Part shown: positions 1 through 42,318 of the stretch, one piece after another | Position numbering within the stretch: the first letter of the stretch is position 1 | How the letters are laid out: each line of letters begins with the position of its first letter | From: a virus | Strand: one strand, 5' to 3' | DNA: 42,318 nucleotides | IMG/VR virus record: IMGVR_UViG_3300044644_001692 | Location: 1 to 42,318 of that record | Program-made: the position numbers and the translations under genes | The notes under the pieces: model-generated | Databases searched by the model: none | Told to the model about the DNA's origin: nothing | What the model saw: the letters and a program-made list of their open reading frames with translations, nothing else

Positions 1-95
1 TCGATGCTGACGAAGTCAGCGTTGACTTGTGTAGTATCGGCGATGCTGACGGCGCCGGACGTGCGGTTCGTGATGCGTGAATTAGGGAAGCCCAT
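1..95 (-). CDS. Small virion-module protein, 5' end only (allele A copy)
   Basis: The gene starts with ATG (complement of 93-95) and runs off base 1, so only about 31 codons are visible. The visible part is almost identical to the start of the complete 85-residue gene at 39675..39932, which shows where the window should close into a circle. It begins MGFPNSRITNRTSG and continues with a polar, beta-rich-looking sequence. It follows the adaptor gene by 16 bases. I recognise no family, and the function is unknown. Confidence 0.7.
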   Translation of the reverse strand, partial: MGFPNSRITNRTSGAVSIADTTQVNADFVSI

Positions 96-111
96 AGGTT
101 TTAGTAGTTGA

Positions 112-729
112 TTAGTATTGGTTGACGCGGGCCGTCCACATGGAGGGCTGGCCCTGCTGAAAGTAATATTTGTCGCGCTGGGAAATCAGCTCGGACTCGG
201 CCATCTGTTCCATGGCGAGTGCTTTGTCGGTCTGTCCGTCCTCTTGGAGCAAATCTGCACTCAGCATCAGGCCGACTGCTTTGGCGAGGACGGCGGGCAC
301 TGTCGCCGAGAGGTTGCTGGCGCTGTATTCGGTCGGACGCACGCGGAAGTTGACCCAGACGGTGGTTGGCAAGTCGGTGCTTTGCGGGAAGCGGACGTTG
401 TCGCCGAGGAGCGTGTAGCCAATCTGGCGGGGTGCAACGTGTGTTGCAGGGTTGTCGCGGAGGACGGCGAAGACTTCGCCCATGGCGGTCTCGCCGGTTT
501 GCTCGTAGGGGATGAAGTAGCCGTTGGTCTCGTTGCCTTCGACGGTGCGTTCTTCAACGCGCATGAGTTCCGGCCAGTCGGCCCACTCCCAGCAATCCGC
601 GATGCGTTCGTTGGCGGCGGCGGTGAGCATCGTCAGCGCACCGGAGGGCACATTACTGATTGTGCTGGCATCATTGCCGACGCGTTGCCATGCGCGGAGG
701 AGGATAGATTGTAGAGTTACAGTGCGCAT
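112..729 (-). CDS. Head-tail adaptor / tail tubular protein A-like (allele A)
   Basis: 205 residues, close to the size of T7 gp11 (196), the adaptor ring between portal and tail nozzle in podoviruses. The sequence has the helical start seen in such proteins (LQSILLRAWQRVGND), a W-E-W-A-D-W segment near residue 48, and a C-terminal helical region with YYFQQGQPSMW. The second copy at 39949..40566 is roughly four fifths identical, with both ends identical and scattered changes between, as expected of two alleles. Its ATG overlaps the stop of the preceding fibre-accessory gene by one base (TAATG), indicating translational coupling. The family assignment is by resemblance and position; stopper or neck protein is the alternative name. 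Confidence 0.75.
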   Translation of the reverse strand: MRTVTLQSILLRAWQRVGNDASTISNVPSGALTMLTAAANERIADCWEWADWPELMRVEERTVEGNETNGYFIPYEQTGETAMGEVFAVLRDNPATHVAPRQIGYTLLGDNVRFPQSTDLPTTVWVNFRVRPTEYSASNLSATVPAVLAKAVGLMLSADLLQEDGQTDKALAMEQMAESELISQRDKYYFQQGQPSMWTARVNQY

Positions 730-1145
730 TAGCTGTTGAGTGCGTTCATGGCCGACTGCACGGCGGTCTCGAAGGTGATGGGCGGGGCGGGCCAGTCGTT
801 GCGGGGGCTTGGATCGGACGCGAAGATGGTGAGGATCTGCTGCAAGTATTGCTCGATGGCGTCCAGCTCGGGGCTTTGCTGGCCGGCGGCGGCGAGGGAC
901 TGGCGGAGATAAAGCAACGTGGGCTGGCGTTCGCCGCCGAGGCCGACGGATTTGAGGTGTTCTTCGGCGGTGATCGGCTCGGCTTCCGGCACGGGTGCGG
1001 GCGGAAGCGTGGCGAGGTCGATGTCAGCCAATCGGACGGCGGACGTTCCGGCGGGCGGTTGCCACTTGGCGGTGTCGCCGTCCCAGAGGACGATGTTGAC
1101 GAGGTGTCCGTTGGGTTGGTCGAGGATGGCGTATTGCTCGGTCAT
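729..1145 (-). CDS. Tail-fibre accessory/chaperone-like protein (allele A)
   Basis: 138 residues, directly after the fibre gene with a one-base TAATG overlap, the usual place of a phage tail-fibre assembly protein. The N-terminal half is built like those proteins (WDGDTAKWQPP, then an acidic Pro/Ala linker). The C-terminal half has a helix resembling the one in its allele-B counterpart at 40563..41042 (LLYLRQSLAAAG here, MLYLKLQLDAAG there). Apart from that the two are hardly alike, so each probably serves its own fibre tip. Role inferred from position and composition. Confidence 0.55.
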   Translation of the reverse strand: MTEQYAILDQPNGHLVNIVLWDGDTAKWQPPAGTSAVRLADIDLATLPPAPVPEAEPITAEEHLKSVGLGGERQPTLLYLRQSLAAAGQQSPELDAIEQYLQQILTIFASDPSPRNDWPAPPITFETAVQSAMNALNS

Positions 1146-2779
1146 TAGAAGTAAGTGGTTATAACAACGATGCCCGCCGCGCCGTTGCCGCCTGCTCCCG
1201 AAGCCGCTGGCAAGGCTCCCGCGCTGCCTCCGCCGCCGCCGCCGCCGTAAAGACCGCCGTTGCCGCCCGCGTTGCCAGCACCCGTGGAGCTATTTGGAGA
1301 TCCGCCGCCGCCGCCCGTTCCGACAAAATTCATGCCACCAGAGTTTCCGTTTCCGCCAGCAGCACTTGCCCCGCCAGTCCCGCCAGCAACCAATGCTCCT
1401 GTGCGAACGTGACCCGAATCCGCCGCTGCCGCGCTTGCGCTTACCGCATTTGCAGCACTGATCCCGCTGCCGCCTTGACCTCCGGTGGGTGCGTTGAAAA
1501 CTGCGGAACCCTGCGTTCTGCTTCCATTGCTGCCATTGACTCCACCATTCGTAGTCCCGTCTGCACTATAAATTCTCGCACTATTCGACGCACCAGATCC
1601 TCCAGCGCCAGTCGTTGTTGTTCCACCACTGCCGCCACCTGACGCGAATGTTTGAATGACCGATCCTATACTGCTGACGCCACCAGACGTTCCAAGTTGG
1701 CCATTGGCGACAGTGGTTCTCGCAGCGCCACCAGCGCCGCCCGCACCCACCGTTATAGTTTCTGTAGCGCCCAATGCGCTGGCGTCTAACCAACCAACAG
1801 TAATGCCTCCCGCGCACCCGCCGCCACCACCGCTGCGGTCTGTTCCTGCGTTATCACACCTGCCGCTACCACCGCCACCACCACCGCCGATGACGATGTA
1901 ATGCACCATCTTGGCTCCAGCGGGTTTTGTCCAAGTTCCGTTGGCGGTGAAGATTTGGGTGTCGGTGAGTTGGGCGGTCAGCGCGAGGGTGCCGGAGGCG
2001 TTGGGCAAATCATACGTTTGATTCGCCGTCAAATTGCCGTCAGCATCAAAGGTCGCTGTTGGGTCGCCCGCCGTGGTTGCATCTTCAAGCACCAGCTTGC
2101 GGGCTTTTATGTTGGCCAGTCCGCCGCCGGATTGCTCGATGCGAAAGTCTGCGCTTTCTCCTTGAATAAATGCTTTGTCTGCGCGGACGCCAAGAAGCGC
2201 AAACCCCACGCGGTTTTCCGTATCTTGATCATAACTTTCAACAGCAAAATACGGAATTGCTTGATTGCCGATTGGATCTTCAGAAGAAACACGATAATGA
2301 ATAGCCCCAGCGGTTCCGTTTATTTCGTCTCCAGAAATTGTTATTTTTTGGAAGGTCGGTGAGTCCGTGGTCGAAGTCCCTTGGTTCGGCAGGGTCACGT
2401 TGGCATTCGGCATGGTGATCGTGCGGGTGGTGCCGGGGGCGATGCCGGAGAGTTGGAACTTCAGATTCTTGGTCGCGTCCGTATCGTCGTAGACGAGAAA
2501 CTCACTGTCGTTCATCACCGAGGGCAGCGTGCCGACAAACTGGTAGTCGGTGTCGCGGGAGGCGCCCGCCGTGTTGACCCGGATGTAGATGCCGGCCTGC
2601 TTGTAGGTGCTAAACGGCCAAGTGCCGGAATTGTTTTTCACCAGCCAGCGACTATTGAGCGCAGCGGTGGTATCCAGCGGGAGGTCGGCGTAGGCGTCTA
2701 CCTGTCCGGCGAACGGCGCAGCATCGCCTCCTCCGGTGAGGTCGAAGTTGCCGGTAAAAGGATTGAATCCGAAGGCCAT
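1145..2779 (-). CDS. Tail fibre with glycine-rich receptor-binding tip (allele A)
   Basis: 544 residues. Residues 1-15 (FNPFTGNFDLTGG) are a virion-attachment-type start. Residues ~16-265 form a beta-rich shaft with repeats such as KNLKFQLSGI and YDLPNASGTLALT. From ~270 the protein becomes a glycine-rich domain opening with FTANGTWTKPAGAKMVHYIV, followed by many GGGG, GAGG and GGSG runs, and closing with GAAGIVVITTYF. This is the layout of the phage 'glycine-rich domain' fibre tips, thought to fold as packed polyglycine-II helices that present variable loops to the receptor. The shaft is shared with 41713..42318, but the tip is replaced there. First of the coupled genes downstream of the small 69-residue gene. 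Confidence 0.8.
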   Translation of the reverse strand: MAFGFNPFTGNFDLTGGGDAAPFAGQVDAYADLPLDTTAALNSRWLVKNNSGTWPFSTYKQAGIYIRVNTAGASRDTDYQFVGTLPSVMNDSEFLVYDDTDATKNLKFQLSGIAPGTTRTITMPNANVTLPNQGTSTTDSPTFQKITISGDEINGTAGAIHYRVSSEDPIGNQAIPYFAVESYDQDTENRVGFALLGVRADKAFIQGESADFRIEQSGGGLANIKARKLVLEDATTAGDPTATFDADGNLTANQTYDLPNASGTLALTAQLTDTQIFTANGTWTKPAGAKMVHYIVIGGGGGGGSGRCDNAGTDRSGGGGGCAGGITVGWLDASALGATETITVGAGGAGGAARTTVANGQLGTSGGVSSIGSVIQTFASGGGSGGTTTTGAGGSGASNSARIYSADGTTNGGVNGSNGSRTQGSAVFNAPTGGQGGSGISAANAVSASAAAADSGHVRTGALVAGGTGGASAAGGNGNSGGMNFVGTGGGGGSPNSSTGAGNAGGNGGLYGGGGGGGSAGALPAASGAGGNGAAGIVVITTYF

Positions 2780-2988
2780 TAGGAGCGGGTCACGGTGGCA
2801 ATCTTGGCGTCATTCGCTGTCGGCGTGCCGCCAACGTAGGTGAAGGTCAACGTGGCGACTGTCTGGGCGCCCTCCTTGTAGACCACCGTGGCGAGGTTGT
2901 TGGTGGTTGAGACGTAGTTCAGCTCGACGGCGTTATGCTGGGGAATATTTAGACCGGCGATGTTTCTGACTGAGACGTTGGGATGCAT
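2779..2988 (-). CDS. Small hypothetical protein of the tail module
   Basis: 69 residues between portal and tail fibre; its stop overlaps the fibre start by one base (TAATG). The sequence is polar and beta-like (VYKEGAQTVATLTFTYVGG) with no signal peptide or membrane segment. Size and position fit a small head-completion or fibre-linked protein, but I recognise no family. Confidence 0.6.
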   Translation of the reverse strand: MHPNVSVRNIAGLNIPQHNAVELNYVSTTNNLATVVYKEGAQTVATLTFTYVGGTPTANDAKIATVTRS

Positions 2989-3015
2989 GGGCTAAACTCT
3001 CTAATTTCGCAATAA

Positions 3016-5130
3016 TCAGGCGGCGGCCATGGGACTGGCGGGCATGCCGAGTTGCTGGTCTTGCTGGAGCTTTTGCAGCGCGGGCTGGGCGCCGGTGCGG
3101 CCGATGACGGCGTTTTGTTGTTGCTGCAATGCGAACGTGAAAGATTGGGCGCGGGCGTCGATCATCGAGCGGAAGATTTCGTCTTGCTGGTAGCGCTGCT
3201 GGACGGCGGGGTTGGACTGGATGATTTGCTGCAAGGTTTGCAGGCGGACTTGGGCGTTTTGGCCGCCTTCTTTGAGCGGCGGTTCGGTGCCTGCGGCGAT
3301 TTTTGCGAAGGCTCCTTGCTCGTCTTCTTGCTCGGCCTGGGTCGCGGCGCCGATGTCTTTGATGAGGATGCCGGCGAGATTTGGGTCTACTGCCTGCATC
3401 ATATATTTTACCAAACCTACTCGATCTATGACTCCGAAGGAGTCCAGCGGAGTGAGAACTGACGCCAAGTAATCCAGCTTTTTTCCGAGCGCCTCGTTGT
3501 CGAGCAGCCTTGCATCGAAATCACACACCACGTCAAAACGCCCGCGGATGTCATTAGGGCTGGCAGTGAGCGGGAGATTGGGGTTGCCGGTGACGCGGGC
3601 AACTTCTTCCGGCGTCATATACTGCTGACAAAGTGAGAGCGTCTGGACGAGGCAGAGCTTCATGTCGAGCAGCCACGAATCGACCAGCTCTTGGGTGTGG
3701 AGCATGTAGCGCTGCGGCGGGACGGCTTCGCTGATGCGGCCGAAGTAGTTGTCCACGTCGTTGCGGATGGACATCTCAACTTCGATGCTGCCGGCGTCGG
3801 GTTGCGGCGGGTTCATCCAAGAGATCTCGCCGGGACGGCGCTCGGGGATCTGCACGCCGGGGCCGAGGATAAGGTCCATCTTGCCGCGCGCGGCGGGCGT
3901 TTTGAGCGGCGGCAAGGTGACGATGCTGGCGCGGTCGCCTCGCATGTCGCGTTGGATTTTGACTTCTTCCTGGGCGGTCTGGACGATCTCCGGCACGCCG
4001 CGGGATTCCAAGATGGGGCGCGAGGCGCGCTCGCGGGGCAGCTCGACGAAGGGATAGAGCGCGTGGGCGTAGGGCAGGATGTCGTGGACGGCGGTGCGGT
4101 CGGGAACGTGGTAGCTGAGGACGGTGCGGGTGACGCGCATCGCTTTGGTGCGGTCGTCGTGTTCCTTGCGGTAGACGTGCCAGATCTCGATCATGTCGCG
4201 CTGGTGGTCGTAGAGGAACTGGTCGCTGCGGTGGAGGTTTAGCGAGATGCGGCGGATGTCGCCTTTCTTCTCCACGACTTGCTCGACCCATTTGTCGTCC
4301 CAGCCCTCAACAGCGGCACGTTCGCGCAACTCCGGTTCGGTCATTAGCTCGCGTCGGGCAACGAACGCGGCACGCTGTAATGAGTAGGTCTGGGCGGGGA
4401 AGATGATGTCCTCCCAAGGCTCTAGGGCGGTCCACTGGGGCCGGCTTTCAAAAACGTAGGGCTGCTCCCATTCGACGAAGCCCTTCTCGCGGAACTGGCG
4501 GACTTTGGCGGTGGTGCCGAGTTCTGGGATGACTTCGCCCATGAGCTGGGCGGCGAGTTCTTCTTGCTCCGGGTCGAGGACGACTTCGAGGAGGGCTTGC
4601 AGGTTGGGGTCTTGCGACTCCTGCAGCATCATCATGGCGTCCTCCATGCTGAAGCTCTTGATCTCGGTGCGGGTGGTCTTGATCCAATCAACAGCCATGA
4701 CGGCGAGGCCGTAGGTCTCGCGGAAGTTGGCGGCGAGCTGCACTTCGCGCCGGAGGTCATCCAAGACGTGCTGGAAGAGGAGCCACTTAAGGACGGACTC
4801 TGCGGCGCTGCGCTTGTCGATGTCCATGGACTCGACCGGCTGGACTTGGACGCGCGCCTTGAAGAAGGCGTTGGTGAGCATCGCAATGTGATCCCGGCAA
4901 ATGGTGTCGGCCAAGCGAACGCGAGAATCAAGGGACTTGTCCCATGGGAATGGGCGCTTGCCGAGGGCTTCTTGGTGTTTGCGACCGTCGTCGGTCTGGC
5001 CGGCCCAGATGCAAAATCTGGTGTTCCAGTTCCTTAATTTTCGCTGGACGTAGCCGCTGCCATCGGCGTCAGCTTCATCGATGTCCGAGAGGATCTCGGA
5101 GATTTTGTCGCGGTCGGGTGCTTTGATCAT
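3016..5130 (-). CDS. Portal protein, podovirus (P22-like size)
   Basis: 704 residues, close to P22 gp1 (725). The portal forms the dodecameric ring at the capsid vertex through which DNA is packaged and ejected. The N-terminal part is charged and helical (RDKISEILSDIDEADADG), followed by PFPWDKSLDSRVRLADTICRD, typical of podovirus portals near residue 60. The long middle carries the wing/stem region, and the C-terminal ~100 residues are Gln-rich and helical (LQQQQNAVIGRTG), which fits a barrel or crown. It lies immediately after a 111-residue gene (stop TAA directly followed by ATG), with scaffold, capsid and decoration upstream in the same operon. Assignment by size, order and motif feel. 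Confidence 0.85.
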   Translation of the reverse strand: MIKAPDRDKISEILSDIDEADADGSGYVQRKLRNWNTRFCIWAGQTDDGRKHQEALGKRPFPWDKSLDSRVRLADTICRDHIAMLTNAFFKARVQVQPVESMDIDKRSAAESVLKWLLFQHVLDDLRREVQLAANFRETYGLAVMAVDWIKTTRTEIKSFSMEDAMMMLQESQDPNLQALLEVVLDPEQEELAAQLMGEVIPELGTTAKVRQFREKGFVEWEQPYVFESRPQWTALEPWEDIIFPAQTYSLQRAAFVARRELMTEPELRERAAVEGWDDKWVEQVVEKKGDIRRISLNLHRSDQFLYDHQRDMIEIWHVYRKEHDDRTKAMRVTRTVLSYHVPDRTAVHDILPYAHALYPFVELPRERASRPILESRGVPEIVQTAQEEVKIQRDMRGDRASIVTLPPLKTPAARGKMDLILGPGVQIPERRPGEISWMNPPQPDAGSIEVEMSIRNDVDNYFGRISEAVPPQRYMLHTQELVDSWLLDMKLCLVQTLSLCQQYMTPEEVARVTGNPNLPLTASPNDIRGRFDVVCDFDARLLDNEALGKKLDYLASVLTPLDSFGVIDRVGLVKYMMQAVDPNLAGILIKDIGAATQAEQEDEQGAFAKIAAGTEPPLKEGGQNAQVRLQTLQQIIQSNPAVQQRYQQDEIFRSMIDARAQSFTFALQQQQNAVIGRTGAQPALQKLQQDQQLGMPASPMAAA

Positions 5131-5466
5131 TTAAGGGACAAGCACCGTGGTGCGGCGCGGGGTGTAGTGGACGGCGGTCTCGGGGTGGCGCTTCTTGAAG
5201 TCATCGCGCCAGCCTTTGTCGGCCCAGCAGCCGGGTTCGGTTTTTTCCCAAGCCCAGTAGACATCGGCGTCGATGCTCATGGTGTGTTGGCCGATGCCTT
5301 CAACGGCGCATTGCTCAAGGCGCTCGTTGGCCTGCGCGATGCGCTGCTGCTCAAGGCCAGCCATGACGGCCTTGACGTTCCAACCTGTAAGGAGTTCCTC
5401 TTTGACGAGGTGGGCCATCTCATCGCCCAGGTCGTTGGCGATGCCGGTCCAGAGTGAGTCGGCCAT
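5131..5466 (-). CDS. Hypothetical head-module protein
   Basis: 111 residues between decoration protein and portal; TAA abuts the portal ATG. Mixed alpha/beta, with a helical first half (EQQRIAQANERLEQ) and a Trp-rich second half (YWAWEKTEPGCWADKGWRDDF). No membrane segment or nucleotide-binding motif is visible. Conservation of order suggests a head-assembly or connector role, but I recognise no family. Confidence 0.6.
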   Translation of the reverse strand: MADSLWTGIANDLGDEMAHLVKEELLTGWNVKAVMAGLEQQRIAQANERLEQCAVEGIGQHTMSIDADVYWAWEKTEPGCWADKGWRDDFKKRHPETAVHYTPRRTTVLVP

Positions 5467-5474
5467 CCTGAAAG

Positions 5475-5498
5475 CTGCGGCGCCCGGAGACGCCGCAG
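5475..5498 (-). terminator. Intercistronic hairpin after decoration gene (weak terminator or mRNA stabiliser)
   Basis: CTGCGGCG at 5475-5482 pairs perfectly with CGCCGCAG at 5491-5498 (8 bp, 8-base loop). On the minus strand the stem is followed only by CTTTC, so it is not a full rho-independent terminator. It sits between the highly expressed capsid/decoration genes and the portal, where a partial terminator or RNA-processing barrier would lower downstream expression. Confidence 0.45.
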
Positions 5499-5520
5499 GT
5501 GATTCAAGACTTGGTCTGAC

Positions 5521-5982
5521 TTAGAGCGCGTTGACGTTGGCGATGTGGAGGAGGATCTCCAGTTCGCCGGCGTTGTGATCCGCAAGGCTGTCGCTACCAG
5601 TGCAAGCGAAGGCCGCTTGGATATACTTGGGCGAGGCTGCCGTGCCTTCCGTGAACACGAACGGGGTCGCAGAGGGGTTGACCTTGTAGAACACTTCCGT
5701 GCCGCTGGGGTTCAACTCCTGAGACGCGATGAACGCATCGTCGTCAGCAACGGCGTCGTTGTGACCGATCTTCACCGTGGTGGTGATGGTCGCAGCGTCC
5801 GAGCTGTCGAACACAGCGGTCAGGTTTGTCGCTGCGGCTTTGACAACCGTTCCGGCAACGACAGGGATCAAATTGATCGTCTGGGCGTCATCGGTGTCGG
5901 TGAGGTCGTTGTGGTCGAGGATGACCTTGTGCGTGTAGCCAAAGGCCGCTTTGCTTTCGTAGGGCAGTTCGTAGACTTTCAT
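5521..5982 (-). CDS. Head decoration-like protein
   Basis: 153 residues directly downstream of the major capsid gene, the usual site of a decoration (capsid-stabilising) protein. The sequence is beta-rich with many short hydrophobic strands (INLIPVVAGTVVKAAATNL, ATITTTVKIGHND) and ends in LEILLHIANVNAL. Repeated acidic turns (DLTDTDDAQ, AVADDDAF) suggest surface loops. No catalytic motif is seen. A minor tail or structural protein is the alternative. Confidence 0.6.
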   Translation of the reverse strand: MKVYELPYESKAAFGYTHKVILDHNDLTDTDDAQTINLIPVVAGTVVKAAATNLTAVFDSSDAATITTTVKIGHNDAVADDDAFIASQELNPSGTEVFYKVNPSATPFVFTEGTAASPKYIQAAFACTGSDSLADHNAGELEILLHIANVNAL

Positions 5983-6007
5983 TTTAAGTTTGTTCCTTGG
6001 TTAATGA

Positions 6008-7024
6008 TTAAGCTGCGAGCGCCACACCGGCGGTGAACTTGCCCTGGGACTGCGGGGCCAAGCAGGTGACCGAAGCGATAGCATCGATCAGCGCGCGAGG
6101 GCCGCCGCCGAGGTCGGGAAGCTCCCGCATGGCCGGACGCTTGGCGAAGCGGACTTCGCACTGGTCCATGTTGAGCACGAGGCCGGACGAGTTTTTCGCC
6201 GTGGCGCTGGAGTTGTTCTGCCTCAAATAAAGGCTAGGGAGCAACCGGAGCACTCCGAAATCGCCCTCAAACACATTCACAGCAGACACGATTTTCTTGG
6301 CGTCAGCTGAGGTGTTGAACGTGCGGATGGACAGGCCAGCGCCGGCAGCGCCGGTGCTGAAGCGGGTGTATTCGGTGAAGGAGCGCTTCAGCGAAGGACC
6401 GCAGAGGAGCACCATGTCGTCGATCTGGCCGGTCTGCGAGTAGATGCTCTGGAGGAGCGTCTGCACGGCAGACTCAGTCGGCGCGGCATCGGTGTTGACG
6501 CTGTCGGTCGGAGTGCGGTAGGCCGAAGGCACGGGCAAATCACTTTGCGCTGCCGTATCCACCCAACGAAACAATCCGCGGGTGCGATATGCATTGGCGC
6601 CGCTTTGCTCTTGGGACTCGCGGTCGGAGCAAAAGGCGGACTCCATATCCCTTTTTGTTTCCAAAAGAGCCTTGCTTACGCCAACGGCGAGCTGTTTGCG
6701 GCGGCCGATACCGGCGATGTCGCTGGCCTCTTGGACGAAGGTGTCCACCTTAACGGCACGGCGGAACATCTGTCCGCGGGCGCTTAAGAGGGCGCGGTTT
6801 TTGGAGGGATCGTCGAACGTGGAAACGTCCGAGTTGCTCAAGACGCCGTCGAATGACGGGTCGTTATATTTGTCGGCCTGAAAACTGTAAACGGCCGCAT
6901 TAGATATATCTTGGCCCTTTCGAGCCGCACTTACGAAGGGCGTGTTTTTTGCATCGACGATAGTGATAACGTCGCTCAGGTCTTCACGCTGACCTGTCAC
7001 TGGGAAAATTGATCCAGTAGCCAT
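6008..7024 (-). CDS. Major capsid protein, SU10/DUF5309-like
   Basis: 338 residues, the size and layout of the SU10-type HK97-fold capsid proteins. It opens with a short N-arm and DVITIVDAKNTPFVSAARKG, the signature start of that family. It continues with an E-loop/P-domain region (FRRAVKVDTFVQEASDIAGIGRRKQL) and later DMVLLCGPSLKRSFTEYTR and NVFEGDFGVLRLLPS. It follows the scaffold gene by 26 bases and precedes the decoration gene. The family starts straight at the mature-like N-arm, so a separate scaffold fits. Capsid subunits assemble the icosahedral shell. Confidence 0.85.
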   Translation of the reverse strand: MATGSIFPVTGQREDLSDVITIVDAKNTPFVSAARKGQDISNAAVYSFQADKYNDPSFDGVLSNSDVSTFDDPSKNRALLSARGQMFRRAVKVDTFVQEASDIAGIGRRKQLAVGVSKALLETKRDMESAFCSDRESQEQSGANAYRTRGLFRWVDTAAQSDLPVPSAYRTPTDSVNTDAAPTESAVQTLLQSIYSQTGQIDDMVLLCGPSLKRSFTEYTRFSTGAAGAGLSIRTFNTSADAKKIVSAVNVFEGDFGVLRLLPSLYLRQNNSSATAKNSSGLVLNMDQCEVRFAKRPAMRELPDLGGGPRALIDAIASVTCLAPQSQGKFTAGVALAA

Positions 7025-7050
7025 GATGATTGGTTCTTTCTGTTTTTGGG

Positions 7051-8061
7051 TTAGCTAAGAAGACTCTCGGCGAAGGCTTCCAGCGATTGGCGGTCGCCTC
7101 GTTCGTAGAGTCGTTTTGCAGCGTCTTTGCTGCTTGTCTTGGTGGCAGATTTGGCTGCGCTAACCGGGGATGCAGGTGTGGGAAGTTTGACTTCTGATTT
7201 TGCTGACGAGACTTTCTTGGCGGCGCTGGCTTTGGCCTTTTGGGCTTCTTGCTTTTGCATGAGCTGCTGTTCGCCGTACAAGGCGAGGCCGACCCAGTAT
7301 TCGACTTGGGGCAGCTTGAGCAGCTCGGGCGCTTGCTTCACGGTCGCTTGGTAGGCCGTGTTGAGCGCGGTGCCTTTGGTGAAGATGTCGGGGAACAGGT
7401 TTTTGGCTGCCTCGACGGCCGGCTGGCGTTGGGCGAGCCATTGCTGGCGCGCGGGCGCGTGTAGGGTTAGAACGTCGTCTGCTTTGAGCAGATATTCTTT
7501 GACGGCATCGCTGTCTACATAGACCTCGCTGCCGTCTGGACGCTTTACCGTGGCGCCGTCGCTGTTCTTTAGTGCCCAGCGGCGGACTTCCTGCGCGCTT
7601 TTGACCTTAGCCTCGAGCGCTTCCGGGGTATCGACATCAGCCAGCGGGTTGTCCGCGGAGGGCTGAAGGACGGGGCGGCTGGCCTCGTTGACCTGCGCCT
7701 CTAGTTCGGCGAGCTTGGTCTTGGCCGCGCTGTATTCTGTCTCCAGCGTCTGCGCCTTTTCCTCGGCTTCCTTGCGTTTTGCCGTCAGTTTATCGATCCG
7801 TTTCTGGACCTTCTCTTGCGGCACTAGAGCGTCGTCGTCCTCGGACTCTTCGTCCTCGGCATCTTCATCTTCGGACTCCTCCGCGGGCTTTTCAGCCTCG
7901 GATTCATCCGACTCGTCATTGTCAGAGAGCTTTTCTTCTTCGGCGTCGGTCTTTTGATCAGCCGCTTCCGGTGCTGGTTGATCCAGTCCGACTAGCGCTT
8001 CGCTGATCGACATAACGTCGAAATCCACCTCTGCGGCCGGAGCCGCTTCCTCTGTCGCCAT
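7051..8061 (-). CDS. Scaffolding protein
   Basis: 336 residues. The first ~100 are extremely acidic (runs such as EESEDEDAEDEESEDDD), followed by a long coiled coil (residues ~85-130, RIDKLTAKRKEAEEKAQTLE) and a basic Lys/Ser/Ala-rich C-terminal tail ending near LYERGDRQSLEAFAESLLS. This charge layout is characteristic of podovirus scaffolds, in which a basic C-terminus contacts the capsid protein and the acidic, elongated body leaves the procapsid. First gene after the promoter at 8157-8185, directly upstream of the capsid gene. Confidence 0.8.
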   Translation of the reverse strand: MATEEAAPAAEVDFDVMSISEALVGLDQPAPEAADQKTDAEEEKLSDNDESDESEAEKPAEESEDEDAEDEESEDDDALVPQEKVQKRIDKLTAKRKEAEEKAQTLETEYSAAKTKLAELEAQVNEASRPVLQPSADNPLADVDTPEALEAKVKSAQEVRRWALKNSDGATVKRPDGSEVYVDSDAVKEYLLKADDVLTLHAPARQQWLAQRQPAVEAAKNLFPDIFTKGTALNTAYQATVKQAPELLKLPQVEYWVGLALYGEQQLMQKQEAQKAKASAAKKVSSAKSEVKLPTPASPVSAAKSATKTSSKDAAKRLYERGDRQSLEAFAESLLS

Positions 8062-8156
8062 GAGCTTAACCCTCTCAAGTAGGAACCAGGCTGTGCGTCA
8101 GCCAGACCGATCAAACCTCGCGTGCCATGAGGGCACTACTCCACTTTGATACGTCT

Positions 8157-8185
8157 ATTATCTCACACTACTGGACAAATGTCCA
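8157..8185 (-). promoter_or_regulatory. Sigma70-type promoter with extended -10 for scaffold/capsid genes
   Basis: On the minus strand: -35 TGGACA (8185-8180), a 17-base spacer, then -10 GATAAT (8162-8157), preceded by TGA, which gives an extended -10 (TGn). Both hexamers match consensus at five of six bases. A start near 8150 leaves a leader of about 90 bases before the scaffold ATG at 8061. Confidence 0.65.
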
Positions 8186-8186
8186 G
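8171..8186. promoter_or_regulatory. Operator-like palindrome over the -35 box
   Basis: CTGGAC-N4-GTCCAG, a perfect 6-bp inverted repeat with a four-base centre. It covers the -35 element of the promoter at 8157-8185, the position expected for a repressor site or for an activator replacing -35 contacts. Confidence 0.55.
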
Positions 8187-8344
8187 CACTATTTTGCAAG
8201 AATGTATTGTTTAACGATACTCCGCTTATGTCTTCCGGCGACATCTGGATAGAATCGGCTATAGTTCTGCACAAGTGATTGCACTTTGTGTCACAAAATG
8301 TGCGGTGTTTTTGCAGCGACAAGTCGCTTAATGACAGCTTCACG

Positions 8345-8395
8345 CTACACTAAGCGGGTGTAGTGTTGCCGCACGGCAACATTTTGCCGTGTGGC
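8345..8395. terminator. Tandem hairpins at the end of the terminase block
   Basis: Hairpin 1 is CTACAC (8345-8350) with GTGTAG (8358-8363). Hairpin 2 is GCCGCACGGCAA (8368-8379) with TTGCCGTGTGGC (8384-8395), giving 12-base arms with one mismatch and a four-base loop. Neither is followed by a T run on either strand, so this is either a factor-dependent or pausing terminator or an RNA-processing element. It lies 27 bases beyond the stop of the 94-residue gene. Confidence 0.5.
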
Positions 8396-8422
8396 TTGAA
8401 CTATTGCGCAATTTGTATGCGC

Positions 8423-8707
8423 CTACTGGACTTTTGCCGCCGCCTCCCGGCGCATCTCCAAGGCGTCCCACAGTTCCTGCAGGGCGTTGAGCTGGCCGGC
8501 GGCGTGGGCGAGGTAGCCGGGTTCTTTGGCGGTGGCCATGGTGGCGACCAAGGTGCTGGCGTCAGCGATCCGGTCCTGCAACTCCAGCATGACGGCGAGG
8601 TAGGCGGGCGGCGCCTGGTCGCGGGAGAAGGCGAGGGCGCCCTCGCGGTCGAAGTCTTCGCTGACGGTGTAGAGGTCAGTGGGGATGGTTTTGGTTTTGG
8701 TGAACAT
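8423..8707 (-). CDS. Hypothetical helical protein downstream of terminase
   Basis: 94 residues, mostly helical and slightly acidic (YLAVMLELQDRIADASTLVATM, LNALQELWDALEMRREAAAKVQ). It starts with MFTKTKTIPTDLYTVSEDFDREG. No motif is recognised. It is the last gene of the terminase block, before the tandem hairpins. The protein-like composition and normal charge make this frame much more convincing than the Arg/Pro-rich alternatives on the same DNA. Confidence 0.65.
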   Translation of the reverse strand: MFTKTKTIPTDLYTVSEDFDREGALAFSRDQAPPAYLAVMLELQDRIADASTLVATMATAKEPGYLAHAAGQLNALQELWDALEMRREAAAKVQ

Positions 8708-8735
8708 AAGGTGTTTGCTGTTTGCGAATGGCGAA

Positions 8736-8945
8736 TTAGCCGCGGCGCATAACGATAATCTCTAGGGCATGGATGGCGTTCTGCAGGTGTGGGCCGCATT
8801 CCCGGCAGATGGGGCCGTAGTGGGTGTCGTGGCCGTGGATGTCTTGGATACGAAGCGGCTTGGCACAGATGCCGCAGCGTGGGATGTCACTGCCGCGGCG
8901 TCCGGGGCGCAGGCGGCTAGGCGGGGATGGCGGCGACATGGTCAT
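8736..8945 (-). CDS. Small zinc-ribbon protein
   Basis: 69 residues. Two Cys pairs (CGICAKPL near residue 25, and CREC within YGPICRECGPH about 20 residues later) with two His between them form a treble-clef/zinc-ribbon type site. The start at 8943-8945 is chosen because its ATG overlaps the terminase stop (TGATG); a longer frame exists upstream but is Arg/Pro-rich inside the terminase gene. Small Zn-ribbon proteins near terminases are common in phages. Nucleic-acid or protein contact is likely; exact role unknown. Confidence 0.7.
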   Translation of the reverse strand: MTMSPPSPPSRLRPGRRGSDIPRCGICAKPLRIQDIHGHDTHYGPICRECGPHLQNAIHALEIIVMRRG

Positions 8946-10567
8946 CAGTAGCTGCCTCCTCCGTGGCTGCGCAGGATGTCGCCTTCGACGTTGATGGCAT
9001 CGGAGAGGCAAACGTAACGAAGCAAATCTACAAAATCTTTTGTCGCCCCTTTTTTCCCGTCCGCTGCGGTGTAGGTCTGCAGGCAGTAAATGAGGTTCTT
9101 GCAGTTCTCCGAGATGTAGAGCTTCGGCTGGTTGCGGGAGTCCACCGGCTTCTCGGGGTTGTATGACAGGGCGTCATTGATCATGCTGACGCCCTCATCG
9201 ATGCTGTCGCCGGGTGTTGCGGTGAAGAGCATGCCGAGGTCGGCCATCTCATCGATGAGGGTCGTCGGGGATTCCTTGCCTAGCGTGCGGGCGTTGCCGT
9301 AGCGACTATCCATCCACCTTTCAAAGATTTCCTCGCCGGCCTCAACGCGCAGGATCTCGTCCTTGTAGCGCTCGAGGCCGAAGCCGAAGTCCTGCTGCGC
9401 GGGTCCGGGCTTGCCGTCGAGCTTCTTGCCATCCGGCAGCGCCCATTCGCCGGCGTAGCCCACGCCTTCGATGTAGGACGTTTGGTCGGGCCACTCGCGG
9501 TAGACGACGATACGGCCGGCAGTGTCGTGGACAGTCCAAATCATCGCCCAGTTTTTGCCAGACGCCGGATCGACCCAATGGTAGCGGGTGCCTTGCGGGA
9601 CATCTGAGGTGCGGATGACGTGGACCTTGGGATTGAACAAGGGGAAGCGGCCGCTGATGGCTTTGGTCGGGACGCCGTAAGCGCGGCAAAGGATTTTTTC
9701 TTTGGTCTCGCTCTGCAGCTCCTTCTTCATCCGCGACCAGCCGGCCCAAGGATTTGACTGGGTGTGGAAGTAAAGGATCGGGCGACCTTTCGGATTGATC
9801 TGCTCAATGGGCACTTTGTCGTAGCCGGAGATCTCGCCTTTGTCGTTTTTGAGCGGCAGCAGCTCGGCGTCCGTATCGGTGACGGTCTTGGCGCCAGATA
9901 AGTAGTCGGCCACAGTCGGCGACCAGCCTTCCACCGGCGTGAATGTCACGGCGAGCTTGCCGTTCCGGTCCACCAAGCGGAACCGGAGCGTTTCGAGGAC
10001 ATCCAGCGGGACCAGCTCGTCCGCCCAGGCAAAATCGATTTCGCCGCCCTCCAGCGTGCTTGGATCTTGAGCGTAGTTGCGGAAAATGCAGATCGATTGG
10101 TTTGGTGCAACGAATTTTGCCTCGGTAAAGCCACCCTTGACGCTGTAGGTGATGTTTGTGACCTGTCCCTTGCGGGCGCTCCTCCACTCAGGAGGCATAT
10201 ATTTCCATACGCGGGGCTGCATTAGCTCAATGCTGTTTGGCGCGGTGGTCTGGAACAGCCACGCAACGGCGCCCGGCTTGGAATACATGATTTTGATAGC
10301 TTCCTTCGCCGCCCACTCCGTCTTTCCTGAGCGGTTGCCTCCAAGCACCAAGATCTCGCGGTGCTTTTCCAGCAATTCGGACGCGCGCTTCCACACCGGC
10401 GGGATGTAGCCATGGCGGAACGGGTCTGATGCCTCGCGGGCGATCAGCTCTTCCCTCGTTTTTAAGTATTTCCAGCCTTCGTCGGCGCCCAGTTTTTCGA
10501 GCAAGTCGAGATCGACCTGCATGACAGGGTGCGGTGTGGGCTTGAAGCGCGTCTGGTGCTCGTTCAC
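8945..10567 (-). CDS. Terminase large subunit (packaging ATPase/nuclease)
   Basis: 540 residues. Walker A is LGGNRSGKTEW near residues 74-84. A Walker-B-type segment EIDFAWADEL is near 173-182. A C-terminal RNase-H-like nuclease region starts around residue 328 with HWVDPASGKNWAMIWTVHD (first catalytic Asp) and later DFGFGLERYKDE. The ATPase pumps DNA through the portal and the nuclease cuts the concatemer. Start GTG at 10565-10567; the bases just before it are A/T-rich with no Shine-Dalgarno, and a strong stem lies only 11 bases upstream (see 10579-10643). No neighbouring small subunit is obvious; the HTH protein at 19012..19602 is one candidate. Confidence 0.9.
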   Translation of the reverse strand: MNEHQTRFKPTPHPVMQVDLDLLEKLGADEGWKYLKTREELIAREASDPFRHGYIPPVWKRASELLEKHREILVLGGNRSGKTEWAAKEAIKIMYSKPGAVAWLFQTTAPNSIELMQPRVWKYMPPEWRSARKGQVTNITYSVKGGFTEAKFVAPNQSICIFRNYAQDPSTLEGGEIDFAWADELVPLDVLETLRFRLVDRNGKLAVTFTPVEGWSPTVADYLSGAKTVTDTDAELLPLKNDKGEISGYDKVPIEQINPKGRPILYFHTQSNPWAGWSRMKKELQSETKEKILCRAYGVPTKAISGRFPLFNPKVHVIRTSDVPQGTRYHWVDPASGKNWAMIWTVHDTAGRIVVYREWPDQTSYIEGVGYAGEWALPDGKKLDGKPGPAQQDFGFGLERYKDEILRVEAGEEIFERWMDSRYGNARTLGKESPTTLIDEMADLGMLFTATPGDSIDEGVSMINDALSYNPEKPVDSRNQPKLYISENCKNLIYCLQTYTAADGKKGATKDFVDLLRYVCLSDAINVEGDILRSHGGGSY

Positions 10568-10578
10568 GAAAAATAAAT

Positions 10579-10643
10579 GGGCGCCGGCTGGTTGGCGCGC
10601 GGCCCCTCCCAGAGCCGATGTTGTTTATGCCGAGCCGGCGCCC
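10579..10643 (-). terminator. Terminator-like stem directly before the terminase start
   Basis: GGGCGCCGGCT (10579-10589) and AGCCGGCGCCC (10633-10643) form a perfect 11-bp stem enclosing 43 bases. On the minus strand the stem is followed by ATTTATTTTTC and then the terminase GTG. A stem plus T-rich tail resembles a rho-independent terminator; here it would attenuate terminase transcription or control its translation. A GGGAGGGG Shine-Dalgarno-like run lies inside the loop. Confidence 0.5.
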
Positions 10644-10834
10644 AAAATGTCCAAAGTCGGATTCTCTGCGCAGGCGAGCTGGTCGATGCGCGCGGTCAGC
10701 CACCGGCCGCCATTCTCGCGGCAGACAGTGACGTAATCGTTCTCAAGGCCGCCCTGTGCGACAACGTAGAGGACTCGGCAGGTGCCGATGCCGTCTACCT
10801 CGACGCGGAAGTTGTGGGGCGGCCAGGAGATCAT
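10625..10834 (-). CDS. Small hypothetical protein upstream of terminase
   Basis: 69 residues starting ATG at 10832-10834. Normal protein-like composition with beta strands (HNFRVEVDGIGTCRVLYVV, DYVTVCRENGGRWLTARIDQL). It looks like a small SH3- or KOW-type barrel, but I recognise no family. The right arm of the terminator-like stem falls in its last codons. Upstream is the 0.5-kb hairpin-rich gap. Confidence 0.55.
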   Translation of the reverse strand: MISWPPHNFRVEVDGIGTCRVLYVVAQGGLENDYVTVCRENGGRWLTARIDQLACAENPTLDILGAGSA

Positions 10835-11350
10835 ATGAAAAAACGAGACAGGGCCACCGGCATTTCAGTGCCCAGGCGCACATTGGAGCCAGTGAGGGTT
10901 AGCATTCCCTGTCTGTTGCTTTCGCTGCCGCCGGACCCGTGCCCCATGGGCACGTCTTGCCAGAATCCGGCGCTTGGATCACGCAACCGTGACGCCTTCC
11001 ACGGCAACGGGCGTTCGTGATGCCTTACGCTTCTGGGTGCGCAGCGAAAAATTTGCCGGGGACGGTGCTGCAGCACCTTTTCAGCACGCGGGTTGCCAAT
11101 CTTGCGGCTCCAGTGGGACATGGATTGTAGCTCCATGCAGGCGGATAAACCGTGGATGCCTCCCGAGATCGATGTGGCGGGTCGAAGCCCTGCTTCACTG
11201 CCGCTCATCCGTGTAACCATGCTGCCCAGACAAAGAATGTGCAGGCGCCCCACTCGTCTCGCTCGGTGGAGCTGGGCATCCCGGAGATGGTCCGCGGCGT
11301 CACACCACATGAACGCCGGCGAGAACCCGCTTGAGCCTGCAACTTGAAAG
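10835..11350. other. Hairpin-rich gap without a convincing gene; candidate structured RNA
   Basis: About 516 bases inside an otherwise gapless operon. Visible stems: AGACAGGG (10846-10853) with CCCTGTCT (10907-10914); CGCCGGA (10929-10935) with TCCGGCG (10966-10972), enclosing CGTGCCC-CAT-GGGCACG (10938-10954); GGTGC-TGCA-GCACC (11064-11077); CATGGA (11119-11124) with TCCATG (11132-11137). Open frames exist on both strands, but all have Arg/Cys/Ser/His-rich, unfamiliar translations. One minus frame (10831..11310) ends with an ATGA overlap into the next gene, so a degenerate or fast-evolving gene cannot be excluded. A noncoding RNA transcribed with the terminase block is the alternative I favour slightly. 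Confidence 0.45.
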
Positions 11351-11527
11351 TCATTTGGATTTGCGCTTGCGCGCGGCGAAGGCGGCGGCGAGGGCGGGCA
11401 AATTGTTGCTGGCGCGGTCGCGGCCGACTTCGTTGAAAAGTTTGATGGCCTGCTTGAGCTTGGCCTTGATCTCTGGCGTGTCGGTCGGATGACTCGTCAG
11501 GTCGTACATGTCGCGGGGCTTAGTCAT
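11351..11527 (-). CDS. Small basic helical protein
   Basis: 58 residues, MTKPRDMYDLTSHPTDTPE followed by a helical, Lys/Ala/Arg-rich half (IKAKLKQAIKLFNEVGRDR, then AAAFAARKRKSK). Its start overlaps the end of the preceding 51-residue membrane protein (ATGACTAA arrangement). The basic C-terminus suggests nucleic-acid contact. No known family. Confidence 0.6.
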   Translation of the reverse strand: MTKPRDMYDLTSHPTDTPEIKAKLKQAIKLFNEVGRDRASNNLPALAAAFAARKRKSK

Positions 11528-11675
11528 AAGTGGTTACCCTCCATAGCCCGATTTGCGCGATGCTGTAGCCGAGCCAGATGAGGCCGTGCCAGTAGCGTTG
11601 CTGGATGAGGCCGAGGTCGATGGCGACCGTGAAGTAGATCAAGCCGACCAAGGCGATGAGGGCGCCAGAGGTCAT
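11520..11675 (-). CDS. Small membrane protein
   Basis: 51 residues with two likely membrane helices: MTSGALIALVGLIYFTVAI at the N-terminus and HGLIWLGYSIAQIGLW near the C-terminus, with Gln-Arg between. ATGA overlap with the upstream 51-residue basic protein, and an 8-base overlap with the next gene. It lies in the replication/terminase transcript, away from the lysis cassette, so a lysis role is not supported. Possibly a membrane anchor or superinfection factor; that is only a guess. Confidence 0.6.
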   Translation of the reverse strand: MTSGALIALVGLIYFTVAIDLGLIQQRYWHGLIWLGYSIAQIGLWRVTTYD

Positions 11676-11827
11676 CGGCGCGCTTTGGCGGTCTTGGCGG
11701 ATGCGCGGAAGGCTTTGGCGGTCGGAGCGCCGGCGGACCCGGGCTTGCGCATCTTCTCACCGCTTCCGGCGGCGATGCGGGCTTTTTTAGCGTGTATGTT
11801 TGCGTATAGTCCTGCGGGTTTTTTCAT
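11672..11827 (-). CDS. Tiny conserved-looking basic phage protein (K-P-x-G-L-Y-A-N-I type)
   Basis: 51 residues, very basic: MKKPAGLYANIHAKKARIAA, then GSGEKMRKPGSAGAPTAKAF and RASAKTAKARR. From memory, near-identical small proteins (GLYANIHAKxxRIAAGSGEKMRKPG) occur in many podoviruses of marine and soil bacteria without assigned function. Both flanks overlap by ATGA, so it is translated in step with the neighbours. Nucleic-acid or capsid-interior binding would fit the charge; unproven. Confidence 0.75.
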   Translation of the reverse strand: MKKPAGLYANIHAKKARIAAGSGEKMRKPGSAGAPTAKAFRASAKTAKARR

Positions 11828-12174
11828 GGTTTGTTCTTTTTGATGGCTTCTCGAAAAAGGTATTGAATCAAGTAAGCGCCGGTTTCCTCGTCGCTGCTGG
11901 TGATGTGCTTCAAGAAATCCTGCACAACGTGGTACAGCTCATGGACGAGGCTGCCGGTGTCTGCGGCGTCTTCGATCCAGACGACCGCTTGACTTCCGCA
12001 GCACATGGCCCAGGCGGCGTCGGAGTCGTCGGGCTGGTTGTCGGGGTCTTTGGGGTCGAGCTGGAGGATGTTCGCACACCGCCGGATCGCCGATGCCTGT
12101 GGCGTTCCACAATAGAACTCCACGACCAGACCGAAGGTCTGCTCTCGGACAACGAACCGGCGGGTGCGTTTCAT
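11824..12174 (-). CDS. Metallopeptidase-like protein (HExxH)
   Basis: 116 residues. Near residue 79 it has SLVHELYHVVQDFLKH, a zinc-protease HExxH pattern (H-E-L-Y-H), and further on EETGAYLIQYLF, where the Glu could be the third zinc ligand as in gluzincin/minigluzincin folds. The N-terminal half is a beta region (RRFVVREQTFGLVVEFY). Overlaps the next gene by ATGA and abuts the nuclease gene upstream. Short minigluzincin-type proteins of this build occur in phages. A protease cutting host or phage proteins is plausible, but no substrate can be named. Confidence 0.6.
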   Translation of the reverse strand: MKRTRRFVVREQTFGLVVEFYCGTPQASAIRRCANILQLDPKDPDNQPDDSDAAWAMCCGSQAVVWIEDAADTGSLVHELYHVVQDFLKHITSSDEETGAYLIQYLFREAIKKNKP

Positions 12175-12942
12175 TTAGGCGGCCTTCTTGAGCCGAAGGT
12201 TTGCGTAGTGCAGCGCGAGGCGGGCCTTGAAGTTTTCCCACAGGGGTTCTGCGGAGAAGATCCACGACACCTCGAAGTCATCCGGCGACTCCTTGCCGAT
12301 GCGGACGATGCCGCGACGTTGGACCTTCATGTCCGGGCGGTTCTCGTTCCACAGCTGCTCGTAGCCGGCCAACTGGATCTTGTGCGCTCCGACAATTGCT
12401 TTGCTGGTCTTCCAGTCAAGGAGGACGATCTTGCCGTCACGGTCGCGGGACGGTGCGTCGATGGTGCCGCCGAAGAGGTATTCCTCGGAGACCAACTGCA
12501 CTTCCGGCTCAATGACGGTGAGACCTTCTTCGTCCCACCAGCGCTTGAAGTTGTTGAAGGCGATGGTGGCCTTCTCAACGTCTGCGGGGCTGAACTCAGA
12601 TAGGTCGGCAACGTGGCCGTGCAGGAAGCACTCAATGAGGAAGTGCGCGATGGTCCCGATGTCGGCGGCCTTGTCGCGGACCTTGCGGTAATCCTGACCT
12701 TCCATGCCGAGCTTCCATGCCCAATGAATCAAGCCGCTGCTGTCCTCGCCGATTTTGGCGATGGTGCTGGCGCCCGGAACGTCGGTGCCGTCTTTCAGCG
12801 GATACTTTTGGTGGGCGCGGGTCTTCTCGAGGCGGACGATTTTGCGGCCGTCCTCGGTGAAGCGGTCTGGCTCCGCGGGCTTGGCGGCTTTCGCCGCCTT
12901 GCCCTTGGTGCTGGGTTTGCGTGTGGTGTTTTTGGTCGGCAT
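12175..12942 (-). CDS. PD-(D/E)XK exonuclease, RecB/Cas4-like
   Basis: 255 residues. A basic N-terminal tail (Lys/Thr/Ala) is followed by GASTIAKIGEDSSGLIHWAW, then IGTIAHFLIECFLHG, the His-containing helix of RecB-family nucleases. The catalytic core GGTIDAPSRDRDGKIVLLDW-KTSK near residues 165-190 has the Asp, then Asp-x-Lys. Next is a QLAGYEQLW helix (motif IV type). Enzymes like this resect double-strand ends for phage recombination and concatemer processing. It lies right after the SSB and resolvase-like genes, forming a recombination set. Confidence 0.8.
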   Translation of the reverse strand: MPTKNTTRKPSTKGKAAKAAKPAEPDRFTEDGRKIVRLEKTRAHQKYPLKDGTDVPGASTIAKIGEDSSGLIHWAWKLGMEGQDYRKVRDKAADIGTIAHFLIECFLHGHVADLSEFSPADVEKATIAFNNFKRWWDEEGLTVIEPEVQLVSEEYLFGGTIDAPSRDRDGKIVLLDWKTSKAIVGAHKIQLAGYEQLWNENRPDMKVQRRGIVRIGKESPDDFEVSWIFSAEPLWENFKARLALHYANLRLKKAA

Positions 12943-12947
12943 GGCGA

Positions 12948-13520
12948 TTACCAGCTAATCTCTTCGTCGTCCGTGCCGGTCTTGCGCGACTCGGGCTTGG
13001 CTTCGGACACGTCGAAGCCGTAGGACACGGCGCTGCCGCCATCGCCCCAGGTGACCAGCTCAAGAACTTGCACGGCCTTGGGCTGGAGCGTGACGCCGGC
13101 GCCGAGGGACGCCGTGTACCAGCAGTAGGGAACTACCGCGACTTTGATCTTGCTGCCGCCGCCGATGTTGTCGGTGATGGGTTCGCCCGCGGCGTTGAAG
13201 AGCTTGGGCGCGCGGCTGTACATCTCGCCGTCCTTGCCCTTACCCATGGCCTTCACTTTGAGTTTGAGTTGGACGAGGCCGTCGTTGTCTTCCCACGGCG
13301 CGGCGTGCATTTTCAATTTGTCTTTCTTCAGCTCGGCCTTTTTCTGCGCAACGAACTCGGCGAGCAGGGACTCGACTTGGCTAAGGAACGGTTCGGCTTC
13401 CTCGGCAGACATCTCGAGGTTGACTTTATAAACGCCGACTTCATCGAACTTCGTGTCGGGTTTATTGAGGCTGGCGTAGCGGGCGATGCCCACGGGCGTG
13501 GTTATGGTTTTATTTGGCAT
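12948..13520 (-). CDS. Single-stranded-DNA-binding protein (phage gp2.5-like)
   Basis: 190 residues starting MPNKTITTPVGIARYASLNK, a start typical of T7 gp2.5/DUF2815-like phage SSBs. A beta-barrel region (VGVYKVNLEMSAEEAEPFL, NIGGGSKIKVAVVPYCWY, GAGVTLQPKAVQVLELV) ends in an acidic, aromatic tail (TGTDDEEISW), the part by which SSBs recruit polymerase and helicase. Start at 13518-13520 is chosen because the upstream extension lies inside the neighbouring nuclease gene. It coats ssDNA at the fork and in recombination. Confidence 0.8.
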   Translation of the reverse strand: MPNKTITTPVGIARYASLNKPDTKFDEVGVYKVNLEMSAEEAEPFLSQVESLLAEFVAQKKAELKKDKLKMHAAPWEDNDGLVQLKLKVKAMGKGKDGEMYSRAPKLFNAAGEPITDNIGGGSKIKVAVVPYCWYTASLGAGVTLQPKAVQVLELVTWGDGGSAVSYGFDVSEAKPESRKTGTDDEEISW

Positions 13521-13521
13521 G

Positions 13522-13887
13522 TTATGTGGTTGGTTGGGTTTTTGGTTGGATGGGAAAGTCGGAGTGACGCATGAGCGTACAAAATTCATTGAACGGAAGC
13601 GTGACAAGCATCTCGCTGTGGTCGCGGCGGTGGATGACGGCGCACAGATCAGTGCCGGCGTCACGGCGGGCCTGCGCGATGGCGGCATCCAAGTCGAAGC
13701 GGGCGCGGCCGTGGCGCTTGCACTCGAAATGCCATCCGGGCAAGCAGGGCACGACAATGTCAGGCGCAGAGATTCCCCATTGTCCCTGGCTGACCTGCGC
13801 GCCCCGCTTGGCCGGAAATCCTTCGGCGGTCAATGCCTTGGCGACTTCGCGTTCAAAGCATGCACCTTTCTGGCGGGAGTTGATCAT
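13522..13887 (-). CDS. Holliday-junction-resolvase-like nuclease (PD-(D/E)XK)
   Basis: 121 residues. MINSRQKGACFEREVAKAL is the N-terminal helix with the Glu typical of archaeal-Hjc/phage resolvase folds. GISAPDIVV then PGWHFECKRHGRA gives Asp ... Glu-x-Lys (ECK), the catalytic motif. A C-terminal helix follows (AAIAQARRDAG). Start 13885-13887 overlaps the helicase stop by ATGA. It would cut branched DNA made during recombination-dependent replication before packaging. Confidence 0.75.
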   Translation of the reverse strand: MINSRQKGACFEREVAKALTAEGFPAKRGAQVSQGQWGISAPDIVVPCLPGWHFECKRHGRARFDLDAAIAQARRDAGTDLCAVIHRRDHSEMLVTLPFNEFCTLMRHSDFPIQPKTQPTT

Positions 13888-15266
13888 TCGTTCAGCGCCT
13901 CCCAAAGTTGTTTATCCGGGGCGTAGACCGCGCCATCGCCGTCAGTCAAGCGGCCAACCGGCGCGGTGCCCTCAAAGCGGGTGAGGCTTGGGCGCCAAGT
14001 AAGGTTGAGCGTGCCAGTGCGGCCGGCGCGGTGCTTGGCAACGATCAGCTCGGCGTCCTGCGGGTCGGGTTCTTGGTCGGCGACCGCGTAGTAACAAGGA
14101 CGATGGACTAAGGCTACGATGTCGGCGTCTTGCTCAATGCTGCCGCTCTCGCGGAGGTCGCTAAGTTTCGGGCGGTTGTCGCTGCGGTTTTCCGCTTGGC
14201 GGTTGACCTGGGCGGCGGCGACCACCGGCACGCCTAGCTCCATGCTCATCGCCTTCAATCCGCGCGAAACAAAGCCGACTTCGTTTTCGCGGGACTGGGC
14301 GCCGCTGTGCGAGACGAGCTGCAGGTAATCAACGAAGATGCATTTGACGTTCCAGCGGCGGACGGCCAAGCGCGCGCGGCCGCGGATGTCGAGCAGCGTA
14401 AGGCCGCCGCGGTCATCAACGTACAGCGGCTCGCTGGCGAACTGGGTGGCGGCGTCCATGATGCGGTGCTTGATGGATGCGGTGAGGAAGCCGTTGCGGA
14501 TGATCTCGGTATTCGTTTCAGCGCGGCTCAAGACAACGCGGGCGGCCAATTCGTTGGCCGGCATCTCGAGCGAAAAATAAACAACGGGCACGCCGCGGCG
14601 TGCCATGTTGTCCGCCATATTCAACATCAGTGCGCTCTTACCCATGGCGGGACGGCCGGCGACAATCGTGAGCTGACCTCCGCGGAGACCGCCGGTGACT
14701 TGGTCGAAGTCCTTGATGCCGGTCTGCAGGCCGAGCTTGCGGTTGCCGGACATGAGGGCTTCCAGCTCGTCAAGGAGGCCCGGCACGATGGCGCTCGGGG
14801 CGCGCATGCTGTCGGTGGCGGTGGTGAGGGACAAGCTCAAGACCGCTTCACCGGATTGCTGGAGGACGCTGTCGGCGTCGGTTGCCATGTCTTGGGCGGC
14901 GGCCTGCATGGCGACTGCGGAGTCAATGATCCGGCGGCGAGCGTGGAGGTCGCGCAATGTTTGCGCGTGGTACTCAACTGCGGCGGGGCCGCCCGCGGAG
15001 TTGCCGAGCATCTCGGTAAGGGCACCGGCACCGCCGACCGAATTTAGCTTGTGCGCAGCATCGATGCGCTGGGTCACGGCGATGACGTTGGGCGTGCCGC
15101 CGGAGGCGCGGACTTCGGTGATGGTTTCAAAAACCAGCCGGTGCGCGGGCGTGAAGAATAGATCGGCGTGGAGACCGGAGACCTCGTCAACGAGGTTCGG
15201 GTCGGCCATGAGGCTGCCGAGGACGGCGCGCTCGGTGGCGGGCGACTGGGGCACGGTGCGTTTCAT
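13884..15266 (-). CDS. dnaB: Replicative DNA helicase, DnaB family
   Basis: 460 residues, full DnaB length. N-terminal domain: PQSPATERAVLGSLMADPNL and LFFTPAHRLVFETI. RecA-like domain: Walker A VAGRPAMGKSALM (~residues 199-211), PVVYFSLEMPANELAAR, IFVDYLQLV (Walker B), AAQVNRQAENRSDNRPKLSD and DADIVALVHRP (arginine-finger region). It unwinds DNA ahead of the phage fork, presumably loaded by the initiator at 17062..17901, as in lambda O/P systems. Start ATG 15264-15266; its stop overlaps the resolvase start. The full-length phage copy implies little dependence on host DnaB. Confidence 0.92.
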   Translation of the reverse strand: MKRTVPQSPATERAVLGSLMADPNLVDEVSGLHADLFFTPAHRLVFETITEVRASGGTPNVIAVTQRIDAAHKLNSVGGAGALTEMLGNSAGGPAAVEYHAQTLRDLHARRRIIDSAVAMQAAAQDMATDADSVLQQSGEAVLSLSLTTATDSMRAPSAIVPGLLDELEALMSGNRKLGLQTGIKDFDQVTGGLRGGQLTIVAGRPAMGKSALMLNMADNMARRGVPVVYFSLEMPANELAARVVLSRAETNTEIIRNGFLTASIKHRIMDAATQFASEPLYVDDRGGLTLLDIRGRARLAVRRWNVKCIFVDYLQLVSHSGAQSRENEVGFVSRGLKAMSMELGVPVVAAAQVNRQAENRSDNRPKLSDLRESGSIEQDADIVALVHRPCYYAVADQEPDPQDAELIVAKHRAGRTGTLNLTWRPSLTRFEGTAPVGRLTDGDGAVYAPDKQLWEALNE

Positions 15267-15371
15267 TTAGGCGTGTCCTCCGCGGTCGTCGTCATTCCCC
15301 AGGGCCAGAAGGGTCACGATCATGAACGCAACCAGCAGGAGCTGAGTCGTTATGACAAAGGCGCTGCTCAC
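15267..15371 (-). CDS. Nested 34-residue single-pass membrane peptide
   Basis: GTG at 15369-15371, preceded on the minus strand by AAGGAG with a seven-base spacing, and read out of frame with the 71-residue gene it overlaps. The product is MSSAFVITTQ followed by a hydrophobic helix LLLVAFMIVTLLALG and a charged tail NDDDRGGHA; its stop directly abuts the helicase ATG. The good ribosome-binding site and clean helix support translation. It could also exist mainly to couple ribosomes to dnaB. Confidence 0.5.
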   Translation of the reverse strand: MSSAFVITTQLLLVAFMIVTLLALGNDDDRGGHA

Positions 15372-15507
15372 TGCGCTTCTCCTTTTTCCGGCGATACAGG
15401 TCCGCGCGCCACTTGAGCCAGCGGTCGGCGGCTTCGTCCACGGCGATGATGTCCTCGGCGATGTGTGGCCATTGTTCTCGGAGTATTCGTTTGCGTTCAG
15501 GGTTCAT
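15292..15507 (-). CDS. Small charged protein upstream of helicase
   Basis: 71 residues, MNPERKRILREQWPHIAEDI, then a helical Trp/Arg-rich stretch (AADRWLKWRADLYRRKKEKR) and a disordered end. The N-terminal ~45 residues look genuine; the last ~27 are shared, in another frame, with the nested membrane peptide at 15267..15371. No known family. The 10-bp iterons lie about 40 bases upstream. Confidence 0.55.
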   Translation of the reverse strand: MNPERKRILREQWPHIAEDIIAVDEAADRWLKWRADLYRRKKEKRSEQRLCHNDSAPAGCVHDRDPSGPGE

Positions 15508-15545
15508 TGGGCGCCTCTAAGTGCTGCGGTGTGGCGTCCGGAAGC

Positions 15546-15575
15546 TGTAGGCATATGTTGGCAACTGTTGGCATG
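15546..15575. repeat. Three 10-bp phased TGTNGGCA iterons upstream of dnaB block
   Basis: Exact units at 15546-15555 (TGTAGGCATA), 15556-15565 (TGTTGGCAAC) and 15566-15575 (TGTTGGCATG). The same motif with the same 10-base step occurs at 22823, 22911, 22961 and 23321. The step places all copies on one helix face, as for a cooperatively binding regulator. A 25-codon frame on the minus strand covers them but is unconvincing. Confidence 0.75.
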
Positions 15576-15579
15576 CGGA

Positions 15580-15834
15580 TCAAGGGTTTTTTATTGGCCA
15601 TTTTTTGAGGTGCCCGAAGTCCCGTGGTTCGCTGCAGGAGGTAACCTTGCCGCAGACCCCGCAGGTGTCTTCGTGCCAGGTGCTGACGTGGTCGGCAGAC
15701 ATGCCGCGGCCGCGCTTCTCGCCGCAGGGGCGGCAGATCCAGGCAGGGTAGGGCGGTGAGAAGATCGCCTCGTAGTTGCGCCGGTAGAGGTCGCCGTTGA
15801 CCGGCCGCGGGCTGTCCCCTTTGCCAGCGCTCAT
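15580..15834 (-). CDS. Small zinc-binding protein
   Basis: 84 residues starting MSAGKGDSPRPVNGDLYRRN (15832-15834), a start I associate with short phage proteins of unknown role. Cys pairs CRPC (WICRPCGEKRGRG) and CGVC (DTCGVCGKV) make a two-knuckle zinc site. ATGA overlap with the upstream 88-residue gene. Likely nucleic-acid or protein adaptor in the replication operon. Confidence 0.65.
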   Translation of the reverse strand: MSAGKGDSPRPVNGDLYRRNYEAIFSPPYPAWICRPCGEKRGRGMSADHVSTWHEDTCGVCGKVTSCSEPRDFGHLKKWPIKNP

Positions 15835-16097
15835 AGCTCGTACGCCTCCCGCTTGACGCTGCATTCCTCCCAGAATTGCTTTCGGTAGTGCTCTTCCAGT
15901 TGCTCCATCTGCTCCATGGCGAGGTCGTCCTCCACAATGCGCTCAAGATCCCAGCTCATCGGCAGGTGTTTGACGCGGGAGCGGGCCTCAAGGCGGACTT
16001 CCCGCGGAACCCGCTTGATCTTGCCGGGGATGCAGAGATCAAGCAGGAACCGGCGGGCGGATGCGATGGCGCGGGCCTGCTCGCAGGGCGTGCTCAT
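15831..16097 (-). CDS. Hypothetical replication-operon protein
   Basis: 88 residues, charged and helical: MSTPCEQARAIASARRFLLD, then IPGKIKRVPREVRLEARSRV and a long acidic helix (MEQMEQLEEHYRKQFWEEC). Coupled to both neighbours by ATGA overlaps. The helical second half could form a coiled coil. No family recognised. Confidence 0.65.
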   Translation of the reverse strand: MSTPCEQARAIASARRFLLDLCIPGKIKRVPREVRLEARSRVKHLPMSWDLERIVEDDLAMEQMEQLEEHYRKQFWEECSVKREAYEL

Positions 16098-16306
16098 AGC
16101 GGCTGGGCAGCCTCGAGGAGCGCCTCATGCTTGTCGTGAGCCACGTCCTCCGACAGCGCGGCGCACCGCTCAAGGGCGCGCTTGAGCCGATTGTTGCGCT
16201 TAAGTAGCTCGCGGACGCGCTCCTCCAGAGCTAGCTCGTTGTAGGCGCCAAAGTTGTTGCCGAAGCCGATCTCGCCGACAACCAAGTCAGGGATCATGGT
16301 GCTCAT
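16094..16306 (-). CDS. Small coiled-coil-like protein
   Basis: 70 residues: a Gly/Asn-rich head (VVGEIGFGNNFGAYNEL) followed by a heptad-like helix (LEERVRELLKRNNRLKRALE). The helix is leucine-rich and could dimerise. ATGA overlaps on both sides. Function unknown. Confidence 0.6.
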   Translation of the reverse strand: MSTMIPDLVVGEIGFGNNFGAYNELALEERVRELLKRNNRLKRALERCAALSEDVAHDKHEALLEAAQPL

Positions 16307-16476
16307 TGGCGCTTATGCTTCTCGGCGGCGAGCTGCTCGACCAGGGCGCGCAGGGCCATGATCGTGGCAACTGCCTCGTCGGCGATTTCTTGGACGTAGG
16401 CGACGTTGATGTTGAGGTAGTTGGTTTTCGGCGCCTTGCGGGCGCTCGCCTTTTTGGTGCTTTTGGCGGGTTTCAT
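16303..16476 (-). CDS. Small basic/helical protein
   Basis: 57 residues: a Lys-rich N-terminal tail (MKPAKSTKKASARKAPKTNY) and a helical body (LNINVAYVQEIADEAVATIM) ending AEKHKRQ. ATG at 16474-16476; its stop overlaps the next start (ATGA). Just upstream is a short A/T-rich spacer. No family recognised. Confidence 0.55.
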   Translation of the reverse strand: MKPAKSTKKASARKAPKTNYLNINVAYVQEIADEAVATIMALRALVEQLAAEKHKRQ

Positions 16477-16492
16477 AAATATTTAAATAGTA

Positions 16493-17065
16493 TTAAGCAG
16501 GGTATGGGACATCGGCTGTACTATGGGTCAAAGATTCTTGGGAATATGTAGCCGCGACCTGGTCAAGAAGCTCCCAGTTGTCGGGGGCGCGGTCGGCCAT
16601 AAGCTCGCCATGCACGCCGCGAGAAACCATGCGGGCTACTTTTCTGAATTCTTGCGGCTGGTAGTTCGTGCTAACCCGATTGGCAAACTCAGATCTTGTG
16701 TAAAAAAGCCACTGCTTGCGGTCGGGCAGATAGGCCGCTAACACGTCGTAGGCGTGCCGTGAGTACGGCTTATTATTGCGAGCAGTGTTGTAAATTTTGT
16801 AGGCGCCTTGGCGAGGAGTCCAAATGCCGGTTTTCTCTTGAATTACTAATGGCCGACCCGGCGGTTTGCGGATGATGTGATCAAAATCTCTGCCGCCTCC
16901 AATGTTGACTGCAACTTCGTAGCCGCGCTCTAGAGCTGCAATTTCAAAACGCTTTTCAACAATTGCGCCTTTTGGGCCAGGGTGAATCTGCACAGCGGCT
17001 GCCCCACCCTCGGTCACCGCCGAGTGCTCGCCATCCTCAACTGCAAATAGCGCTGGCTGCGTCAC
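16493..17065 (-). CDS. PD-(D/E)XK nuclease-like protein
   Basis: 190 residues. A central core AIVEKRFEIAALERGYEVAV, then GGGRDFDHIIRKPPGRPLVI-QEKTG, shows Asp followed by Q-x-K-type strand residues (IQEKTG) as in PDDEXK_5-like endonucleases. Downstream come an Arg/Tyr-rich region (YKIYNTARNNKPYSRHAYDV) and YLPDRKQWLFYTRSEF. It resembles the protein at 18303..18812 in architecture. Overlaps the initiator gene's end by ATGA. Candidate branch- or end-processing nuclease; activity unproven because the catalytic Glu/Gln is ambiguous. Confidence 0.6.
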   Translation of the reverse strand: MTQPALFAVEDGEHSAVTEGGAAAVQIHPGPKGAIVEKRFEIAALERGYEVAVNIGGGRDFDHIIRKPPGRPLVIQEKTGIWTPRQGAYKIYNTARNNKPYSRHAYDVLAAYLPDRKQWLFYTRSEFANRVSTNYQPQEFRKVARMVSRGVHGELMADRAPDNWELLDQVAATYSQESLTHSTADVPYPA

Positions 17066-17901
17066 GCTGCGTTCTCCTTCTCAAATTGTTCGCGCATCTC
17101 GGCAAGGCTGCGCTCAAGGGCGGTTTGTTTGGGGCGGCCTTGGGGTGGCAGCTCGACGATCACGGGCTTGGCCGGGGCTTCGACGAAGCAGCCGCGCCAG
17201 CCGTGCTTGACCGACTTGCGCAGGGCTTCGACCGCGGCGGCTTCGTTGACGGCGGCGAGGTCATCGATGATGCGCTTGGCCGCAGTGGGCGTGAGCGGGG
17301 CGCGCAGCTCGCGGCGGTGTTGGGCGAACTCGGCCCAGGCGCGGGCGAGGCCGGAACCATGAGGCAGCGGAATAGATGCTGGGTCGAATTTGGGAGCGGT
17401 GGCGCGTTTTGGTTTGGGTGCCGCTACTTCCGAGAAAGAAGGATGCGAAGGCGATGAAATCGCCGGAGCTGGCGCGTCAGCGCTTGTGTTAATAGTCTTA
17501 TTAAGTCTACTAGTCTTATAGGGGTCAGCTACTGACCCATGAGTGTCGCCATTTGACCCATAAGCGTCAGCATTTGACCCATATGGGTCAGTAGCTGACC
17601 GGTCAGATGCTGACACTTCGGGGTGCTGACCAACGCGCAAAAGCTGATACTTGGCGGCAGTTCCAGGGCCACCGGCTCGAAGCACCTTGATTTCTCCGGC
17701 GTCAATAAGCCGGCGCAGGGCATCCTTGACGCCGTTGCGACTTTTTAGCCCAGAGCGCTCCTGCAGCATGGCAACCGTCATGCTGGCCTCGTTGGGCGTT
17801 TCTTTGGGTGCGCGCCAAGCCAGCACCGTAAGGACCATCTTGGCCGCCACGTCTTGCAGGTTGCAGATGTTCACTGCGTAGTTGGCTGCAGCTACGCTCA
17901 T
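17062..17901 (-). CDS. Replication initiator, lambda O / DnaD-like, with origin inside the gene
   Basis: 279 residues. N-terminal winged helix (~residues 5-90): VAAKMVLTVLAWRAPKETPN, MTVAMLQERSGLKSRNGVKD, then the recognition/wing part ALRRLIDAGEIKVLRAGG. Residues ~100-135 are four 7-residue repeats (SATDPYG, SNADAYG, SNGDTHG, SVADPYK) encoded by 21-bp DNA iterons. The C-terminal half is a proline-rich linker plus a helical domain (GLARAWAEFAQHRRELRAPL, SVKHGWRGCFVEAP), suited to helicase contact. The layout matches lambda O: the protein binds iterons in its own gene and recruits helicase, here a phage DnaB a few genes downstream. Start 17899-17901 overlaps the upstream stop by ATGA. Confidence 0.8.
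   Translation of the reverse strand: MSVAAANYAVNICNLQDVAAKMVLTVLAWRAPKETPNEASMTVAMLQERSGLKSRNGVKDALRRLIDAGEIKVLRAGGPGTAAKYQLLRVGQHPEVSASDRSATDPYGSNADAYGSNGDTHGSVADPYKTSRLNKTINTSADAPAPAISSPSHPSFSEVAAPKPKRATAPKFDPASIPLPHGSGLARAWAEFAQHRRELRAPLTPTAAKRIIDDLAAVNEAAAVEALRKSVKHGWRGCFVEAPAKPVIVELPPQGRPKQTALERSLAEMREQFEKENAA
17484..17616. other. Candidate phage replication origin (iterons plus AT-rich unwinding region)
   Basis: On the minus strand, four consecutive 21-base units begin near 17603 and end near 17520, each of the form GGTCA-N4-CTGAC-like plus a TAT/CAT end. The outer units contain the dyads GGTCAGCTACTGACC and GGTCAGTAGCTGACC; 17523-17540 and 17583-17600 are exact inverted copies, and 17575-17590 is the palindrome TGACCCATATGGGTCA. 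A partial extra unit sits at ~17606-17616. Beside the iterons, 17484-17519 is AT-rich with repeats TAGTCTTA and AAGTCTA. Iterons plus adjacent AT-rich DNA inside the initiator gene is the lambda ori design. Confidence 0.75.
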
Positions 17902-18299
17902 CGGCGCCACCGGTTGCGGCGGATGCCGTCGCGGTTCTCAAAGACAAGGCGGCCCTCGGCGTCCGCCTTGACGTACACACACTTGATGCGCTCGCCGGCC
18001 GACCAGTCCGCGGCGTTTTGCACCGAGCAGATCACCGGCTCCGACCAGTCCGGCACTGAAACGTAGAGGAGGCGGCCGTTAGGGATCTTCTTGGGGAGGA
18101 CCGCGCCGGTGACCTCCTCGCCGGGTTGGTAGCCGACCTGCTTGGCCACTGTTTCGGCGAGCTGCTGGTCGGAGACTGGGGTGGCTTTAAGGATGTCTTC
18201 GGGGGTTGGCTTGGTGGGTTCCGCAGCGACAACCTGAGCGGGTTGACTGACGGGTTGACCGATTGCTGACTTTGCTTTTTCGATGAGGGCGTTGATCAT
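17898..18299 (-). CDS. Hypothetical protein of the replication operon
   Basis: 133 residues. N-terminal helix (MINALIEKAKSAIGQPV), a Pro/Ala/Gln-rich linker, then a beta-rich C-terminal domain (GRLLYVSVPDWSEPVICSVQ, GERIKCVYVKADAEGRLVFE) with a basic end (GIRRNRWRR). The C-terminal part looks like an OB or SH3-like barrel with a basic tail, consistent with nucleic-acid binding. ATGA overlap with the initiator suggests a partner role in initiation. No family recognised. Confidence 0.6.
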   Translation of the reverse strand: MINALIEKAKSAIGQPVSQPAQVVAAEPTKPTPEDILKATPVSDQQLAETVAKQVGYQPGEEVTGAVLPKKIPNGRLLYVSVPDWSEPVICSVQNAADWSAGERIKCVYVKADAEGRLVFENRDGIRRNRWRR

Positions 18300-18302
18300 A
18301 AA

Positions 18303-18812
18303 TTAGGCTTTCAGCGCGTCTTCGATGACGTGCCAGTTGTTGAGGGTTGAGAGGTCGGTGACCTGCACTTGGTGCTGGCCAGCGATTGAGGCGAGGGGCC
18401 AAAACCGGAAGGCCTCAGCCGGAGGGATATAGACGGCCAAAATGTCGAAATCTCCGGGCTGGTAGAGGCGATATTTATCGGTCGGCCTGCCTGCGTCCGC
18501 AGCGCGGCGCCTGTCTTTTGATCCCCGAGCAGCGCCAACAACCACGCGCCAAGTATTCTTGTTCCACTGAGCCTTCTTAACCTGCACCGTCAGCGGCTTG
18601 TGCGGCGGCATCCAGATAATCGCATCCGCTTTCTGGCTATGGCCGATTGGCATCCAAGTGACAAAGCCGCGCTCTCTGGCGGCCTTCAGTAAACAGATCT
18701 CCTCAAGGCTGCCGTCGTTGCCTAGCGCGTTGTAATCGACAGGTTGCTTCGGAACCGTAACCTCCTTGACATTAAAGAGGTATTCGGGCGAGTCTTCGGC
18801 GATGAGTGTCAT
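18303..18812 (-). CDS. PD-(D/E)XK endonuclease-like protein (PDDEXK_5 type)
   Basis: 169 residues. GNDGSLEEICLLKAARERGF, then IGHSQKADAIIWMPPHKPLT, VQVKKAQWNKN gives the Glu in the first helix, Asp in ADAIIW, and Q-x-K (VQVKKA): the nuclease pattern of viral PDDEXK_5 endonucleases. Later KYRLYQPGDFDILAVYIP is typical of that family's second half. First long gene after the promoter/operator region at 18902-18976. Relative of 16493..17065 by layout. Possible junction or host-DNA nuclease. Confidence 0.65.
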   Translation of the reverse strand: MTLIAEDSPEYLFNVKEVTVPKQPVDYNALGNDGSLEEICLLKAARERGFVTWMPIGHSQKADAIIWMPPHKPLTVQVKKAQWNKNTWRVVVGAARGSKDRRRAADAGRPTDKYRLYQPGDFDILAVYIPPAEAFRFWPLASIAGQHQVQVTDLSTLNNWHVIEDALKA

Positions 18813-18818
18813 AGTGTT

Positions 18819-18908
18819 TTATCCAAAATTTCGCAAGTCCTTACCGGTGGCGGGGTTATGAAAAAATGAAAACGTCTTACCGCCCCCTCCGCTGGTACCC
18901 CGTCTCAT
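18819..18908 (-). CDS. Possible leaderless 29-residue peptide
   Basis: MRRGTSGGGGKTFSFFHNPA followed by TGKDLRNFG. The ATG lies only about 11 bases after a TATAAT box (18919-18924), so a transcript from it would be almost leaderless. Its stop is 6 bases before the nuclease gene start. The Gly-rich, basic sequence resembles no family. It may be a leader peptide or simply untranslated 5' sequence. Confidence 0.3.
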   Translation of the reverse strand: MRRGTSGGGGKTFSFFHNPATGKDLRNFG

Positions 18909-18976
18909 TATCAATTCAATTATACATGACTTTGATTGGATTCTGCTGTTATGATGAGACGGACACTGTTGTCTCA
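18902..18976 (-). promoter_or_regulatory. Promoter/operator region of the replication operon
   Basis: A perfect -10 TATAAT on the minus strand (18924-18919) with a poor -35 (AGCAGA at 17-base spacing). Around it lie three GTCTCA/TGAGAC half-sites: 18902-18907, 18955-18960 and 18971-18976. The last two form a perfect dyad TGAGAC-N10-GTCTCA with ACACTGT between. The half-sites bracket the -10 box like a multi-operator repressor/activator site. It lies in the 200-base gap between the HTH-protein gene and the nuclease gene. Confidence 0.6.
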
Positions 18977-19011
18977 ATAAGGCGCAATCTGCGGTAGAAT
19001 CAGCTCGCATA

Positions 19012-19602
19012 TTATTGAAGCGGCTCAGTCTCAATCTCAATAGCAGCAGCCGGCAGGGCAGCAGCCTTTTGCGCCTCGGCCGACACTGCGCCGACCGGTT
19101 CAAACGCCACGTCAATCACCTGGTCGCTCTTCCGCAGCCCTGACACGAAGTCCTGCCAAGCGTCAGCCGCCGGAGCCATCACGTGCTCAACACGCTGCGT
19201 TGCGCCGCCGCTCAACAGCTCTGCCTTCTCGCTTGCCACCGCCGACATGATGACGAGGCCGTGGTCCTTCATATCCGGCACACGATCAAGCAGTTCCGCG
19301 GTGCCGACAGCTGCGAGCGTCTTCCAATTGTTGGCCGCCGTCTGTCGCGCCTTCTCAAGCGCCTCGGGCCGGTTGCGGATCAGCGCGATGATCGTGTGGA
19401 ACGATGTGTTGAACGCTCGAGCGATGCGTGTGGCCGGCATGCCGCCAACATGCGCGGCGAGGATTTCAGCGACCTTGCCCGGAGGCACGTCTTCGCCGGT
19501 GTGGCCTTGGACGCTGACGATAGTGCGGCCATCCTCAACCTCAACCAGTTTGGTTGACTTGGCGGTGCCGCGTGGTTTGCTGCGTGTTTTAGGTCTTCCC
19601 AT
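19012..19602 (-). CDS. HTH DNA-binding protein (regulator or small-terminase-like)
   Basis: 196 residues from MGRPKTRSKPRGTAK (19600-19602). Residues ~40-85 contain a helix-turn-helix: ILAAHVGGMPATRIARAFNT then SFHTIIALIRNRPEALEKAR, followed by a long helical region (AANNWKTLAAVGTAELLDRV) and a less ordered Ala/Glu-rich C-terminus. The HTH-plus-coiled-helix build resembles both small terminase subunits (which bind pac DNA) and phage regulators. The GTCTCA dyads lie just beyond its 3' end and could be its targets. Its stop is ~100 bases before the TATAAT promoter. Confidence 0.6.
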   Translation of the reverse strand: MGRPKTRSKPRGTAKSTKLVEVEDGRTIVSVQGHTGEDVPPGKVAEILAAHVGGMPATRIARAFNTSFHTIIALIRNRPEALEKARQTAANNWKTLAAVGTAELLDRVPDMKDHGLVIMSAVASEKAELLSGGATQRVEHVMAPAADAWQDFVSGLRKSDQVIDVAFEPVGAVSAEAQKAAALPAAAIEIETEPLQ

Positions 19603-19603
19603 A

Positions 19604-19810
19604 TTAGTGTCTGGCGAACTCGCCGTGGAGTTGCCCGCGGGTCTGCTTGACCCAAGCGGCGGCGTCTTCAAGGCGGCGGAAGTATTTGCTGTACGTTGTT
19701 TCGCCCATCCGCTGCCCATTTAGCGGCACATTTCCATCAGAGAAGCGCCTTGAAACCGCCGCAGAATTACTCTGAAGCGCCCGCGGATTATTTTCGACCA
19801 AGGCGATCAC
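19604..19810 (-). CDS. Small hypothetical protein
   Basis: 68 residues with GTG start (19808-19810) overlapping the previous stop by GTGA. Basic, with a helical C-terminal half (YSKYFRRLEDAAAWVKQTRG). No family recognised. A shorter start at MGETTYSKYF is possible. Confidence 0.5.
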   Translation of the reverse strand: MIALVENNPRALQSNSAAVSRRFSDGNVPLNGQRMGETTYSKYFRRLEDAAAWVKQTRGQLHGEFARH

Positions 19811-20031
19811 CGCAAAATCCTCCCTCGATGCCTCCGCATCAGTGGCCGCAATGGCGCAATGCCCTGGTCCGTCTCAAAGATATGCAAATGCCCACCCTTG
19901 ACGGCCCGCGCGATCCGCTTCATGCCCATGTCCAAGAGCACGCCGGAGAGCCACGGGTCACGGCTCTGGACGTGCCAGATGTCGTCCTCGACCTGCCAGG
20001 CGCAGAGCTTGTCCGGTGCCGCGGCCTTCAT
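19807..20031 (-). CDS. Small hypothetical protein
   Basis: 74 residues: beta-rich core (LCAWQVEDDIWHVQSRDPWL, GGHLHIFETDQG) and a basic C-terminus (MRRHRGRILR). Aromatic and His residues suggest a small folded domain. Overlaps both neighbours by four bases. No family recognised. Confidence 0.55.
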   Translation of the reverse strand: MKAAAPDKLCAWQVEDDIWHVQSRDPWLSGVLLDMGMKRIARAVKGGHLHIFETDQGIAPLRPLMRRHRGRILR

Positions 20032-20249
20032 CTCAATCTCTCCCTGTAAGATTGCGTCAAATCATCCCACTCAAATCCCTTCGGCGCCCGCAGCCGCATC
20101 CAGCCGTCCCGCAGCGCGTACCAGCCTTCCATCTTGGAGTTAAACTCCCAGCTCGCCGGCGTGTTATGCGGTGCGGTGGCCCGCCAAGACGCCAAGGAGC
20201 AGCCTGCAAAGAGGCTGCAGGCGGCAAGCATGGCGAGCGCGCGGATCAC
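20028..20249 (-). CDS. Small lipoprotein
   Basis: 73 residues. GTG start at 20247-20249 with GGAGG eight bases upstream. MIRALAMLAACSLFAGC is a lipoprotein signal peptide with lipobox LFAG-C at residue ~17. The mature part is short and Trp-rich (ASWEFNSKMEGWYALRDGW). As an early-operon lipoprotein it could act in superinfection exclusion, but that is inference. The start codon overlaps the previous stop (GTGA). Confidence 0.6.
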   Translation of the reverse strand: MIRALAMLAACSLFAGCSLASWRATAPHNTPASWEFNSKMEGWYALRDGWMRLRAPKGFEWDDLTQSYRERLR

Positions 20250-20398
20250 TTGCGCTTCCTCCAGATCCTCTCGGCCACCGCCAACATGGCAGCCGCCGGC
20301 AAACACGGCCGCTCGCCGTGATACACCTTGGCGCCGGACTTCTCGTTGTCCCGCGCGGCGAGCCATTGTGTGACGAGGTCGATGTCGTGGGTGGTCAT
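20246..20398 (-). CDS. Small hypothetical protein after the methyltransferase
   Basis: 50 residues: MTTHDIDLVTQWLAARDNEK, then SGAKVYHGERPCLPAAAMLA, VAERIWRKRK. Helical and basic at the end. ATGA/GTGA overlaps with both neighbours show real translation coupling, and the sequence is protein-like. No family recognised. Confidence 0.6.
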   Translation of the reverse strand: MTTHDIDLVTQWLAARDNEKSGAKVYHGERPCLPAAAMLAVAERIWRKRK

Positions 20399-21555
20399 GG
20401 TGCTTCCTCCATCAGCTCGCCAACGAGAACTCGGAAAGCTCGCTCTGCGGTGGCAGGCACGACTCCATTGCCGAGGAGTCGCAGCTCATCGGTGCGATTG
20501 TCTGTGGAGATGTGCAGGACGGCATGGTCCAGCCGATGGGTAAGCCCATCAGCGTCTCGACCCAGCGAGGGTTGAGCTTGCCGGTCGCTCTCGCTTCCAC
20601 CTCCACATTCAGTTGCTTGTATTGAACTATGGTCGGATCTCGATGACCGCTCTTGTGGTCTTTCGCTTGGGGCGTTGCCCAAGAAACCATCTCGTTCAGA
20701 TTCTTCACGCCATGGCCCTTGGCTCTCATCGCCGCAATCTGCTCCGGTGTCTTCGGACCTTGGGCATCGTGGGCTTGTGGTGTCGCCCATTGTCTCGCCG
20801 TCGCTTCCAAAGACTTTGCTGATTGGTGATTCGGATTGCTGGAAACTCCTCTGGCGCCATGCGGACCCGTTTGAGTGTCGGGCGTCGGCCACGACTCTTG
20901 GCGGTTCCCATTCGTATTGCTGCTGGCCCGGGCGGCTTGGCCATGCATCACGCTGACAGCTTGTCCAAGCGTTTGTTCGCCAATCTTCGGACGGGAAGGC
21001 GGGTGTGTCCCAGTAATGGAATCTTTCCAGTCCCTCGCATTGGCGGTGGGCCAAGATGAAGACCCGCTTACGCTGATGGACTGCGCCGACTTCAGACGCT
21101 GAGAATATGCCCCACGTCGTTCGGTAACCCATTCCTGCCAAGTCTTGCAGCACGTCGGGAAGCCCAAGGCTGCAATGTCCTTCGACGTTTTCAAAAAAGC
21201 AGGCACCTGGTCGCATGAGAGCAATTCCGGCTGCGATAAACGGCCAGAGGTGTCTTGGGTCTTCGGCGCCGAGTCGCTTGCCGGCTGCGCTGAATGGCTG
21301 GCACGGATAGCCGCCACTGAGGATGTCCACGCGGCCGTGAAACTCGGACCATGGGAAGGTTTTAAGATCCGTCCAGATAGGAGCTGGGTCCAAGAGTCCC
21401 GCTTCCATTTTAGAGACCAAGTTCGCGCAGGCGAAACTTTCGATCTCACTAAAAGCGATTGTGCGCAGGCTTGGGATTGCTCGTTTAAGTCCGAGATCAA
21501 TGCCTCCGTATCCGGCACAAAGGCTGACGTGTGTAATTGCTTTGGTAGTATCCAC
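20395..21555 (-). CDS. DNA (cytosine-5)-methyltransferase
   Basis: 386 residues. Motif I THVSLCAGYGGIDLGLKRA (~8-26, SAM binding); motif IV GGYPCQPFSAAGKR with the catalytic Cys near residue 84; motif VI ENVEGH (~121); motif VIII QRKRVFILA (~160); C-terminal motif X LRLLGNGVVPATAERAFRV (~358-376). Between them lies the target-recognition region, made of ADARHSNG-, GDTTSPR- and GNAPSER-like repeats, as in phage orphan methyltransferases. GTG start (21553-21555) preceded by AAGGAG. No cognate endonuclease is adjacent, so it is probably an orphan enzyme protecting phage DNA or regulating. A second long frame overlaps the whole gene. Confidence 0.9.
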   Translation of the reverse strand: MDTTKAITHVSLCAGYGGIDLGLKRAIPSLRTIAFSEIESFACANLVSKMEAGLLDPAPIWTDLKTFPWSEFHGRVDILSGGYPCQPFSAAGKRLGAEDPRHLWPFIAAGIALMRPGACFFENVEGHCSLGLPDVLQDLAGMGYRTTWGIFSASEVGAVHQRKRVFILAHRQCEGLERFHYWDTPAFPSEDWRTNAWTSCQRDAWPSRPGQQQYEWEPPRVVADARHSNGSAWRQRSFQQSESPISKVFGSDGETMGDTTSPRCPRSEDTGADCGDESQGPWREESERDGFLGNAPSERPQERSSRSDHSSIQATECGGGSESDRQAQPSLGRDADGLTHRLDHAVLHISTDNRTDELRLLGNGVVPATAERAFRVLVGELMEEAP

Positions 21556-21557
21556 AT
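20412..21557 (-). CDS. Second long frame overlapping the methyltransferase (WPTPxARD-type protein)
   Basis: 381 codons open in another frame, ATG two bases upstream of the methyltransferase GTG (ATGTG) with the same AAGGAG. From about residue 110 it reads like a phage protein family I recall, often fused or adjacent to C5-methyltransferases: KTWQEWVTERRGAYSQRLKS, then repeats SSWPTANARDWKD, SWPTPDTQTG, WATPQAHDAQG, SWATPQAKDHKSG, and the ending LNPRWVETLMGLPIGWT. The first ~100 residues are less convincing. Either it is a genuine overprinted gene or one frame is a decayed relative of the other; reading-frame conservation would decide. Confidence 0.5.
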   Translation of the reverse strand: MWILPKQLHTSAFVPDTEALISDLNEQSQACAQSLLVRSKVSPARTWSLKWKRDSWTQLLSGRILKPSHGPSFTAAWTSSVAAIRASHSAQPASDSAPKTQDTSGRLSQPELLSCDQVPAFLKTSKDIAALGFPTCCKTWQEWVTERRGAYSQRLKSAQSISVSGSSSWPTANARDWKDSITGTHPPSRPKIGEQTLGQAVSVMHGQAARASSNTNGNRQESWPTPDTQTGPHGARGVSSNPNHQSAKSLEATARQWATPQAHDAQGPKTPEQIAAMRAKGHGVKNLNEMVSWATPQAKDHKSGHRDPTIVQYKQLNVEVEARATGKLNPRWVETLMGLPIGWTMPSCTSPQTIAPMSCDSSAMESCLPPQSELSEFSLAS

Positions 21558-21566
21558 TGTTGCTCC

Positions 21567-21785
21567 TTAAATGTTGCCCCAGTGGTGTCCGCAGCAGCGG
21601 TCGGCCTCGTACTCCGCGCGCTTATCCGCTTCCCACTCGGCGTCTTCCTCCGGCGTGCGAGGCGCGTAGGGGTCGTGCGGCACGCCGTACGCCTTGCTGC
21701 AGTCCTCCGCATCACGCGCCTCGATGTCCGCCTCGCGGCCCTCATCGCAGCAACGGTCGTCCGGGTCTCCGAGTTCGTAGCTCAT
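21567..21785 (-). CDS. Small acidic Cys-containing protein
   Basis: 72 residues: MSYELGDPDDRCCDEGREAD, acidic middle, and RCCGHHWGN near the C-terminus. The Cys/His set (CC...C...CC-HH) could bind a metal. It lies just upstream of the methyltransferase with the AAGGAG for that gene overlapping its end. ATGA overlap on the other side. No family recognised. Confidence 0.55.
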   Translation of the reverse strand: MSYELGDPDDRCCDEGREADIEARDAEDCSKAYGVPHDPYAPRTPEEDAEWEADKRAEYEADRCCGHHWGNI

Positions 21786-21973
21786 AAGCCAGCCTCCTTG
21801 GCACAAGCGTCCAGCGCCGGGTTTAGCTTGCGGCGCGCTTCAAGTTCCTTGCAGAACTCTTTGAATGCTCCCTGGTTGATGGCAGTCCACCAACTCAGCG
21901 CCCAGACGAGGTCTAAAGTCATCCGGGCGCTAAACATCATCGCTGACGCGATCGGGTCTTTGTCGCTGCTCAT
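21782..21973 (-). CDS. Small hypothetical protein
   Basis: 63 residues: MSSDKDPIASAMMFSARMTL, then an amphipathic/hydrophobic stretch with Trp (DLVWALSWWTAINQGAFKEF) and a charged tail (CKELEARRKLNPALDACAKE). Possibly peripheral to membrane. ATGA overlaps on both sides. Function unknown. Confidence 0.55.
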   Translation of the reverse strand: MSSDKDPIASAMMFSARMTLDLVWALSWWTAINQGAFKEFCKELEARRKLNPALDACAKEAGL

Positions 21974-22173
21974 CGTTGTACCCTCCTCGCTTGACGCTGC
22001 GCCTTGCGCGCACGCACCCGCTTGGCCTTGCGGCGCCCGCGGAAGGCGGTGTCCTTGGTGCCGGAGTCTTTGCGCGTCGCGGGGCGATCCATCAGCGCGT
22101 TCTTAGTGACCTTGCGCTTGGCGCCGGTGCGCTCCATGGCAAAGCGATTCGGGATGCGGGCTGGCTGGCTCAT
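21970..22173 (-). CDS. Very basic small protein
   Basis: 67 residues, strongly Arg/Lys-rich, ending in a run of basic residues (RGRRKAKRVRARKAQRQARR). Such phage peptides usually bind nucleic acid nonspecifically. ATGA overlaps with both neighbours support translation. No family recognised. Confidence 0.5.
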   Translation of the reverse strand: MSQPARIPNRFAMERTGAKRKVTKNALMDRPATRKDSGTKDTAFRGRRKAKRVRARKAQRQARRVQR

Positions 22174-22511
22174 TCCGCACCTCCGAGCTGGTAGCTGCGC
22201 TTATCCCAGTCCTTCTTAGTCTTGCAGTAAGCCCACAATGCCTGGTGCATCTCCTCGTTCGCCGCATCGATGGCCTTCTTGTTGGTCAACGTGGCGATGT
22301 CGGGGAAGGAGCCGGCGAGTAGTTCGCACAAGCGGCGCGCCTCGTTGCGCTCTTTGATCAGCTTGAGCATCGGCGACTGCAACTGCGGCAGCGTGGCAGC
22401 CAACGCTTCAACCACCGGAATGACGGCGTCCGCGGGTCCGGGGCATTCGGGGTCACCGCATTCGCACAGCGCTTCCGGGTGATACGGACGGTCGATGTTG
22501 AGGTCGATCAC
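22170..22511 (-). CDS. Hypothetical early protein
   Basis: 113 residues from GTG at 22509-22511 (overlaps the previous stop by GTGA). It opens MIDLNIDRPYHPEALCECGD with a CxCxxxxC cluster (CECGDPEC), then a helical body (AVIPVVEALAATLPQLQSPM, LIKERNEARRLCELLAGSF). The Cys cluster could hold a metal. The in-frame extension upstream is compositionally odd, so the GTG start is preferred. Function unknown. Confidence 0.55.
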   Translation of the reverse strand: MIDLNIDRPYHPEALCECGDPECPGPADAVIPVVEALAATLPQLQSPMLKLIKERNEARRLCELLAGSFPDIATLTNKKAIDAANEEMHQALWAYCKTKKDWDKRSYQLGGAE

Positions 22512-22627
22512 TTGGCGCCTCCGATCCGGTTGATGAATTGCAACGCGGCGAACGTGCCGATGGTCAGCAAGACAACCGTGGTGAACGTGGTGTCTGTCAG
22601 GTAGGAGAGAACTTCGAGCGCGCTCAT
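22508..22627 (-). CDS. Small single-pass membrane protein
   Basis: 39 residues: MSALEVLSYLTDT, hydrophobic helix FTTVVLLTIGTFAALQFI, then NRIGGAK. One membrane span with a basic end. Its ATG lies directly beside the stop of the upstream HTH gene. Early-expressed phage membrane peptides often act in exclusion or host inhibition; no evidence here beyond the fold. Confidence 0.55.
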   Translation of the reverse strand: MSALEVLSYLTDTTFTTVVLLTIGTFAALQFINRIGGAK

Positions 22628-22816
22628 TTAGTTTCCTCCCGTCGTGTTCGCCGAGATGAACTTGGCGAGTTGCATGGCAGGTATCCGGCGCGTGCGTTGC
22701 CCGAAGGCAATGCTCGGCAGCCGGCCGTCGATGACCCATTTGCGGGCCGTGGCGTAGCTCACGCGCAGGGCCGAAGCCGCATCGCGGATCGTGAGCAGGT
22801 GTGGTGTGTCTGTCAT
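22628..22816 (-). CDS. HTH DNA-binding protein, excisionase-like
   Basis: 62 residues from MTDTPHLLTIRDAASALRVS. TIRDAASALRVSYATARKWV, IDGRLPSIAFGQRTRRIPA is a winged helix of the MerR/AlpA 'excisionase' family (substrate-binding helix SYATARKWV). First gene of the leftward operon, opposite the integrase side, so it could be the excisionase or an early regulator. An earlier ATG (22829-22831) would add five residues but lies inside the iterons, so the later start is preferred. Confidence 0.7.
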   Translation of the reverse strand: MTDTPHLLTIRDAASALRVSYATARKWVIDGRLPSIAFGQRTRRIPAMQLAKFISANTTGGN

Positions 22817-22822
22817 AAAATC

Positions 22823-22852
22823 TGTAGGCATGTGTAGGCACGCAGGGCACGA
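22823..22852. repeat. Phased TGTNGGCA iterons upstream of the excisionase-like gene
   Basis: TGTAGGCATG (22823-22832) and TGTAGGCACG (22833-22842), then a degenerate CAGGGCACGA unit. Same 10-base step as at the other loci; immediately upstream of the HTH start, where they could block or guide its promoter. Confidence 0.7.
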
Positions 22853-22910
22853 CATTGCGCGGGTCAGGTGAGGGCGATGTCGTGGTGGGCGGGCATCGAT
22901 TTCGCTAAAC

Positions 22911-23010
22911 ATGCCCACACATGCCCACAGACGCAAGCATTATTTTTCCGGTGGTAGCAATTGACCCCAGTTGACAGCCGTTGGCATCCGTTGGAATGTG
23001 TTGGCGTTAT
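22911..23010. repeat. Phased iterons in the divergent control region
   Basis: Two units in reverse orientation, ATGCCCACAC / ATGCCCACAG (22911-22930), equal TGTGGGCAT on the other strand. Then five direct units, exactly 10 bases apart: TTGACCCCAG, TTGACAGCCG, TTGGCATCCG, TTGGAATGTG, TTGGCGTTAT (22961-23010). They fill most of the space between the leftward HTH gene and the rightward regulator. The last unit overlaps the regulator's ATG (23009), and TTGACA at 22971 could serve as a -35. Confidence 0.75.
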
Positions 23011-23269
23011 GAACACCACAAAGAAACCGAAGCGGCTTGTCGGCTCACGCCGGTCCGTCTTCGCCAACATCAGCGACCAGGTGCATGCCCGCCTGCAGCG
23101 CAGGGCGCCGGCCGCGCACCTCACCGCGGCCAAATACACCGGCGTGGCCCTCGAGTTCTATATGGACTTAGAGGATGCCTTCGGCGGCCCGATGACCGAG
23201 CAGTTCCGGTCAATGATCCTGCGCAACGTCGGCGGGATGGCCGCCAAGCTGGAAAAAGCCCTCGAGTAA
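23009..23269 (+). CDS. Ribbon-helix-helix-like regulator, candidate iteron binder
   Basis: 86 residues from MNTTKKPKRLVGSRRSVFAN. A basic start, then a beta-strand (SRRSVFANISDQVHARLQRR) and helices (HLTAAKYTGVALEFYMDLED, FRSMILRNVGGMAAKLEKAL) give the beta-helix-helix order of RHH proteins (Arc/CopG/ParR type), which bind tandem direct repeats cooperatively. It starts inside the last of five phased iterons and would be well placed to bind and autoregulate there. No classical HTH repressor is visible here, so this could be the lysogeny repressor or a ParR-like factor. Function inferred. Confidence 0.55.
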   Translation: MNTTKKPKRLVGSRRSVFANISDQVHARLQRRAPAAHLTAAKYTGVALEFYMDLEDAFGGPMTEQFRSMILRNVGGMAAKLEKALE

Positions 23270-23295
23270 GTCGCTGATTTACAGAGAGAAGTAAC

Positions 23296-23318
23296 TATTT
23301 GCAAAAAAGGTGCAAATA
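23296..23318. promoter_or_regulatory. Perfect operator-type dyad
   Basis: TATTTGCA (23296-23303), seven bases, TGCAAATA (23311-23318): perfect 8-bp inverted repeat, 23 bp in all. It lies between the regulator and the next rightward gene, just before the reverse-orientation iterons. Likely protein-binding site; no sure promoter seen. Confidence 0.6.
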
Positions 23319-23320
23319 AT

Positions 23321-23360
23321 GCTTGCAGATGCCTACAGATGCGATATGGTGCTTACAGAT
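23321..23360. repeat. Phased iterons (reverse orientation) before the plus-strand genes
   Basis: Units 10 bases apart: GCTTGCAGAT (23321), GCCTACAGAT (23331), GCGATATGGT (23341, degenerate), GCTTACAGAT (23351). The second is the complement of ATCTGTAGGC, matching the TGTAGGCA core of the other arrays. The last unit overlaps the ATG of the next gene. Confidence 0.7.
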
Positions 23361-23577
23361 GACAACACACACCACACAAGACAGCAAGGAAGACCGCGCG
23401 TTCTATATCTACACGCCGGCGGATGGCAATGAAGACGGCCTTGCCTTGGGCTACACGCTGGGCGAGGCCAAAGAAGTCGCAAGGTGGCGCGCCAACAATC
23501 TGCGCGAAGTAGGCTTGGATAGCGCCGCACTCGTCAACCGCATCGACAACGGCAACTGCGAATGGAGCTGCGGCTAA
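23359..23577 (+). CDS. Hypothetical protein, plus-strand block
   Basis: 72 residues from MTTHTTQDSKEDRAFYIYTP (23359-23361). An alpha/beta region (LALGYTLGEAKEVARWRAN) and an end NGNCEWSCG. A 12-residue longer version starting inside the iterons is possible but less likely. No family recognised. It precedes a coupled set of short genes ending at the integrase. Confidence 0.5.
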   Translation: MTTHTTQDSKEDRAFYIYTPADGNEDGLALGYTLGEAKEVARWRANNLREVGLDSAALVNRIDNGNCEWSCG

Positions 23578-23578
23578 C

Positions 23579-23755
23579 ATGAACCTCCACACCATCGCCC
23601 AGTCCGCCGCGACATTCAACGCGCAGCACGACTACGACATCGCCGCGGCGCTCAAGCTGACCGAGCTGGTCATCCACCACGCCCACATGGTACAGCTTGC
23701 CCGCAAGGAAGCTGCTGACCCGCAGCTTGCGCTGCCCTTGGAGGCTGCCCAATGA
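23579..23755 (+). CDS. Small helical protein, plus-strand block
   Basis: 58 residues, MNLHTIAQSAATFNAQHDYD, then helices IAAALKLTELVIHHAHMVQL and a Glu/Ala tail. It follows the previous gene by one base and ends in an ATGA overlap with the PEGA lipoprotein, so it is translated with it. No family recognised. Confidence 0.55.
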   Translation: MNLHTIAQSAATFNAQHDYDIAAALKLTELVIHHAHMVQLARKEAADPQLALPLEAAQ

Positions 23756-24132
23756 CCGCCGCCATCGCCAGACACGCCGCTCCTCTGGCCTTGGCGGCGG
23801 TCCTCACCGCCTGCACCACCGTCGAGCCAGACATCCGCCGGCCAACCGCCCGCATCGTCCCCATGAAGATCGCCAGCCAGCCGCTCGGCGCCGTGGTCTT
23901 TCTCAACGGCGAGTACATGGGCCTCACGCCGCTGACCATCCCGGTTGAGGCCGACGCGGACGGCGCGTGGCGGCATGACGTGCGGGTCCAGTGCCAAGTG
24001 CCGCAGGACGCCTTGGTCGAGGACACTTATACCAGTTACGAGGGCTACGCCGTCCCCAAGCACCTGCTGTTCCGCATCCCGCGCTATGTCCACTGGTGGA
24101 GCGCCACGCAGCAGCACCGGCCGCAGCTATGA
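23752..24132 (+). CDS. PEGA-domain lipoprotein
   Basis: 126 residues. Signal MTAAIARHAAPLALAAVLTAC with lipobox VLTA-C (Cys ~residue 21). The mature part contains a PEGA-type motif near residues 45-68: LGAVVFLNGEYMGLTPLTIP (V-x-x-N-G-x-x-x-G-x-T-P). PEGA domains are beta repeats on surface proteins, thought to bind carbohydrate or cell-wall components. In a plus-strand block beside the integrase and opposed to the lytic operons, this is a good candidate lysogenic-conversion gene that alters the host surface. ATGA overlaps with both neighbours. Confidence 0.7.
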   Translation: MTAAIARHAAPLALAAVLTACTTVEPDIRRPTARIVPMKIASQPLGAVVFLNGEYMGLTPLTIPVEADADGAWRHDVRVQCQVPQDALVEDTYTSYEGYAVPKHLLFRIPRYVHWWSATQQHRPQL

Positions 24133-24353
24133 CCCGCCACGACTACCTCGCCACCGGCACGTTCCCATGGGACGGCATCCGCATCGCCGGCCGCCGCTTT
24201 GACTCACCGGAGCTGTTGGCCATGATGCGCCGGCAGTGCGTCTGCGCGGACCAGATCCGGCATGCCTGCGCGGACCTTGATGTGCTGCCATTCGCCGAGG
24301 AGGTTGCGGGGATTGAGGAGCATATTTGCCGCATTGAGGCGGCTTACTGCTGA
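24129..24353 (+). CDS. Hypothetical protein, plus-strand block
   Basis: 74 residues, MTRHDYLATGTFPWDGIRIA, later CVCADQIRHACADLDVLPF and a helical end. It overlaps the lipoprotein stop by ATGA, and its 3' end overlaps the convergent integrase by ten bases. The CVC...C set may bind metal. No family recognised. Confidence 0.5.
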   Translation: MTRHDYLATGTFPWDGIRIAGRRFDSPELLAMMRRQCVCADQIRHACADLDVLPFAEEVAGIEEHICRIEAAYC

Positions 24354-25447
24354 TCCCAGACCGCCGCGATATCCACCTCGCGGTCGTACACGGCATACCA
24401 AGTCGAGGTCGTGGTCGGGGAACTATGGCCAAGCATGTGCTGCGCCACGCTGATCTTGCCGGTCGCGTTCAAGATATCCGAGCCGGCCTGCCTCCGCAGC
24501 TCGTACGCTGCCGTCCGCCGATCCGGCAGGAACTCCCGGACGAAGGCGTTGAAGATCCGCTCCATGAAAAACTTCCGGCGCCCAATCGTCTTGCCCTCCA
24601 CCATGTAATCCTCCGCGGTGAGCAGCTCCGCGGCCATCCATTCGGGAATGGACATGGCGCGGCCCCGCTTGCTGCCGGTCTTGAGCGTCACACCGTCACG
24701 CTCGATGATGACCATGACGAACTTGCCGTTGCGCTGCTCAATCCACTCCCGCCGGCAAAGCCAGCACTCCTTGGGCGTCATGCCCAGGTAGCGCGTCAGC
24801 AGGAACGCCCGCCGGATCGATGGGGAACGCTGCTTGCTGGCATTATCCATGTTGCTAAGTATCGCCGGCGAGATCCGCTCAAAGGTAGGCGAGGGCGCCC
24901 GCATGCCCTTGGTCGTCTTGGCAAACTTCTCCAGCGACTCCGGTAACGGAAAGCCCTCCCAGTCCAGCGCATGACAAAACACGGCCCGCGCCGACACCAG
25001 CACGCCGCGCAGCGTGTAGACGCTGCCCTTCCACTCCGCGAGATACTTGGCCACCAGCGCCGGCGTCAGCACGCTTAGTGGCTTTTCCCGCACCTGCTCG
25101 TTGGTGCCGCCGAGCGTGGCCCGCAGCAGCCGCAACAGACGATTGACATTGCTCTGCTTGCTGCCGATCTTGCTCACCTTCAAATAATGGTCAATCGCCT
25201 CACCAATCGACTTCGACGTGGCTCGCTGCTGGTGTGCCTGCAGCGCCGCCAGACCCTCGCGTCCGGCATCGACCAGGATGCCCTTGGCCTTCTCCTTGGC
25301 CATGGTCAGGTCGCGCAGTCCGGTGGAAATGCGAAGTCGCTTCTTGGTGTGCGGATGCCGGAACTCAAACTGCCACCGCGGCGAGTCGGTTGTTTGGTAG
25401 AGCTTGCCGGTCAGACCGGCCGCCGTGATCTTGTGCGTGGTGTCCAT
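24344..25447 (-). CDS. int: Tyrosine integrase
   Basis: 367 residues from MDTTHKITAAGLTGKLYQTT. N-terminal arm-binding region (WQFEFRHPHTKKRLRISTGL), SAM-like core-binding region (residues ~75-170), then catalytic domain: LLTRYLGMTPKECWLCRREW (box I), a Lys-containing hairpin VTLKTGSKRGRAMSI, box II with YELRRQAG, LGH (HMLGHSSPTTTS), and the nucleophile Tyr in STWYAVYD. The box-I Arg normally seen in GLR-x-x-E is Thr here, and the box-II His is Tyr, which many active enzymes also have. Start ATG at 25445-25447 is preferred over an upstream TTG. Adjacent attP region supports site-specific integration. Confidence 0.88.
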   Translation of the reverse strand: MDTTHKITAAGLTGKLYQTTDSPRWQFEFRHPHTKKRLRISTGLRDLTMAKEKAKGILVDAGREGLAALQAHQQRATSKSIGEAIDHYLKVSKIGSKQSNVNRLLRLLRATLGGTNEQVREKPLSVLTPALVAKYLAEWKGSVYTLRGVLVSARAVFCHALDWEGFPLPESLEKFAKTTKGMRAPSPTFERISPAILSNMDNASKQRSPSIRRAFLLTRYLGMTPKECWLCRREWIEQRNGKFVMVIIERDGVTLKTGSKRGRAMSIPEWMAAELLTAEDYMVEGKTIGRRKFFMERIFNAFVREFLPDRRTAAYELRRQAGSDILNATGKISVAQHMLGHSSPTTTSTWYAVYDREVDIAAVWDQQ

Positions 25448-25486
25448 GCCGGAACCAATAGCACGGGCGTCAAACCCTGCCAAGGT

Positions 25487-25684
25487 GTCTGGCAAAATCT
25501 GGCGGGTAGTTTGACAAAAAATAGGCCAAACCAGATCAAACCAGATTGCACCAGATCAAAACTTTTGCTCTGTTCATCAGAGAAAGCGGGACTTCGGCTA
25601 GGTAGCTCAGTTGGCAGAGCAGAGGACTGAAAATGCCCCGCCTTGCTGTGTCCGATTGCCGCTCTGGCGCGGAGTCTGGCAAAA
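25487..25684. other. attP region with integrase arm-site candidates
   Basis: GTCTGGCAAAA occurs at 25487-25497 and again at 25674-25684, flanking the tRNA-like core; related TCTGGCGG/TCTGGCGC units sit next to each. Between the left arm and the core are three 10-base direct repeats, CCAGATCAAA, CCAGATTGCA, CCAGATCAAA (25531-25560), whose CCAGA is the complement of TCTGG. Repeated sites on both sides of a core, close to int, are the standard arrangement of integrase arm and accessory sites. Confidence 0.7.
25596..25634 (+). other. tRNA-Phe 5'-half homology, attP core
   Basis: 39 bases read as the first half of a tRNA-Phe(GAA): acceptor-type seven bases at 25596-25602, TA, D-arm GCTCAGTTGGCAGAGC (25605-25620), anticodon stem and loop to 25634 with anticodon GAA at 25629-25631. 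The following GCCCC cannot pair with the anticodon stem, so the match stops there. It is not a complete tRNA gene. It is best read as identity to the host attB, crossing over at or before the anticodon loop. Confidence 0.75.
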
Positions 25685-25711
25685 AGAAAGGGCCAGCCGG
25701 AGCTGACCCTT
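25681..25711 (-). terminator. Rho-independent terminator of the structural operon
   Basis: On the minus strand, AAGGGTCAGC-TCCG-GCTGGCCCTT (ten-base arms with one mismatch, 25711-25688) is followed by TCTTTTTGCC. It lies ~28 bases after the stop of the polyvalent protein and just before the attP arm, so late transcription ends here and does not cross attP into int. Confidence 0.85.
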
Positions 25712-25738
25712 AGTCTCCTTCTGGACGTGCCGGATGAG

Positions 25739-28700
25739 CTATTGTTCTTCCTGCTCGGCGACCACCGCGGCCATCCCGCCAACGAACAGCGCCTGCCCAG
25801 CCTTCTTGATCCCCTCGCGCATCTGCGGGGTGATGTTGACGCGCCACGCCTCAAAGGTGCCGCCAGCCTCTTGTTTGCGCTGGTCGCGGACAAAATTTAA
25901 GACGTTTTCAACTCCGCGCGGCTCACGGTATGGATCGTTGCCGGGAACGTCCTCATCGGTAAGGCGGGTGCCCCAATTGTCATTGAACTCTTCTACGCTG
26001 ATGTCGCCGCGGATAAGTTGCTTGGCTTCACGCCGAGCCTCGCTCACCTCATCTCGGGTTAGCTTGCCGGTGCCCTTTTTCGGCTCGCCAATGCGCGACT
26101 TCTCCACCTGCGCACCCCACTGCTTCACATACTTGCTGATCTCCTTGGGAAGGATCTGGTCGTAGAAGCCCTTCATGCCTTCGCCGCCGATAGTCAAGTT
26201 CTCGCCGGTAAGTTTGCCGGATGCTGCTTCGTTCACCCTTGCGGCCGCTTCCTTGCCAATTACCTCCGAAAGGTCTTTGCCAACCAGCGACTGCTGATCA
26301 GCCGTGCGATAGATCTTGCCGTCTTTGACCGGAAGGTAAATGCGTTTGCCCTGCTGCGGCTTCACGTCAACAACGGTCAGACCATCTTCTCGTGTCCACT
26401 CAATTGATTTAACGCGCTGCCGTAGCGCCTGCGTGTAGCGATCCACTTGGGTCACGCCATCAGTCCACCCAATCCACTCCTTGCCGTTTCCAACGGCATC
26501 AGCGAGGGCGCGCTTGAACATTTGCAGCGGCCAGTCTTTGCGGAAGGGGGCGTCTGGGATGCCTTGGCGGCGTAACGATTCATTCTTAACGCGACGGACA
26601 AGCTCTTTCCATTCCGCCTCTGGCATGTCACCTCTTCCGCTGTAAAATCTGGTGATTTCTTCCTGAGTCGCAATATCTGTGGCGTCCTCTCGGTATCCGC
26701 TTTCGCGCCCTTGCTGATGCCGGTCGCTCTGAAGTTCTTCAATAAAAAGCCCACTTCTTCCGTCTGCATCTAGGCGCTCGTTGAGACGCATGTGGGCAAC
26801 GTAGTTGGGGGTGTCGAAATGCCTAGACGTGTAAGCGTTGAACGCAGCGTCCTCTAATTGGTTCTTGCGCATATTAAGCTGTGTGAGCCTATCGGTCATT
26901 TCGCGCGTGATTGGCCCACGCTGACCGGAGTTAATCTCTTTGTATTCGGCCTCCAGCAATGCAAGCTCTCGCTTCGGGTCCGGCATCGCCAGCACCACCT
27001 CCCGATAGTTCTCGCCGCCGGGGAGCTGATATTGGCCGAACTTCGTTGGCGGCTCTTTGACGCTATCAAGCCATTCAATGCGAGCTTCGTTCATGGTTTC
27101 AGATAGCTCTGCGGCGTCGCGAATTATTTCGTCATAGACATCATCTGCCGATCTGCCTTGTTGGCGCGCATACTCTTCGGCGCGCGCGCGCAAGATTTCC
27201 TCTTGTCGCTGCTGCTCCCATTGCGCAGGCACATCTATTTCAGATACGTCACGCATCCGCACCTCCTCCAACCTCACCGCCCCATCCTCCTGCAGATACC
27301 GCAGCAGCGCCTCCTTCGGCACCTTCCCATTGTTCTCTTTGGCCAGCCTCTCAGCCGCCTGCAGTGCTCCGGTCCACTTCAGCTCCTCGGCTTTGATGCC
27401 GTTCTGCGGGTTGGTCAGGATGGCTCGCACTTGGTCAACCGTGGCGGCCTTGCCTTGGATCTTGGAGTCGAGCACTTGGGTGCTCTTCATGTAGAACGGT
27501 GGTGCGTCTGCGGGTAGGGCATCTGGCATCGCCTGCCCACGCCTCTGCAACGCCCGCTGCAACTGCGGGTCTTCAGACCGAACGCCGCGGCGCTCCAGCT
27601 CTGCGCTGATCGCCTCGTTGCGCCGGAGCAGTTCGCGGGTCTGCGCTGCGCCGCCACGCACCGGACGGCCCTCACGCATGCCCAGGGTGGATAGCCCAAG
27701 ATATCCTTGGTTCTCCTCGTATTGGCGTAGGAGTTGGTCGGTGGTGAGCGCATCAACGGCATCCGGCATCCCCTGAGCCTCCCGCGGGATCTGCTGGGGC
27801 ATGCTTTCCGTTGGGAACTCCTGTCGATACTGTGCGTCTGCCGCTTGGAATCCCTGCGGGTCGGCGCCCTGCCAGTTGGTTGCGTTGCTGTAGCCGCGGC
27901 GCGCGGCCTGCTGGTTCAAGTAAGCGCTCTTGCGGTCAGCGTCGAATTGGCGCCACTCGTCAAGCGACATCACACCCACCTCGCGCGGCAGGGCGTTGGT
28001 GTTGATCTTGTGGTAGTGCGGGAAGTAGCCGGTGCCAAAGGGATCGGCGTAGTTGAGCCGGTCGAAGCGGAACGTGCGGATACTGCCCTTGGGGTTCAGA
28101 TCGCCGTAGAGCGGATTGGCTGCCTTCTGCGTGGGCGTGCCAGTGCCGAGCAGTCCATTGAGCAGGTTCTTTTTCTGCGCTCCGAGGTTAGTCTCGCCGG
28201 GCAGTCCGTCTTCGTGATTCTTGAGCAGCACCTTGAGGCCGGCTTCGACGTCTTTCACGTTGTTGTTGAACTCCGGCAACTCTCCGCGGTCCACCGCGCG
28301 GATCGCCGCGGCGCGGAAGGCATCAAGATCGATGACCTTGGCCAGCAGGTGGTTCTTGTCCGAGAGCTGCCATCCGAAGGGCACCACCTCGCGGGTGATC
28401 GCCTCGACGTTGCCCAGGTTGCTCACCTTGTAACTGCCGCTCGCTCCGGTGCCGATGGCGTTGTACGAAACGCGGTAGCTTTGCCCGGTGCGGCGCCCCG
28501 CTTCAAACTCGCGCGCCTTGGTCCGCAGCCACTGCGGCACCTGCACGAAGTTGTCAAACTGTAGCGGCAGATTCGGCCCGCCGACTTCCACGCGGTTGCC
28601 CACCTTGCGCGCGCCCCACTCGGCGCTATGCACCGGCACCAGGCGTGTGCGCGTGTTGATCGACTTGAGTGTTGCCGCCCGTGCCTTCTCCTGCGTGTTG

Positions 28701-31507
28701 ACCTGCTGCTGCGACTTCGGCATCGGGTTGCCGTTCGCGTCCAAGATAAAAATGTCGTTCTCCACCACCGCTCCGTTTTGATAGACGCGGTTATGCGGAC
28801 TGCGCGCCGCCTCGCTGGCCTTGCCGGTCGGCGCAACCTTCGTGCCGCGCTTTTTCGGCGCCGAGTCGCGCTCCATGCCGACCAGGTAGCGCTCAAATTG
28901 TTTCGTATAGTTGGTCACCGCTCGGCGCATCTCTGGCGTGTCAAACAGCGGGTTCTCCTCGAAAACACGGTTCGGCGTTTCCAGCCGGCCGTTGCCGCGG
29001 AACTTCGCGCCCATCATGTCAAAGAGTCCGCTGGCCGCACCGAGCATACCGGCGAGCGGCCCGCCCTCGCGCATGCGTCGGAAGTCGATACCTCCCGACA
29101 ACCCGGAGAATGTCTCCGCGGCGATCTCGTCCCGCGCCCAGTCCCACTCCATGTTGCCCTCGGCGAGATCGCGCTGATTCTTGTCCTCGATGCGCTCGTC
29201 GATCATGCGCTGCCGCATCTGCGGATCTTCCCAGCGCGCCCGCACGATGTCTTCCGGCGAAGCGCCATTGGCCACCCGCCGCATCTCCGCATCGGTCAGC
29301 ACCTCCGGCTTGAGGCCGGTCACGCCCGCCTCGACTTCGCGCGCCATGATGCTGGCCAAATACTCGCGCCCGCGGGCCTGCACACCGTCTTGGCCATACT
29401 GCACGTTGACCTGGTTGCGCATGTTGTTTTTGATCTCACCGCCCAGGATGTCGCTCTTGAGGATGGCGTGCCCGATTTCGTGGCCGGCCACATCGCCCGA
29501 GGCGAGCTGATCGATGTCGAGAAAGACGCGCGGCCGATTGCCGTCCGAGGCATCGACAAAAAGTCCCTTGGTCGTCTCACGACTAGCCGCCGGCATGGCG
29601 AGGTTGGCTGCGTAGTCCTGCGCCGACAGCGGCACCCAGTCCACTTTAGTAGACACCACGCCCTGCATGGCAGCGTAGCGGGCCAGCGTTTCGTGCGGCA
29701 GTTGGGAGAAGTAGGCTGCGTCACCGCCCGCCGCGTCCACGTCGGCCAGCATGCGCGCGATGTCCGCGTCGATCATCTGCGTGCGACGCGCCAAGGGTCC
29801 GCCGATCAATCCGCCCGCGGCGCCCATTGTGGCGATGGCGCCAAAAATCTGCGACTGCTGGTCCTCCGGCGCAATCAAAGCAAACGGCGAGGCCACCGCG
29901 GCGCCTGCTAGTCCGCCGGACACGGCGTCATCGGCCAAGCGGAACGCCTGCGTCACGCCTGTGTTGTCGAGCGCGCCCAATGTCCTGCGCGCCCGCAGCG
30001 ACATGCCCTCGTTCTGCGAAGCCCGCTTCAGCGAGCTTTCCGGTCCCGAAAAGAATCCACGCATCGCCTCGCGGTAGCGGCCTGGGATCGCCGCATCGTC
30101 CGCCAGCCTAGACGCCGAGTCCGCGCGAAATACGCCCACGCCGCCCACGCCCATCTCCTTCACGACCATCTGGCCCGACTGCGCTGCAGACTCCACGCCG
30201 CGCAGGATGCCGCCGCTTTTGCGCACCGCCGGCAGCACCGCGGCGGCCAAGGCAATGCCCTTGGCTACGTCATTGTTCTGCGAAAATCCCAGCGCGCCGG
30301 AACCAACCGCCACACCGAAGGAAGCCTTAGCCAGACGGTCGCTCGTCAGGCCGGCGCGCATCAGCCGGTCTTGGAGGTTCTCGGCTTTGGTCGCCGCCCA
30401 GCCCGCGCTCTTGGCCACGCCACCCAGCGGCTTGTCGGCGAGAATGGAGATGCGCCGCAGCGCGCGCAACTTGGAAAGCCCGCCCGCGCCCATCGGCAAA
30501 ATGGCCAACGGGTCCAGCGCCAGCATGCCGAAAGTTGCCAGCCCCTCGTCCACCTTCGAGTCATCGATGCCGTAAGCCCGCTTCGTCACCGACTCCGCGG
30601 TGATCTGCGACGGCTGCCCGCCGACCGTCTTGGGGCCGAAAATGCGTCCCGTCTCGATGGGATCGTTGCCCATCGTAAAATTGCCGATGCCGAGAAACTC
30701 CTGCTCCAGCGCCCGGTTGCGAACGAAGCGGTCGTACGCCGTCTTGCGATCCTCCTGCGCCTGCGCAGCAGTCTCCTCCGGCGTCTTGCCATAAAGGCCC
30801 GCCGCGCGCGCCTCGTTGATCGCCTGCTCAAGGATTGCCTCATCCTGCTGCGCGTTGCCGGTGAATTTGTTCTCCGCGGCGAGCTGCTGCCGGATTTTGT
30901 CATTGATCGCCGCGCTACGGCGGATGTCGCTGCTGCTGTCCGCGTAGACATCGCCCGCGTAATTAATAATCTCAGCCAGCCCCACGCCCGATCGCCGCGC
31001 GCCCTCGGCCAAGCTATGCACCATCGTGTCGTACGCCGGCCCAAACCCGCGGAACACGAAGTCACCAGGCAGCTTGCCCAGACTCCAAACCACGCCGCCC
31101 AACGCGCTGGCAATCGACCCGGCGCCTTGGAAAAAGCCATTCACCGCGTTGGACCGCGCCGCCCGCTTTTGATCCCAAGAATCCCACTCGTTGAACGTCG
31201 GGATATAAGACGGGTCGCGCACCGTCTGGTCTTCCAACTCCTCCATCTCCCAGTCCGAGAGCGGACGCTGCTCCTGCTCCGGTAGCTGCGGCGCCGCGGG
31301 ATCGGTCGCCCGGCCAAATGATGTCTGCTGCAGCGCCGTGCCGGTGCCGCTGCGCATTTCCGCGGACTCCACCTGCGCGTCCGAGAGCGGCTCCTCGCGC
31401 GGCACGCCGGCCACAGTGCCCCAGAATGACTCTGATGCCTGCGCCTGCTGCTCGAGGGCGTTCATCTCCTCGTCAGTGAGTGGGCGTGTTATCGCTGCGG
31501 TAGCCAT
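25739..31507 (-). CDS. Giant polyvalent internal virion protein with HExxH and LPD domains
   Basis: 1922 residues, the largest gene. Residues ~1-120 are acidic and disordered. Hydrophobic stretches lie near 122-150 (GFFQGAGSIASALGGVVWSL) and 525-570 (GLAGAAVASPFALIAPED; IFGAIATMGAAGGLIGG). HEIGH at residues 676-680 is a zinc-peptidase motif in the context GDVAGHEIGHAILKSD. Residues ~910-1300 contain phage polyvalent-type domains (VVPFGWQLSDKNHLLAKVID). Near 1570-1700 is an LPD domain with FIEELQSDRHQQGRESGY and PDAPFRKDWPLQMFKRAL. Such proteins are packaged and injected with DNA; membrane passage and host-protein cleavage are plausible. Start overlaps the upstream gene by 19 bases. Confidence 0.8.
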   Translation of the reverse strand: MATAAITRPLTDEEMNALEQQAQASESFWGTVAGVPREEPLSDAQVESAEMRSGTGTALQQTSFGRATDPAAPQLPEQEQRPLSDWEMEELEDQTVRDPSYIPTFNEWDSWDQKRAARSNAVNGFFQGAGSIASALGGVVWSLGKLPGDFVFRGFGPAYDTMVHSLAEGARRSGVGLAEIINYAGDVYADSSSDIRRSAAINDKIRQQLAAENKFTGNAQQDEAILEQAINEARAAGLYGKTPEETAAQAQEDRKTAYDRFVRNRALEQEFLGIGNFTMGNDPIETGRIFGPKTVGGQPSQITAESVTKRAYGIDDSKVDEGLATFGMLALDPLAILPMGAGGLSKLRALRRISILADKPLGGVAKSAGWAATKAENLQDRLMRAGLTSDRLAKASFGVAVGSGALGFSQNNDVAKGIALAAAVLPAVRKSGGILRGVESAAQSGQMVVKEMGVGGVGVFRADSASRLADDAAIPGRYREAMRGFFSGPESSLKRASQNEGMSLRARRTLGALDNTGVTQAFRLADDAVSGGLAGAAVASPFALIAPEDQQSQIFGAIATMGAAGGLIGGPLARRTQMIDADIARMLADVDAAGGDAAYFSQLPHETLARYAAMQGVVSTKVDWVPLSAQDYAANLAMPAASRETTKGLFVDASDGNRPRVFLDIDQLASGDVAGHEIGHAILKSDILGGEIKNNMRNQVNVQYGQDGVQARGREYLASIMAREVEAGVTGLKPEVLTDAEMRRVANGASPEDIVRARWEDPQMRQRMIDERIEDKNQRDLAEGNMEWDWARDEIAAETFSGLSGGIDFRRMREGGPLAGMLGAASGLFDMMGAKFRGNGRLETPNRVFEENPLFDTPEMRRAVTNYTKQFERYLVGMERDSAPKKRGTKVAPTGKASEAARSPHNRVYQNGAVVENDIFILDANGNPMPKSQQQVNTQEKARAATLKSINTRTRLVPVHSAEWGARKVGNRVEVGGPNLPLQFDNFVQVPQWLRTKAREFEAGRRTGQSYRVSYNAIGTGASGSYKVSNLGNVEAITREVVPFGWQLSDKNHLLAKVIDLDAFRAAAIRAVDRGELPEFNNNVKDVEAGLKVLLKNHEDGLPGETNLGAQKKNLLNGLLGTGTPTQKAANPLYGDLNPKGSIRTFRFDRLNYADPFGTGYFPHYHKINTNALPREVGVMSLDEWRQFDADRKSAYLNQQAARRGYSNATNWQGADPQGFQAADAQYRQEFPTESMPQQIPREAQGMPDAVDALTTDQLLRQYEENQGYLGLSTLGMREGRPVRGGAAQTRELLRRNEAISAELERRGVRSEDPQLQRALQRRGQAMPDALPADAPPFYMKSTQVLDSKIQGKAATVDQVRAILTNPQNGIKAEELKWTGALQAAERLAKENNGKVPKEALLRYLQEDGAVRLEEVRMRDVSEIDVPAQWEQQRQEEILRARAEEYARQQGRSADDVYDEIIRDAAELSETMNEARIEWLDSVKEPPTKFGQYQLPGGENYREVVLAMPDPKRELALLEAEYKEINSGQRGPITREMTDRLTQLNMRKNQLEDAAFNAYTSRHFDTPNYVAHMRLNERLDADGRSGLFIEELQSDRHQQGRESGYREDATDIATQEEITRFYSGRGDMPEAEWKELVRRVKNESLRRQGIPDAPFRKDWPLQMFKRALADAVGNGKEWIGWTDGVTQVDRYTQALRQRVKSIEWTREDGLTVVDVKPQQGKRIYLPVKDGKIYRTADQQSLVGKDLSEVIGKEAAARVNEAASGKLTGENLTIGGEGMKGFYDQILPKEISKYVKQWGAQVEKSRIGEPKKGTGKLTRDEVSEARREAKQLIRGDISVEEFNDNWGTRLTDEDVPGNDPYREPRGVENVLNFVRDQRKQEAGGTFEAWRVNITPQMREGIKKAGQALFVGGMAAVVAEQEEQ

Positions 31508-32511
31508 CCGTCAGGAGTTCTGACCCAGGTTTGATTGCCGACCTTTTTGGTTTGTGGCGCAGCCGCTGCGGGGGCGCTTTGGGCGGGGCTTGCGATTGCC
31601 TTTTGTTCCTCTGCCTTGTTCTTGAACATGTCGTACATGCCCTCAAAGATCTGAGCATAGGACGCATCATCGCGGCCGTAGTTGAGGCCGCCCGTCGCAG
31701 CAGAGCGAAGCATAAGCCGCTCTGTTTCGGTGAAGTTGCCCTGGCCTCGGTTTGCTTGAGCTTCGGCCAATGCAAGCGTGTCCTCCAAAGTCTTGTGGTC
31801 GATATACCAGCCGGCCCTATCTCCGCTGGTCGCTGCTGGCAAAAGGCTGTCAAAGGTTCCAACGCGCCCAAAATACTTCGGCGTCTTTTTTTCGGAACCC
31901 TCTTCACCTTTCTTGAACCCGCGCAGGCGGTCCATAATTGAAAGAATGTCGTTCGACATCTCCACCGTCTTTTGCGCCTTTTCAGCCTGCAACTTCTGCA
32001 GGCTTTGGGCCTGCGGCCCCTGTTGCTGCAGCGCAATCCGGTCCTGCGTCTGATAAAACTCATCCAGCCATCGGTTAGCATCCCGCGGATCAAGCTGCGC
32101 GGGTGTCTGTGTGTCTGCGTTGTTGTACGAGAAGTCCGCCACACGGTCATAGACATAGCGCAGCGCCGGCGGCAGCTTGTTGTATTCCGCCGCGGCCTGC
32201 TCTTGCGTCAGGTTGGGGTCGTTGAGCTTGTTGATGAACGATAAGTCCATGGTGGACGACGTCACTTCCCGCGGCGCGGGTTCGGCGCGGCGAACTTCCG
32301 GCAGCACGTCATCCACGACCTCCTGCGGCGCGTTGCCGGAGTCGTTGTACATGTCGTTGTAAAAGCGACTGTCCTGGCCGGGCACTGGGCCGTTAAGCAC
32401 CTCTGGCGGCACCGGCTCTTCGTTGGGGTCGAGAAAAGCGTTGGGATCGGCCACAGGGCCGCCCGGCAAGCCAGGCTCAACCCTGGGTGGAAGTTTTCGT
32501 GGGCTGCTCAT
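31489..32511 (-). CDS. Internal virion protein candidate
   Basis: 340 residues. Proline-rich, disordered N-terminus (RKLPPRVEPGLPGGPVADPN), a central helical region (SLQKLQAEKAQKTVEMSNDI), then AGWYIDHKTLEDTLALAEAQ and a C-terminal Ala/Pro/Gln linker ending TWVRTPDGWLPQR. No catalytic motif. Its place among the late internal-protein genes and overlap with the 1922-residue gene argue for a virion or ejection component. No family recognised. Confidence 0.6.
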   Translation of the reverse strand: MSSPRKLPPRVEPGLPGGPVADPNAFLDPNEEPVPPEVLNGPVPGQDSRFYNDMYNDSGNAPQEVVDDVLPEVRRAEPAPREVTSSTMDLSFINKLNDPNLTQEQAAAEYNKLPPALRYVYDRVADFSYNNADTQTPAQLDPRDANRWLDEFYQTQDRIALQQQGPQAQSLQKLQAEKAQKTVEMSNDILSIMDRLRGFKKGEEGSEKKTPKYFGRVGTFDSLLPAATSGDRAGWYIDHKTLEDTLALAEAQANRGQGNFTETERLMLRSAATGGLNYGRDDASYAQIFEGMYDMFKNKAEEQKAIASPAQSAPAAAAPQTKKVGNQTWVRTPDGWLPQR

Positions 32512-32517
32512 AATTGA

Positions 32518-33018
32518 TTAGGGTCCAAAGCGGCGCATGGCGGGAGGAACGGTGACGGCGGCGGGCGCTGGTGGCGTGCTCATCGCCTGCCGCTCGCGGG
32601 CCAGTTGCTCGCGCTCGTACATGATGTCGCGCTGGTCAGTGACGCGCTGGGCCTGCATGACGGGGGCCATCTGCTCGCGCATCCCAGCAATTCCCATCTG
32701 TGAAACCGCCCCGAGGTTGTCGAGGATGCTCATCGAGGCCATCCGGCGGGTCCGCGGGTCCATCTTGCCGAGGGCGCCGTAGGTACTCTTCATGCCAGGA
32801 TACATCTCGCCGATGGCGCCCAGCGCTTCGTAGGCAGAGTCTCCCTGCTGGGCCAGCTCGCCGGCTTCCCCAAAGGCTCCTGCCACACTGACTAGGGCCG
32901 AGCCGATATCATCCGCCAGCTTCATCTTCGCCTGCGCATTCATCTGCGCCGAGTTGACAATTCCCTGTCCGCGGATCGCTCCGCTCTCATCATTTACGGT
33001 TGGGTTGTAAGCAAACAT
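32518..33018 (-). CDS. Internal virion/ejection protein candidate
   Basis: 166 residues from MFAYNPTVNDESGAIRGQGI (33016-33018). Strongly helical and Ala/Met-rich, with a hydrophobic amphipathic helix ADDIGSALVSVAGAFGEAGE and further helices (ASMSILDNLGAVSQMGIAGM). This composition is common in podovirus ejection proteins (P22 gp7-type). Longer frames upstream overlap the YkgJ-like gene in another frame and are not used. Confidence 0.6.
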   Translation of the reverse strand: MFAYNPTVNDESGAIRGQGIVNSAQMNAQAKMKLADDIGSALVSVAGAFGEAGELAQQGDSAYEALGAIGEMYPGMKSTYGALGKMDPRTRRMASMSILDNLGAVSQMGIAGMREQMAPVMQAQRVTDQRDIMYEREQLARERQAMSTPPAPAAVTVPPAMRRFGP

Positions 33019-33023
33019 AGTTT

Positions 33024-33314
33024 TTATTCCTCCAAGATTCCCGCCGCTGCCCGTGCTTCGACGCACAGTTGTGAACCCGGCACGAAAGCGCGGCAGGCTG
33101 CCGGCCGGTGGTTGTAGATTGAGCACGACACGCCGCAGCCGACCTTGCCGGTCAGCGCCACGCATCGGTTGTTCGTTGTCTTCATCAGTGGGTAGTCGGT
33201 GCGCAGCATCCATTGCGGGATGCCAGCGGCGTCAGATCGGTCTCGTCGCAGGACTGGCCAGCTCCACTTGTGACTGCAGCATGCGCCACACCGTTGACAG
33301 TCGAATCGCTCCAT
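33024..33314 (-). CDS. YkgJ-like metal/Fe-S cluster protein
   Basis: 96 residues from MERFDCQRCGACC (33312-33314). Cys pattern C-x2-C-x2-CC at the N-terminus, then VGCGVSCSIYNHRPAACRAF and GSQLC: the 'putative zinc- or iron-chelating' YkgJ family arrangement (CxxCxxCC ... C-x-Y-x-x-R-P-x-x-C-R-x-F). These small proteins bind a metal or Fe-S cluster. The start lies 130 bases inside the PP-loop gene, in another frame, so the two are made together. Confidence 0.75.
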   Translation of the reverse strand: MERFDCQRCGACCSHKWSWPVLRRDRSDAAGIPQWMLRTDYPLMKTTNNRCVALTGKVGCGVSCSIYNHRPAACRAFVPGSQLCVEARAAAGILEE

Positions 33315-34144
33315 GTCGGGCGGAAGCCCTGCGCCTCGCTCTGCAGGTCGATGTAGGGTGCCAGATGGCTGATGTTGTTCGTCTCGCATGAGTTCTTCGG
33401 GCACCAGACCGTGTCGCCGAGGTGGCGGTTGATACAGCGCCAGCACACGGGGTAGTAGTCCGAGTTCGCCGATTTGTCCTTCCGGTGCTGCCACACGCCG
33501 TCTGACTTCTCGTAGCGGGTCTCGTCGTTCGGCACGCCCTCGGCCTCAAGGTAGTTCCACACGTCCGCATCGCTCCAGTGGCGCATGGGATAGTATTGTG
33601 TCGGCACGCCGGCCTGCACCAAGGCGTCCTGCGCCAGCGGCACTTGGCCCTTGATGAGATCCACGTCGGCCGACTTCTGGCCGTGGAAGGCGGCGTCCCA
33701 CGGGAAGTTGAAGGTCCCGGTCGGCCGGCGCAAAGCTTCCAGCCCGCACAGATAGCGTCCGCTGGCCAGCTCCTCCGGTTGCGGTTCTTCGGTGCCGAGG
33801 CAGATGGCAAAAACCTTGCTCGGAGCCATTTCGTAGAACTTCACGAAGTCAAAGCGCGGCTTGCCGGTATCAATGTCGTAGCCATCGGTGATGGCAATAG
33901 ATGTCGGCGCGTAGTCATACATCTCCAAGTCCCACTCCTGCGCCAGCATGTCGCTGAACGCATAACGATGCCGAAAGCGCGGCTCGCGCCATTGCACTAC
34001 CGGCAGCTTGGCGCCGACCTTGTGGCGGATGAGGTGCAGCATGGCCGTGCTGTCCTTGCCGCCGCTCCATAGCACAACGGGGCTGGCGCTGGCGTCCAGC
34101 CACCGCTCCACCTTGCGGCACGTGTCTTTGACTAGTTGCTCCAT
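33185..34144 (-). CDS. PAPS-reductase-like PP-loop ATPase
   Basis: 319 residues. ATP PP-loop SPVVLWSGGKDSTAMLHLIR near residues 21-40 (SGGKDS), then a Rossmann-like region (EMYDYAPTSIAITDGYDIDT), PTQYYPMRHWSDADVWNYLE (helical segment conserved in the PAPS-reductase family) and a Cys set CWRCINRHLGDTVWCPKNSC. Such enzymes activate with ATP and transfer sulfur or nucleotides; phage copies are common but mostly unassigned. Residues ~277-319 are read in another frame than the YkgJ gene that begins there and look like an unstructured tail. ATG overlaps the upstream stop (TAATG). Confidence 0.8.
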   Translation of the reverse strand: MEQLVKDTCRKVERWLDASASPVVLWSGGKDSTAMLHLIRHKVGAKLPVVQWREPRFRHRYAFSDMLAQEWDLEMYDYAPTSIAITDGYDIDTGKPRFDFVKFYEMAPSKVFAICLGTEEPQPEELASGRYLCGLEALRRPTGTFNFPWDAAFHGQKSADVDLIKGQVPLAQDALVQAGVPTQYYPMRHWSDADVWNYLEAEGVPNDETRYEKSDGVWQHRKDKSANSDYYPVCWRCINRHLGDTVWCPKNSCETNNISHLAPYIDLQSEAQGFRPTWSDSTVNGVAHAAVTSGAGQSCDETDLTPLASRNGCCAPTTH

Positions 34145-35022
34145 TAAATGCCGATTCCGATAACGGCCAGACCGGCGGCGGCACCAACGCCACTGCCGAT
34201 CATGCCCATGGTCGCCGAGCTGTTGGCCGCGCCGGCCTGCATGTTCGCCGCGCGCATGGACGCCCAGTTGTTCAGCGCGGCATTGTTGCGGCTTTCTTGC
34301 GCGTTGAAGTTGAAGCTCGCCGCGTTGCCCGCCATTTGGTTGGCGCCAGCGAACGCGCTGCCGATCTGGTTCATCATCATGCCCTGCTGGTTCTGGGCGC
34401 TTTGCAGCCCGATGCCCAGCGCGCGGTTCTGCGGATCAACCGCCAGCAAGTTTCCGGCGCCGGCGTAGAGGTTGTCGGCCATCATCCCGCGACGGCTCAT
34501 GACATTGCCCATCATCATGTTGTTCGCCTGAGACGCAGCCGCCCTCCGCTCGGCTTCTCGCTGAGTGGCGGCGGCGTCGCGGTTGAGGATCTCGGCGGCG
34601 CTGCCACCCATCGACGTGCCCAAGCCTCTGGCCGCGAAAGCGGCGCGGGCGGACTGCTGTGCTGCGCGCTCCTGCTCCGGTGAGAGTGAACGGCCAAGCG
34701 CCAAGTCGCGCTCGGTGTCGTCGTAGAGTCGTCGCTCGATGCTGGTCGGGTCGGCGTCTTCGTCACGGCTGAAGGCCATGGCGCGGCGCACGGCGGACTG
34801 CGCGTCTTGCGTTTCTTGGTTGTTGAGCAGTCCACGGATGCGGTCCACCGTGCCGAACGACAGGTTTTCCAGCGTGGGGTAATTGGCGATGAGTTGCCGG
34901 TATTCCTCTTGGATCTGCTTCACGGCGGCTTCGCTGCCGGCCTGCATGATTGCCTTAACGTCCAAGGGCGCAGGGTGTTCTACCTGCGGCTTCTTTTGTT
35001 TTTTGCCTCCTCCACCTCCCAT
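34144..35022 (-). CDS. Internal virion protein candidate
   Basis: 292 residues: MGGGGGKKQKKPQVE start, long helical middle (SEAAVKQIQEEYRQLIANYP, SPEQERAAQQSARAAFAARG) with Ala/Gln/Met-rich repeats, and a hydrophobic C-terminus (MIGSGVGAAAGLAVIGIGI). The hydrophobic tail and helical Ala-rich body resemble podovirus ejection proteins that insert into membranes. No family recognised. Confidence 0.6.
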   Translation of the reverse strand: MGGGGGKKQKKPQVEHPAPLDVKAIMQAGSEAAVKQIQEEYRQLIANYPTLENLSFGTVDRIRGLLNNQETQDAQSAVRRAMAFSRDEDADPTSIERRLYDDTERDLALGRSLSPEQERAAQQSARAAFAARGLGTSMGGSAAEILNRDAAATQREAERRAAASQANNMMMGNVMSRRGMMADNLYAGAGNLLAVDPQNRALGIGLQSAQNQQGMMMNQIGSAFAGANQMAGNAASFNFNAQESRNNAALNNWASMRAANMQAGAANSSATMGMIGSGVGAAAGLAVIGIGI

Positions 35023-35024
35023 AA

Positions 35025-35375
35025 TTATAGCCTCACTTTCTTGCTTAGTTTCGCCCAGTCATGGGCCTTGATTTCAAAACTGTTGTGCCGACACCATAGC
35101 GCCCACTGCTGCGGGCGTGACGCCACGCGCATAAACTCCCGCACAGGGTTTGCGCACCCAGCAGAAGCAGCCAGCTCCACGAACCAAGCATTGTGTTCGC
35201 CGTCATCGGTAAAGTCCTCCGCTTCTGCGTCCCAGTATACCTGACGCGCCAAGAGAAATACTTGCGGCGTCGAGTAGACCAGCCCGTGCGTGAGATGCCA
35301 GCCGAGGGCTTCCTCGAAGGACTCGGTCGTGACGTTGGCGTCGTGCCATGCTTTTGCCTTTTGCCATGGGGTCAT
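35025..35375 (-). CDS. Hypothetical late protein
   Basis: 116 residues, Trp/His-rich, helical: MTPWQKAKAWHDANVTTESF, EEALGWHLTHGLVYSTPQVF, then RVASRPQQWALWCRHNSFEI. A compact folded look, no signal or membrane segment. Two bases after it begins the next gene's stop-start overlap. It reminds me of short phage proteins near tail genes, but no family is certain. Confidence 0.6.
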   Translation of the reverse strand: MTPWQKAKAWHDANVTTESFEEALGWHLTHGLVYSTPQVFLLARQVYWDAEAEDFTDDGEHNAWFVELAASAGCANPVREFMRVASRPQQWALWCRHNSFEIKAHDWAKLSKKVRL

Positions 35376-36019
35376 CGGAAGATGGCGACGGACACCTCTT
35401 CATGGTCTCCGAAGGCGTTGCCAGTTGTCGTTCCTGTTAATATGCGAAACGTGGATGTGGTTTTTGTTGACGCTTCGGTCTTGAGGGCTTGTGACACTGA
35501 TCCAGTCGGGCTTCTCCTACCGCCGATTGCATCAGCATAGTTAGCGTCTGGCATCGCCGCGGTGAAGTTGATGGTGTAGTCGCCAGTTCCGTTTTTAAGC
35601 ACGCTGGAGACGTTTCCGCTGGCGCGGATTTTGACGTTAGCTCCGTTGGCGGACGCTCCGGTATCGCTTTCATTGCGCGTTCCATCAAAATTCACCCAAG
35701 CCCTGCACGCAAAGATCGGCGGCGAGTTGTCGGCGTTCAGCGCCTTTTTGATTTCACCTGCGTTAGCGGCGAGGGATAGCTTGTCGTTGGTCACGGCATC
35801 GTTGGCAATCTTCGCTGTCTCCACGGCATTGCTGGCGAGCTTGACGGCGGTTACGTTTGAATCCGCAATCTTTGCGGTAGTCACGTTGCCGTCTAAAATC
35901 TTCGCCGTGGTAATTTCGTCGTTCGCCACAACCACAGTCGGCGCCGCCGCCGAGTTGAGTTTCGCCGGCGTCACGGTCTCGCCGCTGGTCCATGTGTATC
36001 CTGCTGTTACGGTTGCCAT
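35372..36019 (-). CDS. Tail-fibre/spike-like protein with repeat shaft
   Basis: 215 residues. Residues ~35-85 are tandem repeats of the form (A/N)xxTAKIxDxNV, e.g. TTAKILDGNVTTAKIADSNV, a pattern found in fibrous phage shafts (triple-helical or beta-stranded stalks). The C-terminal half is beta-rich (VNFDGTRNESDTGASANGAN, STFRILTGTTTGNAF). It starts MATVTAGYTWTSGETVTPAK, a phage-fibre start. Probably a short second fibre, or a tip joined to tube protein B. Confidence 0.7.
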   Translation of the reverse strand: MATVTAGYTWTSGETVTPAKLNSAAAPTVVVANDEITTAKILDGNVTTAKIADSNVTAVKLASNAVETAKIANDAVTNDKLSLAANAGEIKKALNADNSPPIFACRAWVNFDGTRNESDTGASANGANVKIRASGNVSSVLKNGTGDYTINFTAAMPDANYADAIGGRRSPTGSVSQALKTEASTKTTSTFRILTGTTTGNAFGDHEEVSVAIFR

Positions 36020-36037
36020 AATTATTCTCCTTAGTTG

Positions 36038-38173
36038 TTAAGCTGCATTCCTTGTCTCAGTCGGCGGAAGACTGGGGCCGGCCGCCTCGACGCTCACGTT
36101 GCGGATCTCAGGCCGGTTGGCCGTGGTTTCAAATTGTAGCTCGCAGTAGTGCGCTTTGGCGCGGATCGGCTGCTTGAGCGTGTAGTCTTCGCTCAAGCCC
36201 GAGGTGTTCGTCTGGCCCGGCACTAAGACAATCTCGTTATCGGGGTTGATTGTGATGGCTTTGACCGTGACGCTGGCGGTATCCGGCAGCACCACGTCGG
36301 CGAGGCTGCGGACGAAGCGTTTGGTGCTCATGCTGCCGAGGCCGTAGCGGCGGGTGCGGATCTTGCCGGCAACGACACCGACTCCGCTGCCGCTCGGCTC
36401 GTCGTCCGTCCCATCGGCCTTCTCATCGAGCAGGTAGAGCTTGCCGGTGCGGCGGACGTTGAAGGTGCGGCGGACGTTCTGGTAGGTGCCCACCACCAGC
36501 GCATCCACTCCGATGCCGTATCGGTCGCGGCTTTCCCACTGGTCATTAAGGGCGCTCCAGATGACCACCAGATCATTGGTGTCGTCTGTCGCGTCCAAGG
36601 TGGGGACCGCGAGGATGTAGCGGTTGCTGTGCCAGATGCCAAAGGCCCGCTGGACCTTGCTCTGGTCGATCCGCTCAAAGAGGTCGGCCACCGGATCACT
36701 CAGCGGCTTGGTGTCGCCGCGCAGTTTGAGGTCGAGCTGGGTGTCGAGGCGGTAGACACCGGCGTCTGAAAGGAAGAAGACGTAGCGCCCCGCCGTGACA
36801 ATACTGTTGCGCGCCGAGCATCCGATCTCATCGGTGACGAGTTCCAGCTTGGCCACCGCCGTATCAATGGCGAAGTCGCTGCCGTCTGTGCTCGGGAATT
36901 GCGCCAGCGTGGCCAGCCAGATGCTCTTGCGGGTGAAGACGAGCGCAGACCCTTCCACCCAAGGATGCACGGCAACGATATAATCTCCGCCACCGGCGCC
37001 GGTGCGGAAGGATTGCCAATACGGATCGTAGAGGTCCGCATCCAAGTAGTCCGACAGCGCCACTTGGTCGCGGCCATCCGGGATGATCAGGCGGTTCTGG
37101 ATGTAGCTGGCCCATCCGACCGAGCGCATACGCTTGTAGGTCGGCCCTTCGGCGGGCACGCCGGCCGCAGCGCGGACGAAGCTGCCGGTGCCGGTCCAGT
37201 AAAGCGGCGGCTTCACGCGGCGGACACGAATGTCGGCCACGGCATGCGCCGCAGTGCCGGTCGGGACGGTGATCTCGAAAGAGTTAGTGTTGAGGTTGGT
37301 CCCGAGCACGCGGAACTCATGGCCGTCGAAGGCTGGTGTCGTGCTGCCCTCGACGCGCACCGTTGCGCCCTCGGGGTAGCCGTGGGCGTTCACGTTCACC
37401 GTGGCCGTTGTCCCGCTCACCGCGATGCCGGTGCTGTTGGTCAGCTTTTGGACATAGTTGCCGGTCAGCGCCGCCTCGCGGAGCACATAAAGCCGGTCGT
37501 AAGCCTGCACTACTGAGACCGTGTCGGTTGGGTCAATGGTCTCGTCCGGTGTGCTGGGATAGCCCACCGTGACCACCGTGTCGGTCGGCGAGGCGTTGCG
37601 CCACAGGTAGGCGTTGTCGGGTCCGGCCATGACGATGTATTCGTTGGCGTTCTCGTAGTTGCGGCTGGCAAAGACGCCCGCGGCAAAGATGCCGCCGCTG
37701 TAGGTCGTCTTGACCAGCGGTCCCTTGTTGGCGATCAGCGTGCCGGTGGCGTTGGCAGTCGGCGTGCCGGTCATGGTGTAGTCGAAGGTGCTGCCGCTGG
37801 CGTTGCTGATGACGAAGTCGCCGTTGTATTTGCTGGCGTCCACTCCGGTTGCCCCGCGGATGTTGACCGTAGGCGTGCCGGTGTAGCCATGCGCGGCGGC
37901 CGTGGTTACGGTCGCGGTGGCGCCGCTGAAGGTGATCGTGCTGATGGCCTTGTCCGCCGCCAAGTCGAAGGACAGCGTCATCGGCTCGTCCGCCGTTGAG
38001 ATGGCATCGGCCAGCCGCTTGGCGCCCTTGCGGGTCGTCGCCACTCCACGGTCTAGCCGCATGTTCACGCTGTCCTGCAACATGCCGGCGGGCAGCGTCA
38101 CGGGATTCAAGCGGCTGGCGAAGCCGATGAAGCCGGCGTCGCCGTCGCGTAGGACTGGACTTTCGAGGGGCAT
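36038..38173 (-). CDS. Tail tubular protein B-like (nozzle)
   Basis: 711 residues, near T7 gp12 (794), all beta-rich as expected for a nozzle: repeats such as ATVTTAAAHGYTGTPTVNIR and ATVNVNAHGYPEGATVRVEG, long C-terminal propeller-like region with NRYILAVPTLDATDDTNDLV and YGIGVDALVVGTYQNV. It opens GFIGFASRLNPVTLPAGMLQ, a start common to podovirus tube-B proteins. With the gp11-like adaptor it would close the portal and pass DNA. Stop/start TAATG overlap with the endolysin-like gene upstream. Confidence 0.75.
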   Translation of the reverse strand: MPLESPVLRDGDAGFIGFASRLNPVTLPAGMLQDSVNMRLDRGVATTRKGAKRLADAISTADEPMTLSFDLAADKAISTITFSGATATVTTAAAHGYTGTPTVNIRGATGVDASKYNGDFVISNASGSTFDYTMTGTPTANATGTLIANKGPLVKTTYSGGIFAAGVFASRNYENANEYIVMAGPDNAYLWRNASPTDTVVTVGYPSTPDETIDPTDTVSVVQAYDRLYVLREAALTGNYVQKLTNSTGIAVSGTTATVNVNAHGYPEGATVRVEGSTTPAFDGHEFRVLGTNLNTNSFEITVPTGTAAHAVADIRVRRVKPPLYWTGTGSFVRAAAGVPAEGPTYKRMRSVGWASYIQNRLIIPDGRDQVALSDYLDADLYDPYWQSFRTGAGGGDYIVAVHPWVEGSALVFTRKSIWLATLAQFPSTDGSDFAIDTAVAKLELVTDEIGCSARNSIVTAGRYVFFLSDAGVYRLDTQLDLKLRGDTKPLSDPVADLFERIDQSKVQRAFGIWHSNRYILAVPTLDATDDTNDLVVIWSALNDQWESRDRYGIGVDALVVGTYQNVRRTFNVRRTGKLYLLDEKADGTDDEPSGSGVGVVAGKIRTRRYGLGSMSTKRFVRSLADVVLPDTASVTVKAITINPDNEIVLVPGQTNTSGLSEDYTLKQPIRAKAHYCELQFETTANRPEIRNVSVEAAGPSLPPTETRNAA

Positions 38174-38727
38174 TACTTGCTGGTTAGGACGTAGCTAAGG
38201 GTTTTCGCGTTGTTGCGCTTCATCTCCGACTCAACGAGCGTGATAAAGGCCGGCCATTGGGCGGGCGGCAGGACAGAACATCCTTCGCTGCCTGGCCCTC
38301 TGGTGGCGGGGCCGCCTCGATGCACGTTGATGCCAAACCAGCCGGTCTCTTCCTTGTCGTCGCGGACAACGGTGACCGGAGCTGCCTGGACCAGAGCGCG
38401 GTAAGGGTTCCCGCGCCGAATGCCATGAAGTCCGAGTTTGTATTTCCAGACTCCTGGCTTGAGGGCGGCATATGGCTTGTTGAGTTTGGGGTTCTTTCCG
38501 TAGCGGTCGGGATCGACCGAGGCATTGAAGGTGGCATGCACATCGCCGCCGCTGCTGATGAGGATGAGGGCATCGTCGTAGATGCCGCGCGAGTTGCCGG
38601 GCTTCTTGTCGAGCTTGCTGTAGTAGCCACGCACACCGACCAGCACGACAGGATCGCTGACCTTGTGCTGCCGCAGCAGCTCCGAGGTCGCTTCCTTCTT
38701 TTGCTTGGGGCGTGCGGCAGGGATCAC
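38173..38727 (-). CDS. Endolysin candidate, YkuD/L,D-transpeptidase-like fold
   Basis: 184 residues from GTG at 38725-38727. Conserved-looking pair GWFGINVHRGGPATRG then GSEGCSVLPPAQWPAF: His, Arg-Gly and Ser-x-Gly-Cys are arranged as in the YkuD catalytic site (HxG...S/T-x-GC). Upstream strands VLVGVRGYYSKLDKKPGNSR and LILISSGG fit the beta barrel. No signal peptide is seen, so release by holin is likely. It lies at the end of the lysis cassette. Cell-wall hydrolase role inferred; no lysozyme or amidase is seen elsewhere. Confidence 0.6.
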   Translation of the reverse strand: MIPAARPKQKKEATSELLRQHKVSDPVVLVGVRGYYSKLDKKPGNSRGIYDDALILISSGGDVHATFNASVDPDRYGKNPKLNKPYAALKPGVWKYKLGLHGIRRGNPYRALVQAAPVTVVRDDKEETGWFGINVHRGGPATRGPGSEGCSVLPPAQWPAFITLVESEMKRNNAKTLSYVLTSK

Positions 38728-38748
38728 TTGCTTGGGTTATCGACGATG

Positions 38749-39099
38749 CTAATTCCGGCTGGCCAATTCAGCGGCAGCAGCCTCCACGGTCACGGGGCCG
38801 ACGTAGCCGTCCAACTTGAGGTGCTGGCCACGGCCGTGCGTGTTGAGCAGGGCTTGGATTTGCGTGCCGTAATCTTTGATGACGTTGGCTGGCAGCTTTG
38901 TGACGATCACGTCAAGGATGCCCCAGATGATGCCGGCGAGAATGGCTTCGTTGAGGCCGAGGGCGCGAAGGTCGAGGCCGCTCTTGGTGGCCAGATAGGT
39001 GAGGGCGGCAGCGGCGGCGGCGGTAACAGCCTTTTGCAGCAGCGGGCCGCCACGCGAAAGCAGCAGGCGGACGAGTTGTTTCTCAATAAAGGTTTTCAT
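38749..39099 (-). CDS. Membrane-anchored lysis-cassette protein
   Basis: 116 residues from MKTFIEKQLVRLLLSRGG (39097-39099). A hydrophobic span KAVTAAAAAALTYLATKSG, a second LNEAILAGIIWGILDVIVTK, then a soluble tail ending LKLDGYVGPVTVEAAAAEL, which resembles a peptidoglycan-binding-domain fragment. Built like a holin or i-spanin. Overlaps the lipoprotein gene start by ATGA. Confidence 0.55.
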   Translation of the reverse strand: MKTFIEKQLVRLLLSRGGPLLQKAVTAAAAAALTYLATKSGLDLRALGLNEAILAGIIWGILDVIVTKLPANVIKDYGTQIQALLNTHGRGQHLKLDGYVGPVTVEAAAAELASRN

Positions 39100-39293
39100 T
39101 CCGGTTTTCTCCACTCCTTGTAGCTGTTGATCAGGTTCCCCACGTTCGGGACGTAGGTGATCATAATTTTGACGCTGCCCCAGTCGCCCGGCTCCGCGCT
39201 GGCCGTCTTGACCGGCGGCAGCGGAAGGCTCACGCAGCCACCAAGGATGAGTGCGATGGCCAAGCCGAAGGCGAACTGAGGACGGCACCGCAT
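39096..39293 (-). CDS. Small lipoprotein, o-spanin-like
   Basis: 65 residues. Signal MRCRPQFAFGLAIALILGGC with lipobox LILGG-C near residue 20, then a short Pro-rich mature part (SLPLPPVKTASAEP). Size and place (between holin-like genes and endolysin) are those of Rz1-type outer-membrane spanins. The companion i-spanin is not certain. TAATG overlap upstream, ATGA overlap downstream. Confidence 0.6.
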   Translation of the reverse strand: MRCRPQFAFGLAIALILGGCVSLPLPPVKTASAEPGDWGSVKIMITYVPNVGNLINSYKEWRKPE

Positions 39294-39466
39294 TAGAGTC
39301 GGGCGTTGTTGTCCTTGGCCTGCACTAAGCCCCAGCCCGCGAGGATGCTGGTGATGATGAGCGCCAGATCAGGGATCTGCTCGGTTTGCAGGTATTCCTT
39401 CCCGCCGGTCGCAATAGCGATGAGCATGGTGAGGATGCCGATGGTCGTAGTTTTCCAGTTGCGCAT
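39293..39466 (-). CDS. Holin-like small membrane protein
   Basis: 57 residues from MRNWKTTTIGILTMLIAIAT (39464-39466): two spans, IGILTMLIAIATGG and LALIITSILAGWGLVQ, charged end KDNNARL. The GLVQAKDN end is familiar from phage holins and holin-like proteins. In the lysis cassette, so holin is the best name. The longer upstream frame overlaps the previous gene and is rejected. Confidence 0.65.
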   Translation of the reverse strand: MRNWKTTTIGILTMLIAIATGGKEYLQTEQIPDLALIITSILAGWGLVQAKDNNARL

Positions 39467-39468
39467 GG

Positions 39469-39672
39469 TTATTTCTCTTTCTGTTTTCTGCGGAGGTCGT
39501 GAAGGACCGAAATTAAGGTGACCACACCGACCGCCAGGCCGACACATAGGCCGGCGACTCGGAGGTAGACTTCAAGCTGCGAGACCAGCGAGACGGCGGC
39601 GCTGCCGATACTGGCGAACGTGCCCAGGGCACCGCGCTCGACCGTGCTCATTTGGCTATGCAGCAGGCTCAT
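39469..39672 (-). CDS. Small membrane protein, antiholin/second holin candidate
   Basis: 67 residues, MSLLHSQMSTVERGALGTFA, a weaker hydrophobic stretch SIGSAAVSLVSQLEVYL and a strong one RVAGLCVGLAVGVVTLISVL, then a basic tail HDLRRKQKEK. One or two spans, basic C-terminus inside: holin-type topology. Two bases before the next gene. Confidence 0.6.
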   Translation of the reverse strand: MSLLHSQMSTVERGALGTFASIGSAAVSLVSQLEVYLRVAGLCVGLAVGVVTLISVLHDLRRKQKEK

Positions 39673-39674
39673 GG

Positions 39675-39932
39675 CTACTTCCGGTAGGCGATGACGGTCC
39701 CGCTGTGCAGCTTGATCGCGCTGAAGAAGCCGTCGATTGTCGTGCCGGCCTTGATCGTGTGCGCGGAGGCTGACGAGGCATTGGCGGCTCCAGTCAGATT
39801 GCCGGTAAGCACCTCAAATTTGGCGTCAGTCATCACGTCGATGCTGACGAAGTCAGCGTTGACTTGTGTAGTATCGGCGATGCTGACGGCGCCGGACGTG
39901 CGGTTCGTAATGCGTGAATTAGGGAAGCCCAT
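39675..39932 (-). CDS. Small virion-module protein (complete copy)
   Basis: 85 residues from ATG at 39930-39932. MGFPNSRITNRTSGAVSIAD, then beta-rich polar stretches (NADFVSIDVMTDAKFEVLT, TTIDGFFSAIKLHSGTVIAY). The truncated copy at 1..95 matches the first third. Longer frames reach into the adaptor gene and are not used. A head/tail or fibre-joining protein is plausible by position; no family recognised. Confidence 0.65.
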   Translation of the reverse strand: MGFPNSRITNRTSGAVSIADTTQVNADFVSIDVMTDAKFEVLTGNLTGAANASSASAHTIKAGTTIDGFFSAIKLHSGTVIAYRK

Positions 39933-39948
39933 ATGTTTTAGTAGTTGA

Positions 39949-40566
39949 TTAGTATTGGTTGACGCGGGCCGTCCACATGCTGGGCTGCCCTTGTTGGAAA
40001 TAGTATTTGTCCCGCTGGGCGATGAGTTCGGCCTCTGCGAGCTGTTCCATGGCCAGAGCTTTATCAAGCTGTCCGTCTTCGGTTTGCAGATCGCCAGCGA
40101 GCATCAAGCCGACAGCTTTTGCGATGACGCTTGGCACAGTCGCCGAGAGGTTGCTGACGCTGTATTCGGTCGGGCGGATGCGGTAGCGGACCCACACACT
40201 GGTCGGCAAGTCGCTGTCTTCGGGGAATCTGATGTTGTCTCCGAGCAGCGTGTAGCCGATCTCTCTCGGGTAGACGTTAGTTGCCGGATTGTCCCTCATG
40301 ACAGAAAAGACCTCGCCCATGGCGGTCTGGCCGCTCTGCTCGTAGGGGATGAAGTAGCCGGTCGTGTCGTTGCCTTCGACGGTGCGGCTTTCAACGCGCA
40401 TAAGCTCCGGCCAATCGGCCCACTCCCAGCAGTCGGCGATGCGTTCGTTAGCGGCGGCAACGAGCATGGTGCGGGCGCCGGATGGAATATTTGCCACATC
40501 GCTGGCGTCGTTGCCGACACGTTGCCAGGCGCGGAGGAGGATGGACTGGAGAGTTACGGTTCTCAT
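39949..40566 (-). CDS. Head-tail adaptor / tail tubular protein A-like (allele B)
   Basis: 205 residues, same length and ends as 112..729 (MRTVTLQSILLRAWQRVGND start; QRDKYYFQQGQPSMWTARVN end), with differences concentrated in the middle (for example VWVRYRIRPTEYS against VWVNFRVRPTEYS). Diverged by roughly a fifth at protein level, more than sequencing error could give. The changes preserve reading frame and hydrophobic pattern, so both versions are functional. Its start overlaps the accessory gene's stop by ATGA. Confidence 0.75.
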   Translation of the reverse strand: MRTVTLQSILLRAWQRVGNDASDVANIPSGARTMLVAAANERIADCWEWADWPELMRVESRTVEGNDTTGYFIPYEQSGQTAMGEVFSVMRDNPATNVYPREIGYTLLGDNIRFPEDSDLPTSVWVRYRIRPTEYSVSNLSATVPSVIAKAVGLMLAGDLQTEDGQLDKALAMEQLAEAELIAQRDKYYFQQGQPSMWTARVNQY

Positions 40567-41042
40567 GGTGCTGCCAAAATTGCCAAAGCCTCCCCGCTGG
40601 CCTCCTCAAACGCCCACGGACTCGCAGGCCAATCACTCCGCCGCTCCTCTGGCTGCGTCACGCCCGCCACAATCAGCGCGTCCAGCCACGCCTGAACAGC
40701 CGCCAACTTCGGCGAGGTTTTGCCTGCCGCGTCGAGTTGAAGTTTCAAGTAGAGCATGGTCGTCGTGCGGTTTCCCGAAAATTGCTGCGCGTCTACCCAG
40801 TCGGGTGCGGTGTAGGTCGCCGCAGGCACTTCCGCTACACTCCACCCTCGCGTCACTGTCTGCGCTTCTGCGTCGATCACCTCCGTCTTCTCCAACCGCT
40901 GCGTAGCACTGTCGTATTCGGGCTTCTCCTCCTGCACCACATCCATCTCCAAAAGATGCGAGGCGAGGCCGACCACGGGTTCTTCGTCGATGCGGGGCCA
41001 CGGGAGGATGGCGCTGTTTTGAGTGTTGTAGATGGCTTTCAT
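40563..41042 (-). CDS. Tail-fibre accessory/chaperone-like protein (allele B)
   Basis: 159 residues. MKAIYNTQNSAILPWPRIDE start, beta part (VIDAEAQTVTRGWSVAEVPA), and helical C-terminus with MLYLKLQLDAAGKTSPKLAA that resembles its allele-A counterpart. It sits between the adaptor and the 223-residue protein. The N-terminal half has the build of phage tail-fibre assembly proteins. Role inferred by position. Confidence 0.55.
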   Translation of the reverse strand: MKAIYNTQNSAILPWPRIDEEPVVGLASHLLEMDVVQEEKPEYDSATQRLEKTEVIDAEAQTVTRGWSVAEVPAATYTAPDWVDAQQFSGNRTTTMLYLKLQLDAAGKTSPKLAAVQAWLDALIVAGVTQPEERRSDWPASPWAFEEASGEALAILAAP

Positions 41043-41044
41043 GG

Positions 41045-41716
41045 CTATTTAAGGCACGCGCCGAGAAGAACGATCCAGTCGCTGCCGCTGCTGCGGGTGG
41101 CCGTGACGGTTTGCGAGGCTGACGCGGTGATGAGTTCGCTCGCTGTTCCGGCGTTTGCGCTTTCGGCTGTTGCATCGAAATCGTCATTTGCAATTCCGCT
41201 AAAGGACAAGGTCGGTCCGGCTGTGAAAGTGATCGCAACGGCCAAAAGGGCGCCTTTTTCCACGCTAACGGTGACGTTGGTAGATGTTGCGGTGGCACTG
41301 GAAGAGGCTGAATTAGCGACGACCAAGGCGTTGTTGGCCAAAATACGGTAGACGCCAATGATGGCTCGGACGGCTCCGTTGGAGAGCGTGACGGCTACGG
41401 TGCCGCTGGCTCCCGTGGGCACATCTGCCGCGATAAGGGCAACAAGGGTATGCCCGCCGCCGACGTTAGCTGTGTGCTGCGCCAAAACGGTCGCGGTGAT
41501 GCCGCCGATGGTTGCGGAGCTGACGCTGTGACCGGCGTTTGCTGAACGTGACGCGAATCCTACCACCACGCGGCGGTTGGAATCTGCCGCGCCGAAATCC
41601 ACGCCGGTGATGGTGTAAGTGGTGGCGTCGGCGGTGGATGTCTTGGACTCGATAAAGGACAGCGCCGTGATGTTGTCGCCGCCGAATGCGTAGGGATTGA
41701 TGACGAAGGCACTCAT
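41045..41716 (-). CDS. Beta-rich cassette protein present only in allele B
   Basis: 223 residues, MSAFVINPYAFGGDNITALS. Beta-sandwich-like throughout, with Thr/Ser/Ala-rich strands (TTYTITGVDFGAADSNRRVV, TNVTVSVEKGALLAVAITF) and end SDWIVLLGACLK. No allele-A equivalent. The start AFVINPYAFGG is a motif I associate with short phage fibre-tip proteins. Probably a receptor-binding or tip protein working with the short fibre. ATGA overlap with the fibre stop. Confidence 0.6.
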   Translation of the reverse strand: MSAFVINPYAFGGDNITALSFIESKTSTADATTYTITGVDFGAADSNRRVVVGFASRSANAGHSVSSATIGGITATVLAQHTANVGGGHTLVALIAADVPTGASGTVAVTLSNGAVRAIIGVYRILANNALVVANSASSSATATSTNVTVSVEKGALLAVAITFTAGPTLSFSGIANDDFDATAESANAGTASELITASASQTVTATRSSGSDWIVLLGACLK

Positions 41717-42318
41717 GCTCTTGTCCCTCGCAAAATAACTTTGAGTCCCTTGCCCGCAACGGTGCTGCCGATCTGGTCGATGTCGATGGTGATTGAGGCG
41801 TCATCGGCCAGCGCGGTGTCGGAGATAACGGCAGCGGTCGCGGCAGTGGTCGAGGTCAGTTCGCTCGCGTCAATGGATAGCTTGGTCGAAAGGATTGTGC
41901 TGCCGCCTTCGTTGATGTCTACGACGAGGGTGCTGCCTGTCGGCGCGGTGTTGACCGAGGCGCGGACGCTGGAAAGCGTCATGGCGTAGGGCATTCTGAA
42001 TGTGACCTTGGCCGTGCCTGTGGTGAGGTTGCTGGTTTCGTCGGAGCAGGCGATGACGAGTTCGGCGGATGCGCCGACAAGAGAGGTCAGCGCGATGGTG
42101 CCAGAGGCGTTGGGCAAATCATACGTCCGATTCGCCGTCAAATTGCCGTCAGCATCAAAGGTCGCTGTTGGGTCGCCCGCCGTGGTTGCGTCTTCAAGCA
42201 CCAGCTTGTGGGCTTTTATGTTGGCCAGTCCGCCGCCGGATTGCTCGATGCGAAAGTCTGCGCTTTCTCCTTGAATAAATGCTTTGTCTGCGCGGACGCC
42301 AAGAAGCGCAAACCCCAC
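41713..42318 (-). CDS. Tail fibre, 3' part only (allele B, different tip)
   Basis: The last 201 codons of a fibre gene whose 5' part lies beyond the window end. Codons from GFALLGVRADKAFIQGESAD to YDLPNASGTIALTSL match the allele-A shaft nearly exactly. After that the tip is new: about 130 beta-rich residues (ITIDIDQIGSTVAGKGLKVI, ending LRGTRA) and no glycine-rich domain. In the circular genome the 5' part is presumably that at 2210..2779. Confidence 0.75.
   Translation of the reverse strand: MGFALLGVRADKAFIQGESADFRIEQSGGGLANIKAHKLVLEDATTAGDPTATFDADGNLTANRTYDLPNASGTIALTSLVGASAELVIACSDETSNLTTGTAKVTFRMPYAMTLSSVRASVNTAPTGSTLVVDINEGGSTILSTKLSIDASELTSTTAATAAVISDTALADDASITIDIDQIGSTVAGKGLKVILRGTRA

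Follow-up and report, generated by a model that had tools for sequence, protein, structure and literature searches.

The initiator locus and its gene neighbourhood

The window, meaning the whole stretch of DNA that was analysed, is a viral IMG/VR record of 42,318 bases from an uncultured phage. Nearly all of its long genes are carried on the minus strand. Terminase, head and tail genes are encoded, and the phage is temperate on the basis of an integrase gene at 24344-25495. A replication block contains the genes for a replication initiator, a phage-encoded DnaB-type helicase and a single-strand binding protein (Table 1), with several small genes lying between the initiator and the helicase. 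The helicase is the probable partner of the C-terminal half of the initiator. In relatives the DnaB gene keeps its position at 68-98% identity, and the single-strand binding protein and exonuclease genes are likewise retained as neighbours. RNA families and tRNAs were looked for and none were found. Elsewhere in the window, two long overlapping reading frames of 386 and 381 amino acids occupy the minus strand at 20395-21557; a profile match identifies the first as a DNA methyltransferase, and the second contains methyltransferase-like phrases near its end.

Table 1 Positions of the initiator gene, its internal elements and the associated replication genes in the window
Feature	Position	Strand	Sequence or evidence
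Replication initiator gene, 282 aa	17062..17910	minus	Open reading frame; PHROG_678, E 2e-19
Putative exchange cassette, from the start codon through the A+T block (codes for the DNA-binding domain and holds the probable origin)	17484..17910	minus	
Iteron 1	17601..17616	minus	GTGTCAGCATCTGACC
Iteron 2	17586..17600	minus	GGTCAGCTACTGACC; palindromic arms exact
Iteron 3	17565..17579	minus	GGTCAAATGCTGACG
Iteron 4	17544..17558	minus	GGTCAAATGGCGACA
Iteron 5, beside the A+T block	17523..17537	minus	GGTCAGTAGCTGACC; palindromic arms exact
A+T-rich block, 36 bp	17485..17520	minus	TATAAGACTAGTAGACTTAATAAGACTATTAACACA; directly after the last iteron; contains TAAGACTA twice
Shared junction at the cassette end	17473..17483	minus	GCGCTGACGCG; follows the A+T block in most types; identity to other types resumes here
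DnaB-type replicative helicase, phage-encoded	13884..15266	minus	Pfam DnaB_C 5.9e-85; DnaB N-domain 1.5e-17
T7 gp2.5-like single-strand binding protein	12948..13757	minus	PF21265 4.1e-12; phrog_112 5.1e-26; reading frame as listed begins upstream of the likely start codon

The structure of the initiator was predicted with AlphaFold2. The predicted protein consists of a winged-helix domain (residues 6-90), a disordered linker (97-164), a helical C-terminal domain (186-236) and a C-terminal helix (264-281). Residues 1-90 were modelled with a pLDDT of 71-90 and residues 97-164 with one below 50; only the local folds of the model were trusted, because the mean pLDDT was 64 and the pTM 0.35. The linker peptide encoded by the middle of the gene reads SASDRSATDPYGSNADAYGSNGDTHGSVADPYKTSRLNKTINTSADAP. 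The PHROG_678 profile, annotated as replication initiation O-like, was matched by 13 of 13 family members and by lambda O itself (1.7e-35), and the HTH_36 profile by eight of the 13. A Pfam search with the window protein gave no match, and a PDB fold search returned only weak winged-helix resemblances, none below E 0.001, the best being to a MarR/CodY-like winged helix (E 0.048). In BFVD the matches were phage helix-turn-helix replication proteins; the TM-scores were low, which is to be expected when two domains are joined by a floppy linker. Direct homology to lambda O was not detected by hhalign (probability 0.2%) or BLASTP (E 1.1).

Iterons and the A+T-rich block

Five palindromic sites of the type GGTCAG-NNN-CTGACC span positions 17523-17616 in the linker-coding part of the gene, with centre-to-centre spacings of 15.5, 21, 21 and 21 bp. 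The first-pass annotation had described four iterons of 21 bp whose repetition could also be read in the encoded peptide. The 21-bp period was recovered by Tandem Repeats Finder (17518-17600, 3.5-3.7 copies, 73-75% match), and the copies do share one frame and give a repeating peptide, but there are five sites rather than four, and the natural repeat unit is a dyad of 15-17 bp, not a 21-bp direct repeat. The exact inverted copies and the 16-bp palindrome of that annotation were both located, the former as an 18-bp pair (17523-17540 with 17583-17600; 88% over an ungapped extension of 25 nt) and the latter, TGACCCATATGGGTCA, at 17575-17590. Within the record, exact matches to GGTCAGNNNCTGACC are confined to the iteron array.

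The AT-rich block with short repeats that had been reported beside the iterons was also found. This block is 75% A+T, compared with 39% for the gene, and is the gene's most A+T-rich stretch of its length; in the entire record, 19 of 42,282 36-bp stretches reach 75% A+T, many of them overlapping the block itself. By its composition and position it is a probable unwinding element.

Repetition in the linker was compared with synonymous codon shuffles of the gene. The linker contains 24-26 repeated 8-mers, against 1.5-2.2 expected and a maximum of 9-13 in the shuffles (p 0.002, the lowest value that the test can give). Outside the linker the gene is near expectation, with at most six in any stretch. 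Lambda O, used as a positive control, gave 17 repeated 8-mers against 1.0 expected. The excess in the linker ruled out a chance repeat. The same excess was seen in 42 other linkers bar one, L008, whose linker was incomplete in the test. An initial dyad statistic was weak for L003, L010 and type B3 because the arms of their sites are imperfect; the 8-mer statistic is unaffected by this.

Homologous initiators and their iteron types

A scan of viral contigs recovered 66 homologous loci, all on contigs of uncultured phages, and a second scan with the C-terminal domain gave 80 loci, some of them new. No relatives were found in cultured phages, plasmids or prokaryote genomes, and tblastn against phage records gave none at E 0.001. 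The family proteins are mosaic. Nine N-terminal types were distinguished by sequence (A, B1, B2, B3, C, D, E, F and G), and these correspond to at least seven iteron types, since C, E and F share a nearly identical iteron, GRTGACGCAGCGTCAYC. The remaining iterons are GKGTCRNNATYTGACMC-like in type A, GGTCTCAGAATGAGACC in B1, GGTGCANNNNNTGCACC in B2, GGTCTAAANNTTAGACC in B3, TGACAATTTGTCA in D and GGTGTCAGCGTGACATT-like in G. Each iteron target type was matched to its own winged-helix type. Across 48 loci, the distance between N-terminal domains correlated with the distance between iterons (Mantel r 0.66, P 0.0005) and not with the distance between C-terminal domains (r 0.05, P 0.2), both P values ignoring shared ancestry.

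Complete homologue linkers carry four to eight iteron copies in a site scan that tolerates four mismatches, so that a few outlying copies are probably chance matches. The last iteron lies 108-134 nt ahead of a conserved KFDP motif, the exception being a type F member (83 nt). Most types combine a spacing of 21-23 bp with one or two closer pairs at 15-17 bp; this pattern does not hold in B2, D, G and part of A. An A+T block of 55-75% A+T follows the last iteron in all types.

The reading frame of the repeats separates a constraint on DNA from a constraint on peptide. In the type A homologues L003 and L010 the dyad is found in all three reading frames. The 17-bp motif of B1 likewise occurs in frames 0, 1 and 2, where it encodes GLRMRPV, WCQNETP and PVSERDP, respectively, and B2, B3, C, E, F and G carry the motif in two or three frames, the encoded peptides being unrelated. 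Iterons are thus kept among homologues while the peptide is not, as the first-pass annotation had suggested might be seen. The four iterons of lambda O fall in frames 0, 2, 2 and 1. These comparisons show the repeats to be constrained as DNA, not as peptide. The argument depends in part on the homologues because the five sites of the window share one frame, as does every copy in type D; there the peptide repeats as well (DNLS repeats in type D), which would also suit a linker motif such as DPYGSNA being kept for the protein, with the DNA repeat as its by-product. That explanation is scarcely credible given that the same DNA is read in two or three frames in the other types, that 8-mer repetition exceeds that of synonymous shuffles and that the linker is predicted to be disordered; it was rejected on the differing frames. 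The position of the iterons in DNA that codes for a predicted disordered part of the protein would account for the freedom of the peptide to vary there.

A probable replication origin within the initiator gene

The order of elements at the locus (winged helix, iteron-bearing linker, A+T block, C-terminal domain and downstream replication genes) is that of lambda O, in agreement with the lambda-like origin that the first-pass annotation proposed, and the predicted fold and disorder bear out the placement of the iterons in the linker of a winged-helix initiator. The array is very probably the replication origin of the phage, located inside the gene for its own initiator. The repeats, their constraint as DNA, the A+T block, the pairing of domain type with iteron type and the cassette boundaries are evident from sequence; as the means of initiation at this site we infer binding, dimerisation, unwinding and helicase recruitment, as follows. 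The N-terminal winged helix would bind each of the five iterons in its own coding sequence, probably as a dimer; the assembled complex would strain and open the adjacent A+T block; and the C-terminal helical domain and terminal helix would recruit the phage DnaB, as in the gp18/gp12 pair of P22.

The sites could in principle be operators, at which a winged-helix regulator binds its own gene and represses its own or downstream transcription while replication starts elsewhere. Palindromic sites are typical of regulators, the best (though weak) PDB resemblance is MarR/CodY-like, and the skew change point described below is not at the sites. Operators are nevertheless highly unlikely here: the five sites lie about 300-390 bp into the gene and are helically phased, the A+T block is always on the same side of them, the protein has a second conserved helical domain, all 13 members match replication-initiator families, and the gene sits in the replication block. 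Centromeres and packaging sites, too, contain short inverted repeats in phase, and the borders of the exchanged segment coincide with the array, so that a partition, packaging or recombination site might be considered in place of an origin. The neighbours are replication genes and not partition genes, the terminase gene is about 7 kb away, and the type of the array agrees with that of the winged-helix domain which the gene encodes, all of which make such a function more improbable still.

GC skew had been suggested as a check on the origin. The strongest skew change point within 8 kb lay upstream of the iterons, by 0.91-1.17 kb, in nine of 10 genomes; in the other one the distance was 3.8 kb. 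A change point is thus present near the site, but its sign is the reverse of lambda's and contrary to the leading-strand rule of bacteria, and skew was not counted as support for the origin because of this polarity, though the location is consistent. In the window the change is sharp, at about 18.3-18.5 kb, and most genes on both sides run in the same direction. The change may reflect an inverted mutational bias or a module border; a terminus is the less likely reading.

Exchange of the DNA-binding domain together with the probable origin

Sliding identity between the window and L008 is 93-97% just upstream of the gene, 40-47% at +31 to +390 and 82-98% from +451. L018 shows the same pattern, and identity resumes at +451 in L005, L007 and L035 as well. 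In comparisons that leave out types E and G, the N-terminal part of the window is 53.9% identical to that of L005 and the C-terminal part 96.2%; for L002 the corresponding values are 89.2% and 73.6%. N-terminal types combine freely with the C-terminal domains, of which there are four (c1-c4), and with the two tails. These alignments go beyond the first-pass annotation: they indicate a swapped cassette that runs from the start codon through the A+T block. The GCGCTGACGCG junction is kept across most N- and C-terminal types and may be either a part of the origin or a homology patch for exchange. Because the iterons are located in a stretch coding for disordered linker, the gene can apparently carry almost any iteron sequence, and the DNA-binding domain and its cognate iterons could therefore be inherited as one segment of about 420 bp. 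This segment would recombine between phages while the helicase-side half stays.

Within the B clade the N-terminal domains are 69-83% identical. From B1 to B2 to B3 the half-site changes from GGTCTC to GGTGCA to GGTCTA, and the recognition helix from ARATVARCL to ARRTVADCL to CRATVANSL. The clade makes it testable how an origin-binding protein switches its target without losing the origin. The family as a whole, with about 50 distinct homologues, at least seven iteron types and a largely constant helicase-side half, is a useful panel, a natural test set in which to follow changes in the DNA that such proteins recognise.

More than one type is present in several metagenomes; 3300042924, for instance, contains B1, B2 and C. 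We tentatively suggest, as a possibility short of a favoured reading, that a dedicated specificity cassette, made up of the origin and the DNA-binding half, recombines at fixed borders (the start codon and the GCGCTGACGCG patch), that at least seven mutually non-matching types co-circulate, sometimes in the same metagenome, and that this diversity is kept by a penalty on shared origins, whether through parasitic elements, through nucleases directed at origins, such as Odn, or through competition between origins when phages co-infect. The fixed borders allow one to ask what selects origin diversity in natural phage populations. Two related PD-(D/E)XK proteins encoded on the minus strand flank the initiator (16493-17065 and 18303-18812; phrog_5018, with Pfam PDDEXK_5 below cut-off) and could be homing-type or origin-directed nucleases. 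The gene directly after the initiator is present in nearly all relatives at an identity of merely 27-94%, and for that reason seems to be swapped too; it is a candidate for the agent that punishes shared origins.

Comparison with known replication systems

An origin inside the initiator gene has long been known from lambda O and P22 gp18 (PMC7466680, PMC8022706). Lambda O has in common with the present family the mid-gene dyad iterons, the A+T block after them, the PHROG_678 match and iterons in several frames; the lambda record also has recombination joints annotated within gene O, immediately after ori. The first-pass annotation was right that the sequences differ: lambda iterons are ATCCCTCAAAACGAGGGA, and there is no direct protein match. 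The GC-skew polarity is opposite as well. Lambda uses P to load the host DnaB, while the window phage encodes its own helicase. For this reason the arrangement is closer to P22 gp18/gp12 than to lambda O, and the phage-encoded DnaB, correctly recognised at first, is a P22-like trait and not an oddity.

In genes 18 and 12 of P22 and of phage L, iterons lie in the initiator coding region and the phage supplies a DnaB-type helicase (PMC8022706). Origin specificity differs between relatives (PMC8022706). The repeats, which differ in sequence, number four in P22, at about 20 bp each, and six in L, at 11 bp each. Internal iterons, a phage-encoded DnaB and an origin specificity that varies among relatives are shared with the present family, a likeness of arrangement. 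The small genes between initiator and helicase are a difference from P22, as are the number and sequence of the repeats.

Cassette exchange has a precedent in the RepA/ori modules of PLE, satellites of Vibrio cholerae, in which the DNA-binding domain varies together with its cognate semi-palindromic iterons and the C-terminal domain is retained (PMC8263062). These modules have been swapped repeatedly, with the ICP1 origin-directed nuclease Odn proposed as the driver; the PLE origin is intergenic, RepA has a RepA_N domain and two specificities are found in five elements (PMC8263062). In the family of the window, by comparison, origin and domain form one contiguous segment of a single gene, with at least seven iteron types.

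Phased iterons, a winged-helix initiator and an adjoining A+T-rich unwinding region are also features of iteron plasmids of the RepA/RepE type. Plasmid iterons lie outside the rep gene, whereas here they are inside it, and the search for plasmid relatives of the window initiator found none. What the present family adds is a single-gene cassette with this many target types, together with the residue-to-half-site changes of the B clade. Neither of these was found described in open-access papers, a scope outside which most subscription journals fall.

Iteron sites beyond the search set

The whole viral collection was also scanned for the iterons themselves, since parasites or satellites would be expected to have copies beyond the initiator gene. 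The exact 17-bp B1 site occurs in 31 contigs, all with an initiator-family gene, and no type B1 iterons were seen outside that gene; in six contigs new to the search, the site is in the gene's linker. A pattern scan for type D gave eight stretches, six of them in contigs with a family gene and one each in L194 and L191. In L194, at about 13833-14613, an unrelated winged-helix phage protein carries TGACAATTTGTCA iterons in a linker of DNLSPPP repeats, followed by A+T-rich DNA; this is an apparent independent internal origin with a type D target. In L191 a TGACAATTTGTCA-like dyad cluster lies at about 11860-12060, adjoined by an HNH-like reading frame.
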